DNA from: Mesostigma viride
Taxonomy: Eukaryota; Streptophyta; Mesostigmatophyceae; Mesostigmatales; Mesostigmataceae
Length of the DNA: 64,000 nt
NCBI GenBank assembly: GCA_009746045.1
Contig: RPFO01000644.1
Location: 1,095,680-1,159,679 of the forward strand
Direction: 5' to 3'
Positions 1 to 64,000 of the stretch are shown piece after piece. The stretch's first letter is position 1, and every line of letters starts with the position of its first letter. The translations under genes and the position numbers were made by a program. The notes beneath the pieces were generated by a model. It made no database searches, was not told the DNA's origin, and saw nothing but the letters and a program-made list of their open reading frames with translations.

Positions 1-1051
1 TGCCTGGTAAAGCTTAAGCATCGTTTTCCTATCGATGTTTGACGTTTATATATACGTTCTAGCTTGTGTAGCACATTCTTTTTGCATTATTCATGCTCTT
101 TCTTGACCCTGGCCTGGCCCCTTTCTAAAACACCCTTCTTAGATGCTTCCCTCAGTCAGTTGACCTGCCACAGGGTGATGGTGATAAGTTTTAGAGGCTG
201 TATGGGTTTGAATACCTCCATATATGTTTGTTATACATTTCCCACACACATATTGCATGAGTGTGAGGCAGTTGGCTGGTCTCTGTGGCATCATCAAGCA
301 TGTAACCGGTGAGTAGAAGCTTCCCATTGTCAGCATGTGCCACCAGGTGTGCTGGCCATCACCTGGAAAGCTATAGCAGCTTAGGCCTAGTTTATCCTTG
401 CTAGGGCAGGCTGAAATAGGCTTAAAATCACTAGTTTGTTGGTGGCTGCCTCCTAGAATGCATGCCTTGCGTAGGGTATCCGTACCACGTTACCTACGTG
501 CATGGACAAGGTGGCACCTGCACATAGGTGCCATGTAAGGGCAGTGTGATGATGCAGTTATGTTTCCCCATCATTGTGGAAGGGAAATGTATTGTTTGGC
601 ATGGTTGGGGGCCATATTAGTAGGTATTAGTAGGTAGTATGCCCACTCCTACCCCCTTGGTTGCTTTTTACCAACGGTACCCCTATGGGCTGTACTGGGT
701 GTAACTGCTGGTATACCCACCCAAATGATGACCCCAATGGCTCAAACTGTTCAGCAACTAATTGTTTATCATCCCTGAAGTGGTAGGTGCCTAGCTCTTA
801 CAACATAATTCAAAATGCACATTCTACCAAAAATGAAAACGCTCGTCTTGACCCCCCTGACTTTGACGGCAGTTATACATGGCCTACGATGAATATATGT
901 GAGGTTGTGATATATCATGGCTTAGGGCAACTCATGGACATGCTTGCCCCCCAAGGACAGCCATTGGATATTGCTAGGTTGTACAGGGGCTGGTTTACAA
1001 AATAGGTGAGTTACTGCCGATTTATCGGCAGCATTTCCGCCCATTTAGGGG
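1..1051 (+). mobile_element. piggyBac-like nonautonomous element, right part (left part lies outside the window)
   Basis: This stretch aligns by eye along its whole length with 56160-57198. It ends in CCCATTTAGGGG followed by TTAA at 1052-1055, the same end as the complete copy at 55482-57198. A TTAA target site with CCC...GGG termini is the hallmark of the piggyBac superfamily. No transposase is recognisable. A short reading frame at 787-1005 is partly shared with the other copy but resembles no family I know and probably only reflects copy similarity. The element is inserted into, and ends, the Copia-like reading frame that starts at 1056. Confidence 0.6.
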
Positions 1052-1055
1052 TTAA

Positions 1056-1851
1056 AGTGGTCCAGAGGAACTGCACCCACCCCTGTGACACTGAGCTCAT
1101 TAGCTGAGATAAGCACCCCAGGATAGGATACAAAAGGTTCCCCCAACAAGGTGTTACTAGAGTACCCCTCCACCACCTGGAAGGGTGTCTGAATACCAAG
1201 TATAGGGAGCATCACTTGTCCCACTACATCCAGTGAGCTTTGGCCTGAGAAATCCTGCACCCGTGCCCAAAATGAAGGTGCAACCTCAAGACCAGGGATG
1301 GCTTGTGCACTGATCACACTGACCTGTGCCTGAGTGTCTATTGCCAGGGTCCAGGGGTCCTGACTAGTGCACACAGCTGAGACTTTTGCCAGCCCTTCGG
1401 CCACAGCAGCTTGTTGCTTGTGTGACCTGTGTAATGCTTGCAAAGCGACTGCCAATCTTGACCTCAGAGCGGGAGGGTTGGCAGACAATTTGGTGCCTTG
1501 GGGCTGAGCTAATGCTTCCAACCCAGCTACCTCGTGCCTGGTTAAGCAATCCCCAGGTTGTGAAGTGGGCCTGGCTTCACTGAGGGTGGAAGGGTTCACA
1601 GAGGGTGCTGTGGTGCTGTCAACAGCAGTAATTGGTGGCTCATGGCTACTGCTGGGCATGCTGGAGTTGCCAGATAGAAGTAGTGAGTCCATGCTTAAAG
1701 ACTCTTCCCCAGGCACGTCTGCCATGGGAGAATAATACTTCTTAATTCTATGACAGCTCACCCTGTGACGCTTCCCATTGGTATTGTGCTTGACCTCCAC
1801 GGTCTTGCCTTTTTTTTGGTAAATCCACGGATGGTAACTGGACCTAGCCAA
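1056..1851 (-). pseudogene. Retropepsin-like segment of Copia-like element I, downstream of integrase
   Basis: The reading frame carries a retropepsin-like active-site motif, IDTQAQVSVIS, and a later TLLGEPFV segment that fits the hydrophobic-hydrophobic-Gly strand of retropepsins. The 8180-9925 frame has the same pair (VDTNSQVSIL, AILGQNFL) and similar sequence between them. In this element the domain follows integrase, whereas Copia proteases normally precede it. The frame differs from that of the upstream integrase segment, and the change falls at an eight-base homopolymer near 1809-1817. It is cut off at the TTAA boundary of the piggyBac-like element. This is a degraded copy. Confidence 0.6.
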
Positions 1852-2216
1852 GTTCCAACCTTACCAAAGCTGTTTTCCTTGTAATAGAGGACTTGATCAC
1901 CTTTTTGGAATACTGGCCTGGGATGTGTTTTATCTTTTTCTGCCAGTTTTGCTGAGGTTTGTGCACGTGCAGTGTTGTACAGTGCTATCACCTCTGGGGG
2001 ATATACACCTGCCTGCAGTCCTGCTGGGATTACCTCACCCCACTTGGCATGCAGGACAGGTCTCATGTTTAGGGTTGTGCACATTTCATGACACCAGAGT
2101 GCCCTGTCACAATAGACCCCTGAAGTAGCATCCTTGGAGGGATTTTTGGCTAGTAGGGTTTTGACAGATCTGATGGTTCTTTCAATGACCCCCTGACCCT
2201 CATGATCTTCCAGCCC
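1758..2216 (-). pseudogene. Integrase C-terminal part of Copia-like element I
   Basis: The frame begins with HEGQGVIERTIRSVKT, the region around the third catalytic residue (Glu) of the DDE integrase core, followed by the integrase C-terminal region. It resembles HGQQGAVERSIREVKT in element II at 8180. Its 5' portion continues on the far side of the foldback insertion at 5448-5685. If 2217-5447 is removed, keeping one copy of the GCCC duplication, the integrase frame reads through the site, so the composite inserted into a once-continuous gene. Confidence 0.65.
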
Positions 2217-5200
2217 TGTCACGTCCGTGATCATTTACGTCCGTGCACTCAAGAAGTTACGCGATTGCCGTAATCGGAATCGTTACGTCCGACGTTTGGT
2301 TGGTTCCGATTCAGTATAGGCCGCAGGCTTTGTTCCTTGGGCCGGTGTGGAGCGCCGCGCCGGAAAGACCTGAATTTCTAGAGTGACAGTCTTAGGTGAC
2401 CTGACTTAGGTTCGGGCGCAAGACTTTGGGGCGCAAACCCTTGGTGGCTTGCGCAATATTCCGGTGCGTGACATTTGGCAGTTATGAATCTTTTGTATTG
2501 TCCAGACGGAATGATGTTCAGTCCATCTGACAAAGCTAGATACGCAGATCGTAGTGTGCGGTGTGCTGGCTCGCACGTGGCTGTCGAACAGACTTGCTCT
2601 GCATTTTGCTGGCAGTCTAACTGCACGTCAGGCGGCTTGCTGGCAAATGCGACAGCGCATGGATGCCGGGATTTTTGGAGGTATTTAGGAGCACAGCAGC
2701 GGCCATGGTGGTCGTTGTTCGCTCGTTACTCTCCCTCACAACTTGGTGTTGTCGTCAAGGGGTTTAATAGTGGAACAATCCGGAGCAGCCCCCGAGAGTG
2801 GTTGCAATGAGTAATTGTCATGAGATTGGTTGACGGAAGTGATAACTGTTTGGTTTCGTCAAGATGATGTGTGTATTGTGGGCGAGACTCGGGAAGGAAC
2901 CCGGTCGTCGTTGGCCAGTGAGCCATAGCTGGGGTAAGCGGGATAGGTAGACAGGATAGGGGGCGCTAAAGGACACTGCCAGCCGTAAGCCAAGCGGAGC
3001 AGTGTGGCGTCACCCGAGGCCTGCTAGGTTATCAAGAACCGCTTAGCCTTATTTGGACAGTGACGCACAAGTACGACATTATACGACTAGACAACACTTG
3101 TATTCTTGTCGATGTCTTTTGAAATTAAATGTGAATGGTTTGGTTGCTTTCCAAATATATAAAGCATCATGGTTTTATTCTACACCTGGCTGGCTACGGA
3201 ATTGCCTGTCATGAGGTCGGCGGCCAAGTATGTCCGTGACCTGCATCACACTGGATTTTAACGAGCGAACAACCCTTGGCGGGTTCAGTTCGGCCAGCCT
3301 GGGGTTCCTCCTGCTTCACCCAGGGAAGCACAAGGAAGAGGTTATTGCTTAGCCTTCAAAAGCATCTGAAGAGGTTAGGCTTTTCCCTGTAAAAAGCCAT
3401 TGAAGGGGTTATTGCTAAGCCTTTAAAAGCATGCATGTTAAGGTTGTTGCTGATCCTGGAAAAGCATCTTTGAGCAGCTGGATTTTTTTTTCCCTTTTTG
3501 CTGCTGCCTAGAATGACGCCCTCTTTGGGCTTCCTTCGGTTGTGTGAGATGCCTTTCTTTCACTTTTTGCTCTCAAGTTGTTGTGAGCTAAAGAGTGGGG
3601 GGGGAGGTGGCATATCACACACATGATTCCAGCTGATAGTGGATGCATTCAAGTAGCGGTAATGATCAGTCCAGGATATAATGGCACGCAAACGCGACAG
3701 CTGTCACGTCCGTGATCATTTACGTCCGTGCACTCAAGAAGTTACGCGATTGCCGTAATCGGAATCGTTACGTCCGACGTTTGGTTGGTTCCGATTCAGT
3801 ATAGGCCGCAGGCTTTGTTCCTTGGGCCGGTGTGGAGCGCCGCGCCGGAAAGACCTGAATTTCTAGAGTGACAGTCTTAGGTGACCTGACTTAGGTTCGG
3901 GCGCAAGACTTTGGGGCGCAAACCCTTGGTGGCTTGCGCAATATTCCGGTGCGTGACATTTGGCAGTTATGAATCTTTTGTATTGTCCAGACGGAATGAT
4001 GTTCAGTCCATCTGACAAAGCTAGATACGCAGATCGTAGTGTGCGGTGTGCTGGCTCGCACGTGGCTGTCGAACAGACTTGCTCTGCATTTTGCTGGCAG
4101 TCTAACTGCACGTCAGGCGGCTTGCTGGCAAATGCGACAGCGCATGGATGCCGGGATTTTTGGAGGTATTTAGGAGCACAGCAGCGGCCATGGTGGTCGT
4201 TGTTCGCTCGTTAAAATCCAGTGTGATGCAGGTCACGGACATACTTGGCCGCCGACCTCATGACAGGCAATTCCGTAGCCAGCCAGGTGTAGAATAAAAC
4301 CATGATGCTTTATATATTTGGAAAGCAACCAAACCATTCACATTTAATTTCAAAAGACATCGACAAGAATACAAGTGTTGTCTAGTCGTATAATGTCGTA
4401 CTTGTGCGTCACTGTCCAAATAAGGCTAAGCGGTTCTTGATAACCTAGCAGGCCTCGGGTGACGCCACACTGCTCCGCTTGGCTTACGGCTGGCAGTGTC
4501 CTTTAGCGCCCCCTATCCTGTCTACCTATCCCGCTTACCCCAGCTATGGCTCACTGGCCAACGACGACCGGGTTCCTTCCCGAGTCTCGCCCACAATACA
4601 CACATCATCTTGACGAAACCAAACAGTTATCACTTCCGTCAACCAATCTCATGACAATTACTCATTGCAACCACTCTCGGGGGCTGCTCCGGATTGTTCC
4701 ACTATTAAACCCCTTGACGACAACACCAAGTTGTGAGGGAGAGTAACGAGCGAACAACGACCACCATGGCCGCTGCTGTGCTCCTAAATACCTCCAAAAA
4801 TCCCGGCATCCATGCGCTGTCGCATTTGCCAGCAAGCCGCCTGACGTGCAGTTAGACTGCCAGCAAAATGCAGAGCAAGTCTGTTCGACAGCCACGTGCG
4901 AGCCAGCACACCGCACACTACGATCTGCGTATCTAGCTTTGTCAGATGGACTGAACATCATTCCGTCTGGACAATACAAAAGATTCATAACTGCCAAATG
5001 TCACGCACCGGAATATTGCGCAAGCCACCAAGGGTTTGCGCCCCAAAGTCTTGCGCCCGAACCTAAGTCAGGTCACCTAAGACTGTCAGTCTAGAAATTC
5101 AGGTCTTTCCGGCGCGGCGCTCCACACCGGCCCAAGGAACAAAGCCTGCGGCCTATACTGAATCGGAACCAACCAAACGTCGGACGTAACGATTCCGATT

Positions 5201-5447
5201 ACGGCAATCGCGTAACTTCTTGAGTGCACGGACGTAAATGATCACGGACGTGACAGCTGTCGCGTTTGCGTGCCATTATATCCTGGACTGATCATTACCG
5301 CTACTTGAATGCATCCACTATCAGCTGGAATCATGTGTGTGATATGCCACCTAGGTGGCATATCACACACATGATTCCAGCTGATAGTGGATGCATTCAA
5401 GTAGCGGTAATGATCAGTCCAGGATATAATGGCACGCAAACGCGACA
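2217..5447. mobile_element. Composite foldback element with TGTC...GACA ends and GCCC target duplication
   Basis: The insertion starts TGTCACG (2217) and ends GCGACA (5447), flanked by GCCC at 2213-2216 and 5448-5451. It interrupts the integrase of element I. A 1483 bp unit (2217-3699) is followed by partial direct and inverted copies. Arms 2217-3273 and 4199-5255 are inverted repeats of about 1057 bp with one mismatch seen. Segment 3702-4213 repeats 2217-2728 directly. Segment 3605-3699 recurs inverted at 5258-5352 and direct at 5353-5447. No transposase or other recognisable protein is encoded; the short frames inside have no family resemblance. TGT...ACA ends with a 4 bp duplication fit a Ginger-type DNA transposon or an LTR-like unit. 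Confidence 0.7.
3263..3604. other. Single-copy inner part of the 1483 bp foldback unit
   Basis: Apart from its first bases this is the only stretch of the composite present once. It holds several short direct repeats around the theme GAAGAGGTTATTGCTTAGCC and a G-run ending at the 3605 boundary, where the next repeated segment begins. No coding potential was recognised. Confidence 0.5.
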
Positions 5448-5451
5448 GCCC

Positions 5452-5685
5452 AGCAATCTCTATTGCTTCACACCCTTCCAGGTCAGTCAGACAAGAAAAT
5501 TGTTGATCAAGCAAAATTCTGTCAACTGGGTAGAATCTGGGTAAAGCAATCATGAGTGCAACACGTAGCTGCCCTGTAGACATGCCAGGTAGGGGTTCCA
5601 TTACTGTGAACCTGGACCATGAATCTTTTAGGATCAGGTAGGGCTGGACATCTTTGTTGATGTGCATCACATCCCCCACTATCAT
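5452..5685 (-). pseudogene. Integrase catalytic core, N-terminal part, of Copia-like element I
   Basis: Going 5' to 3' on the minus strand, the frame has a segment around VGDVMHIN (candidate first catalytic Asp), then RILLDQQFSC (candidate second Asp). It ends at the foldback insertion. The third acidic residue is on the other side, near 2190. Spacing of the three after removing the insertion suits a DDE core. Only short matches to the retroviral integrase signature are visible, so the family call rests mainly on context with the zinc-binding and C-terminal regions. Confidence 0.6.
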
Positions 5686-5689
5686 GCCT

Positions 5690-5911
5690 CTAGTGGTGGA
5701 AGGAGTTGCAGACTGTATGCCATTTTTTAGGTTTGGGGCTGTTAAACTGACATTCTTGACAGTGTTGTCTAGCCAGTTTTACTGCATTCCTGAGTGGTTT
5801 TCCCATGCTACTACCCCCCAGCCGTCTGGCTAGTTCCTCAGCCACTGTTTCATGACCCATGGCTAGGCAGCAGCTGGTGAGCAAGCTCCTTGATATCAAT
5901 GGAGTTGTCAA
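5690..5911 (-). pseudogene. Integrase zinc-binding (H2C2-like) region of Copia-like element I
   Basis: The frame shows a His (in MGHETVAEELARRL) followed about 30 residues later by HCQECQ, resembling the GAG-pre-integrase HHCC domain that precedes Copia integrase cores. It is immediately upstream, in transcript sense, of the core segment but in a different frame, so at least one frame-disrupting change separates them. Confidence 0.55.
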
Positions 5912-6155
5912 CAGTGGGGGTTAGTGCTTTTATGTAAGGTTCCAGTACAGGGTGTTGGGAGGACAGTAAGGTTGCTGCCTCAAAATCAATTATGCCCTGG
6001 CTGCCATCCCCAATGGTAATGAGATCATCATCCTCAGCAGAGTAAGCAAGGTGAGAGAACTCACATTGATTTGGGTAGCGAGGCCTGTTGCAACGGCTGC
6101 CTGGAGCTGGCCAGGTTGTGCCTCGTGTAGTGGCAGCCTGGGCAGAGATCCACAT
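5850..6155 (-). pseudogene. Short Gag-to-integrase linker of Copia-like element I
   Basis: About 100 codons lie between the zinc knuckle (6178-6225) and the integrase zinc-binding region. I see no D-T/S-G-A type protease motif in them. An acidic DDDLITIGDGSQ stretch is visible, then a segment (LLSSQHPVLEPYIKALTPTV) whose DNA resembles the 71 bp tandem units at 6432-6645. The absence of protease here matters because a protease-like domain appears after integrase instead. Confidence 0.4.
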
Positions 6156-6177
6156 TGTTGACCAGTGTAGGGTTGTG

Positions 6178-6225
6178 GTTGCACTGGTTGCGGCTGTGCC
6201 CCGTCTGGAAGCACCTCAGGCACCT
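6178..6225 (-). pseudogene. Gag CCHC zinc knuckle of Copia-like element I
   Basis: Minus-strand translation gives CLRCFQTGHSRNQC, an exact C-x2-C-x4-H-x4-C nucleic-acid-binding knuckle as in retroelement Gag proteins. It is preceded in the same frame by an asparagine-rich tract encoded by the (TTG)n repeat at 6254-6319 and followed by CPGCHYTRH, possibly a second metal-binding motif. This anchors the Gag end of the element. Confidence 0.7.
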
Positions 6226-6252
6226 GACCCTTCCAGGGTTGCCAGGTTGCCT

Positions 6253-6253
<1 letters not shown>

Positions 6254-6318
<65 letters not shown>

Positions 6319-6319
6319 G
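6254..6319 (+). repeat. (TTG)n microsatellite encoding poly-Asn on the minus strand
   Basis: About 22 perfect TTG units, followed by shorter TTG runs to about 6346 and the TTAATTAATTAAT stretch near 6390. On the minus strand it reads AAC in frame with the zinc knuckle, so it is a coding low-complexity linker rather than intergenic noise. Confidence 0.9.
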
Positions 6320-6431
6320 CCCTGTTGGGGCCGGTTGTTGTTGTTGTTATTGCCCTGTGAGGGCCTGTTGTTGGTATTGTTATTGTTAATTAATTAATCG
6401 CAGCTTTTCTTGTTTGTTCATTGTATTGATT

Positions 6432-6645
6432 GAGAGGACAGTATCTTTGCTGCCTCAACACCAACCATGGTTTGGTAACAGTTTCGTTTGTTTGCTTGCA
6501 GTGAGAGGACAGCATCTGTGCTGCCTCAACACCAACCATTGTTTGGTAACAGTTTCGTTTGTTTGCTTGTAATGAGAGGACAGCATCTGTGCTGCCTCAA
6601 CACCAACCATGGTTTGGTAACAGTTTTGTTTGTTTGTTTGTTTTC
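6432..6645 (+). repeat. 71 bp tandem repeat, three units
   Basis: Units start at 6432, 6503 and 6574 with the theme GAGGACAGCATCTGTGCTGC and end in a TTTGTTTGCTTG run. A diverged single copy of the core lies within the Gag-integrase linker near 5960-6000, so the array seems to have grown from element coding sequence. Confidence 0.8.
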
Positions 6646-6759
6646 TGTTAGTGTTTCTTGTTATTGCCTCCCGGTGCTGCTTGAGCGTTAGCACCAGCCA
6701 TGTCTTTACCCGCAAGTACATGCGTTTGGTAATGGCTTCTGCCACTACTGCATGCGTTA

Positions 6760-7000
6760 TTGATTATGTGCGGCGGCTGGGCAAGCTCCATGTCTAGGGA
6801 GTTGACAGCAGTGGGTTTGATTAAGGGCCCTCAGCCCTGACATTGAGAGGATCAACAGTCTCCCTAGAGGGTAGAGGCTGTGCTGCCAAGAAAGCAACAA
6901 TACCCTTACACTCATCCCAAATAAAATGGGGAGATCTGCGTTCAAAAGACATGACATTCATTCAGATAAGTCACGTTGGGGTGGACGGAGATACTTGTCT
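6760..7000. other. Diverged duplicate of the element I linker; no gene recognised
   Basis: The phrase GGGCAAGCTCCATGTCTAGG and its surroundings resemble 5870-5900, suggesting a second diverged piece of the same element family. No continuous reading frame was found. Confidence 0.3.
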
Positions 7001-7128
7001 CGTTTGCATATGCCGTCCAGCCCAGGCCGCCCACCGCCGGCGATGGGGATAGGCCAGGAGTGCTTTTATCACATAACAGCTGGAGCGTTTCTATGCTCCT
7101 CATGCTGCAGTGATAGCTTTCTGTTTGG

Positions 7129-7686
7129 TTATGATATGTTGAAAAGATAGCCACCGCTCTTGAGCATTATATCAGAGCATGCATGAGGAAAGAAAGCAAC
7201 GGACTTGCTTACGCTGGAAGCCCCAGGGGCCGGCGCGGGGCCGGTGCCTCCTGGGGGGTTGTTTTCCTGCCGCATTGCCGCCGCCATGGCTGCTCCAGCA
7301 GTGGGTGCTGCTGTCGCAGCCGCCGGGGAAGAGGGTTGGTCGGTGCCCCGTAGGGGAACCGGCTCCGCCACCGGCTGGCGCACAGGGGAGGGGGGTTGTT
7401 CGGACTGCCTCGCGGCAGCCGGACCCTCCACCTGGCTGGTATTGTCATGGTTGTTCTTTTGTTTTCTTTTTCTTTTTCTTCTTTTTGTTTTGTTGTTATT
7501 GCATGCAGGCGCACCGACATCAGCCGGTGCCCTGTTGTCTGGCGGACGACGCTGATCATCATCGTCGTCCCCAAGATATAGTTTCATTTTCTCTTTTTTT
7601 CTTTTCTTTTCTTTTTTTTTTTTTTCCAGTGCCGGTTTGAACCGTTGTTGAGTTTGATGTTGCTGAAGAGCGTTTATAAAATTCAA
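7129..7686 (-). CDS. Low-complexity Lys-, Pro- and Ala-rich ORF, possible Gag N-terminus
   Basis: A 185-codon frame starts at a Met at 7686, with Lys-rich blocks, an Asp run and a Pro/Ala-rich half. No conserved domain is recognisable. It lies upstream, in transcript sense, of the zinc knuckle of element I on the same strand, where a Gag N-terminus would be expected. Lys-rich parts come from T-rich plus-strand runs near 7590-7626, so much of the frame may be chance. Function unknown. Confidence 0.25.
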   Translation of the reverse strand: MNFINALQQHQTQQRFKPALEKKKKEKKRKKEKMKLYLGDDDDDQRRPPDNRAPADVGAPACNNNKTKRRKRKRKQKNNHDNTSQVEGPAAARQSEQPPSPVRQPVAEPVPLRGTDQPSSPAAATAAPTAGAAMAAAMRQENNPPGGTGPAPAPGASSVSKSVAFFPHACSDIMLKSGGYLFNIS

Positions 7687-8179
7687 GTTAGGAAATGAGA
7701 AATGAACGACGTGGTATATTGCTTGAGAACACTGTGTGCTGAGAGCAATGAATTGCTTGGTTCATTAGAAAATAGGTTTACCCTTTATCAACGTTCCTCT
7801 CACTGGCTGCGCCGCCAGTGACCGTTGGGTGCAGACCGTTGGCCCGAGGCCACACGATGACAGGTAGCAGTCTAGTCACTGCATCGTGCGATCACAGATC
7901 AATGCACGCTGCAGTACGGTCCCTATCTAGGATACTCTAGTACCGTCCAATGACAGGACACTACGTATACTGGGTACTGACATCTGTCACGTACCTCAGT
8001 ACCCAAAGTACCTATCTAGGGAAACGTATGCGACTCGACTAGCATTCCTATCTGCATAGCCCACGTGGTATTTATATTCACATACCAACGTAGGTTTACA
8101 AGGCTTATTCATCATACGTTGTATTCACAATGCCTTTGAGACTTAGTCTACAGCAAAGCATGGAGACTAACTTCAGCTG
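7687..8179. other. No gene recognised
   Basis: AT-rich start, then mixed sequence. Short inverted repeats are visible, for example GGGTACTGA near 7969 against TCAGTACCC near 8003, and CCTATCTAGG is repeated near 7922 and 8011. It may hold remains of the 5' part of Copia-like element II, whose integrase is already under way at 8180. Confidence 0.4.
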
Positions 8180-9925
8180 TTGATGGGTCTCCAGTCTTTG
8201 TTGCCAGGCTTTGGGGTGTACACCAAGGTGCAAGCTGACTTGCAGTTTGACTGCTTGATCAAGCTGGCTGACCAGCTTCCTTGCAAGTTGGTCAGTGGTC
8301 CCTATAGGGAATGCCATGGGCAGCAGGGAGCTGTAGAGAGATCTATACGTGAAGTAAAAACAGTGGTGCTAGCAGCTAGGAGTGTGCCTGTTGTGGCATC
8401 AGCTGTAGAGCGAGCAGCCTGGTGTAAGGGGATTGAGGAGCAGCTTAACCACAGGGTAACCTATTACTATGATGGTGTGGCAGTCTCTCCCCTGGCATTG
8501 CAGTTTGGTATGCTATCACAGGACGTGGTGGCAGCCTGCCTGAAGAAGGCAGACAGGGTGTTCTCCAGGTTGAGGCGTAAGGACAAGGGTTGGAAAATGC
8601 TGAGGCCCCAGGTGGGACTGAGGGTCAGGATGTGGAAGGAACCGTCATTACCAGGCAAGCGTGGCAAGTGGCAAGATGGGCTGGTAACCCATGTGGAAGA
8701 GGCTAACCATTCTTGTCTGGTGGCTTTGGAGAGTAATCCCAAGCACGTGTACAGGCTATCCTGGGCTCACGTCAAGGAGAGAAGGCCAACTGCAACCTGG
8801 CCTGAAGACGGCCCTGATCCTCCCTTGGAGGGAGATGAGCAGGATGAGAGCCAGGCAGTAGATGCTAACCCGCCATGCTTGGATGATGGTCTGTCCTGGA
8901 TGGATGAGGGTGAGCAGGAGTCTGCTGAGACGTCTGTCACAAGGCCACAGGTGGCCAGGGCTGCACCACAGTCCAGGGGGCTGCTGATGGCGGACATCAT
9001 TCGAGCTCTGCAGAACAGCAAGCGTGATCCCAAGGTATCTAAGCTCACGGGATGGGGGTCATGTGGGGCACCAGCACTAGAGGTGGATACCAACTCACAG
9101 GTGTCCATTCTAAGGGTGGAGGATGCTGCAGGCTTGCAGTGGTCATCCCCTAGCTGCCTAGCTGTGTCTGATTTCTCTGGGAATGTGTCCATGAAGATCT
9201 TGGGAGAAGTGAGTGTGCCTATCCTGGGGGTGCCCACCACGTTCAGTGTGGTTGAAGGGTATCAGGGGCCTGCCATTCTAGGTCAGAACTTCTTGTGCTT
9301 GCCAGGGGTGAGGATATCCTCTGAGGAGCTAGCATTAGAAGGGCAGGGCCGCCTTCCCTTGCAGAGATATCGCTACTCCCAGGGTCTTAGTGTGGCTGTA
9401 AGGGCTGTGAGGGGTCTAGAGGCAGAGGGTCCTGATACAAAGGAGCCCATTGCTGGGGACCTGCTGATCCTCCCTACTACGTTTGACCCACGTGAGTTGG
9501 GTGTGCAGAGGTACCAGATCCCAGGAACGAGTCCTGTACCTTGGCGCAAGCTAGTGGAGATGATGCAAAGCCCCAAGATGGCTAAGGCATGGACTCTTGG
9601 CTTTGTTGCTTCTGGGCATGAGTGGATAGTTGCCAACTGTGCAGAGCCTGTGGATGTCCTCCCTGAGGATCACCAGCTGCTCAGGTTGATGTTTGTCCTC
9701 AAGCTCAAGGAGGTGGATGGCGTGCAGGTGCCACATGTTAGACCAGTTGTGACTGAGTACCATGGCACTGGACAGTTAGCAGATGAGGAGCTTTACACAC
9801 CAGGGATGCTGCATGATACATGGAGGATTTTGTTGTGCATTTACTTGTCTTTTCTGCAGAAGGAAATACCCTATAGCTCTGTGTTGGTAGATTTCCAGAG
9901 GGCTTTTCTTAAGGGTGATCAGTAG
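8180..9925 (+). pseudogene. Copia-like polyprotein II: integrase C-terminus, protease-like domain, start of RT
   Basis: The frame lacks Gag and the front of integrase, and enters at the core end: GAVERSIREVKT around residue 53 carries the likely third catalytic Glu. An integrase C-terminal and acidic linker region reaches about residue 290. A retropepsin-like domain follows, with VDTNSQVSIL (Asp303) and AILGQNFL (366-368). RT begins later; VLVDFQRAFLKGD near the end holds catalytic Asp571, matching the Copia motif with AFL-x-G. The frame stops at an in-frame TAG at 9923-9925 just after this motif, and the same frame continues downstream. Known Copia order is protease, integrase, RT; here protease-like sequence lies between integrase and RT. 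The Met at 8180 is simply the first available and is unlikely to be a native start. Confidence 0.75.
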
Positions 9926-10525
9926 GAAGCACAGGATACTTGGCGCACAATACCCCCTTTCTTTGTTAAGGTGCCTGCAGTGTGGAGGGCAGAGCTGAAG
10001 ACGAGGTATCTGAGGATTCTCAAAGGCGTGGAAGGCCTTAGATCGAGTCCCATCATCTGGAGGAAGAGCTTGGAGAAGTACCTCAGGTCTGTCTGTGGTC
10101 TCTCAGTCTTTCCAGTTGATCCTTGTCTGTTTCAGGGTAGCTATGAGGGGCTGCCAGCGTTTGCCTCCCTGCATGGTGATGATCTGCATCTCCTGGGCCA
10201 TCCCACTTGGCAAGAGTTGAATCTGGCCAGGATCCAGAAACGGTTTGAACTGGGTAAGATCCAATACATGGTTGAGAATGAGCCCATGGTGTTTTGTGGA
10301 ATGCAGGCGACCTTGGTCCATCAGCAGGGTACATGGTCCATCAAGCTGGAGGGTGGTAAGGTTTATCCCCAGCAGATCATAGATGCCTTGCAGGAGCCCA
10401 TCACCCAGGCCAGATGTGCAACAATACGAGGTATGTTGGCATGGCTGGCCAGCATTTGTGCTCCTGACCTGTTGGTACTGAGTCGGTTGACCGATTCCCA
10501 ACTGGTTGAGGTGGGTGCTGCATGA
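9926..10525 (+). pseudogene. Copia-like RT continuation after an in-frame TAG
   Basis: This is the same frame as the preceding segment, separated only by the TAG. It contains GLRSSPIIWRKSL, equivalent to the Copia RT YGLxQSPxxWN region, and LHGDDLHLLG, equivalent to YVDD, with the Asp pair at 10178-10183. RT thumb-like sequence follows. The frame ends at 10525, where RNase H is already in another frame, so a one-base shift occurred near 10503-10525. Either the copy is dead or these are recoding sites; decay is more likely. Confidence 0.75.
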
Positions 10526-11087
10526 GAAAGTGGTAGAGGCTGTTCGCATGTCTCCCCCTCTCATGCTGGGTCCTTTGGATTTGTACAGGCCTTTTGACAT
10601 GATGCTCTATGTGGACAGTTCTATGGATAGTAGGAAGGTCACAGAGGTCAGGGGCCGTGCAGCAGCATTAATATCCCTAGTGCAGGAACAGTCCTCTCTG
10701 GTCTGCTGGTACAGTCGGTTGCAAAACAGGGTAACTCACAGCAGTGACATTGCTGAGTGCAGGGCAATATGTGAAGGGCTTCATACTGCTCTTTACTTGA
10801 GGGAGCTATTTTACCAGTTATGTCAAGTGGCTTCCTGTCGGTTGCAGATGCACACACTGGTAAGAACTGACAGCATGGGCATGGTGCAGTTTGTGCACAG
10901 GCAGCTGGCCAGGAGCAGGAACCTTGATTACTTGTTGCTCAAGGAAATGTCTTGCTTAGCTAACATTGAGCATGTGGCTGGCGTGGACAACCCTGCAGAT
11001 GCTCTCACCAAGCTGGAGGAGAAGGCTGCGCTGCAATACCCTTTGCTACGTGGGCTCATGGCCTCCAAGGGGGGAGGGCCAGAGTAG
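10506..11087 (+). pseudogene. Copia-like RNase H domain
   Basis: LYVDSSMDSRK (first acidic residue), SSDIAECRAICEGL (equivalent to the SS-x-EAEY signature), the TDSMGMVQ segment and a final HVAGVDNPADALTK follow the Ty1/Copia RNase H order. It is one frame off from RT. The frame ends in a stop at 11085-11087. Confidence 0.75.
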
Positions 11088-12681
11088 ACCAACCAGCCTT
11101 GCTCTAGGTGGGAGGCATCCCAGTGGGCTGGGCAGCCACGTGGTGGCTGACAGCAGGTCCTTCAGAGTTCAGACACACTCTGCTGGACAGGGGTCGGGGT
11201 GGAGTCACTCCCCTGGCTGAGAATTTCGCCTGGCTCTGTCATAAGGGCTGCAGAAGAGTCTTAAGGACTTTGTAATGGGCCTTGGGTCTTCATGGAATGG
11301 ACCCTGCAAGGGCAGCCCAAGTGTTGGCTCTAACAGGTTGCTGTACATTTGTATATATTCTCTGTAACCAACCTGTTGCATGCTAATAAAATCCCTGGTT
11401 GTGCGACCATGTTGGACGTGGTTGCCAGAGGCCTCACTATGGGTTATACTTCTTTATAATAAAACATAATCTTGTTCTTGTCATGTCATGTTGTTTGTGA
11501 TGCTCAGTTCCAGGAGCTGATCCAAACCTGGAGGATATGGGGTGGGGTTCGATTCCCCAGCTGACCTCAGCCTGGCATGTGTGAATCCTGAGTTTATCCC
11601 TCAGTGAGGACATGGGCTCCCCATGTGTTGGCTAACATTTGTCAGGGCTCTCTCAGTCTTTGGAAGGATTTAAAAGATAAGGGAGGCTCCGTGGCGGGCG
11701 CCATATGAACGGGCGCCTGTGATAACTGGATGACCAGGAACTCACAATAGTACGTTCATGGACTCCTCTATCCAAACTCCTCTGACTAAGTGAAGACCTA
11801 ACTTTAATCTACACCAGGTTCCCAAAGAAAGGGTTGGGATGTCATGTGGGTCAGAGGGCAACCTTTTAACCAATGAGCAGGCCTAGCTAATATTTGGAGG
11901 CACCTCAGGTTCCAAAAGAAAAGGCAGGTCTGGTCTCTGGGAGGGATCCGGATGTCTGAAGGCTTGTGGGGACAGTGGCTGATAGGTCCTCAGGCTGGTC
12001 CAAGCTCCAAAACAAGAAAGGGTTGGAGTTAGCATATTGGGGCACCAATGTGCTAGATGGATGCAGGTTGAGGAGACCTTTCCAAAGCCGTGTCAACCGC
12101 CTAGAACAGACAAGGGACTAGAAAGATATCAGGTCCCGAAGTACTGCCGACCGGCGGGCAAGGGCGGTGCACTCTCAGGGCATAGTGGACAGGACACGTG
12201 GCAGGCCGTGCCTGCACAGGCTTAGCCTGAGCTCTCACGTGACTGGGACACAGTGTACTGAGGGCTCAACGGTCCTGTGGCTATAGTAGAAGCCAGTAGC
12301 CAGCCAGCAGGTCTGCAAGGATGTAAGTCCATGCAGGACTGTGGCAGGTCCTGTGCTGTCCTATAGACACAGGATAGCCAGAGATTCCTGTATGCTGCCT
12401 GCAACGAGGATGCAGGGCCGCGATACGAGGCTCTGGCAATGTAGCGTTGCCCAGCGTTGCCAAGACCGAGGAACAAGGATGGAACGAGGTTGCATATAGC
12501 TTGAGGCTCAACGAGGCAACGAGCATCTTCGCACACGAACCTTGGTCGTCACGACGAGTGGCGAGCCTATCGAGGGTCGTAGGCCTGGTGTGAGGATAAA
12601 GGTTGCTAGCCAGCAGCCTAGGGTCATTCCAGCCGGCAAGGACCAGGGGCTCACAACCTCTGCTGACGAGTTGCTGCGCAA
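11088..12681. other. 3' flank of Copia-like element II; no gene recognised
   Basis: CTGTAACC near 11362 could be a TGTAA-type algal polyadenylation signal, and AATAAAATCCC lies at about 11387. No matching LTR was found on the 5' side, consistent with 5' truncation. From 11460 to 12680 I see no domain, tandem repeat or structured element. Confidence 0.4.
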
Positions 12682-12807
12682 ATCCATCCATCCATCCATC
12701 CATCCATCCATCCATCCATCCATCCATCCATCCATCCATCCATCCATCCATCCATCCATCCATCCATCCATCCATCCATCCATCCATCCATCCATCCATC
12801 CATCCAT
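12682..12807 (+). repeat. (CATC)n microsatellite, left flank of the YR retrotransposon
   Basis: About 31 uninterrupted CATC units run directly into the B2 repeat of the YR element (…ATCCATTTCTGG). The same tetranucleotide flanks the other end of the element, so the element lies inside one original array. Confidence 0.95.
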
Positions 12808-12998
12808 TTCTGGCCTTGCCTTGCTTTGCATGCATCACCACAAAACATCAAATTTATTACAATATGTGTGCTAGCTCTATACGGTGGAATAACACAGACA
12901 TGTCTACCAGATGGCAACACGGCCATCTGTATGCTAGGGTGAGCACACTATGTGAATGTGCAGGGCCAGCCCACAGCAGCTGTGCCCCTGCTCTACCC
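12804..12998 (-). repeat. B2 direct repeat of the YR retrotransposon
   Basis: A 195 bp direct repeat of 13232-13426. Starts CCATTTCTGGCCTTG next to the microsatellite and ends at GCTCTACCC. Confidence 0.9.
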
Positions 12999-13022
12999 CT
13001 TTTGCCAGGGTGGGTGGGTGGG

Positions 13023-13236
13023 AGGCAAAAGAAACAACCTGCTTCCCTAGAATGGAAGCCCACCCTTTATAGCAACCACCTCTCCAGCCAACCCCTACCT
13101 GGGTGGCTGGGGTACGGGTGCCAGCACAAAAAATATTTTTTCTAAAATTATTTTTTCTTTTGGTGCTATACGGCGTTGCATTCTCCGCTCAGCAGGTTAG
13201 TCATAGATAAAATGAGCATAGCTCACCAAATCCATT
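13023..13236 (-). repeat. A2 direct repeat of the YR retrotransposon
   Basis: Direct repeat of 17920-18137 with only a 4 bp indel, one T-run length change and a few substitutions. It overlaps B1 by the short core ATCCAT, the A/B junction expected of the circular intermediate. Confidence 0.9.
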
Positions 13237-13426
13237 TCTGGCCTTGCCTTGCTTTGCATGCATCACCACAAAACATCAAATTTATTACAATATGTGTGCT
13301 AGCTCTATACGGTGGAATAACACAGACATGTCTACCAGATGGCAACACGGCCATCTGTATGCTAGGGTGAGCACACTATGTGAATGTGCAGGGCCAGCCC
13401 ACAGCAGCTGTGCCCCTGCTCTACCC
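13232..13426 (-). repeat. B1 direct repeat of the YR retrotransposon
   Basis: Near-identical to B2 at a constant offset of 428 bp, adjoining A2. Confidence 0.9.
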
Positions 13427-13493
13427 ACATCTCCTTACATGGCTAACAGCCGAAAATACGTAGGACATGCAAAAAAGAAAACTTAAACTACCT

Positions 13494-13592
13494 AGCTATG
13501 GGGGTACTTTGTCCCAACCCAGGTTCACCCTCGGGTTAGTTAAACCATTTCCCCCCTGACCTCCCACACAAGGGTGAGGTCAGTTGATAGCT
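13494..13592 (-). ncRNA. Covarying three-way-junction RNA fold in the 3' region of the YR element
   Basis: In transcript sense: P1 AGCTAT/ATAGCT closes the fold. A hairpin CTGACCTC/GAGGTCAG (P3) with a 12-base loop comes next. A GGGGG/CCCCC stem (P4) then encloses hairpin P2, AACCC-g-AGG / CCT-GGGTT, capped by GTGAA. A relative lies three times at 20746-21439. Differences in the stems are all compensated: two pairs in P1, one in P2, two in P3. It is placed between the stop of the RT ORF (13622) and B1. It matches no hammerhead, HDV-like or tRNA consensus I can apply by eye. Function unknown. Confidence 0.65.
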
Positions 13593-13621
13593 AAAAGACG
13601 AGAGGTAAAAACAGGAGGACG

Positions 13622-16552
13622 TCAAAACTCGACGCCACCGAAGTGGCGCCGGAAAGCCGCTGGGTCAAAACCCAGGGCCTGAGCCCAGAGGGCGGGTGGG
13701 ATGTCGCGCCCCAGGAGGCTGCGGTGGAGGCCAATGTAGCGCGTGACCGAGAGGGCCGAAGCCCACCGGCCGCGCAGCTGGATGGCCTCCGGCGACTCGC
13801 CAGCGATGGCGTCGTGCGTCGCCCCCCCATGCCGGAGGCTGTGAAAAGAAAACATCCCTGGGATGCCCATGCGGGCCTGCACAGCCTCCCACTGCTGCCT
13901 AGCCTGGCTGTACGTTAAGCCTCGAAAGAGGAGTGCATCCGGGGGCTGGCCAGCCGTCAGACGTCGCAGGAGCCACAAAGAAAGTGGATCCCGGACGAGG
14001 ACGTGCTGGGCCGCCCCCTGCGCAGTTTTGGGGTTGCGCAGCACAAGGGCACCGACCATGGGCCCTGGCTCGAGAAGGGGGTGGCCGGGATGAGCCACAT
14101 CCCGAACCCGCAGCCCTAGCGCCTCGCTAATGCGTAAATACTGCTGGAAAGCAATAATAATCAACGCACTCAAATGCACCTGTCGACGTGAAACTAGCAA
14201 CAGGGCAGTGAAATAGCAAAGGCGCCAGGGCATAGGCGGAGGGCTGACAGCCGGAACAAGCCGCTGCCAACCTGCTAGCAGGCGGTCCGCCAGTACCCAA
14301 TTCCGAACAATGTCGGGGTAGTACAGGTGCAGACAGGCCTTGGCATGCTGGCATAAGGTACGCCCCCGCCCGCCTCTGGCATGGTAGACAGCAGAAATCC
14401 ACTCACAGAAAATGGCTTCGGCGTCAGCTGGGTCGACAGGGCCAGGTGGCGCCCACGCCACGTAGACAGCCGCCGCACGCCGGTACGCTGGCAAGGTAGA
14501 CACAGGGTTGACTGTGCCCTCCAAAAGTGCCAAGTCCCGAGGGCGTCGCGCCCCCTCAGGCCCAGGGTTGGGATGCACGTCACCACACCGGGTCAAGTCA
14601 GGAACCCAAGCGCCACGCCGACTGGCCTTGTCAGCTGGGTTGTGGTCGGTAGCCACCCAGACCCAGTGGCTCTGCATGTCGCCAGCCAGTGACAGAGCGC
14701 AGTAGCGCCGAACCAGCTGGTTGAGACGGTAGGAAGACGACCGCCCTCTGACAAACGCCCCCACCACAGCACTGGAGTCTACGAGCCGGACGACTCGCTT
14801 ACCCCGACACGCCTTGGTCCGGCACGACCACTCGACCCCCTGTGTCGCAGCAATCGCCTCCTTGACGTTGATGTGGTTAGGCTGCCCCCGCCACCGGTAG
14901 GACAGTGCCGTACGCCAGTGGCCACTATCCAGCAGGCTGTAGTCCCCCTCCTCCATGCGCTCCAGGTCCCAGTCCTCCCCAGACGTTAAAGCTGTCGTCC
15001 GCCACCCCCGCGCTTCGCGCCGGGTCGCCAGCCGGGCACAATCGGCCCCAGGCAGGTCCCTGTAGACCACCCCACCGCCGGAGCCGCTCGCATCACTTGC
15101 GACGACCCGGTCAGAAAGGGGCCGGGCCCTGGCCGCCCTCAAAAAGGGGGCCAGGTCGATCGCCGCCTGAAGCTCCTGGCGGGCCCCCGCAGGGAGGCGC
15201 CAGCGGCGCCCAGGCAGGGAGGCATTCATGGCTGCTAGCAGCCGGTACGTCTCAGACCACACCGAAAGCATGGGGCGGCACAGCAGATGCATCCACACCC
15301 ACTTCCCAAGCACAGAACTAAGTTCGCGGTAGTATGTAAACCCGCGATCTAAGATTCTATGAGTAGCGGCGATAACTGCCACCACACGCTCAGGAACAGG
15401 CACCACGTCACCATCCCTTTGGTGAATGACCCCCACCGCCTGCACACCAGTCTGCTCTGCTGTCGCCCGTACCACCTTGTCAGACTTCTGCACCAGCCCA
15501 ACAGCGGCGTAGGCAGCCTGAACACGATCTAGCTGCTGATTCACCCCATCCACCGACGCACAGTGGGTGAAATGGAGGTCATCGATCGTCACAGCATGCA
15601 TACCTTCCAGATCCTGCCGAGATTCGAAGCACGGCGAGGGCGCCAAGGGCGCAGCAGGGTCCTCCTCCAGCCTCAGCCGGACGGTCTCCCCCGCCTCGTT
15701 GGCCTCCGCCACCAGGATCAGCGCGGACATGTTGATGCTCAGCCCACGACTAGCCTCCAACGGCGGCTTGGGGCCACAGCGGTACAACACAGACTGATGC
15801 ACACACTGGGCCACCGCGACGGCCAGCTTGTTGCCCATTGGCCAGCACAACATCCACGGCCACACCTTCCGACGAGCCCCACTCAGGCCCACCAGATCCG
15901 ACCACACCGGCATCCACGCACAGTACCGCCGCATCCAAACTGGCAGGCGGAGTCTGTTGTAGTACGAATCCAAATCTGATACGCCCCCAAAAACATCCTC
16001 CCCAGCGCGCGTGGGCAAATCGCAAATCACGCCAAGGTGTGGTAAAAAAGCGGGCATAGGATCTGGTAGTGGCATGTTGCCACGCCGGTTGTCCACAATC
16101 AGCCGTATACGGCCGTCGGGCTTTCCGACCCCAAAAGTACCGTTCACCATAGGCGGCTCCTCCTCAAAAAATCCACCCAAAATCCCCCTCTCCACACACA
16201 CCGTGCAAACCCGCGCGAACTCCTCCATGCTACACCCCCGCGAGATCCGCATCGACTTCTGCAAGATCCGCTCTGCTGGGCTCAGCGTCCGTACCATCCT
16301 ACTCTCATCATTCAAAATTGCTCCCCAAGAGGGGGGTAGTAAGTTCAGCACATCCACTTGGCCACCTTCCCCCGGACCAGGCAAAGCCAAGCGTGCGGCC
16401 ACTAACGGTTCGTAAGGGGCTCCTTCAGCATATTCACCCCCATCCACTACAGATCCTGCCATTGCCGCTACGGAACCACCGTTCCGGCGGACAAAGGACC
16501 TGCAAGCATCATCGATCCCATCTAGGGCCGCCTGCTGCAGAGGCCCGGGCAC
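13622..16552 (-). CDS. RT, RNase H and tyrosine recombinase polyprotein of the YR element
   Basis: A 976-codon frame. RT: IRLIVDNRRGN, then SDLDSYYNRLRLP with catalytic Asp193, and TIDDLHF with Asp324-Asp325. RNase H: SDASGSGGG (Asp487), NVKEAIAA (Glu), LVDSSAV and DHNPADKAS (636 on). A 2A-like GDVHPNPGP follows at 657-665. Tyrosine recombinase: RISEALGLRVRDV with Arg807, HSLRHGGATH with His904 and Arg907, GRW (930) and Tyr939 in TRYIG. All catalytic residues that can be judged are present and the frame is uninterrupted, so this copy may be active. Met at 16552 is the first in frame, roughly 200 bp after the likely Gag end; a different start is possible. Confidence 0.9.
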   Translation of the reverse strand: MPGPLQQAALDGIDDACRSFVRRNGGSVAAMAGSVVDGGEYAEGAPYEPLVAARLALPGPGEGGQVDVLNLLPPSWGAILNDESRMVRTLSPAERILQKSMRISRGCSMEEFARVCTVCVERGILGGFFEEEPPMVNGTFGVGKPDGRIRLIVDNRRGNMPLPDPMPAFLPHLGVICDLPTRAGEDVFGGVSDLDSYYNRLRLPVWMRRYCAWMPVWSDLVGLSGARRKVWPWMLCWPMGNKLAVAVAQCVHQSVLYRCGPKPPLEASRGLSINMSALILVAEANEAGETVRLRLEEDPAAPLAPSPCFESRQDLEGMHAVTIDDLHFTHCASVDGVNQQLDRVQAAYAAVGLVQKSDKVVRATAEQTGVQAVGVIHQRDGDVVPVPERVVAVIAATHRILDRGFTYYRELSSVLGKWVWMHLLCRPMLSVWSETYRLLAAMNASLPGRRWRLPAGARQELQAAIDLAPFLRAARARPLSDRVVASDASGSGGGVVYRDLPGADCARLATRREARGWRTTALTSGEDWDLERMEEGDYSLLDSGHWRTALSYRWRGQPNHINVKEAIAATQGVEWSCRTKACRGKRVVRLVDSSAVVGAFVRGRSSSYRLNQLVRRYCALSLAGDMQSHWVWVATDHNPADKASRRGAWVPDLTRCGDVHPNPGPEGARRPRDLALLEGTVNPVSTLPAYRRAAAVYVAWAPPGPVDPADAEAIFCEWISAVYHARGGRGRTLCQHAKACLHLYYPDIVRNWVLADRLLAGWQRLVPAVSPPPMPWRLCYFTALLLVSRRQVHLSALIIIAFQQYLRISEALGLRVRDVAHPGHPLLEPGPMVGALVLRNPKTAQGAAQHVLVRDPLSLWLLRRLTAGQPPDALLFRGLTYSQARQQWEAVQARMGIPGMFSFHSLRHGGATHDAIAGESPEAIQLRGRWASALSVTRYIGLHRSLLGRDIPPALWAQALGFDPAAFRRHFGGVEF

Positions 16553-16828
16553 ACGGGCTGAATCTACAGCAGGCGGGTCTCGCCCCCCCCCCCCATCCAG
16601 TTTAACGCCCTAACCGTCTGACAGGCTAGTGTGCGAGCATTAAAAGCCCGACTCATCCTATCGCGCCTACGGCCTGAGCGTACCTGCTGCCACCAGTCAC
16701 GAGGTGGCAGGGGTGCTGGAAGAGGTAGTGGAAGAAGGCACCGCTCCCTCACTTGTTGTTGTTGGACGGGCCGCCCTGCCCCTTCTTGCCGGGACCCTGC
16801 TCCAGCTTGTGCTGCAGCTTCCCCATGC

Positions 16829-17851
16829 TCATCGCCGCCCGCACCGCCGGAGACGCCAGCATTGCTCCACCCTCCTGGAATGGCAGCATTGCCGACGGCG
16901 TCCCCTTCCACCCGTCGACCCCACATCCACCAGCTGGCATGCCGTGATCAGCTTTGCCAGGTACTCGGCTGCTGCCAGCTCCAGAATTACTTCGGAGCGT
17001 GGCGTGGCCCAGTAGCCAAATTCTGTCACCATCGTGTCCAGAATTCCTGCCATCTGCAGGAGCAGCATCCGCCTCTCCCCGCTGGCTGAGCTGCCGTGCA
17101 TCGTCAGCATTAACGATGCACGGATGGACTTCCCCCCCACGCTCTCCGCGTAGTCCAGCATTCCCGGCAGCACCGCCTCCAGCATGTTGCTCACCAGCAC
17201 CGGCACTGCATGCCCACTCAGCGCCACCCCCTTCGTGCGCGCCAGCCTGCCAGCAGTCGTCGCTGCGGCTGGGCTTGCAGCTGCTGGAGTCTTTGCCTGG
17301 TCCAGCAGCTTCGACATGGCCGATATTAGGTCGCCAATATCTCCGCCAGTGCGGGCGTTGCCCGGCCGGGATGGAAGCCCTCCAGCTGGCGTTGCATAGC
17401 CCGTCTCGGTCCCCAGCAGCCGACCTAGGTTTCGGTCCAGGTCCGCCACAGCCTGGTCGATCGCCCCAGGAGCGCCATCGTCCTCCCCAGCGCCCGCTCC
17501 ACCATGCCCCGCCCCTCCGCTTCCACCTGCCGAAGGGGGAACACCCCCCGTTCCCACCGCACCTGCTGACACTGGTGGGTCCGGCTCTGCAATAGCCTCC
17601 CCCAGTTGCGCTGCTAGCACATCGGCCAGGGCCTCCTCCCCATCCCAGTCGCTGACAAACCCCCTTTCCTCCAGGACGTCCATGACGTTCTTGGCACGCC
17701 CCGGAGTGAGCTTCTGGATCCGCTCTAGCCAGTTCCCCTCCCCTAGGATCTTCTGGACCGCAGTGGCGGCCTCCTTTGGGGTGCATCCCTCCTTGGCTGC
17801 TTGCTTGAGTTTCGCTAGGAAATTCCGGTCTGGGGCTGTCACTGTGGTCAT
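16829..17851 (-). CDS. Gag-like ORF1 of the YR element, probably frameshifted near its end
   Basis: A 340-codon frame starts MTTVTAPDRNFLAKLKQA, just inside A1. The N-terminal part looks helical, the middle is Gly/Ala-rich, and a long helical region follows; no zinc knuckle is seen. After QLVDVG the frame turns into an Arg/Cys-rich tail ending at 16829. The overlapping frame from there instead gives a Met/Gln/Lys-rich stretch ending GKKGQGGPSNNNK at 16749, a more natural terminus. A one-base change in the G-rich run near 16895-16925, or programmed shifting there, would connect them. Role as Gag is inferred from position. Confidence 0.65.
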   Translation of the reverse strand: MTTVTAPDRNFLAKLKQAAKEGCTPKEAATAVQKILGEGNWLERIQKLTPGRAKNVMDVLEERGFVSDWDGEEALADVLAAQLGEAIAEPDPPVSAGAVGTGGVPPSAGGSGGAGHGGAGAGEDDGAPGAIDQAVADLDRNLGRLLGTETGYATPAGGLPSRPGNARTGGDIGDLISAMSKLLDQAKTPAAASPAAATTAGRLARTKGVALSGHAVPVLVSNMLEAVLPGMLDYAESVGGKSIRASLMLTMHGSSASGERRMLLLQMAGILDTMVTEFGYWATPRSEVILELAAAEYLAKLITACQLVDVGSTGGRGRRRQCCHSRRVEQCWRLRRCGRR

Positions 17852-17919
17852 GGTAGGTTATACTGCTTGATGTCTTATCTTGCGTTTTGTTTTTTGTGTT
17901 GTGGTCGCGTGAGGTTCTC

Positions 17920-18137
17920 AGGCAAAAGAAACAACCTGCTTCCCTAGAATGGAAGCCCACCGACCTTTTATAGCAACCACCTCTCCAGCCAACCCCTACC
18001 TGGGTGGCTGGGGTACGGGTGCCAGCACAAAAAATATTTTTTTCTAAAATTATTTTTTCTTTTGGTGCTATACGGCGTTGCATTCTCCGCTCATCAGGTT
18101 AGTCATAGATAAAATTAGCATAGCTCACCAAATCCAT
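17920..18137 (-). repeat. A1 direct repeat (5' end) of the YR retrotransposon
   Basis: Transcript-sense 5' terminus, repeated as A2. On the plus strand it ends CACCAAATCCAT and passes without a gap into (CATC)n. Confidence 0.9.
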
Positions 18138-18939
18138 CCATCCATCCATCCATCCATCCATCCATCCATCCATCCATCCATCCATCCATCCATCCATCCA
18201 TCCATCCATCCATCCATCCATCCATCCATCCATCCATCCATCCATCCATCCATCCATCCATCCATCCATCCATCCATCCATCCATCCATCCATCCATCCA
18301 TCCATCCATCCATCCATCCATCCATCCATCCATCCATCCATCCATCCATCCATCCATGGATCCATCCATGGATCCATCCATGGATCCATCCATGGATCCA
18401 TCCATGGATCCATCCATGGATCCATCCATGGATCCATCCATGGATCCATCCATGGATCCATCCATATCCATCCATGGATCCATCCATGGATCCATCCATG
18501 GATCCATCCATGGATCCATCCATGGATCCATCCATGGATCCATCCATGGATCCATCCATGGATCCATCCATCCATCCATCCATCCATCCATCCATCCATC
18601 CATCCATCCATCCATCCATCCATCCATCCATCCATCCATCCATCCATCCATCCATCCATCCATCCATCCATCCATCCATCCATCCATCCATCCATCCATC
18701 CATCCATCCATCCATCCATCCATCCATCCATCCATCCATCCATCCATCCATCCATCCATCCATCCATCCATCCATCCATCCATCCATCCATCCATCCATC
18801 CATCCATCCATCCATCCATCCATCCATCCATCCATCCATCCATCCATCCATCCATCCATCCATCCATCCATCCATCCATCCATCCATCCATCCATCCATC
18901 CATCCATCCATCCATCCATCCATCCATCCATCCATCCAT
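18132..18939 (+). repeat. Giant (CATC)n array with a 12-mer palindromic sub-block
   Basis: About 0.8 kb of CATC. From about 18353 to 18567 it turns into a 12 bp higher-order repeat, ATCCATCCATGG, with alternating CCATGG and GGATCC palindromes, broken once by CCATATCC near 18463. The pure tetranucleotide resumes to 18939. All frames are open on both strands (Pro-Ser-Ile-His and Met-Asp-Gly-Trp repeats), which is a repeat artefact and not a gene. Confidence 0.95.
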
Positions 18940-19329
18940 GCTCCGTGACTCCCCAACGGGAGCACGAGTCTACTTAATTAATTAATGCCGATGGCGAGGC
19001 CGCAGGAGCCGAGTGCACTATTCTGATCGAGTGCACTATGTACCAACGCTTGAGTAGTGGCCTCGCTGCCTGGCAGGCCGGGCAGAACTGCAGCTGGAGC
19101 TGCAGGCGAATTTTCTTGGCTCATCGTAGCCGCCAGGCTGCGTTGCGTAGTCGAGCGTTTGCTCGTCATGATATCGCGTTTTAGTTTCGGAAAAATATGT
19201 TAGCGTGTGCGTCTTAGAAAGACGAAGCGATCACGGCCGCATTTGGTGCCCAAACGTGAAAGTTATGAGCTCCGCCGTCAGCCATGGCTACCTCGTGGCT
19301 CGTGGCTTGGGGGGCTACGTGATACGTGG
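18940..19329. other. No gene recognised
   Basis: A TTAATTAATTAAT run lies near 18974. A 63-codon minus frame (18978-19169) has no family resemblance. Possibly the far part of the piggyBac-like fragment that follows, too diverged to align by eye. Confidence 0.3.
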
Positions 19330-19624
19330 CATGGTCCTAGCCGCCATGGCCAGGTCGTCGTTTTCCGGAATGCACGTTTCACCTGAAAAAGGACCCTTAC
19401 CCCTTGTACTTTTTACCGACCAGAACACCCCTCTAACGTTGTCAGAAGTATGCAAACACTAGTATCATGCTGACAGTGAGGAAAATTATAAACTTTCGAT
19501 CTTTTCATCTTAACTTTTCCAAATTCTCAATAGTTTTCGCGGCATTTGGTACCCCGAGAAGGGGCTTATGAATCGACTATAACTCGATTATTGGTGGAAA
19601 ATCGGCAGCCAGACCATTTAGGGG
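19330..19624 (-). mobile_element. Partial piggyBac-like element (left end)
   Basis: Reverse complement of about 55482-55770 with scattered differences. It has the same TTAACCCCTAAATGGTCTGG terminus in opposite orientation and TTAA at 19625-19628. Similarity fades below about 19330, so the copy is truncated or strongly diverged. Confidence 0.55.
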
Positions 19625-19628
19625 TTAA

Positions 19629-20745
19629 ACAACTGACATCGTGGGGTATTAGCGGTAGCCCGATCGTCACCTCCCATCCGCAGGGGTGAAAAAGAAGATT
19701 GTTTGTCAGCACAGGTCTGCGTTAGTATAGGTGGTTGTGTCCCAGGGCTACTCATACCACCATGGGTCGCGAATGTCTATCTACTGTGATCTGGTGAACG
19801 TCCTAGACTCAAGGTTGGCAAAGAGCTCCGACGGTCACATAAGGAGGCGTCGTCTCTCTATTTAGCCCGGAGTGCAGGACGGTTACCAGACCCTCTCTGG
19901 TGACAGACATGTACTCAACGCTCACACAGAAGTTACTAGTTCTCAAGAGAAACACCTCCGGTACCAATGTAACAACTAAAAATGGTGTGCAACCATCCCC
20001 AGTTATCAAACATATCACAGGAATAAAGATTTAAAGATCTTTGTACCTGGGTGGCTCTCTTGACAGTAGGTCTTCTGCCAGAGACGCGTTGAGATGGGTT
20101 ATACAACAGTTGATGGATTGGATACTACCACACCCTTGTCAGACACAACAGACAAGTTGTTTCCACGTCTAGCTATCTGTTGTGGCAATAGAGACGTTGA
20201 GCAAGGGTTGAGAGTTTGATGGAAAAAGGCTTAACCTTTATTACACCATGAGAGTGATCACACGAACGAACGTCTCCAAAGGCGACCCAAACGTTGCTAA
20301 ATGCAGCGTGCATGTCAGTTAGGACAACGCTGGCCAGGCTGGACCAATCATCAATCAGTAATCAGAAGGTATCCAACCCTCCCATCTTAACTTAACAAAC
20401 TTCACAAGACAGCGCATAGGTCAGTCTGGCAAAATCTTTGTAGTGTCACTGAATCTTGGTCAAACACTGAAGTCCTAAAGGCCTATTTAGGACTGACAGA
20501 ACTGGACCATACAGACAACCCCACGTGGATCAGGCCACGACCAATGAGGGCTCTACACAAGAGACTAATATAGTGACCAAGGTCTCAGTACCTCCACCAC
20601 TTCGAAACCTCATAACTTTCTCAATCCTTGTCCAAAAGTCCTCGAACAAAAATCAAACTCTGGCTCAAATCTGGATGTAGCAACTGAATCACTTTTGGTT
20701 GTTACACAGCGACAGGAAGAAAAACAAAACAAAAAAAGAAAGAAA
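19629..20745. other. No gene recognised
   Basis: About 1.1 kb of mixed sequence without long frames, clear repeats or recognisable domains. It ends in an A-rich stretch (20720-20745) just before the tandem array. Confidence 0.4.
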
Positions 20746-20843
20746 GGCCATGGGGGTACTATGTCCCAACCCTGGTTCGCCCACGGGTTAGTTAAGCCAT
20801 TTCCCCCCTGACCCGCCACGCAAGGACGGGTCAGTTGATGGCC
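20746..20843 (-). ncRNA. Three-way-junction RNA fold, array copy 1
   Basis: Transcript-sense stems: GGCCAT/ATGGCC, CTGACCCG/CGGGTCAG, GGGGG/CCCCC, and AACCC-g-TGG/CCA-GGGTT capped by GCGAA. Compare 13494-13592. Confidence 0.6.
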
Positions 20844-21046
20844 ATGAACATGCAGCGATGCGCCTGCATGCCAATGCCAAAGAAGCAAAAAGCAGAGATA
20901 TGCCGGTGTTCTAAACCATTGGGTCCCATCGCATGGGGGTCCCATGCACGCACACAATTTATTCTTGGAGCTCAGTTGCATCAGTGCAAAGAAAGAAACA
21001 GAAACAGGAACAGCGTCCCTGGGGAAAAAAAAGAAAAAAAAAGAAA

Positions 21047-21144
21047 GGCCATGGGGGTACTATGTCCCAACCCTGGTTCGCCCACGGGTTAGTTAAGCCA
21101 TTTCCCCCCTGACCCGCCACGCAAGGACGGGTCAGTTGATGGCC
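21047..21144 (-). ncRNA. Three-way-junction RNA fold, array copy 2
   Basis: No difference from copy 1 was seen within the fold. Confidence 0.6.
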
Positions 21145-21341
21145 ATGAACATGCAGCGGTGCGCCTGCATGCCAAAGAAGCGAAAAGCAGAGATATGCCG
21201 GTGTTATAAACATTGGGTCCCATCGTGTGGGGGTCCCATGCACGCACACAATTTATTCTTGGAGCTCAGTTGCATCAGTGCAAAGAAAGAAACAGAAACA
21301 GGAACAGCGCCCTTTGGGAAAAGAAAAAGAAAAAAAAGAAA

Positions 21342-21439
21342 GGCCATGGGGGTACTATGTCCCAACCCTGGTTCGCCCACGGGTTAGTTAAACCATTTCC
21401 CCCCTGACCCGCCACGCAAGGACGGGTCAGTTGATGGCC
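21342..21439 (-). ncRNA. Three-way-junction RNA fold, array copy 3
   Basis: One unpaired-base difference from copies 1 and 2 (TTAAACC for TTAAGCC), shared with the YR-element version. Confidence 0.6.
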
Positions 21440-21577
21440 ATGAACATGCAGCGGTGCGCCTGCATGCCGCATGAACGATTGGGGACCCCGGCGAAATGCC
21501 AGTGCTAAGGCTGTCGCTGGTCCCAGTGGGTGGTACCATGCACAAGAATCTCTGTTGGTACGCAATGATTCGTTTCC

Positions 21578-21919
21578 CTAGTTCAGCGCTAGACGAAACT
21601 GGTTGTAACGACAGTCAGCCGCGAAAATGCTTGTGGTCTGGTAGTCCTGGGGAGTGCCATCAACTGGAATGTCGCCATCACCGCCTCCAAGCGACTGTCC
21701 CAGGATCCCATGCGCGTGGCTGAGGCCGGTAAACTGCTTGACCTGCAAGTTGAGAAAGTTGTGGCCTGGGCCTGATCCTGGCTGCCAGAACTCCGCTCGG
21801 ACTACCTGCACCTCAACGCCACCCACGTCTGGCACAGTGACCACGACGCGGGTCTTGGAGCGTGCCACGGTGAGCCCGGACGCCAGCTTTATCATCGCAG
21901 TGCGACCGAGGACCAGCTC
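21578..21919 (-). CDS. Last coding exon: end of a root-cap/LEA-like domain
   Basis: Acceptor GTGAGCAG precedes GAGCTGG at 21919; the exon is in phase 0 with the exon ending at 22442. The translation has a beta-rich stretch, then GILGQS, then TTSIFAADCRYNQF before a TAG stop. This matches the end of plant root-cap/LEA-type proteins, where a GVLGQT motif is followed by a Ser-Leu-Phe-x-Ala-Asp-Cys motif. Proteins of this family are usually secreted or cell-wall associated; their biochemical role is not known. Together with the preceding exon it completes the domain. Confidence 0.75.
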   Translation of the reverse strand, partial: ELVLGRTAMIKLASGLTVARSKTRVVVTVPDVGGVEVQVVRAEFWQPGSGPGHNFLNLQVKQFTGLSHAHGILGQSLGGGDGDIPVDGTPQDYQTTSIFAADCRYNQFRLALN

Positions 21920-22441
21920 CTGCTCACACAAGAGTATGTGTTGGTGGGTGTAACGATGCCGCAGACAGGTGTTAGACGGGTAGAAGGCCATGAAAGCAGC
22001 AAGAATTATGGGCCCACACAATACCAAAACATCACATGGACTATAAAACTCACGATAAAGACAGGGAGTTATTTATTGACTGATGTCTGCAGTGGCTATG
22101 ATGGCTCAAACTACTGTGCATGTGACAGTGGTGTAACATGTGACGTACGTGACACGATTGTAACATGATGGGATCGCCGCCCTGCCACAGGGTTAGCCAG
22201 TGCGGGCCTACACAGATCTACATTATGAGTGCCGCGAAGTCCTTACATGCAACCCATGGTAAAAGGTCCTTCAGACTTTAGGAGTCAGAATTAATACGTT
22301 ATACTAAGAGCCACTGGAGAGCCTCGCAGATCCATTACGTCGGGCAACCTATCTGCGCCATGACAACTGTACCGAGCCAGTAAAGCCTTACAACAGAGCG
22401 TCCTGCAGTGAAGAATCCCACGGCATATGCGCGCGACTTAC

Positions 22442-23184
22442 CCCGTTAACACTGACGGTGCCAAACGACAGGGTGTACGGCGTCTTCTGGGGCGATGCCG
22501 CCTCCACCAGCACGCGGTCGCTCCCGTGCAGGATGGCCACCTGGTCCATCCACGTGCGCGTGTCGGGCTTGCCATTTACCTGGTTGGTAGGGGACACCAG
22601 AGCAGCGTCAGGGGTTGCGCCCACGAATCGCGCGTTGATCTGCAGCTGTGTGTCGGTCACGACGCAGTAGGTGCGGCCTGCCTCGCCGTTGAAGTCAAAC
22701 TTGCTCCCACGTGCGGTCACAAAGTGGGGATCTGACGTGGCCGAGCGGGGGCGGACCAGGACCGCCGTGACGTTGACGGAAACCACGTCGCCCACGTCCT
22801 CTTTGATGAGCGCGAGCAGGGTGGCCAGCTTCATGGTGCCATCGAGGTCACTCAGGACAATGTTCCCTTGCACCTCATCCGGCACAAACATGACCAACCC
22901 GAACACGAGGGTGGCGCCTGGCCCCTCTTGCAGCAGTCGCCTCCTGCGATCATCGGAAGATCTGCCCTCGGAAAAGGACTCAAAGGACAGCTCGAGGGCG
23001 CACGCGGACACGTTGATGACAGCGCTCATGGCAGTGGCCATCGCCGTCAGGTTGAGATTGCTGGCGCGACAGCCGGCCATGACCACCTTGATCTGGGCAG
23101 CCACTGCAAAGTCGCTCGTGCAGCTGACATCCTTGTCGGGGACGACGTCGTCCACCTCGAAAATGCACATGGCATTTCGGTACT
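22442..23184 (-). CDS. Large exon with the SDPHF (root-cap/VWD-like) core
   Basis: A 743-nt exon between acceptor CACCGCAG and donor GTAAGTC. It begins EYRNAMCIFEVDD, contains Cys-bearing segments and an RRRRLLQ run common in green-algal extracellular proteins. The domain core then follows: SDPHFVTARGSKFDFNGEAG and RTYCVVTDTQLQINARFVG, the classic start of the root-cap family and similar in layout to VWF type-D modules (GDPHF...FDF.G). It is spliced in phase 0 to the last exon. In the gene as a whole it follows the Cys-rich exons, suggesting an extracellular multidomain protein. Confidence 0.75.
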
Positions 23185-24340
23185 CTGCGGTGACACATAA
23201 CCATGCATGCATGAGGATGTACAGACTTAGGGTGGGGCCACAGATGACCCCAAATGCGTTAGATGTCTGCTAACTGCCATCATGCTGGCTGGCACCTGCC
23301 GCCCATCCATGTGGCTCCGCAACAAACTTGCGGGCATGTCTGTAAGTAAGCTACCTGAATCTGCATGATATGTCTGAATATAGGCGTGCGACTGGGTGTG
23401 CGCGTGCTTATGGTTCTCTTCCATATTCCTTACAACTCGCCATATAGATAGCAACTCCTTTTCTGGTGACCCTCCATGCCACTGTGCCACTGAAGGTGCC
23501 TGATCAGACTCCAAGGCTATGGCCATGTTCTGCAGCTATAGGTAGCCACCATGGATACAGTTTGACAAACCACAAGCTCGGAATGTAATACTAGTATGCA
23601 AATGTATGCTTTCCCACAGATTTTTCTCAATCCCCTACAGCAAGGGAAAGACTTGAGCTAGATCGAGAGACGCAGGAATCCCATTTAGTTTCAGACGGTG
23701 GCAGACCATGTGGCCAGCAGCTATAGCTATTTGAAACACCTGCCCTCTGCCTTGCAAGTCAATAAATAGGCTAAGCAGCGTCAGCAGTGGGAGGTTTGGG
23801 AGAATATGCAAAGAGTTCTCGATCCCATGGAGCCTGAGAAACTCTATGCATGGGCTTACATAAACCTAAGCCTGACCCACAATCCCCAGTGAGGCAGTGG
23901 GATTTGGCAAGTTAACGAGGAGAAAGATTGATTTAAAATATTTGTATACGGCTAGCTCAGCCATGCCTTCCACCAGACCACTGTCCCGTATGCCCAAGAT
24001 ATGCGCACTATCCTGTTTGGTTTGTTTAACGTAGGTGCACTATACATAACAGTGAAAAGTGATAACAGCAAATAAAATTCATCTGAGCAAGAACTGAATA
24101 GTTATTACTAGAATACCAATAGGACTTGTGCCTGCCTTGCCCCTGCCTGGGTGCAATTATTATAGGAACACTGGTTAAAGTGAGCTACCAGGTTAGAACA
24201 TGTCAAATGAAAGACAAACTTGTGCAGGATAGTCCTCCTGCAAAAGATGGTACGCAGAACTTCATCACCCATACAACTCAAGTTTGACAAGGGATTAGGC
24301 AGTGTGGAGTACAGGTAGTCATTTGCACCCTGGCACGCAC
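23185..24340. other. Probable intron; no other feature recognised
   Basis: Lies between the exon at 22442-23184 and the Cys-rich exon at 24341-24451. No long frame or repeat was noticed. A further small exon cannot be excluded, because the Cys exon ends in phase 1. Confidence 0.4.
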
Positions 24341-24451
24341 CGGAGCAGCCATAGCCGAACCCGGTGTCACGATCGCGGCCAAACACGCAGTAAGGCTGTT
24401 GAGGCGAGCACCCGAGGTCCACGGCGTCGCCTACCTCGGTGTCTTGGCAGG
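24341..24451 (-). CDS. Cys-rich 1-1 exon, third copy
   Basis: A 111-nt exon, two bases in and one base out (phase 1 both sides), between acceptor CCCGCAG and donor GTGCGT. It encodes CQDTEVGDAVDLGC then SPQQPYC, i.e. C-x12-C-x6-C with Pro two before the third Cys, and a further Cys near its end. Three other exons share this signature and phase, so it is a shuffled extracellular module. I do not recognise a named family. Confidence 0.65.
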
Positions 24452-25430
24452 CTGCGGGCAGGCAAATTTTTCAAGGGCAGCCAAGTCACGAAATGTAAAT
24501 GAGAAGCAGTTAGCCTTGGAGTGCCAAAGGTAGTATCTTTATGACAGACGAGAACACCAGCAGTACCTCAATATAGATGACACTGCTCATCATAGATAAC
24601 ACAGCTTCGCTTGGCTTCTCCAACACAAACCGAATACATCCGCTATTACATTATGCAGGGGACATTGTGCTTTCCACTAAGAATTATGTTAAGACATGAT
24701 AGCGCATATATTTCCTGTGCGCCTGGATCTAAGCATAAGGAATGGGATTAATTCTCGCTTCCTGGTTTACCCACCACTGGCGCTGGGCGCCCTACCCACC
24801 TCAGGCATGCATGCACATAGCCGGCAGCCCTACTACCCTCAGGCCACATCGGCCATTCCTTGCAGGTGCCCATATAGCACAGCCCAACAGCAAGCATACC
24901 ATATTTTATAAAAAGAGAGACCACCTGCACTGTATATTGCTGGCGTTTCTTTCTGGACTGAACCCGTCAGGACTCCCAGCTGCGCATGCCGCGATTGGAA
25001 AGCGGGACTGCAGGAGTGTGCATGCGTCGCTCCGGAAACAGGCGTACATGTGGTAAGGCCAGTACACATATGTAATTGTAGAATTGATGCCCAAGCAAAG
25101 AAATCAACATATGCATGTACATAATTACTACCAATATAAGACAACGTAAATGTATAGGTCTCATGCACGGGCACTCAGCCTGACTCAAGTGCACAAAGTT
25201 CTAACAATCTGTATGCCTATATCCACGGACAGGGCATAAATACCACCATGGATCTCACCAATATTGCCATGGACAATATTATGAACTCTTCTGACAGTTA
25301 CAAGTGTTTCCTTCACATGTTTGCGGCACAATGGGTAGCTCGGGAGAGAGTAAATGCCCTGACCAACACGCAGCTTCCACAAAGGCATAGTCCATAAAAA
25401 TGAGCGCCATCGCTTTAGAAAAACACTTAC

Positions 25431-25586
25431 TGTAACACGTGTCGACAATGGAATCTAAAATCCAGCCGTCCTCAATTTCTCCCTCCTCATCACGGCTGCG
25501 ATCCAAATTATAGAGAAGATTGCACATTGGCCTGTCAACGGTGCAGCCCATGTCAACTTCACTGCCGTTGGATGTGTCCAGGCAGC
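25431..25586 (-). CDS. Cys-rich 1-1 exon, second copy
   Basis: A 156-nt exon between acceptor TTGCACAG and donor GTAAGTG. It encodes CLDTSNGSEVDMGC then TVDRPMC, followed by an acidic stretch (RDEEGEIEDG) and a last Cys. Same spacing and phases as the exon at 24341-24451, but longer by an acidic insertion. Confidence 0.65.
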
Positions 25587-26219
25587 CTGTGCAAAGAAAC
25601 GATCGAGTATGCCCAGTTGTGCAGCGACGCCACAGGCCAACACATGCAGGCCAGTGCCACACACAATCAGTGGAAGAAAGATCAGTGTCTGCCCATGGAC
25701 AGACAATGGAAGAAGCCCAGTGCATGGCCGCGGTCTTGCTTTGATTGTCAGTATCATATAACAATGTTGCTGTTGTGTGGTAATCCTCTATATAACTGAA
25801 TCAAGAAAACAATATGACTGCTCAGGACATAAACCTGCCGAACCAGCACTGCTGCACAGCCACTCATTGTAGTAGTCCTACTACTGTACCGCGCGTGCAC
25901 CCAAAACACGGACAGTCCATCACCCTCTTATGTGAGGTGAATGAGGTCCACAGCGCAGATAGGTATCTCAAGGCCTTAACATACTTTATAGATAGCAACT
26001 GAAACGAGTTGCTAGACTTCACGCTCCATGTATACAGCACACGGCAAGAGTGTTCTAAAGGATACACCAGAATATGCCTGCACATGGACTGAGCATGCCC
26101 CAGCGCAGATTCCAATGCTCGCACACAGAAACCAAATTTGTTCGTTTGGCCACCATGCGTGCAAGAGATAATGACAAATAGTCATGCCAATCAAGCGCCG
26201 TGTGTACAGAGGAACATAC

Positions 26220-26354
26220 CAACGCATATGCCAGAATTGTTTCTTCCAATCAGAGGGGTTTCCAGAAATTCCCTGGGTATTTGGTGGCAGTACGGTTTGC
26301 CGGTATCATTTGTGCATCCCTGGGAAATGCCAGTCTCCGGGTCGATGATACATT
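26220..26354 (-). CDS. Cys-rich 1-1 exon, first copy after the LRRs
   Basis: A 135-nt exon between acceptor GTCACAG and donor GTATGT. It encodes CIIDPETGISQGC, then TNDTGKPYC: a variant C-x11-C-x8-C. Its acceptor is fed by the long (AGGC)n array next door, which reads as a pyrimidine-rich CCTG repeat in the transcript. Confidence 0.6.
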
Positions 26355-26360
26355 CTGTGA

Positions 26361-26806
<446 letters not shown>

Positions 26807-27311
26807 CATTACAGGTGAATGTTTGACTGAGGGCACATTCTTGTGCTTGGGATATGTCCAGCAGATGACAGTACAACTGTACGTACATGCATGGCGCAGC
26901 CAGCGCGACGCATGTGGTGTGGCGCCGGATGCTGGCAGGCGGGTGGTACACGATTGCTTTTAGCATAGTATGCAAGATACCAAAAGGATGCAATTGCCAA
27001 CTCTATTTCGACCACAACCCAACCCATGCAATTGGACACACTAGATGAACTTGCCAGAGCCAACAGGTGTGAGGCCTTGGACAGCAGCGCTTACCCAGTT
27101 CGCGCTTCACCAGGCATGCAAAACATGGAAACCCCCTCTCAAACTGGGAAGAACCGGCCTCTGCATCTGCTCCTCTCCCTGCTCCTACAACGTGCCTACA
27201 CCTCCTGGATCGACCACTGTGGACGCACATGGCAAATGTTCCTTAGAAGGCAGGCTCTTTTCATGATTCATGTAAGTAGAAGCAGATTACCCCCATTCAG
27301 CAGTTTACATT

Positions 27312-28705
27312 AGTGTATCCCGGTATGCGACACTATGGCCTAAATACGGGATACATAAACTTAGCGGGCCATACATTTCTTGTTTTTGGTCCATTGGAGT
27401 TCCTTCCCACCAAGAGCACCATATATTTTACATTTTCGTGTGCTAGGCTTAATTATACGGACAGCCTATACCACACCTTCAAACTCAGTGCACATCATTA
27501 TCAAGTTGGTTATTGTAGCACCATGCTGGGGGCCCAGCATACTCGAACACAAGGTGTTGCCCCCACACCTCCTACCTGGCCACCAAGGCTGTCGCTGAAA
27601 AGAGGCCTCCCTACGTCCCCTACACCACTCTAAGTACTGACTATCATTCACATTGCGCCACACAGGCCTGCCAGCTGGCGCAGGTACAAGATGTACTGAC
27701 TGCCCATCACAGTTGCGCCACGCCTGGCGGCTGGCGCAGGTACAAGATCTAGTGACGTACGTTAGAAGCTACCTAGGCCTGCACTCCGAACCACACTCAT
27801 CAGCCTCGGCACAAAAAGGGCCGGCCGGTGCAGTACCCTCGTGACAAGCGCTAGTCTTACGCTACCTACGGCAGGTCGGTCCCCTTTGAGCCCGTCTATG
27901 CGTCATATATAAAATGAGCGAAGCTCAACAAGTACCCGTACTCGGCCCCGACTTTATCGATTTCGCCAAGGCACGGAAACTGGTGCTCAAGGCGTGCGCG
28001 GCGCAGTAAAAATTAGAAGACGGGAAGCTACATGTATGTGGCGCTCACAGAGCTATGTCAGGGCGGTAACATGCCTGCAACTTGTGAAAATGAGTGGACA
28101 CGCAGAGGGAGGCTTTAATTGGGAAATAGCGGCTGCTTGCACTCAGCAGTTGGCAAGGCTTCAACTAGTGCACTATTTTGCCACCCAGCCTATGTACGTT
28201 GCTTAGTGTCGTAATTTTCTTAGCTGAATGGTGCTTCCTTGATGCATGATGATGGTTGTAACTAGTTGACAAGAGGCATGTGTCATGGATTAACTAATAA
28301 TGGAATAATATTCATGTTATGCATGCTATGCAATATGCATCCATGTTCTGCATATACACACACATGTGGACACACGCACAAACACACAAGCACACACGTA
28401 CACAAGCATTTACAAATCCCTAAAGGGAGCTATGAATAAGCTCCTGACGCGTACTGACCCCAAGGGTGTTCTTGAGCACCCTAAGTACTGCGAGGATCGA
28501 GCTTAATAAAGCTGCCCTGTCAGTGAGTAAAATGGGTGCAGGTGGTGCTCTTTATGTGTAGGAATGACACACTAGCAAAACTGTAGCTAGGACATTGGAA
28601 TTCGATCCCTACAAAACTATACAAAAGGGCTACATTTCATTTTTTCCCGTATTTTCCCGTATTTTCGCCCCCGACCGTAGCGTATTTGACCGTACCCGTA
28701 CCGGG
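27312..28705. mobile_element. Possible TIR element with AGTGTATCCCGGTA ends
   Basis: AGTGTATCCCGGTATGCG at the left matches, inverted, CGTACCGGGATACACTG at the right, with further inner similarity. No transposase is seen. A 58 bp tandem pair (CTGGCGCAGGTACAAGAT) lies at 27650-27755, and CA-rich dinucleotide sequence at 28355-28410. A small frame with an upstream TATATAAA at 27905-28008 is unexplained. Target duplication is unclear. Confidence 0.35.
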
Positions 28706-28866
28706 ATACACTGTAGTTGACATACCATCATGATTACCCTTGCATGGCTAGTGGCACGGGAGGGAACCCCCAGCTGTTCTATTTTTTAAGTATTCTGGTA
28801 TATTTTAAAAATAGCCTCTCCTGATGGGTAAGTGGGCAGCAATCATATGCATAATTTGCATCTGCC

Positions 28867-31642
<2,776 letters not shown>

Positions 31643-31672
31643 GACCGGGCCTTGGTTCTGGTTAAGGCTTAC

Positions 31673-31747
31673 AGTGTATCCCAGGAATTGGCGTTGAGCT
31701 CCAACGACGCCGGGATGGTGCCGGACAGCATGTTCCCTGCAAGAGCC
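31673..31747 (-). CDS. LRR exon (last in cluster A)
   Basis: A 75-nt exon, phase 2 on both sides, between acceptor CCTGCAG and donor GTAAGC. Encodes NMLSGTIPASLELN within a 25-residue repeat, one residue longer than the 24-residue norm, as often seen in terminal repeats. It is the most diverged LRR of the array. Confidence 0.6.
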
Positions 31748-32716
31748 CTGCAGGATGATCCCCGCATGATAGACAAGGGCCCCACCATTAGAGCAACAAA
31801 AGCACAGTGCACACACCAACAAGGTATTTACATGTGCTTTACGGTCAAGGCAAGCCCCACCAATGCGGGCGGCATGAGGCAATGAAAAGGCACTTGCAGC
31901 TGCAAAACGGCGGTAAACCGCTTGAAATTTTGAACGCTTTAGTTGCCGCCACGTGTCACACAGTATTTCGAGTGCCGCGCCACTTGTGAAGGTGAAAAGT
32001 TGTTCGGAGGGTCGGGGAAAACTCAAGGACAAAGGAAATGCGTGGGTTTGGCGGGTATTTACGCCATAGCTTGCAAACTACAACGCGTTTATCAGAGGAT
32101 GTCGCGTGATTTAGCTGGGAATGATTTGCTCTCGCGCGCACTAAAGTATGGCTGGCAATGTGCCATTCTTGCAGAAAATTTGCGTCCCGTATGTAGCTTA
32201 TAAGGTCCTCGGGACCGAGATTGTCACCCGGGACAGTGATGCGTTATCTCCGTTGGTATAGAATGGCCAGGTATCCAGAGTTGGGAAATAACGTGGTGAA
32301 AAAGAGGTAGAGTGGCGATCACAGTATACCATTCTATTTCTATATAAAGCATATCATGACGTGTAGTGCCATGGGGATTCAGAGTTCTCCGGGCACTGGG
32401 CTGCGCCACCCCAGGCTTATGATATTGGTAACTCAGAGGGTTAGGGCACAGCTTGCCGATGAAATGAGCGCTTTCTTCCATCACACATGCACAAATATGG
32501 ATCACTGCAAAAAAAAAAAGGATACAAGAATAGAAATGCTAGGGCTGCCTCTGCCAGCATGGTGGTATACGTGACTTCTCGGTGTGTCAGCCAGCAGGAT
32601 CCGGGTGGGTTTTGATTGACTCAAGTACGACCATGTGTTTGCATGCTTTTTTCATACAGGCAGGCAGCGTTTACAATACTTGCAGTAAACACAAGGCTGC
32701 TTATTGCCACAGCCCT

Positions 32717-33195
32717 CCATGCCTGCCCCAGGAGGGGTATCGGCCCCCTGCTCCAGGAGGGGTGACGGCCCCCTGCTCAAGGACGGGTATCAACCCCCTA
32801 CTCTAGGAGGGGTATCGGCCCCCTGCTTCAGGAGGGGTATCGGCCCCCTGCTCCAGGAGGGGTATCACCCCCTGCTCCAGGAGGGGTATCAGCCCCCTGC
32901 TCCAGGAGGGGTATCAGCCCCCTGTTCTAGGTGGGGTATCAGCCCCCTGCTCCAGGAGGGGTATCGCCCCCCTGCTCCAGGAGGGGTATCGCCCCCCTGC
33001 TCCAGGAGGGGTATCGCCCCCCTGCTCTAGGAGGGGTATCGGCCCCCTGCTCCAGGAGGGGTATCAACCCCCTGCTCCAGGAGGGGTAACGCCCCCCTGC
33101 TCCAGGAGGGGTAACGCCCCCCTGCTCCAGGAGGGGTATCGGCCCCCTGCTCCAGGAGTATCACCCCCCTGCTCCAGGAAGGGTATCGGCCCCTA
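32717..33195 (+). repeat. 25 bp minisatellite
   Basis: About 19 units of CTCCAGGAGGGGTATCGGCC plus CCCTG, with variants (GTATCACC, GTAACGCC) and one shortened unit near 33157. Each unit carries the near-palindrome CTCCAGGAG and C-runs opposite G-runs. Spacer length and identity are not those of a CRISPR. Confidence 0.9.
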
Positions 33196-33199
33196 TCTT

Positions 33200-34785
33200 C
33201 CACAGGCTGAGGTATTCTCTTGGTGGGATTCGCTCAGCTATCGCACCTTTGCATCAGATGTGCGTTCCTGCGCTTTTCAGAGTCCATTGTGGTCAAATAT
33301 AGTGCATCATTGTAGTCCTTGGCACAGGTGGCTGTTTGCTCGCGTGTAACCCACACAAGTCAGTGAGTGTATGATATGCAGTACGTCTGATGGGCTGTTC
33401 CAGGTGGTTTGACCCAAGGCATGCACCATGGGGCTATCCCACCAAAACGTCCGAGGTTGCTTTTGAGGTCTCTAATCCTCCCCTGAGAATGAAGGGGGTG
33501 TAGACGTTTCCTTTCCAGAGAAAGTTGTATCTTGTCCAACTTTGACTGTGGTGGTATGCATTTTACTTATTGGATGACAGTTTGATATAATTGCATATTC
33601 TGAAAGCACTTGAAGTGTAGTAGATATCTAAAAAGTGTTGTTTGCATGAGTCCTTTGGAGTAGGTGTCAGTGAGTTCTGATCTTTTCCCGTTTTCAGGGG
33701 CCTGAAACTGCCAAACATGGCATGACCGACTGTGGGCTATGCAGGTGAACACGCGACCTGCCACCGCGCATCCACCATACACAGATATTGCATGAAAACA
33801 CAACACCCACCTGTTATTAAAGGTAGTCGAAACTACATATATATACTCTGTGAGGGCCACATTTTAGAATGAATATAGTTACGACTATGTTTAAGGACAA
33901 AAACTTGGCCGTGTGCGAAGGCCGGTGCTAGTACCCATCAATCCGCCTGCACGATACCCCTGCCGCAGAGAACCAGATCTCGCATCCGCGTAGCGATTAG
34001 GGCATCCGTCACCAGCATCATGCCGTCGTAATTATCCTCCAGATGATTCCTTTCTCGCAGCTCGTCAACTAACGAAAGCCAGGCACCTACCCACTTTCGT
34101 TACTACCAAACAGTGGGGTATCATCCACGCAAGAGTCAGGTAACTAGGAGGATGAACATTATATTGACCAAGCGATGCGATGTGTAGAAAAGTCCACGCG
34201 GCTCTGATTGAACATTCATCCATACAAAATATCTTAGTGGAGCATGCTTACACGCAACCGTCTGGCCACTATGCCTGAGGGAAGCATTACCCCTAGTTTC
34301 CTACCAGGAAATCTACCCTCACTACTCGACTGTCAAGAGTGCAGCTAGGTCAACGGTGAGCCACAGGATCCCAACATTATACCGTGCACGGGTGCTACGG
34401 CCCTAAGTGGACGGCAGAAAAGCACCGGTACAACTGCAGGATGCAACGAAAACGTGCAAGTGGTAACGAATGCTGATTCACCTCCACAGTCTCTTTAGTA
34501 TGTGACTATTCCTCTGTCAACGCGTCGACACAGGAATGAACAAGGATCTTGATCTCTGTGCCAACACATTGGCAGAGGACGCGAATCACCTAGTTGCTAA
34601 GCCAATGTGCAGCGGGAAAACTTGCCGAGAAGCAACATTTCAGGAGAAGCCTTGCTGATTTCCAGGGGCCTGGTAGTTTTACCTTGCTAAGAAACAAAGT
34701 GCTAGGTCTAGCCTAGCACTGCAGGGCTGCTAGACATACATAATTGACCTGTGACACAGAGGTCAACTGACGACCCATCGCTCAC
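33200..34785. other. Intronic or intergenic sequence; no gene recognised
   Basis: From about 34378 it is similar to 57380-57790 and 58120-58540, the sequence that accompanies LRR exons in cluster B. The first kilobase has no recognisable feature. Confidence 0.4.
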
Positions 34786-34857
34786 AGATAAGTCAATGTC
34801 GTCAAATACCCCAGCTCAGGTGGGATGGTGCCACTCAGATGGTTGTCACTCAGCCAC
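34786..34857 (-). CDS. LRR exon, 72 nt
   Basis: One plant-type LRR, WLSDNHLSGTIPPELGYLTT then LTYL, in a phase 2-2 exon between acceptor GCCGGCAG and donor GTGAGC. The final Leu codon is split across the intron. Its flanking introns match those at 57.8 and 58.5 kb. Confidence 0.75.
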
Positions 34858-35419
34858 CTGCCGGCCAACACCATTCATCAGCCGGGCCATGATGGCACAC
34901 GCACAAGCGCGGACAGGGAAGGTCAGTGTGCAGTGTCCAGGACGCAGCACACCAACACACAACCGCAGAGAAACGGATGGGTCAATGCGAGCCATCAAAT
35001 GGCAGCTTTGTTGACTGGTAGTATGCTGGCCCACCGCCCAGCTGTGCTGGCCCACTCACACTACGTACCACAGGACGGTGACAGCGGTCAGATTAGTAGG
35101 AAAATGTTGCATACACTACAAGGTAGGCCACACGCCGGTCGCCCGGTCAGATGAGTCCAGAGCAATTGTTGAACAGTCAGGTGTCCATAATTAATAAGAA
35201 TGCCAGTTTCCAAGGTAAGCCTTACCAAACACACACACAGAAACCATCTCTGGTGCAGTTTGGGGGATGATGTGAGCAAATGGGCAAGGCAGGGCTTCGC
35301 TTGGCTGCATGTGTGGTTCTTAACAAGGTACTATTCAATGCCAACGACATGGGCTGGTTTGGCCGATGGGGCATTGGAGCAAGCACAGGTTAACAAGAAC
35401 ACGATGACGGGTTGCTCAC

Positions 35420-35491
35420 AATTCTCCCAGTGACGTCAAAGACCCCAGCACAGGCGGGATGGTGCCGGACAGACCCATCCTCGTCATGTCT
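35420..35491 (-). CDS. LRR exon, 72 nt
   Basis: Encodes DMTRMGLSGTIPPVLGSLTS then LGEL. Acceptor TGCTGACAG, donor GTGAGC. The usual Asn before LSG is replaced by Met-Gly, so the repeat is slightly degenerate. Confidence 0.65.
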
Positions 35492-36027
35492 CTGTCAGCA
35501 TAACACCATTAATCAGCCGAGCAATGATGGCACACGCACACGCACGGACAGGGAAAGTCAGTGTGCAGTGTCCAGGAAGCAGCACACCAATGCACAACAG
35601 CAGAGAAACGGATGGCTCAATGGCGAGCCATAAAATGGCAGCGTTGTTGAATAGTAGCAGTATGCTAGCCCAATGCCCAGCTGTGCCCACTCACACTAGA
35701 TAACAGCACGGTGACAACATGCACTACATACAATGTACACTGCAGGCCACATGAATGGCCTGGTCAGATGAGTCCAGAGCAATTGTTGAACAGTCAGGGG
35801 TCCATGGGCCTAGCTAGGTAAGCCTTTCCAAACACACACACAAACACACAGAAACCATCTCTGCATGGTGCCGTGGGATGACATGAGCAAACGGGCAGGG
35901 CAGGGCTTCGCTTGGCTGCATGTGTGGTAGGTAATCAGGCATCAAATGCAAACGACATGGGCTGGTTTGATTTTCAAGATCTTGGAACAAGCACAGGTTA
36001 ACAAGCACACGATGAAGGGTTGCTCAC

Positions 36028-36099
36028 ATAAAATTCAAAAACGTCAAAGACCCCAGCTCAGGCAGGATGGTGCCGGTGATCTTGTTGTCATACGTAGCT
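36028..36099 (-). CDS. LRR exon, 72 nt, diverged
   Basis: Encodes ATYDNKITGTILPELGSLTF then LNFM. Leu-Ser-Gly is replaced by Ile-Thr-Gly and IPP by ILP. Acceptor GCCGACAG, donor GTGAGC. Still open and in phase 2-2. Confidence 0.6.
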
Positions 36100-36179
36100 C
36101 TGTCGGCATAACACCATTCATCAGTCGGGCGATGATGGCAAATGCACATGCACCGATAGGGCAAGTCAGTGTGCACTGT

Positions 36180-37330
36180 CCAGGTTGAAGCATATCAATG
36201 CACGGCCGAGAAATGGGTGGGCCGGTAGCCACGAACCTCTTGCTCTGTGATTGTTGTACGCACGTGCCATCAAACTGGAGAACCCCCCAAAATATGTCAC
36301 AAAGAGTAATAAGAGGCAAGGCACTATTGCTCTCTACCGCTACACAATACCGTGCACACATCCACATCCACACGGTCCGTGTGCGAGGATGCCAGACTTG
36401 TAGTACCCAATGAGTGCGCACAGCATGGAAGCCAATCCCAGCTCACAACTGACTGTTCAGGCAAAAACACGTAGGACAAGAAGCACGTCTATGCGCTGAC
36501 TAGTGCCGCAAATAGACTAGTAAGCGTGTTTGGATTGTGAGCTCTAGGAGACTAATGGGTTTTACACAATGCTTTGTCCTTGGCTTAGCTAACCACACAC
36601 CTTGAAGCTGCTGAAAGAAAGTCAGGTTGAAGACGAATAACGTGGAAGAATGATTGGCTTAATTACAAATAGATTAGTGGGAGAAGAGCTTGACAGGAGG
36701 TTGACTGGAGGTACCTGCCCTTTGGTTGGGAGAACCTTCTTTTTATACCTTTCTAGCCAAGTAGGATGACATCATCATAGAAGCTTGTAGAAACATCCTA
36801 GTATATTCCTAGCATATGTATTCCCAGCATATTCTCTGTATATTCCACGAACATTCCTGGAATGTTCTTAGAACATTCCTAGGACATTCTAGACATGATC
36901 CCATGAGCTGGCATAACAGCTATATAGATGCCAAGTGTCTACCTAATAATGTGCCACATAACATGACTAATGAAGTGACACATCTCTTCTCCTTGGAGTG
37001 AAAAGTGTAACACAATGAGTCTACCCACTTGTCATCTTGGAAGCTCACTTGTCAATTGTCATCTTGTGTTATCATGAGCTTCCGACACTTGTCAGCTCAT
37101 GGACCGAACGTTTGTCCACTACTAGGCCATAGCACCAGTGCTTGTCAATCAAACGATTCTGCCACTTGTCAAGCATCCACGTGATGATCAATACTAGGCT
37201 AGCTTAGGGTACAAGTCATGCATGTCCAAGTATCGGCTATGGCGCATGACTATCGATCAGCAATTTGAGCCCAATCCATCTAGCTTATAAAAGCTATATC
37301 CTTAACAAAGTGCAAAAAGTTTGTTAGCGC
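36180..37330. repeat. Recent duplicate block, copy 1
   Basis: Near-identical to about 39291-40510 at an offset of about 3111 bp. It includes LRR-unit intron sequence and an 11 bp tandem GAACATTCCTN array at 36849-36889. Small local indels separate the copies near 37180 and 37280. Confidence 0.8.
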
Positions 37331-37337
37331 TAGTAAC

Positions 37338-37543
37338 AGTTAGGTTAATATTGTGCGGAAACCTTTTTGCCACTTGGGCTTCTCAGGTTCCGCACAATAT
37401 TACCGGCGATAACCACTCGCCGGACACTCAAGTTCACACCGGTGTGAACTTGAGTGTCCGGCGAGTGGTTATCGCCGGTAATATTGTGCGGAACCTGAGA
37501 AGCCCAAGTGGCAAAAAGGTTTCCGCACAATATTAACCTAACT
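37338..37543. repeat. Perfect 206 bp palindrome
   Basis: Two 103 bp arms meet without spacer at CACC|GGTG (37440/37441). No mismatch was seen when the arms were compared by eye. Confidence 0.9.
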
Positions 37544-37741
37544 AAGACCTGGATCCTTGCGGGGCGCAGGTTCGAATCCACTCGGAAGCGAATTATTTGG
37601 GGAATAATTCGTTCCGATTTGGCACCCGGCTCTAATCATATGCGCACCAAGGAGATGCTTATATTCGATCATATTCATGCATACGGGTGTTCCGAGCCTA
37701 GTGATTCGTCCTCGCCCCAAGAGGCTAGGTTTTAGTTAGGA

Positions 37742-37878
37742 TAATATTGTGCGGAAACCTTTTTGCCACTTGGGCTTCTCAGGTTTCGCACAATATTACC
37801 GGCGATAACCACTATCGCCGGTAATATTGTGCGGAACCTGAGAAGCCCAAGTGGCAAAAAGGTTTCCGCACAATATTA
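37742..37878. repeat. Second hairpin, 66 bp arms, 5-base loop
   Basis: Shares its outer arm sequence with the 206 bp palindrome but lacks the central CTCAAGTTCACAC portion. Loop ACCAC at 37808-37812. Confidence 0.85.
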
Positions 37879-37984
37879 ACCTAACTGTAAGTCTTGCCTA
37901 TGTAGCACCGCAGGGCTGCATGCTGGACATACATCGATAATTAACCGGTGTGACAAGAAGGTTAACTGACGACGCAGTGCTCAC

Positions 37985-38056
37985 AGAGTTTGCAGGGACG
38001 TCAAAGACCCCAGCTGAGGCGGGAGGGTGCCACTCAGACTGCTTGCCCCACACCCC
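37985..38056 (-). CDS. LRR exon, 72 nt
   Basis: Encodes GCGASSLSGTLPPQLGSLTS then LQTL. Acceptor GCTGGCAG, donor GTGAGC. First of a run of close paralogues spaced 572-594 bp. Confidence 0.75.
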
Positions 38057-38578
38057 CTGCCAGCAGACACCATGCACCAGCGGGGCCATGATGGCAAAAG
38101 CACATGCACTGACAGGGCAAGTCAGTGCGCACTGTCCAGGTCGGAGCATATCAATGCACGGCCGAGAAATGGATGGGCCGTTAGCCACGAACCTCTTGCT
38201 CTGTGATTGTTGTACGCACGTGCCATCAAACTGGAGAACCCCAAAATATGTCACAAAGAGTAATAAGAGGCAAGGCACTATTGCTCTCTACCGCTACACA
38301 ATACCGTGCACACATCCACATCCACACGGTCCGTGTGCGAGGATGCCAGACTTGCAGTACCCAATGAGTGCGCACAGCATGAAAGCCAATCCCAGCTCAC
38401 AACTGTGCAGGCAAAAACACGTAGGACAAGAAGCACGTCTATGCGCTGACTAGCGCCGCACGCAGACTAGTAAGTGCTAGTAACTTAGTTAGCCTATCAC
38501 TGCAGGGCTGCTGCATGGACATACATCGATAATTATACGGTGTGACACGAAGTTTTTAACTGACGACGCATCGCTCAC

Positions 38579-38650
38579 AAATCTTTCAGGGACGTCAAAG
38601 ACCCCAGCTGAGGCGGGAGGGTGCCACTCAGACTGGTTTGTCCCACAAAC
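38579..38650 (-). CDS. LRR exon, 72 nt
   Basis: Encodes FVGQTSLSGTLPPQLGSLTS then LKDL. Acceptor GCTGGCAG, donor GTGAGC. Thr replaces the usual Asn before SLSG. Confidence 0.75.
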
Positions 38651-39150
38651 CTGCCAGCGAACAGCGGGGCCATGATGGCAAATGCACATGCACCGATAGG
38701 GAAAGTCAGTGTGCACTGTCCAGGTTGAAGCATATCAATGCACGGCCGAGAAATGGGTGGGCCGGTAGCCACAAACCTCTTGCTCTGTGATTGTTGTACG
38801 CACGTGCCATCAAACTGGAACCCCTAAAGTATGTCCCAAAAGAGTAATAAGAGGCAAGGCACTATTGCTCTCTACCGCGACACAATACCGTGCACAGATC
38901 CACATCCACACGGTCCGTGTGCGAGGTTGCCAGACTTGCAGTACCCAATGAGTGCGCACAGCCAATCCCAGCTCACAACTGACTGTTCAGGCAAAAACAC
39001 GTAGGACAAGAAGCACGTCTATGCGCTGACTAGCGCCGCAAGCAGACTAGTAAGTGCTAGTAAGTTAGTTAGCCTATCACTGCAGGGCTGCTGGACATAC
39101 ATCCATAATTAACCGGTGACAAGAAGGTTAACTGACGACGCAGTGCTTAC

Positions 39151-39222
39151 AGCTCTTGCAGGGACTGCAAAGACCCCAGCTGAGGCGGGATGGTGCCACT
39201 CAGACTGTTTGATGACACCCTC
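39151..39222 (-). CDS. LRR exon, 72 nt
   Basis: Encodes RVSSNSLSGTIPPQLGSLQS then LQEL. Donor is GTAAGC instead of GTGAGC. The exposed beta-strand positions (RVSS) differ from the neighbours while the scaffold is unchanged. Confidence 0.75.
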
Positions 39223-39290
39223 CTGCCAGCGAACAGCGGGGCCGTGATGGCAAATGCACATGCACCGATAGGGCAAGTCAGTGTGCAGTG

Positions 39291-40510
39291 TCCAGGACGC
39301 ATCACACAAAGCACAGCCGAGAAATGGGTGGGCCGTTAGCCACAAACCTCTTGCTCTGTGATTGTTGTACGCACGTGCCATCAAACTGGAGAACCCCCCA
39401 AAATATGTCACAAAGAGTAATAAGAGGCAAGGCACTATTGCTCTCTACCGCTACACAATACCGTGCACACATCCACATCCACACGGTCCGTGTGCGAGGA
39501 TGCCAGACTTGTAGTACCCAATGAGTGCGCACAGCATGGAAGCCAATCCCAGCTCACAACTGACTGTTCAGGCAAAAACACATAGGACAAGAAGCACGTC
39601 TATGCGCTGACTAGTGCCGCAAGTAGACTAGTAAGCGTGTTTGGATTGTGAGCTCTAGGAGACTAATGGGTTTTACACAATGCTTTGTCCTTGGCTTAGC
39701 TAACCACACACCTTGAAGCTGCTGAAAGAAAGTCAGGTTGAAGACGAATAACGTGGAAGAATGATTGGCTTAATTACAAATAGATTAGTGGGAGAAGAGC
39801 TTGACAGGAGGTTGACTGGAGGTACCTGCCCTTTGGTTGGGAGAACCTTCTTTTTATACCTTTCTAGCCAAGTAGGATGACATCATCATAGAAGCTTGTA
39901 GAAACATCCTAGTATATTCCTAGCATATGTATTCCCAGCATATTCTCTGTATATTCCACGAACATTCCTGGAATGTTCTTAGAACATTCCTAGGACATTC
40001 TAGACATGATCCCATGAGCTCGCATAACAGCTATATAGATGCCAAGTGTCTACCTAATAATGTGCCACATAACATGACTAATGAAGTGACACATCTCTTC
40101 TCCTTGGAGTGAAAAGTGTAACACAATGAGTCTACCCACTTGTCATCTTGGAAGCTCACTTGTCAATTGTCATCTTGTGTTATCATGAGCTTCCGACACT
40201 TGTCAGCTCATGGACCGAACGTTTGTCCACTACTAGGCCATAGTGCTCACCACTTGTCAATCAAACGATTCTGCCACTTGTCAAGCATCCACGTGATGAT
40301 ACTAGGCTAGCTTAGGGTACAAGTCATCCATGTCCAAGTATCGGCTAGGGCACATGACTATCGATCAGCAATTTGAGCCCAATCCATCTAGCGTGTCAAG
40401 GCTATCGACTTCCCAGTTCATAAGAAATAAATCCAGTAAGAAAGGAATTATGCTGGGATGTATAGTGGGCAGGTGGATATAATATCCCTAACAAAGTGCT
40501 AGTAAGTTTG
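39291..40510. repeat. Recent duplicate block, copy 2
   Basis: Partner of 36180-37330. It ends with the empty insertion site that lacks the 551 bp element. Carries the 11 bp GAACATTCC array again at about 39960-40000. Confidence 0.8.
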
Positions 40511-40630
40511 TTAGCGCTAGTAAGTCTTGCCTATGTAGCACCGCAGGGCTGCTGGACATGCATCGATAATTAACCGGTGACAAGAAGGTGACCTGATGGC
40601 AGGAAGGTTAACTGATGACGCAGTGCTTAC

Positions 40631-40702
40631 AGCTCTTGCAGGGACGTCAAAGACCCCAGCTGAGGCGGGAGGGTGCCACTCAGACTGTTTACGAACAACA
40701 CC
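40631..40702 (-). CDS. LRR exon, 72 nt
   Basis: Encodes VLFVNSLSGTLPPQLGSLTS then LQEL. Acceptor GCCGGCAG, donor GTAAGC. Confidence 0.75.
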
Positions 40703-41218
40703 CTGCCGGCAGACACCATGCACCAGCGGGGCCATGATGGCAAAAGCACATGCACTGACAGGGCGAATCAGTGTGCACTGTCCAGGTCGGAGCACACCAA
40801 AGCACAGCCGAGAAATGGATGGGCCGTTAGCCACGAACCTCTTGCTCTGTGATTGTTGTACGCACGTGCCATCAAACTGGAACCCCCAAAGTATGTCCCA
40901 AAAGAGTAATAAGAGGCAAGGCACTATTGCTCTCTACCGCTACACAATACCGTGCACACATCCACATCCACACGGTCCGTGTGCGAGGATGCCAGACTTG
41001 TAGTACCCAATGAGTGCGCACAGCATGGAAGCCAATCCCAGCTCACAACTGTGCAGGCAAAAACACGTAGGACAAGAAGCACGTCTATGCGCTGACTAGC
41101 GCCGCACGCAGACTAGTAAGTGCTAGTAACTTAGTTAGCCTATCACTGCAGGGCTGCTGGACATACACCCATAATTAACCGGTGTGACAAGAAGGTTAAC
41201 TGACGACGCAGTGCTCAC

Positions 41219-41290
41219 AGAGTTTGCAGGGACGTCAAAGACACCAGCTGAGTTGGGATGGTGCCACTCAGACTGTTTCGTCCCATCGAC
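41219..41290 (-). CDS. LRR exon, 72 nt
   Basis: Encodes SMGRNSLSGTIPTQLVSLTS then LQTL. Acceptor GCTGGCAG, donor GTGAGC. Good match to the plant LRR consensus LxxNxLSGxIP. Confidence 0.8.
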
Positions 41291-41794
41291 CTGCCAGCGA
41301 ACAGCGGGGCCATGATGGCAAAAGCACATGCACGGACAGGGCAAGTCAGTGCGCACTGTCCAGGTCGGAGCATATCAATGCACGGCCGAGAAATGGGTGG
41401 GCCGGTAGCCACGAACCTCTTGCTCTGTGATTGTTGTACGCACGTGCCATCAAACTGGAACCCCCAAAGTATGTCCCAAAAGAGTAATAAGAGGCAAGGC
41501 ACTATTGCTCTCTACCGCTACACAATACCGTGCACACATCCACATCCACACGGTCCGTGTGCGAGGATGCCAGACTTGCAGTACCCAATGAGTGCGCACA
41601 GCATGGAAGCCAATCCCAGCTCACAACTGTGCAGGCAAAAACACGTAGGACAAGAAGCACGTCTATGCGCTGACTAGCGCCGCACGCAGACTAGTAAGTG
41701 CTAGTAAGTTAGTTAGCCTATCACTGCAGGGCTGCTGGACATACATCCATAATTAACCGGTGACAAGAAGGTTAACTGACGACGCAGTGCTCAC

Positions 41795-41866
41795 AGAGTT
41801 TGCAGGGACTGCAAAGACCCCAGCTGAGGCGGGATGGTGCCACTCAGTGAGTTTCTGTCCAAGTAC
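41795..41866 (-). CDS. LRR exon, 72 nt (first supported after the LRR cap)
   Basis: Encodes YLDRNSLSGTIPPQLGSLQS then LQTL. Acceptor GCCGGCAG, donor GTGAGC. Its one-base start completes the AA|G Lys codon left open by the cap exon at 44545-44701. Confidence 0.8.
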
Positions 41867-43755
41867 CTGCCGGCAGACACCATGCACCAGCGGGGCCATG
41901 ATGGCAAATGCACATGCACCGATAGGGCAAGTCAGTGTGCAGTGTCCAGGACGCAGCACACCAAAGCACAGCCGAAAAATGGATGGGCAATGAGCCACAT
42001 GAAACCGTTTGAACTGCAATAGCAGTTTGTGCCAACATGTCAAGTTCCCTAACTTATCATGCCTGAATAATGCGAACATGAATGCCCACGCGAGGCAACC
42101 TTACATGAGCGAAACCTAGCAAAGCAATTGCAGAAGACCGCAAGGCTTCAAAAAGATATCTCAGTAGAGCGCCGTTACAGAACAGGTATGCCACCATCTG
42201 GCCTCCATCCCTTGTCAAAGCATTTGTTTCTATATTTCCAACAAGCGATTTCATAATCCAGCCAATATTTCTGCAAAGTCATTCAACCATGGACGTTACG
42301 CATAGTAACGTGCTGCACATTGGTGTGCAAACTGCTGGATAGCAATCCAGTGCCGTAATGGCCAAATTCATTTGGTCACTATGGGAGTCTGAATGTGTCA
42401 TAATTATCCCGATAAGTGGATTTGGGGGATGTATGGTACATAATTGTGTGCAGAGCAGTAGTTAATTAATGGTGACGTGACAAGCTACAACGGTGCAGCC
42501 GCCTTGGTGCGTCCGAGGTTTAAGGTCCGCATAAAGTGCTACTAGCTGTGGTGGGGATCGAGGGGTCTAGGTCCAACAAGAGTCAGCGGGTGTACTCTAT
42601 AGAAAGGCTATAATCCATCAGTCGAGAGACGAGAATGTGGTGACTGCCCGTGGACTAGAACCTGGCCTGTACTAGACGAGGAACTATGTAGGGCTAGTAC
42701 CTAGGGTTAGTAATCCGGGGCTTGCGTGGCTGGCTGTAAGAGGAGAGTTGCTATAGGCCACTGGTCACCTCAGCGCCACCTCTGTCATGTATATTCGCCC
42801 ACTTCATGCAGTTGGGTATGTACCCCAGATGCTTGTAGCCAGTTCCCCTTTGACCGCGCACGCTTGCACAAGCTCATGTGGTTGCGTGAGACTTCCCCCT
42901 TGCGGCAAAACACTCATAACAACAGAAATCCCACGTAATTGTTCTTTTTCCTATTACTCGGTGATTTCCATTAACACCCTGTTATACATCGTATATACGG
43001 TTTTCGTGATCGGGGACCGCTGATTCCTGGTGGCAAGGCGTGGTGCTGGATAATGTATGCCGGTTGCGTACATCGCACCAAGAGAACATATTAGCTGGCT
43101 TGAGAGTTGAGACTGGCATTGAACCTTGGGTTGCAGCAGCAACTCGCTCTTGGTTCCCCGGGTACATAATCCTACCGCTCGTTCCTCGCAGCACTGGAGC
43201 GTGCCGGCCAAACTCGGAACTGTGAGGACCGTTCTTGTGCATCGACATGGCAAGGGCTGTGAAATGGGAACCCACATGTTGAACTTACAGATATTGCAAG
43301 GCATGTAAGGAGCCTATCTCTGGCGCGATGGTTCCCTGCATTAAGCCACTGCACAAACACACGCACACGTAGAATATCAGTTAGACGCAGACCGCACAAC
43401 CGCATAACTGCGCCACGCATGTTGGCATAATAAGCTGCTGAGAGGATCATTGCCCACAGCCTGCATAAGGAGTTACATACAGTGGTCTCCAACACCCCAC
43501 GTACGACTTTACCCTACAAAGTGGAGGCGCCATGGTCACACAGAAAGACCATGATGCAAAAAAGGGTCGTCGAATGGGTCATTGCATGATACTACAATGT
43601 GCAGCGGACAACCAACAGTAAAGCCCAGTGCCTTTTGAATCTCACTCTCAGGCATACATAAATGTAGTATGTCGTATTAACATGGCTGAGCACATGCTCC
43701 ACACCTAGCAGCAAGCTACACAGGCGCACACACCGGTGTATCAGGAGGGAGTATA
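41867..43755. other. Probable intron; no further LRR recognised
   Basis: A 166-nt open segment at 42105-42270 with plausible splice ends was noted, but it shows no family resemblance and its phases (2-0) do not fit the neighbouring modules. Nothing else was recognised. Confidence 0.35.
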
Positions 43756-43897
43756 CTAAATAATGTCGTAACCTTTTGTGCCCAGCGGGAAGGTCCAAGC
43801 GCGTATGAATATTAGATCATTCCACCGGCTGGTTACCGGTGGCTAAACAGTGGGTTGGACCTTTGCGCCGGGCGCAAAAGGTTATGACATTATTTAG
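43756..43897. mobile_element. 142 bp MITE with about 36 bp terminal inverted repeats
   Basis: CTAAATAATGTCGTAACCTT at the left against AAGGTTATGACATTATTTAG at the right, continuing through TTTTGYGCCC to GGTCCAA. No coding potential. Target duplication not clear. Confidence 0.7.
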
Positions 43898-44544
43898 GAG
43901 AACTGAGGCCCGGCACGCATGATGATCGACTGCAGTCGAGCAGATGTCATGCTTTAGTCTGCAGCTCTTGGGCGAAAAGCCAACCAGCAAATACGAGCAA
44001 CAACAACCATCCACAGCCTCACTATTCCAGTTGAGCGCGTGAAAAAGATACTATATGCATTATTCATTTCTTCATGCGGCTTTAGTGCTCAGAAACTTGT
44101 GAGTTGGCCATATGTATGTAGCTTACGGCCATAGTGCCGGGCTCAAGAAATCCCATACGCATCCTCTCTGGTTACTGCTCAAAAGGCCGAACATCTATGC
44201 CTTCTTCCCAGTTTGCACGGACAAGTGATGCGCCAAATATAGACGCCCAGGCAAGAATACATGCACGCATCTAGCGCACTTTTCCATACGAAGAAAAAGC
44301 AGGAAATTCCGCACACTATCATTCAGTGAAAACTCCAAGCTGGTCTATTCATAGCTAGAGAATCTCTTATGATACATGCATGCATGCATGCATGCACCAC
44401 CATCTTGAAACTCCAAGCTGGTCAACGCATGGTGAAGAACCCTAACTTAAAAATCAGACAACTAGGAACTCTGAACACTGAAGCCTCAGTGACCACTTCA
44501 TGACAGTTATTAATAATATTACAAAGCCTGGCATGACTGCTTAC

Positions 44545-44701
44545 TTGTTCAGGTTCAGACGGACTACGCGATTGTCCTCGCAAGAGACGAATGCGGAATC
44601 TAGGCTGCCATCGCAGGCATCCACTTCATCCCAGCCGCCAAAAAAGGCGCTCGGATTTACGAAACCTCTCTTCAGAGCCACCAGGGGCTGAGTATCAATC
44701 G
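44545..44701 (-). CDS. LRR N-terminal cap exon (LRRNT)
   Basis: A 157-nt exon, phase 1 in and phase 2 out, between acceptor CCATGCAG and donor GTAAGC. Encodes IDTQPLVALKRGFVNPSAFF, then GGWDEVDACDGSLDSAFVSC and EDNRVVRLNLN. This matches the cap of plant LRR proteins: an ALxxxK helix, a Trp, a Cys pair, then VVxLxL leading into the first repeat. Its phases bridge the Cys-rich 1-1 module at 46.3 kb and the 2-2 LRR exons, which strongly supports the gene model. Confidence 0.8.
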
Positions 44702-45064
44702 CTGCATGGGACACATCACAGATCACCCAAATCCCAGCAAAACAAAAAACGTTCAGACCGAAACCAAGCAATCGTTAAGTGATGGCAACATAATTATGTC
44801 ACATAATGGCAAATTATGACACAAGGGCGGCCACAGTAGAATGTTTTTGGTCCTTGTTAAACTGCACGGGTACAATTTATACGACGACCCTCATGTTACC
44901 TGGTTTGCTTGTGACTCCATGGCAGCCTGCCCTTGTGCCAACAAATTCGTGCAGTTGTGGTGACTGCTAGACGATAGCTGGAGTATTTTCTTCACCTGCG
45001 TTTTACTTGAGCACTGCTCTCTTGGTTGGTGCTATGCATTGCGAAAGTTGGCTGTTTACGATGT

Positions 45065-45545
45065 AGTTCACGTGAATATTACCCGGCGAAAACCACTCGC
45101 CGGTATCAATTCCGAATCAAGCTCACGTGAACTTAACGCGGAATAGACACCGGCGAGTGGACGTTTTTGCCGGGTAAATAGTGACGGACCTAATTGCCCA
45201 AGTGGCAAAAAGGTTCCGTCACTGTTTGTAATAACTAAGACCTCGTAAGTCGGGGGTTCGAATCCCTGTGGTGACACGGGTATTTCGGAACTCCGGAAGG
45301 CATTGACACCAGAAGGCCAAAGACGGAAGTGCCAGCCATGGAAGGGAAAATTATGCCCGGTTAAAATATCGCGAAGGCGAGATTCAGTACTGCAGTAGCT
45401 CCCAGCAGAACGATAGATATCGGCCCCAACACTGCGACGTTTTAGTTATTTTAAACAGTGACGTAACCTTTTTGCCACTCGGTCCGTCACTACCTGGCGA
45501 AAACCACTCACCAGTATCAATTCGGCATGTAGTTCACATGAACTC
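45065..45545. mobile_element. Degenerate relative of the 551 bp foldback element
   Basis: Contains the inverted pair ACCCGGCGAAAACCACTCGCCGG and CCGGCGAGTGGACGTTTTTG (shown here only as cores), the shared CCCAAGTGGCAAAAAGGTT sequence, and a tRNA B-box-like GGGTTCGAATCCC near 45255. A half copy of the foldback arm follows at about 45450-45545. Much older than the 37.3 kb copy. Confidence 0.5.
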
Positions 45546-45548
45546 AAT

Positions 45549-46087
<539 letters not shown>

Positions 46088-46247
46088 AGCTTTACAGGCA
46101 TACAAGACAAGGGACGCGGAGTTGGTCAGAATCGGAGAGATTCGCAGGGCCAGACTGTGGATGCAGGCAGGCACACGAAAAGTTGACAGACACAAAAGTT
46201 GAGCTAACAGACCACACAGCATCATTTGTGTGCCATGTGGCACTTAC

Positions 46248-46334
46248 TGGTGCAAGTGGGGCCGGGTCCACACAATGGCGTGGTCTCTGTGCAGTTCCAG
46301 TCAACTTCAGGAAAGGGGGATGTGTCGAGGCACG
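46248..46334 (-). CDS. Cys-rich 1-1 exon upstream of the LRR cap
   Basis: An 87-nt exon between acceptor TTGTGCAG and donor GTAAGTG, phase 1 on both sides. Encodes CLDTSPFPEVDWNC then TETTPLC and a final Cys. It has the same C-x12-C-x6-C pattern as the exons at 24.4 and 25.5 kb. It splices in frame to the cap exon, so the protein has this module on both sides of its LRRs. Confidence 0.7.
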
Positions 46335-46719
46335 CTGCACAAAAAGCCACCACAGCAGAGATCCCATCCACAGCCACGCAGCACATGAAAACAAAAGAAT
46401 GGCTGGCATGACACAAAGTTCTCAAAATGGGGCATCCGGCAGACAAGTGCCGTCCATGCCTCATCACAACCTCACCCTCTGCTGGCACAGTGTTGCACTT
46501 GTACATGTTCGGGTGGGCCATGCCCCGCTGATGAAGGAATTCTGTTGATGCGTTTTACCTTCAACCTGCAACCATGGATCGGCAATCACCCAGCCAAATG
46601 GCTAGGGCAAAACACGGCCCTCCAATGCCAAACAATACCCATGCGCTGACCATCATCCACACTCTGACACAGGTGCAAGGTGCATAACCAGAGATTCGCC
46701 ATTGCCCTAAACTGTACTC

Positions 46720-47110
46720 AAGGCTGGCCAGGATCCTGTGTGTGCATCAGGCGGAGGCTTTCACGGTTCTCTGAGCGGGTGTCTTCTAATCAAGCAACAA
46801 CAGGACAATATAGAGAGCACTGTAGAGTCGGCAAACACTACCGTTGTAGCTGCTTTGACTAGAACAATGTCTATGCGTATGCGTTGTTTGTTACCGTTTA
46901 GATGAGAGGTGCTTAGGTCCAGCGTAGACCCCCTCTAAAAGTCCGCGGTTCGTACTTTAAAAGGCGCTAGGCCAACTAGGAGCTGCCGAGGCCATGTCAG
47001 TAATTGACTTATGTGTACGTAGGCAGATTTTGTGACATCAATAGGAAATGGGAGGCTTGCCATCTTAAGGACGCGTAGGTATCTTTTGTAGGTCTCTTTT
47101 TTCGCTCCTT
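46720..47110. repeat. Old, diverged copy of part of the 28.9/47.5 kb segment
   Basis: Phrases such as GAGTCGGCAAAC, GATGAGAGGTGCTTAGG and GTAGGCAGATTTTGTGACATC align with 29540-29840 at clearly lower identity than copies A and B share. It suggests repeated duplication of this segment or a transposable origin. Confidence 0.5.
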
Positions 47111-48325
47111 GCCGCTATGTCGGCCGTAATGCATGCTGTTAAGCACCGGTGGCATCGGCCGGTGATGGTGGGACTTCTGATCGTAGCATGGCCAGGCATA
47201 GTTTGCTGGACCTGGCGACAAAAGAAAAAAAAGTATTATCTCCGGCTTCCGATTTTTCCCCAGCTTTGGGTCATTTTGACGGCGGGTGCTGGGCAGCCCC
47301 CAACCTGCTGCTTGCTGCTTTCGTGTGCAGTTGGACCGTATCTAGGGATGCTTGCGCCGCAGGCTGGGGCCAGATGGCTGGCACTAGTGCGACCATGCCT
47401 CTGACTGCGCGGACTGGTGTTGCTACAACATCTGGTTCAAAATAGCAGCTGCAGGTCCGCAATTTGCAACTGGTTTCTGGTGAGGGGGTGGTTGGGGCTG
47501 AAGGCAAGGATTGGGGCTGAAGGCAGGGATTGCACCTTGGCTCACATTTCTCCCACACCTAGAAACTGCGGGGTTTGGGAGTGGTCTAAACTGCGGGGTT
47601 TGGGAGTGGTCTTAAGGTCAAGGCAGACTTTGGTCGGCAAGTGGTCATGCAGCCGCGAGGTCTTGGGCATGTGTCAGCTGGGCCTGGGCTAGGTCTACGC
47701 CAACTCTTGCAGCACCCCACTGGTCGGTTAGCCCTTAAGGGGCGGCCATATATTGGAATTGACCTAGGGCACCGAGAGCGGTCAAAAAAGGCAGGTCGTG
47801 CAAAAATGCAGAATGTGAGGGTGGTTAGTCGCTGAGCCCTCCCATCCCCATGCATCCTGCCACAACCACTGGGGACAAAGCCCTCAAAGGTGCAGGGGCG
47901 TGGTGGGGCTCCCGTTTTGAAGCAGGGCGGTCACTTGGGGCAAAAGCGGGGTGGAGCAGCGTGAAGGGCAGCCAAGGATAGGGGATGGGATCCGGCAACG
48001 GGGACTTCATGAAGGCCTCATGCCGCATGCCTTATTAGGGCACGCCTAGTGACTCAATTGAGCTTCTACCTTTTGTTTCAATAGAGATGCTGGTTCTGTG
48101 GGAGCTCAAGTGGGACACGAATCAGGGTTCTCTGTACGGGGTATTTAATAATGTAATGCGGGTACAAGTGGCAGAGTCGGCAAACCCTACCGTAGCTGTT
48201 TGTATTAGAATTCAGTGCATACATGCAATCTATATATTACCGTTTGATCGAGAGGTGATTAGGCCCAGGGTAGACCTCCACAAGAGGCCCGCGGTTTCGT
48301 ACTTGGTGTGCTTGGACAAGGAGCT

Positions 48326-49048
48326 CATCAAGTTTCGTTTAAGTGGCCAGGCGGAGCGGCTGCTTCGGTTTTAGCGGGCAAGTAATCGAAGCGCGTCATT
48401 GGTGAATTACTCGGGAACTTGGGTTTCCCCGCGAAACTCCAACCGCACGTTCAGATTTCCAAATCTCAAGTAAAGTTCGGCGGAACTTTCTGAACGGGGG
48501 CAGTTGACGAGCAGCATTCCTCCGGACGAATGAATTGCGTTCCATACTTGCGCAAAATTTTGAAAGGTAGCTTGCGTGCAGCCCTACTAAAATTTGCGCG
48601 GACATTCAGATTTCCAAATCTCAAGTAAAGTTCGATGGAAATTTCTGAACGGGGGTAGTTGGCGGGCGGCGTTCCTCCGGACGAATGAAATGCGTTCCAT
48701 ACTTGCACAAAATTTCGAAAGGTAGCTTGCGTGTAGCCCTACTAAAATTTGCGCAAAGTGTGGGACTGAAAATTCGTAACGGAAACGTTTTGGTAGTTGC
48801 TGTCACTTCATTTTGCGCAAAGTGTTGGACTGGGAAATTCGTAACGGAAATTTTTTGGTAGTTGGCGTCACTTCCTTTCGTTCGACTGAAAATTCGCTGA
48901 AATTCGCTGAATTCGCACCGTAGCCTAATTTTTAGTACCTCGAAGTGATGGAGCACCTAAAAATTTGCCCACAAGTACACTTGGCAGCGCGCTCACTGGG
49001 AAAATTTGTACAGCCGCTCCGGCTGGCCACTTGAACGAATTGTAATGT
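48326..49048. mobile_element. 723 bp TIR insertion with empty site in copy A
   Basis: Copy A reads AAGGAGCTACATCGGC at about 29687-29702, where copy B carries the insert. Inner ends TTAAGTGGCCAGGCGGAGCGG and its inverse form TIRs of about 29 bp. Inside are two tandem copies of roughly 160 bp (48445-48600, 48605-48760). CATC adjoins both ends, an approximate target duplication. No protein is recognised. Confidence 0.7.
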
Positions 49049-49523
49049 ACATCGGCTTGTCCGAGCACACATTCGGTTGCCATATCAGCAACCGAATCAT
49101 GCATGCGTAGGCAGATTTGGTGACATCGATCGCTTATGGGAAGGTTTCTGTCGTAAGGACGCTCAGGAAATCTAGGTGGTCTCTTTCTTCGCTCCCATAC
49201 ACCCTCCGCTCAGGCCCAGCTTCTCTATGTATAATGTTTAGCAAAGATGCTGGTTTCTGAGAAAGCTAACTTGGGTCACGAAGTTACGCTTCCCTGCCAG
49301 TGGCGCATTCAGCCATTAGGGGACGAGCAGAGAGAGACACGCCAGCAAAGCAACAACGCCAGTGGTTGGGACGATATAGGATCAGCCAGGCTAGGGGCTA
49401 CAGAAACCTAGCAAGCTCCCAACCAGGTGGTGCGCTTTACTGCGCTGCAGCTGATGGCCAGCAGGGCAAAATGTTTCTGGAGGGGGGAAATGGAGAGGGC
49501 CTGGGGGAAGAGAGAGAGAGGAG

Positions 49524-51873
49524 AGGGAGGGAGGGAGGGAGGGAGGAAGGGAGGGAGGGAGGGAGGGAGGGAGGGAGGGAGGGAGGGAGGGAGGGAGGGA
49601 GGGAGGAGGGAGGGAGGGAGGGAGGGAGGGAGGGAGGGAGGGAGGAGGGCGGGAGGGCGGAGGGCGGGAGGGCGGAGGGCGGGAGGGCGGGAGGGCGGGA
49701 GGGCGGGAGGGCGGGAGGGCGGGAGGGCGGGAGGGCGGGAGGGACGGAGGGAGGGCGGGAGGGCGGGAGGGAGGGAGGGAGGGAGGGAGGGAGGGAGGGA
49801 GGGAGGGAGGAGGGAGGGAGGGAGGGAGGGAGGGAGGGAGGGGAGGGAGGGAGGAGGGAGGGGCGGGAGGGGAGGGCGGGAGGGCGGAGGGGAGGGCGGA
49901 GGGCGGGAGGGCGGAGGGCGGCGGGCGGGCGGGCGGGCGGGCGGGCGGGCGGGCGGCGGGCGGGAGGGCGGGAGGGCGGAGGGCGGGAGGGCGGGAGGGC
50001 GGGGAGGGCGGGAGGGCGGGAGGGCGGGAGGGCGGGAGGCGGGAGGGCGGGAGGGCGGGAGGGCGGGAGGGAGGGAGGGAGGGAGGGAGGGAGGGAGGGA
50101 GGGAGGGAGGGAGGGAGGGAGGGAGGAGGGAGGGAGGAGGGAGGGAGGGAGGGAGGGAGGGAGGCGGGAGGGCGGGAGGGCGGGAGGGCGGAGGGCGGGA
50201 GGGCGCGGCGGGAGGGCGGAGGGCGGCGGGAGGGCGGGAGGGCGGGAGGGCGGGAGGGCGGGCGGGAGGGCGGGCGGGCGGCGGGCGGGCGGGCGGGAGG
50301 GAGGGAGGGAGGGAGGGAGGAGGAGGGAGGGAGGGAGGGAGGGAGGGAGGGAGGGAGGGAGGGAGGGAGGGAGGGAGGGAGGGAGGAGGGAGGGAGGGAG
50401 GGCGGGAGGGCGGGAGGGCGGGAGGGCGGGAGGGCGGGAGGCGGGAGGCGGGGAGGCGGGAGGCGGGAGGCGGGAGGGCGGGGAGGGCGGGAGGGCGGAG
50501 GGGCGAGGGCGGGAGGGACGGAGGGAGGGCGGGAGGGCGCGGAGGGCGGGAGGGAGGGAGGGAGGGAGGAGGGAGGAGGGAGGGAGGGAGGGAGGGAGGG
50601 AGGGAGGGAGGGAGGGAGGGAGGGAGGGAGGGAGGGAGGGAGGGAGGGAGGGAGGGAGGGAGGGAGGGAGGGAGGGAGGAGGGAGGGAGGGAGGGAGGGA
50701 GGGAGGGCGGGAGGGCGGGAGGGCGGCGGGCGGGCGGGCGGGCGGGCGGGCGGGCGGGCGGGGAGGGCGGGAGGGCGGGAGGGCGGGCGGGCGGGAGGGC
50801 GGGAGGGCGGGAGGGCGGGAGCGGGAGGGCGGGAGGGCGGGAGGGCGGGAGGGCGGGAGGGAGGAGGAGGGAGGGAGGGAGGGAGGGAGGGAGGGAGGGA
50901 GGAGGGAGGGGGAGGGAGGAGGGAGGGAGGGAGGGGGAGGGAGGGAGGGAGGGAGGGAGGGAGGAGGGAGGGAGGGAGGGAGGGAGGGGGGGAGGGCGGG
51001 GAGGGCGGGCGGAGGGCGGGAGGGCGGGAGGGCGGGAGGGCGGGAGGGCGGGAGGGCGGGAGGGCGGGAGGGCGGGAGGGCGGGAGGGCGGGAGGGCGGG
51101 AGGGCGGAGGGCGGAGGGCGGGAGGGCGGGAGGGCGGGAGGGCGGGAGGGCGGGAGGGCGGGAGGGCGGGAGGGCGGGCGGGCGGAGGGCGGGCGGGAGG
51201 GAGGGAAGGAGGGAGGGGAGGGAGGGAGGGAGGGGGAGGGAGGGAGGAGGGAGGGAGGGAGGGAGGGAGGGAGGGGGAGGGAGGGAGGGAGGGAGGAGGG
51301 AGGGAGGGAGGGAGGGAGGGAGGGAGGGAGGGAGGAGGGAGGGAGGGAGGGAGGGAGGGAGGGGGGAGAGGAGGAGGCGGGAGGGCGGGAGGGCGGGAGG
51401 GCGAGAGCGGGAGGGCGGGAGGGCGGGAGGCGGAGGGCGGGAGGCGGGAGGGCGGGAGGGCGGGAGGGCGGGAGGGCGGGAGGGCGGGAGGGCGGGAGGG
51501 CGGAGAGGGGGAGGGCGGGAGGGAGGGAGGGCGGGAGGGAGGGAGGGCGGGAGGGAGGGAGGGAGGCGGGAGGGAGGGAGGGAGGAGGGAGGGAGGGAGG
51601 GAGGGAGGGAGGGAGGGAGGGAGGGAGGGAGGAGGGAGGGAGGGAGGGAGGGAGGGAGGGAGGGAGGAGGGAGGAGGGAGGGAGGGAGGGAGGGAGGGAG
51701 GAGGGAGGGAGGGAGGGAGGGCGGCGAGGGCGGGCGGGAGGGAGGGAGGGAGGAGGGAGGGAGGGAGGGAGGGAGGGAGGGAGGGAGGAGGGAGGGAGGA
51801 GGGAGGGAGGGAGGGAGGGAGGGAGGGAGGGAGGGAGGGAGGGAGGAGGGAGGGAGGGAGGGAGGGAGGGAGG
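49524..51873 (+). repeat. 2.35 kb polypurine (GGGA)n/(GGGC)n array
   Basis: Alternating blocks of GGGAGGGA and GGGCGGGA with scattered one-base slips. G-rich on one strand throughout, so G-quadruplex-prone. All six frames are largely open, producing apparent proteins of 820-915 residues that are artefacts. Confidence 0.95.
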
Positions 51874-51886
51874 TGTGTGTGTGTGT

Positions 51887-52066
<180 letters not shown>

Positions 52067-53003
52067 GAGAGAGTGGCAGTTCTCTTTTTTGGGGACAACA
52101 TAGGCATGGGAAATCGTGCATGAAACCTAGTCTTACGCGTTATGTAACATACCAAACCTATGGTGAAAATATTCTGGCAAATTCAATTGGCCGGCGCCAG
52201 GATAGCTACATATGTAGCATGGACGTGGTTGCCTGGAACATACCAGGACAAGAGGACTCGGCATCCCTGGTTGTTTTGCCAACGAGCGCAGTTGGTGTTG
52301 GACCGCAGATGGAAGGGTTGCCCTGCACCTCCCTGCCACGCAGGGGACAGCGTTGTATGCGGACAAGTTTTTGGGGGACGAGAACAAAACCCAACTGGCC
52401 CATAATTTATTACACGGCCAACGCACAGGGATGCATGAATGGAAGCCACAGTGTTGTATAGAGACCAAGGACAGTGCCATCGACCACCCTCTTGAGATGC
52501 ACCGTGGAGTTTGGAAACAGGAGCAGCAGAGCTCCCGACTGCTTCAACTTTCCTTGCAACTAACTTGAACCCTATGCGCTGCCTCGCTGTTAAGGACGGG
52601 AAACGAACCGATGTGTCGCGGATCACAAGGGCAGGATGAAAGGGCATGATGAAGTGGTAGCAGATTCTAGCGAAAACAACAGACACAAGCATGCACGGTC
52701 GTCCAGACACCAAACCAATGAATGTGTCGCGGACCAAAAGGGCGTGTGAGGTCATAGAAGCCTTCCAAGAAACGAGAGTCGAGGAACAGTACGGCTTCGA
52801 AGGAACAGCGAGAGCCATCCTAACTATCATCCAAAACGCCTGGTATAGGACTTAATTTAAAGTCATCTGGATTTTCCTAGCATTCCGAATTGCTTCCATG
52901 CTTACAGGCAGCCTGGCTCGCAGAGCTGCGGCGATGCAACCAACTTGCCAAGCAAAACAAGGGCACGGTTCACAAGCATTTGCAGAAGGCTCACAGCTGA
53001 CCT

Positions 53004-54392
53004 GTGCTCTTTCGTACGGCACACGGGTATCATACGTCTGACCATTCATACGTGTATGATACGTTGGGCCTCATTCATACATCATTCATACGTCATTCAT
53101 ACGTCATTCATAAGTCATTCATAAGTCATTCATAAGTCATTCATACGTCCTCCCCCCCCACCCCCACCCCCACCCCCACACACCCAAATTGCAGCTTGCA
53201 GGTTCAATCGGATTTCTCTGAAAATAGTTTCTTATAATGGGCGAGAACGAACGCCGCAATCGAAGTGTTCCTGACGGCGGCAAAGATTACGTGGCACGCT
53301 CTTGGGGTTCCAGTTTCGCTGGCATGGCCGGCGACTAGGGCCGTATTTAGCGGATGATAATCAGTTTGGATTTCGCAACTGGGTGATTAGTTACGGGCAG
53401 TTTTCGTTGTTGTTCAGGCGGTTAAAAAGGTCGTATTTATAAGGCCTTTTAATTTTGTATGCTGGCCTGAAACTGCCTTTGATTGGTGACTAGTGTAGTT
53501 ACAAAAGTTCTGACTCGAATCATTTTGCTGACATTTCGTAGTTGCCGGTCTGACATTTGAGTTGTGTCAGTAAGGCTGGGATTTTTTTAGGGGCGTTGCC
53601 ATGTAGCGTGTTGTGTCGTCTTTTTAGGGACCTTGCGAGGAAGGGGAAGGTCTTTTTTCTTGCCCACCCACCCTCCCTGTGTTTTGTTGTCTTGGGGATT
53701 CGCAAACTTTGCTCGGAGAACTGCAAATGGCAGGGGACGCCATTTTGCTGTCTGGACATTTTAAGCGACCACTTACAGTAATGTTTTCAATAAGAAGTTG
53801 GTGGAGTGGGAGCAATGGATACACGAAGTGACATTCAAGATACAAGTGAAGAATCAAGACTGATTACATGGATTACTCCTAGAATATGTGATTAACTAAA
53901 ATGATACTCTTTCATTTATTCCTTATTAATGGGATGACACTTATAACAAAACGACAGTCATTGTCCACATTTTTCATCACTAGCCTCATTTCACTTGATC
54001 ATAAAATTAAAGATGCAGTACTGATTAGCTACTCACACTTGAATGGTTCACATGGCCATCATCATGCTATAGCACTTGACCGTCTAGGCCTCTAGGGGCG
54101 TTAATTGTCTCATCAATAAATTAGTCGGGCCATGATGAATTAATCACCTGCATGCCACTGTCAGTGTGATAAATACAAGCTTACTCGGTCCTCCAGTGCC
54201 TGCTTCGTTGGAAGCGAAATCCCCCCAGTCACCACGGCATTCCTGCATGCGGCCACAGCTTTCATAGCGTCCTTGAAAGACTCTGATGAAGCGACGTTGA
54301 AAGGAATTGCATTCTCATAAAACATTTAAGCAATTGCAATGTGGGCCTTCTGTGCTCGGTCAGGTTCAAATGTGTGCCATGGTTTGGCCGGT
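53004..54392. other. No gene recognised
   Basis: Begins with CATTCATACGT/CATTCATAAGT tandem repeats (about 53070-53145) and a C-rich run (53150-53178). Two frames at 53520-53781 on opposite strands show no family resemblance. Confidence 0.4.
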
Positions 54393-54876
54393 CTTTCCCC
54401 ACTCCACCATCAAGTGCGAGGACGCGGATGGGGCCGCCCTCTACTCACCCAACCACCGCCCCGACATTACCGTGCTTGACTACGCCGGGCAGGGTTGCCA
54501 CCTGCTCATCGATGTCTCCGTGGCTTGGCCGCTCTCCGGTCGCCACATCCTCCGGGCGGCTGTGAATGCCGGCGCTGCTGCCGCTGTGGCTGAGCGCGAC
54601 AAGTTTGCCTCCTACGGCAATGTGGGGCCCCACCGGGTCATCCCCTTTGTCCTTAAGGAGTTCGGGGCCATGGGCCCCAAGACAGCAGAGTTTTTCCACG
54701 AGTGCTGCCAGCGCCGTGAAGACCGCCTCGACCTCGAGGGTCAGACCGCCCCGTGGTCTGCCCGCACGTGGTCCTCGTATTGGCGGCAGCGCCTGTCACT
54801 CGCCCTCACTCGCACCGTGGCAGATGTGTTATTCCGCCGCACCCGGGCCGACTTTGTCGCGACCCATGCGGTCTAA
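54393..54876 (+). pseudogene. C-terminal endonuclease-like remnant of a non-LTR retroelement
   Basis: The frame contains RPDITVLDYAGQGCHLLIDV, which fits the R-PD-x(n)-D core of the restriction-like endonuclease at the C-terminus of some non-LTR retrotransposon proteins. It is followed by AERDKFASYGNV and VIPFVLKEFGAMG, also usual in such tails. No RT domain is upstream, so it is 5'-truncated. GC content is much higher than its surroundings. A nuclease fold here is inferred from motif and spacing only. Confidence 0.55.
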
Positions 54877-55477
54877 ATCCCTCCCAGGCCTGCATGGTGG
54901 GCCGGCAGCGAAGTGGCTGCGTGTCGTAGTTTTGTGATGTAGTTAGTTGTACCTTGTGCAGCTGGCGTGATCCTTGGATGTCCGTGTGTGTCAGATTACA
55001 TGCTATTAATTTCTTCAGGGTTCTTCTTCTTTTCGGGGTTTTCCCTTATGTTGCATGCCAATCTCACCTCCGTAATTCATCATTTCAATGAATATATATC
55101 CAAATTAGTGCACGAGTGACGCTTGACAGCAGACTATTGATTGTAACTAGTTGGTGTTCAATCAAGGTGCAACTTTGCGGCCAGCCTGCAGATGTTGCAA
55201 GTACTGAAATGTGTTTGCTTCTTTCCAGGTTAATCAGAGCTCATTTGCATTGTTTAGTGCATTTAATGATCCATTAAATGCTCCAAATGACCATATATGT
55301 GACGGTTGACAGCATAATTGCTGGCCATCCTGCCTCTACATATCAGGGGTGCAACTTGGTACTTGAGCTGAATATGTATGTTATATGTATTTAATGTGTC
55401 TGCCCATTTGCAGGTCAAGCAGAAACGATTTGTGATGTGTGTAATTAATCATGAATAAAATTGGCATTTTTGGCGTT
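54877..55477. other. No gene recognised
   Basis: AT-rich sequence after the endonuclease remnant, probably including its 3' tail; TTAATTAATCATGAATAAAA lies just before the piggyBac-like element. Confidence 0.4.
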
Positions 55478-55481
55478 TTAA

Positions 55482-57198
55482 CCCCTACATAAATGGTCTG
55501 GCTGCCGATTTTCCGTCAAAAACTGAGTTAGAGCCAATGCATCGGCCCCTCGGTGGGGGACCAAATGCCGCGAAAACTATTGAGAATTTGGAAAGGTTTA
55601 GCTGAGAAGATCGAAAGTTTATAATTTTCCTCACAGCATGATATACTAGGGTTTGCATACTTCTGACAACGTTACAGGAATGTTCTGGTCGGTCAAAGTA
55701 CAAGGGGTAAGGATCCTTTTTCACGTAAAACGTGCATTCCTGAAAACGACGACCTGGCCACGGCGGCTTGCGCCCACACATGGCATTTATGTACGTTTGC
55801 GTTCGAATTTTCTCGCCAAACGTAAGAAATAGCTTTTATGCGTCCTACATAAAGATAATACAGTCCAATTTTTGGCTAGCGGGAATGCCATTTGATAGGT
55901 GTCGGCAGCCTCCTTGCTGGAAAAAACTGCGATCAGTCCGGAAGATAGAATTTACGTTGACAGCAATACCTTTACGGCGTATTGTAAGGGATACATCAGC
56001 ATATTCGCACTTTTCATGATGCATCGTAGTCGTAAACGCGCAAGGGTGGCCAGAAATCGCCGAATCTAGCGACCATGCTGCACAACTTTGGTGTGCCGCA
56101 ACGTGCCATTTTGCGGCCACCGCCTGGGCCAAGGTAACGCCAGTCAAGAGAGGTCAAGCTGGAATATCGTTTTCTTATCGATGTTTGACGTTTATATATA
56201 TGTTCTAGCTTGTGTATCACATTCTTTTTGCATTATTCATGCTCTTTCTTGACCATGGCCTGGCCCTTCCTAAAACACCCTTCTTAGATGCTGCCCTCAG
56301 TCAGTTGACCTGCCATAGTGTGATGATGATGATTATTAGAGGCCGTATGGGTTTGAATACCTCCATTAATATGTTTGTTATACATTTCCCACACACACAT
56401 TGCACGGGTGTGAGGCAGTTGGCTGGGCTCTGTGGCATCATCAAGCATGTAATGCATGGTGAGTTAAAATTTCCCATTGTCAGCATGTGCCACCAGGTGT
56501 GCTGGCCATCACCTGGCAAGCAATGGCAGCTTAGGCCTAGTTTATCCTTGCTAGGGCAAGCTGAAATAGGCTTAACAACACAGTCTAGTTTGTTGGTGGT
56601 TGCCTCCTAGAATGCATGCCTTGCGTAGGGTATCCGTACCTCGTTACCTACGTGCATGGGCAGGGTCCCACCTGCACATACAATACTGTAGGTGCAGGGT
56701 GATGATGCAGCTAATAATGTTTGCCCATCATTGTTCAAGGGAAATGTGTGGTATGGCATGGTTGGTGGCCATTTTGGTTGGTAGTATGCCCACCCCTACC
56801 CACTTGGTTGCTTTTTACCAACGGTACCCCTGCAGGCTTTACTTGGTGTAACTATTCATATACCCACCCAATCATGACCCCAATGGCTCAAACTGTTCAC
56901 CATGAATTTATCATCCCTGAAGTGATAGGTGTCTATGTCTAATTACGTAATTCACAATGCACAATCTACCAAGAATGAAAACACGCATCAGTCTTGGCCC
57001 CCCTGACTTTGACAGTAGTTTTTTATGGCCTACCCTGCAGATATATGGGCTTGTGATAGCTCACCCCGAAGGGCAATTCATGGACATGCTTGACCCCCAA
57101 GGACAGCCCTTGGATGTTGGTAGGTTGGTTGTGGGGTGGTTTACAATATAGTGATATTTACAGCCGATTTATCGGCTGTAATTCTGCCCATTTGGGGG
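55482..57198 (+). mobile_element. Complete piggyBac-like nonautonomous element, 1717 bp
   Basis: TTAA at 55478-55481 and 57199-57202 flank CCCCTACATAAATGGTCTGG at the left and GCCCATTTGGGGG at the right, imperfect inverted repeats. Subterminal GATTTATCGGCTG and GCTGCCGATTTTC are also inverted. Other copies: 1-1051 and 19330-19624. No transposase is recognisable, so it would be mobilised in trans. Confidence 0.7.
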
Positions 57199-57795
57199 TT
57201 AAATGCTTTTCGACCTCACTGACCAGCAAGCACCAGGTAGCTAGCCAACCAAGGTGCAACTAGATATCATAAGGAAGCTTGCCACCAAGTTTGACCATCA
57301 TCTGAACATAACTGCAGCTGGGACGAATAAGAATGTATTTTTTTGGCAGTTTCAGACCGTTGTGCACAGGATCCAAAATCATACCGTGCACCAGGGGGCC
57401 TTTAGGGGACGGCAGGAAAGCACCGGTACAACTGCAGGATGTAACGAGAACGTGCAAGTGGTAACAAATGCTGATTCACCTCCACAGTCTCTTTAGTATG
57501 TAACTATTCCTCTGTCAACGCGTCAACACAGGAATGAACAAGGATCTTGATCTCTTTGCCAACACATCAATGGCAGAGGACGCAAATCACCTAGTTGCTA
57601 AGCCTATATGCAGCGGGAAAACTTGCCGAGAAGCAACATTTCAGGAGAAGCCTTGCTGATTTCCAGGGGGCTGGTAGTTTTACCTTGCTATAAGAAACAA
57701 AGTGCTAGGTCTAGCCCAGCACTGCAGGGATCCCTGCTGGACATACATAGTTGACCTGTGACACAGAGCTAGTCAACTGACGACCCATCGCTCAC

Positions 57796-57867
57796 AGAGT
57801 AGTCAATGACGTCAAAGACCCCAGCTCAGGTGGGATGGTGCCGAACAGATAGTTGGTAGACAGCCCC
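57796..57867 (-). CDS. LRR exon, 72 nt, cluster B
   Basis: Encodes GLSTNYLFGTIPPELGSLTS then LTTL, phase 2-2, acceptor GCCGGCAG, donor GTGAGC. LSG is changed to LFG as in all three exons of this cluster. Confidence 0.75.
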
Positions 57868-58541
57868 CTGCCGGCCAACACCATTCATCAGCCGGGCCAT
57901 GATGGCACACGCACACGCACGGACAGGGAATGTCAGTGTGCAGTGTCCAGGACGCAGCACACCACGCACAACCGCAGAGAAACGAATGGGTCAATGCGAG
58001 CCATCAAATGGCAGGGTTGTTGAATAGATAGTAGTACATGTATGTTGGACGTGCACAGGATGTGCGTCGAATAAGAATGTCTTTTTTTGGCAGTTTCAGA
58101 CCGTTGTGCACAGGATCCAAAATCATACCGTGCACATGGGGGCCTTTAGGGGACGGCAGGAAAGCACCGGTACAACTGCAGGATGTAACGAAAATGTGCA
58201 AGTGGTAACGAATGCTGATTCACCTCCACAGTCTCTTTAGTATGTAACTATTCCTCTGTCAACGCGTCAACACAGGAATGAACAAGGATCTTGATCTCTG
58301 TGCCAACACATTGGCAGAGGACACGAATCACCTACTGTAGTTGCTAAGCCTATATGCAGCGGGAAAACTTGCCGAGAAGCAACATTTCAGGAGAAGCCTT
58401 GCTGATTTCCAGGGGGCTGGTAGTTTTACCTTGCTATAAGAAACAAAGTGCTAGGTCTAGCCTAGCACTGCAGGGAGCCCTGCTGGACATACATAGTTGA
58501 CATGTGACACAGAGCTAGTCAACTGACGACCCATCGCTCAC

Positions 58542-58613
58542 AGAGTATGCAATGACGTCAAAGACCCCAGCTCAGGTGGGATGGTGCCGAACAGATCGTT
58601 GACAGACAGCCCC
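58542..58613 (-). CDS. LRR exon, 72 nt, cluster B
   Basis: Encodes GLSVNDLFGTIPPELGSLTS then LHTL, phase 2-2, same splice sites as the previous unit. Confidence 0.75.
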
Positions 58614-59064
58614 CTGCCGGCCAACACCATTCATCAGCCGGACCATGATGGCACACGCACACGCACGGACAGGGAACGTCAGTGTGCAGTGTCCAGGACG
58701 AAGCACACCACGCACAACCGCAGAGAAACGAATGGGTCAATGCGAGCCATCAAATGGCAGGGTTGTTGAATACAGTAGTAGTACATATGCTGGATGTGCA
58801 CAGGATGTGCGTCAACTTTGTGTCGACGCATAAAAAGTAATATGTAGCTTAACGCTGTTCAAGTTCCACCGCCCAGCTGTCCTGGTCCACTCACACTACG
58901 TACCACAGGACGGTGACAGCCGTCAGATTAGTAGGAAAATGTTGCATACACTACAAGGTAGGCCACACGCCGGTCGCCCGGTCAGATGAGTCCAGAGCAA
59001 TTGTTGAACAGTCAGGTGTCCATACATAATGAATAAGAATGCCAGTTTCCAAGGTAAGCCTTTC

Positions 59065-59098
<34 letters not shown>

Positions 59099-59268
59099 AT
59101 CTCTGGTGCAGTTGAGGGATGATGTGAGCAAACGGGCAAGGCAGGGCTTCGCTTGGCTGCATATGTGGTTCTTAACCAGGTATTCAATGCCAACGACATG
59201 GGCTGGTTTGGCCGGTGGGGCATTGGAGCAAGCACAGGTTAACAAGAACACGATGACGGGTTGCTCAC

Positions 59269-59340
59269 AATTCTCCCAGTGACGTCAAAGACCCCAGCTC
59301 AGGTGGGATGGGGCCGAACAGATTGTTGGTAGACAGCCCC
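59269..59340 (-). CDS. LRR exon, 72 nt, cluster B
   Basis: Encodes GLSTNNLFGPIPPELGSLTS then LGEL, phase 2-2, acceptor GCCGGCAG, donor GTGAGC. It may belong to a second LRR gene 5' of the main one, or to its far 5' part. Confidence 0.75.
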
Positions 59341-59360
59341 CTGCCGGCCAACACCATTCA

Positions 59361-61000
59361 TAAGCCGGGCCATGATGGCACACGCACACGCACGGACAGG
59401 GAAAGTCAGTGTGCAGTGTCCAGGACGCAGCACACCAATGCACAACAAGAGAGAAACGGATGGATCAATGGCGAGCCATAAAATGGCAGCGTTGTTGAAT
59501 ACAGTAATAGCAGTATGCTGGCCCACTGCCCAGCTGTGCCCACTCACACTACAGGGGTCACCCGCAGTATCGCAACAAGAATCGCAACTTCGCAACTTTC
59601 CAGGAGGACCAAGAAACACTTTTGTTGCGATTCTTGCGGGGACCGATTTTTCGGGAAAGTTGCGAATCGGCAAACGCATGGTATCGCAACTAAAGATACA
59701 TCCCGACGTGAAGTATGTCACTCCTTGGCTGACCGGCGCGAAGAATCAACCGAACTGAAATGAGCGGCGTGTCCAGAGTTCAGCAAGGGCATTGTATGTA
59801 TATACCGTAGTAGACTGTGAGGGGCACGTTGTGTAATTATATGCGTTTCACCGCCTCACAGGCGGATGATCATGTTTTGCTATGTTTTGCGTGCACAAGT
59901 GCCTGAGACACGGACATTCATAGCTCATACTAAACTGATTGCATGGTGCAGGAGCATGGATGCATTCCAAAATTTGTAGGCATGATTGGTACGCTATAAA
60001 AATGCTATAGCCGCAGTCGCGCAACATCTAATGAGGCGCACATTATCTCAGGCTGGTTTTTACTGAGTCTACGCGCGTTTACAGTGTTTCTGCTAAGGGG
60101 TTTTGTCATTCGTCAAATGGTTGACTATTTGCCTCAGCACTTCGTCAAATGGTTGACTATTTGCCTCAGCAATTCGTCAAACTGGTTGACTAATTGCCTT
60201 GGCAATTCGTCAAACCTTTGGGGGGGGGGGGGGGGAGCTTTATTTCTTAAGGGGACGTGGCGCGCCGAATATTTTTCGCGCCAAAAAGTTTGCGGTACAT
60301 ACCGTCCGTACGGTGTATAATATGTGCCCGGACCGCTCAACCCTCGCGGAGGTGGCCATGGCGGCATGCCTTTAGGCAATATTAATCGATATGGCATGTG
60401 AAAAGCTAGAAAAAGTGCATGAATTTTGCAGAAGACTAGTTGATGGCCTCATTTCATGGCGGAAAGGTTACGGTTTGCGATATCGCTCATTTCTCGAACG
60501 GCTACGGGCGCGGGGGTCCAGGATATAATTTCTCTTGCAGATAATGAAATTTAATGCATGTTTACGGCAGCGATTGTGAGGCAACGTAGGCTCTAAAGAG
60601 CGATCATGAAGCTAACGTAATGGCGTTGTCGAGTTTGTGCCGAAGCTTCCCAGTTTCTTTTACATTTCCGGCATTCAAGGTACGAACCTACGCAAGCTTG
60701 CGCATGTCGCCTTCGACATATTCACGGAAGGCGCACCTGCCTTGTTCGCCTGGACAATGGATGATGTCTTTATTGTTCGCGCTTGCGTGCCAGTTTATGC
60801 ATCAAACCTTTCCACGCAGGCATGTGCATTAACGTCCGCCTTTCGCCTTTTTTTCGGGCAGTTTTCCTGCAGGAAGCGCTCCATTTCTTTCGGTTGCCTC
60901 GTCATGGATCCCTAGGAATTTCGTACGATTTCGTGTATTCTGATCAGGCACTCCGCAAAGGTGAAAACCATTTGCATTCAGTGCCGGGCCGCGGAAAACG
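59361..61000. other. No gene recognised; short inverted and tandem repeats
   Basis: 59575-59690 holds inverted CGCAACAAGAATCGCAAC and GTTGCGATTCTTGC. 60100-60215 holds a 33 bp tandem, CGTCAAATGGTTGACTATTT, about 3.5 units, followed by 16 G at 60220-60235. A 92-codon plus-strand frame at 60637-60915 has no family resemblance. Confidence 0.4.
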
Positions 61001-61014
61001 CGGAAAAACGCGAT

Positions 61015-61105
61015 CTGCAAATGAATCCGACCGGAATCGAACTGGGGACCTCTCGCACCAATTTTGCTGACTATAGGACGGACGTCTCCGGTTACCATGG
61101 CATCG
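61015..61105 (-). other. tRNA-derived-like sequence (B-box)
   Basis: The minus strand carries AGTTCGATTCCGG, a close match to the internal B-box of RNA polymerase III promoters. The T-stem has mismatches and no full cloverleaf could be drawn, so it is a degenerate tRNA or SINE-like fragment rather than a tRNA gene. Confidence 0.35.
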
Positions 61106-61199
61106 CCAACTTACACCTACAGTCATCCGCAAAAGTTCTCCTGTCCGGGGAGTGGTGCAAGCCTTTCGGATTTGGTACTAGATAAATCACTCGAGATCT

Positions 61200-61300
61200 G
61201 TGTGTAGGAGTACTACACACGTGTCTGCACGCGAGACTTGTTCAGTCTCGCACCGTGAGACGGGCTGAACACGGCTGAACCCTTCTTTTTAGTAGAAGGG
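61200..61300. other. Three successive perfect hairpins
   Basis: GTGTGTAG/CTACACAC (loop GAGTA, 61200-61220), GCGAGACT/AGTCTCGC (loop TGTTC, 61231-61251) and CCCTTCT/AGAAGGG (loop of 7, 61280-61300). No neighbouring gene explains them. Confidence 0.6.
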
Positions 61301-63418
61301 GGCGTAGCCGGTACTATCGAAATCGTGTAGTTTGTGGCTGGCATGCTTAAGGCGCCGAGGTTGAGTTGTTGGTAATGTGTTGGCATTTGTTTTCCATAAT
61401 CCTTTGGACATGAGCTTACTCAGACGCTTTGTTTTGTGCCGGATCTGACACGCCTGTTTTAGAAACGACACCCGGCATGTGCCTAGAGGCTAACAAGCTG
61501 GCATCAGCTTCTTAGCAAATTACGATATTGGAAAGGAACGTGAGAGTGGTTCTTTTGCTGGCCACACTGCATGAGTGGCATTGCATTAGATAGGTGTTTC
61601 CATTGCTTTCCTTGAGCTATAACCATAGAGACTTCCCTGCTATGTGTGCAGCAAGGCAGGCTGGACAGGATGTGAATGCTTGGCAGACAGCAGTATGACT
61701 TGCTGCCAAGTTCGCAGGCCGCAGTTGCCTCTATGTATTGCTTGGGCAGTCTTTCTAAGGCTTTTACACGTATGCTTGCTGAGTTCTTGGCATAAATTTA
61801 CATGGTAACCTTGGGCAGAGCATAGTGTTGTATGCTCTCTTGGTGCATGTATCCTAGCGATGGTGTTGCTATGCCCACGCTGGCAAGGCTGGCCATGCTG
61901 AGGGCAGGGGAGGGCAGATGCGGTGCCTAGCCTTTTCTTATGTTGTGTGATCGAGTTGGGCATGTTTTGGGGCTTCTTGGATGGAAAGCATCATGTCTAG
62001 GTGGCCTTATACACAGAAAAACCTCACGCAAGTTCAGGTTTTAGCATGCAAAACCTTATAACTTGAGCTAGACTTGTCGGAATGACCTGGGACTTGGACC
62101 ACAGCTGTACCCTGTTAGCCGGATTTTCGCTACATTTTGTTGCCTTATCTGAAGTGTTTATGACATGTTTAGTCCCAATGTCCGGTAAAAAAAGGGTTGT
62201 TTTGCTGGGAAATTAATAACTGTTCGAGGTTTTGCCATTTGCATGATGTAAATAGCTCGGTAAGCTAAAAACTTAGGGAACTATAGACGCTACATTTATT
62301 TTTGCCAACAAATGCGTGCATTGGCTGGGGCATACCCAGCCCTTATTAGCGTCTTTTTCTATTTATAGCACACTAATGGCCAGCGTATTGATGGGGGTAG
62401 TACCCCCAACAAGTGCATCCATGGACAACTCACCAGAGATGTTATTTAGTGCCCCCAATCATAATTTAGCATTGTGCAACTGAATTACAAGTGATGTTAG
62501 CACATGCCAAATTTTAAGGGTTTTGGGTTGCCACCTCCCCTTAATAATAAACTGAATCATCTGCTTGGGGTTTGTCAAATATCTAGCGATGTTTCTCTAC
62601 TTTTGTCACGCATTATGTTATCACGCATTATATGCGGGGAAAATTGACGCCGTCAGCTAGGTGTTTATTTACACGACTTGTTGTTGGGTTTGCATCCCTA
62701 TTAATTGCACCCACAGGTCGTTGACTAGTTTAATATCATATACAATGTTTGAGTGTACTAAAATCCGATGATGTTGCTCGGAATACAGCAAGCGTTACCT
62801 GTCAGCACCGTTACAGGTGCCGTAATTTACATCGGCTCTCTCCGGATCAGATCAGGTCCGCAGTTTGTGGTGCCGCCCTGGAGGCGATAGGACTTTGAGC
62901 CTATCAGACCACACACACAATGTACCATGATGTGGACAATAGATTACAGGCTGCAAAGTCGTTATTATCTAGTGTTCTTTCCGTGGTTGTAGAGACGCTA
63001 AGCTGCAGTGCCGTCAGATGTAAATCAACGGTGCATAATGCATTAGCCGCCACTACTTTGTGTGCCTAGAGTTGTTTGCTTGCCTAGCCGTGTGTGGCCC
63101 CGACCCAGTGTTGGTCGTGTGACCCTGCCCAGTGTTGGCATTGTCATTTGCCCTGGCCCAGTGTTGGCTATGGTAGACTGCGCCCAGTGTTGGCCGCACC
63201 GTGTTTTCCACTCTCAGTAAACGTATTTTAATACAAGAAGTCTTTTCCATACACCTGTGCAATATCTGGGTCATAACAGGCAAAAGATCTTTCCTCCGAG
63301 CCCCGGTTTCTGACAGGGTTAAGGTCGCTCACACACGCATCACGCATGTAATGCATGTGGATAAAACACAATTTTAAAAGATGGTTGACTGGTTGTTGAC
63401 GACAACATAAAACAACAA
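61301..63418. other. No gene recognised
   Basis: AT-leaning sequence with short frames only. A degenerate tandem around GCCCAGTGTTGGC occurs four times at about 63105-63205. Confidence 0.4.
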
Positions 63419-63799
63419 TTAGTATCGTTCACAGCTACATAGTCCAGTCGCCCAGTCCGTGACCTGTTGGGCCCATTCGTACTTCCCGTGGTCCCACCAC
63501 TTCTCGCGGGCGGGCCGCTCCTTGCTATACTGCTTGGCATACTCCCGTCTCTGCCTTTTCGTCTTGGGAGCTGGCTTTCTCTTGCCCTTCTTCTTCCTTG
63601 GCTCAGAGCTGCCGCCAGCATCGCCATCATCGGCCTTGCGCCTTGCTGTCTTGGCCCCCTCCTCGCCAGATTCCTCCTCACCAGATTCCTCCTCGCCAGA
63701 AATTGAGTCGCTGTCAGATGGACCACTCTCGATCGCTAGGTGATGTTTCCTGGCCGCTATATTCCTCTTCCTGCGCATTAGACCCATTCTCTTCGTCAA
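63419..63799 (-). CDS. Hypothetical charged protein segment
   Basis: Encodes Ser/Glu repeats (SGEEESGEEESGEEG), a Lys/Arg-rich block (RKKKGKRKPAPKTKRQRR) and a C-terminus with WWDHGKYEWAQQ before the stop. The composition suggests a nuclear or nucleic-acid-associated protein, but no domain is recognised. The sequence upstream is open and acidic in another frame (63735-63930), so either an intron or a frame-disrupting change lies near 63720-63740. The Met at 63799 may therefore not be the true start. Confidence 0.35.
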   Translation of the reverse strand: MTKRMGLMRRKRNIAARKHHLAIESGPSDSDSISGEEESGEEESGEEGAKTARRKADDGDAGGSSEPRKKKGKRKPAPKTKRQRREYAKQYSKERPAREKWWDHGKYEWAQQVTDWATGLCSCERY

Positions 63800-64000
63800 G
63801 CTCTACTCTCTTGCGTTTGTCGCGGCCCTGCCTGCCCTCCTTTCCATCTAAACTACGACCTAGGTCCACGATATTTTCCGTTTTTTCCGGAACAGCTTCT
63901 CCAGGCTGCTTTTTAAACAGAGCATCTTAAGGTACTAGTCTTGAAACCTGCCAAACCGTTTTTCTTTGACATTCTCTACCTCAACACTACCTATACATCG

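Follow-up and report, generated by a model that had tools for sequence, protein, structure and literature searches.

A branched RNA module with covarying stems, a candidate cis-acting 3′-UTR element, lies downstream of stop codons in two retrotransposon classes and in host genes of Mesostigma viride

The RNA stability element (RSE) of Rous sarcoma virus is a cis-acting retroelement RNA that lies immediately 3′ of a stop codon and is active in the sense orientation only; it spans 400 nt, with a minimal element of 155 nt, and is located after gag (from the part of PMC5580461 on which we draw). Retrozymes are retroelements that carry a small hammerhead fold and also occur in tandem; as far as the consulted part of the source describes them, their hammerheads reside within the long terminal repeats (LTRs), where they cleave (PMC4918200). 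PAT-type (Toc/Kangaroo) tyrosine recombinase (YR) retrotransposons display split direct repeats in the order A1-B1A2-B2 and encode a tyrosine recombinase that reads the same way as ORF2, and the portion of the source that we consulted does not mention a structured 3′-UTR RNA (PMC4157794).

The window, a stretch of 64,000 nucleotides from Mesostigma viride, contains a retrotransposon that resembles the PAT type. On its minus strand, the split direct repeats A1 (17920..18137), B1 (13230..13426), A2 (13023..13235) and B2 (12802..12998) accompany an ORF2 (13622..16552) that ends in a tyrosine recombinase (PF00589, E 4.7e-07). ORF2 also contains what we take to be reverse transcriptase and RNase H, recognized by eye from motifs. 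An upstream ORF (16829..17851, minus strand) has no Pfam match. A general Pfam scan of ORF2 gave PF00589 alone and no methyltransferase domain, which may set the element apart from the PAT type.

The RNA module that is the subject of this work lies in the 3′ UTR of this element (13494..13592, minus strand). It starts 29 nt past the ORF2 stop, a codon read directly in the sequence, and precedes the first TGTAA, a possible poly(A) signal (13435..13439, minus strand). A 6-bp outer stem, P1, is followed by CAA, the P3 hairpin, the 5-bp helix P4, an internal loop (AAAUGGYUUAA / GACAWAGUA), and P2 with its GUGAA loop; P4, which pairs GGGGG with CCCCC, is absent from the stem list of the preliminary description. 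We considered whether ribosomes might pass the ORF2 stop and continue in a long frame, and rejected this idea, as the frame closes within the module. Three further copies, T1 (20746..20843), T2 (21047..21144) and T3 (21342..21439), all on the minus strand, belong to a tandem array (20726..21468, minus strand) of 2.5 copies with a period of ~295 bp. The array sits behind a root-cap-like gene, whose last coding stretch (21578..22027, minus strand; Root_cap, E 0.0024) stops at 21578 and whose upstream stretch is VWD-like (22388..23212, minus strand; VWD, E 0.087), both matches being below the cut-off. T3 is closest to this stop, again read in the sequence, and begins 138 nt past it, and the first TGTAA follows the array (20702..20706, minus strand). 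The four positions agree with those first proposed, as do the placements just after the polyprotein stop and downstream of the root-cap gene stop.

Array modules differ from each other at 0–1 of 98 positions, their spacers at 13 of 196 with three additional gaps. The YR copy is 86.6–87.6% identical to the array copies over 97 nt, and on either side this similarity stops at the outer stem, beyond which the flanks align poorly. It had been claimed that five compensatory pair changes separate the YR and array copies, and this proved correct: ten stem differences form five double-changed pairs (two in P1, one in P2 and, with the gap set after the P3 5′ strand, two in P3), and none is one-sided. 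When 14 substitutions were placed randomly on the YR copy in 200,000 trials, at most four compensated pairs arose, and all 29 pairs stayed intact in only 22 trials. Because MAFFT places the P3 gap elsewhere, at a cost of one substitution less, the pair of P3 changes hinges on how the copies are aligned; either way, both copies retain an intact P3 stem.

Relatives from other parts of the 440-Mb genome, drawn from a census in which 40 of 904 candidates were scored, strongly support the earlier proposal of selection on RNA structure. In a hand-built table of 12 copies, from which the gene-2 modules c1, c2 and c4, the copies L007, L013 and L009, and identical copies were omitted, 20 of 28 pairs are double-changed, so that very different stem sequences keep the same fold. 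Across 20 distinct rows, which include all four gene-2 modules, double changes affect 16 of 28 pairs and the covariation score is 0.420; shuffling gave a mean of 0.209, and in none of 500 shuffles were the observed values attained. Uncompensated stem changes, named beforehand as the observation that would speak against the fold, do occur, in 11 of 332 cells of the 12-copy table (five in single YR copies, four in gypsy-type copies and two in host genes) and in 7.2% of 554 cells of the 20 rows, and do not overturn this result. Weighing against a functional 3′-UTR element, three of gene 2's four modules are damaged, and within a 300-nt context the pairing probabilities of T1 fall to 0.29 (P1) and 0.36 (P3). 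In a diverged YR copy, ORF2 carries 66 changes in 579 sites and the module three in 99. Pairing maintained through so many paired mutations points to a putative control element that has not been described before.

The ORFs of the YR element and the root-cap-like gene are all on the minus strand, and the RNA is therefore likely the minus strand, sense for both neighboring genes. Fold z-scores (−3.6/−3.7 for the minus strand versus −2.6/−2.3 for the other) and the consensus energy (−83.7 sense, −75.0 antisense) agree with this assignment, whereas the structure conservation index does not favor the sense strand (1.71 versus 1.83 antisense). G·U cells outnumber A·C cells 29 to 6 on the sense strand of the 12-copy table, and 17 to 6 without one pair that is always U·G. 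The preliminary description had missed the minus strand, as it had the carriers beyond one YR element and one array.

This asymmetry bears on whether the module acts as DNA, either as a cruciform or folded single strand for the tyrosine recombinase or through palindrome correction that equalizes pairs without selection. The similarity does stop at an inverted repeat and one carrier does encode a tyrosine recombinase, but gypsy-type elements and host genes carry the module as well, and neither its conserved unpaired letters nor the sense-strand excess of G·U over A·C is expected from DNA pairing. We regard a DNA-level origin as very improbable.

The second carrier is a group of Ty3/gypsy-type LTR retrotransposons in the same genome. 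We assigned it from its LTRs (585 bp, identical) and a pol in which protease, reverse transcriptase (RVT_1), a Tf2-1-like SH3 domain and a chromodomain (Chromo) were matched, and the integrase core was recognized by eye only. The module begins 30 nt past the stop in three gypsy-type copies, and in both classes it occupies the interval from the last stop to the 3′ repeat (B1 in the YR element, the LTR in the gypsy-type elements).

Five root-cap-like genes carry the module downstream, at 138, 253 and 109 nt from the stop in genes 1–3 and at ~175 nt in gene 4 and ~307 nt in gene 5. In every carrier with a settled reading frame, the module is sense and 3′ of the stop codon. Genes 1 and 2 share 90.7% identity in the module and 70–78% in the coding DNA, and their spacers do not match. 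We rejected the idea that the module is a standard feature of these genes: of 13 paralogues sampled in rank order, only one carries a module within 600 nt, and the family therefore does not require it. Behind two of the five genes (L089 and L085) the module is accompanied by a longer piece of a retrotransposon 3′ end, which argues that 3′ ends have been exchanged; these two look like captured retrotransposon 3′ ends.

A retroelement cis-signal for packaging, the start of reverse transcription or 3′-end choice would fit the shared position between last stop and 3′ repeat. If it also mobilized host mRNAs, it would account for the many copies of this very large family (150 matches scored), and the retrotransposon 3′-end pieces behind root-cap-like genes would be in keeping with it, though most sampled paralogues lack the module. 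YR and gypsy elements differ in priming and integration, making a shared signal for their own machinery unlikely. We consider this explanation doubtful overall.

The identity of a known RNA family was rejected: none of 4,227 Rfam families, among them ribozymes and tRNA-like RNAs, matched the window at the gathering score, and the best matches to the modules alone are at chance level (E 6 or worse), in agreement with the initial remark that the fold fits no ribozyme or tRNA consensus. Other sequence collections yielded nothing apart from L001 and L075–L081, which are sequence coincidences incompatible with the fold. The lack of an Rfam match, the compact branched fold, with its covarying stems and conserved unpaired positions, and the occurrence in tandem arrays and retroelements, as in retrozymes (PMC4918200), would suit a small self-cleaving ribozyme of a new class that had spread among host 3′ UTRs and both of the unrelated retrotransposon classes. 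Unlike retrozyme hammerheads, however, the module lies between the stop and the LTR or B1 and matches no Rfam hammerhead. Cleavage at the module would sever mRNAs and, in the YR element, detach the 3′ repeats from the template, and four YR copies that are broken 12–25 nt past the module mark no common site. We dropped these breaks as traces of cleavage; two of the four fall at TTAA, apparently as later insertions. A ribozyme seems improbable.

Plant viruses contain branched 3′ cap-independent enhancers of translation. The module is likewise branched and, in genes 1–3 as well as the YR element, comes before the first TGTAA, so that it might aid translation or poly(A)-site use. Against this, its distance to the first TGTAA is not fixed and reaches at least 1.5 kb in gene 3, and a role in translation or 3′-end processing appears unlikely to us.

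We favor, at a probability of roughly 0.35, the interpretation that the module is a cis-acting structured 3′-UTR RNA that retrotransposons and host genes have exchanged, and that it is probably bound by a protein and serves mRNA stability, protection from nonsense-mediated decay (NMD), or export. A host protein would bind the folded core, comprising P4, the internal loop and P2 with its GNGAA loop, and would protect or export the mRNA. Most likely, transcripts with long 3′ UTRs would be shielded from NMD, as they are by the RSE. The module combines the lack of an Rfam match with strong covariation and recurs at the same kind of post-stop site in several genes and in retrotransposons of two unrelated classes. 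This suggests an exchange of 3′ ends between transposons and genes, and a single portable element by which independent retroelements engage one and the same host pathway of RNA handling. The module may serve as a compact system for studying how long-3′-UTR mRNAs of retroelements persist in the host.

In a carmovirus, unstructured RNA after the stop confers NMD resistance, as does a readthrough structure (in the part of PMC6277124 that we consulted); we counted this case against our favored interpretation. The module resembles the RSE in position and strand, lying on the sense strand just 3′ of the stop (29 or 30 nt in the retrotransposons and 109–253 nt in genes 1–3); at ~98 nt it is shorter than the 400-nt RSE, and it may protect from NMD in a similar manner. 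ENE triple-helix elements, which stabilize transposon RNAs at their 3′ ends and require U-rich internal loops, share with the module this 3′-end location in the RNAs of transposable elements, whereas the module's own internal loop sets the two apart.

The module is a sense-strand RNA fold that is conserved at a fixed kind of place. Its four copies in the window lie where the preliminary description had put them: one at 13494-13592 in a tyrosine-recombinase (YR) retrotransposon, and three (T1-T3) in a tandem array at 20746-20843, 21047-21144 and 21342-21439. From 5′ to 3′, the module consists of the closing stem P1, CAA, the P3 hairpin, P4 (GGGGG/CCCCC in the window copies), an asymmetric internal loop (AAAUGGYUUAA/GACAWAGUA) and P2 with a GYGAA cap. 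In a shifted register, P4 adjoins GAA opposite AGUA, which we take to be the letters of a candidate loop-E/sarcin-ricin motif. Identity between the YR copy and those of the array is 86.6-87.6% over 97 nt and does not extend past the outer stem. With a structure-placed gap, their ten stem differences resolve into five double-changed pairs and no one-sided change, bearing out the claim that every stem difference is compensated; the two double changes in P3 depend on where one gap is placed. When 14 substitutions were placed randomly in 200,000 trials, at most four compensated pairs arose, and 29 of 29 pairs stayed intact in 22 trials. The YR element and gene 1, the root-cap-like gene of the window (stop at 21578), are both on the minus strand, and the minus-strand RNA folds better than the opposite strand; the structure conservation index speaks slightly against the minus strand (1.71 versus 1.83 for the other strand). 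When T1 is folded together with 300 nt of flank at either end, the probabilities of P1 and P3 fall to 0.29 and 0.36, respectively.

We searched the 440-Mb assembly that contains the window for relatives. Of 904 candidates from a first query, 40 were scored and 42 matches were listed; the 30 loci cut out comprise the three array copies, one from gene 2 (L005) and 26 that match the YR ORF2. A second query returned copies on contig C557 and in the window only. A pattern search gave 29 matches, versus none with the reversed control. Eight of these come from the window array, from gene 2 and from a single YR copy; the remaining 21 loci (L048-L068) hold 22 modules with a model fit of E 1.6e-10 or better. 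Among the open-licence papers found, which include one on plant lincRNAs, no title or abstract start named an element of this kind.

Both of our alignments are biased towards the structure and are made of related copies, so the shuffle results that follow are not to be taken as probabilities. The first alignment, of 12 representative copies, was made by hand on the fold: pairing holds in 321 of 332 cells (one pair in one copy), 20 of 28 pairs are double-changed, and none of 2,000 shuffles equals the observed paired cells or double-changed pairs. The second was fitted to the model and covers 27 matches in 20 distinct rows: 92.8% of its 554 cells are paired, double changes affect 16 pairs, covariation scores 0.420 versus 0.209 ± 0.013 when shuffled, and none of 500 shuffles attains any of five measures. 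Sliding the partners in the latter lowers pairing to 30-58%. On the sense strand of the 12-copy alignment, G.U occupies 29 cells versus six for A.C (17 versus six without a pair that is always U.G); of the six A.C cells, three lie at the end of a helix in one and the same lineage, the others in single YR copies. Across 26 YR copies, changes affect 17 of 2,573 module sites, 51 of 750 sites in the preceding 29 nt and 263 of 15,295 sites at the ORF2 end, counts that are biased since the copies were chosen by module match. The diverged YR copy L016 is a fairer single case, with 66 of 579 ORF2 sites changed versus 3 of 99 module sites.

The YR element runs on the minus strand from 18137 (A1) to 12802 (B2), in the order ORF1, ORF2 (13622-16552), 29 nt, module, 67 nt and the split direct repeats B1, A2 and B2. 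ORF2 encodes a tyrosine recombinase (PF00589, E 4.7e-07) and, after an RNase H-like part and ahead of the recombinase, GDVHPNPGP, which resembles a 2A ribosome-skipping motif. Arrays of (ATCC)n flank the element on both sides (12682-12807 and 18132-18939) and the A2/B1 junction reads AAATCCATTTC, as if the element integrated at ATCC-rich sites. Right past the module, two YR copies (L009 and L011) are broken at TTAA, with GGGG or CCCC coming next; this suggests later insertion of a transposon that targets TTAA. The module lies 29 nt 3′ of ORF2, in agreement with its earlier placement just past the polyprotein stop, and the first TGTAA past that stop is beyond the module. In Chlamydomonas reinhardtii, UGUAA is described as the major poly(A) signal (PMC4025486). 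Split direct repeats of this kind are described as a mark of PAT-type elements (PMC4157794, PMC3266345), and PAT-like elements are reported from every Chlamydomonas species compared (PMC8226300).

A second carrier is a Ty3/gypsy-type LTR retrotransposon. In one copy (L082/L070, contig C1162), the 585-bp LTRs show 100% identity, which indicates a recent insertion. This copy has protease, reverse transcriptase and chromodomain matches and an additional 3′ reading frame. In all three gypsy-type copies measured (L069, L070 and L071), the module lies 30 nt past the stop of this additional frame, 5′ of the 3′ LTR. L072 and L073 have stretches in common with the gypsy-type copy at 75-88% identity, and L049/L073 carries two modules ~310 nt apart. 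L048-L068 comprise gene 3, a further root-cap-like gene, and 20 gypsy-type loci, 17 of them near-identical in module and flanks; gypsy-type loci other than those just described were assigned from near-identical module and flank only.

In the window, the array sits 3′ of gene 1, as the preliminary description held, and ahead of this gene's first TGTAA; the gene's weak matches to Root_cap (E 0.0024) and VWD (E 0.087) are both below cut-off. The array modules differ from one another at 0-1 of 98 positions, and the spacers at 13 of 196 plus three gaps. Gene 2 (C557; L032, also L005), a paralogue with 59-60% protein identity, has four sense modules after its stop: one nearly intact, one without P3 and two with damaged stems. 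The best of the four has 90.7% identity with the window's, against 70-78% for the coding DNA, and a comparison of the spacers of the two genes gave no match. Gene 3 (L063/L074; Root_cap E 0.0042, below cut-off) has a single module 109 nt past its stop. Our searches of genes 1 and 2 found no retrotransposon similarity beyond the module; the comparison for gene 3 covered the YR element only.

The root-cap-like family is large, with at least 150 scored matches among 176 candidates (some are pieces of one gene) and several equal-score matches on different contigs. We sampled 600 nt downstream of 14 genes among the top 18 ranks, leaving out gene 1, gene 2 and the matches with inner stops on C1668 and C2167; 13 were taken by rank, and C1:395523 (L089) was chosen knowing a module match nearby. 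An additional module match (G000:C1:394202-394298) lies 889 bp from the module behind this last gene. If root-cap-like genes normally included the module, most of the paralogues would be expected to carry it; two of 14 do within 600 nt (L085, one of the 13 rank-taken genes, and the chosen L089), which speaks against this explanation. Behind L089 lie 181 bp of YR 3′ end (96%), beginning within the last ORF2 codons, and behind L085 319 bp of gypsy-type 3′ end (92%), extending into LTR sequence; both pieces include the module. L088, L091 and L093 are without a module and match LTR-like DNA of the gypsy-type group, so gypsy-type LTR or 3′-end DNA lies behind four of the 14 genes. Judged from these retrotransposon pieces, 3′ ends have been exchanged between the YR and gypsy-type retrotransposons and the root-cap-like genes. 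The family may have been amplified by mobile elements.

As to which function the module serves, we infer a choice among candidates. It could be a ribozyme, but its cuts would fall at a costly place in templates and messages alike. A packaging signal that serves both the YR and the gypsy machinery seems less probable than a shared host factor, which may act on the module in both types of element. By analogy with the Rous sarcoma virus RNA stability element (RSE), the module would protect mRNAs with long 3′ UTRs, and such protection fits its position after the stop in two retroelement classes and in host genes. In a carmovirus, unstructured RNA past the stop is reported to protect, as is a readthrough structure (PMC6277124), and the protection by unstructured RNA weakens the RSE-like reading. 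The RSE is itself described as post-stop retroelement RNA that depends on the sense orientation, a fragment in antisense being reported without protection (PMC5580461), and the module likewise occupies a sense, post-stop place.
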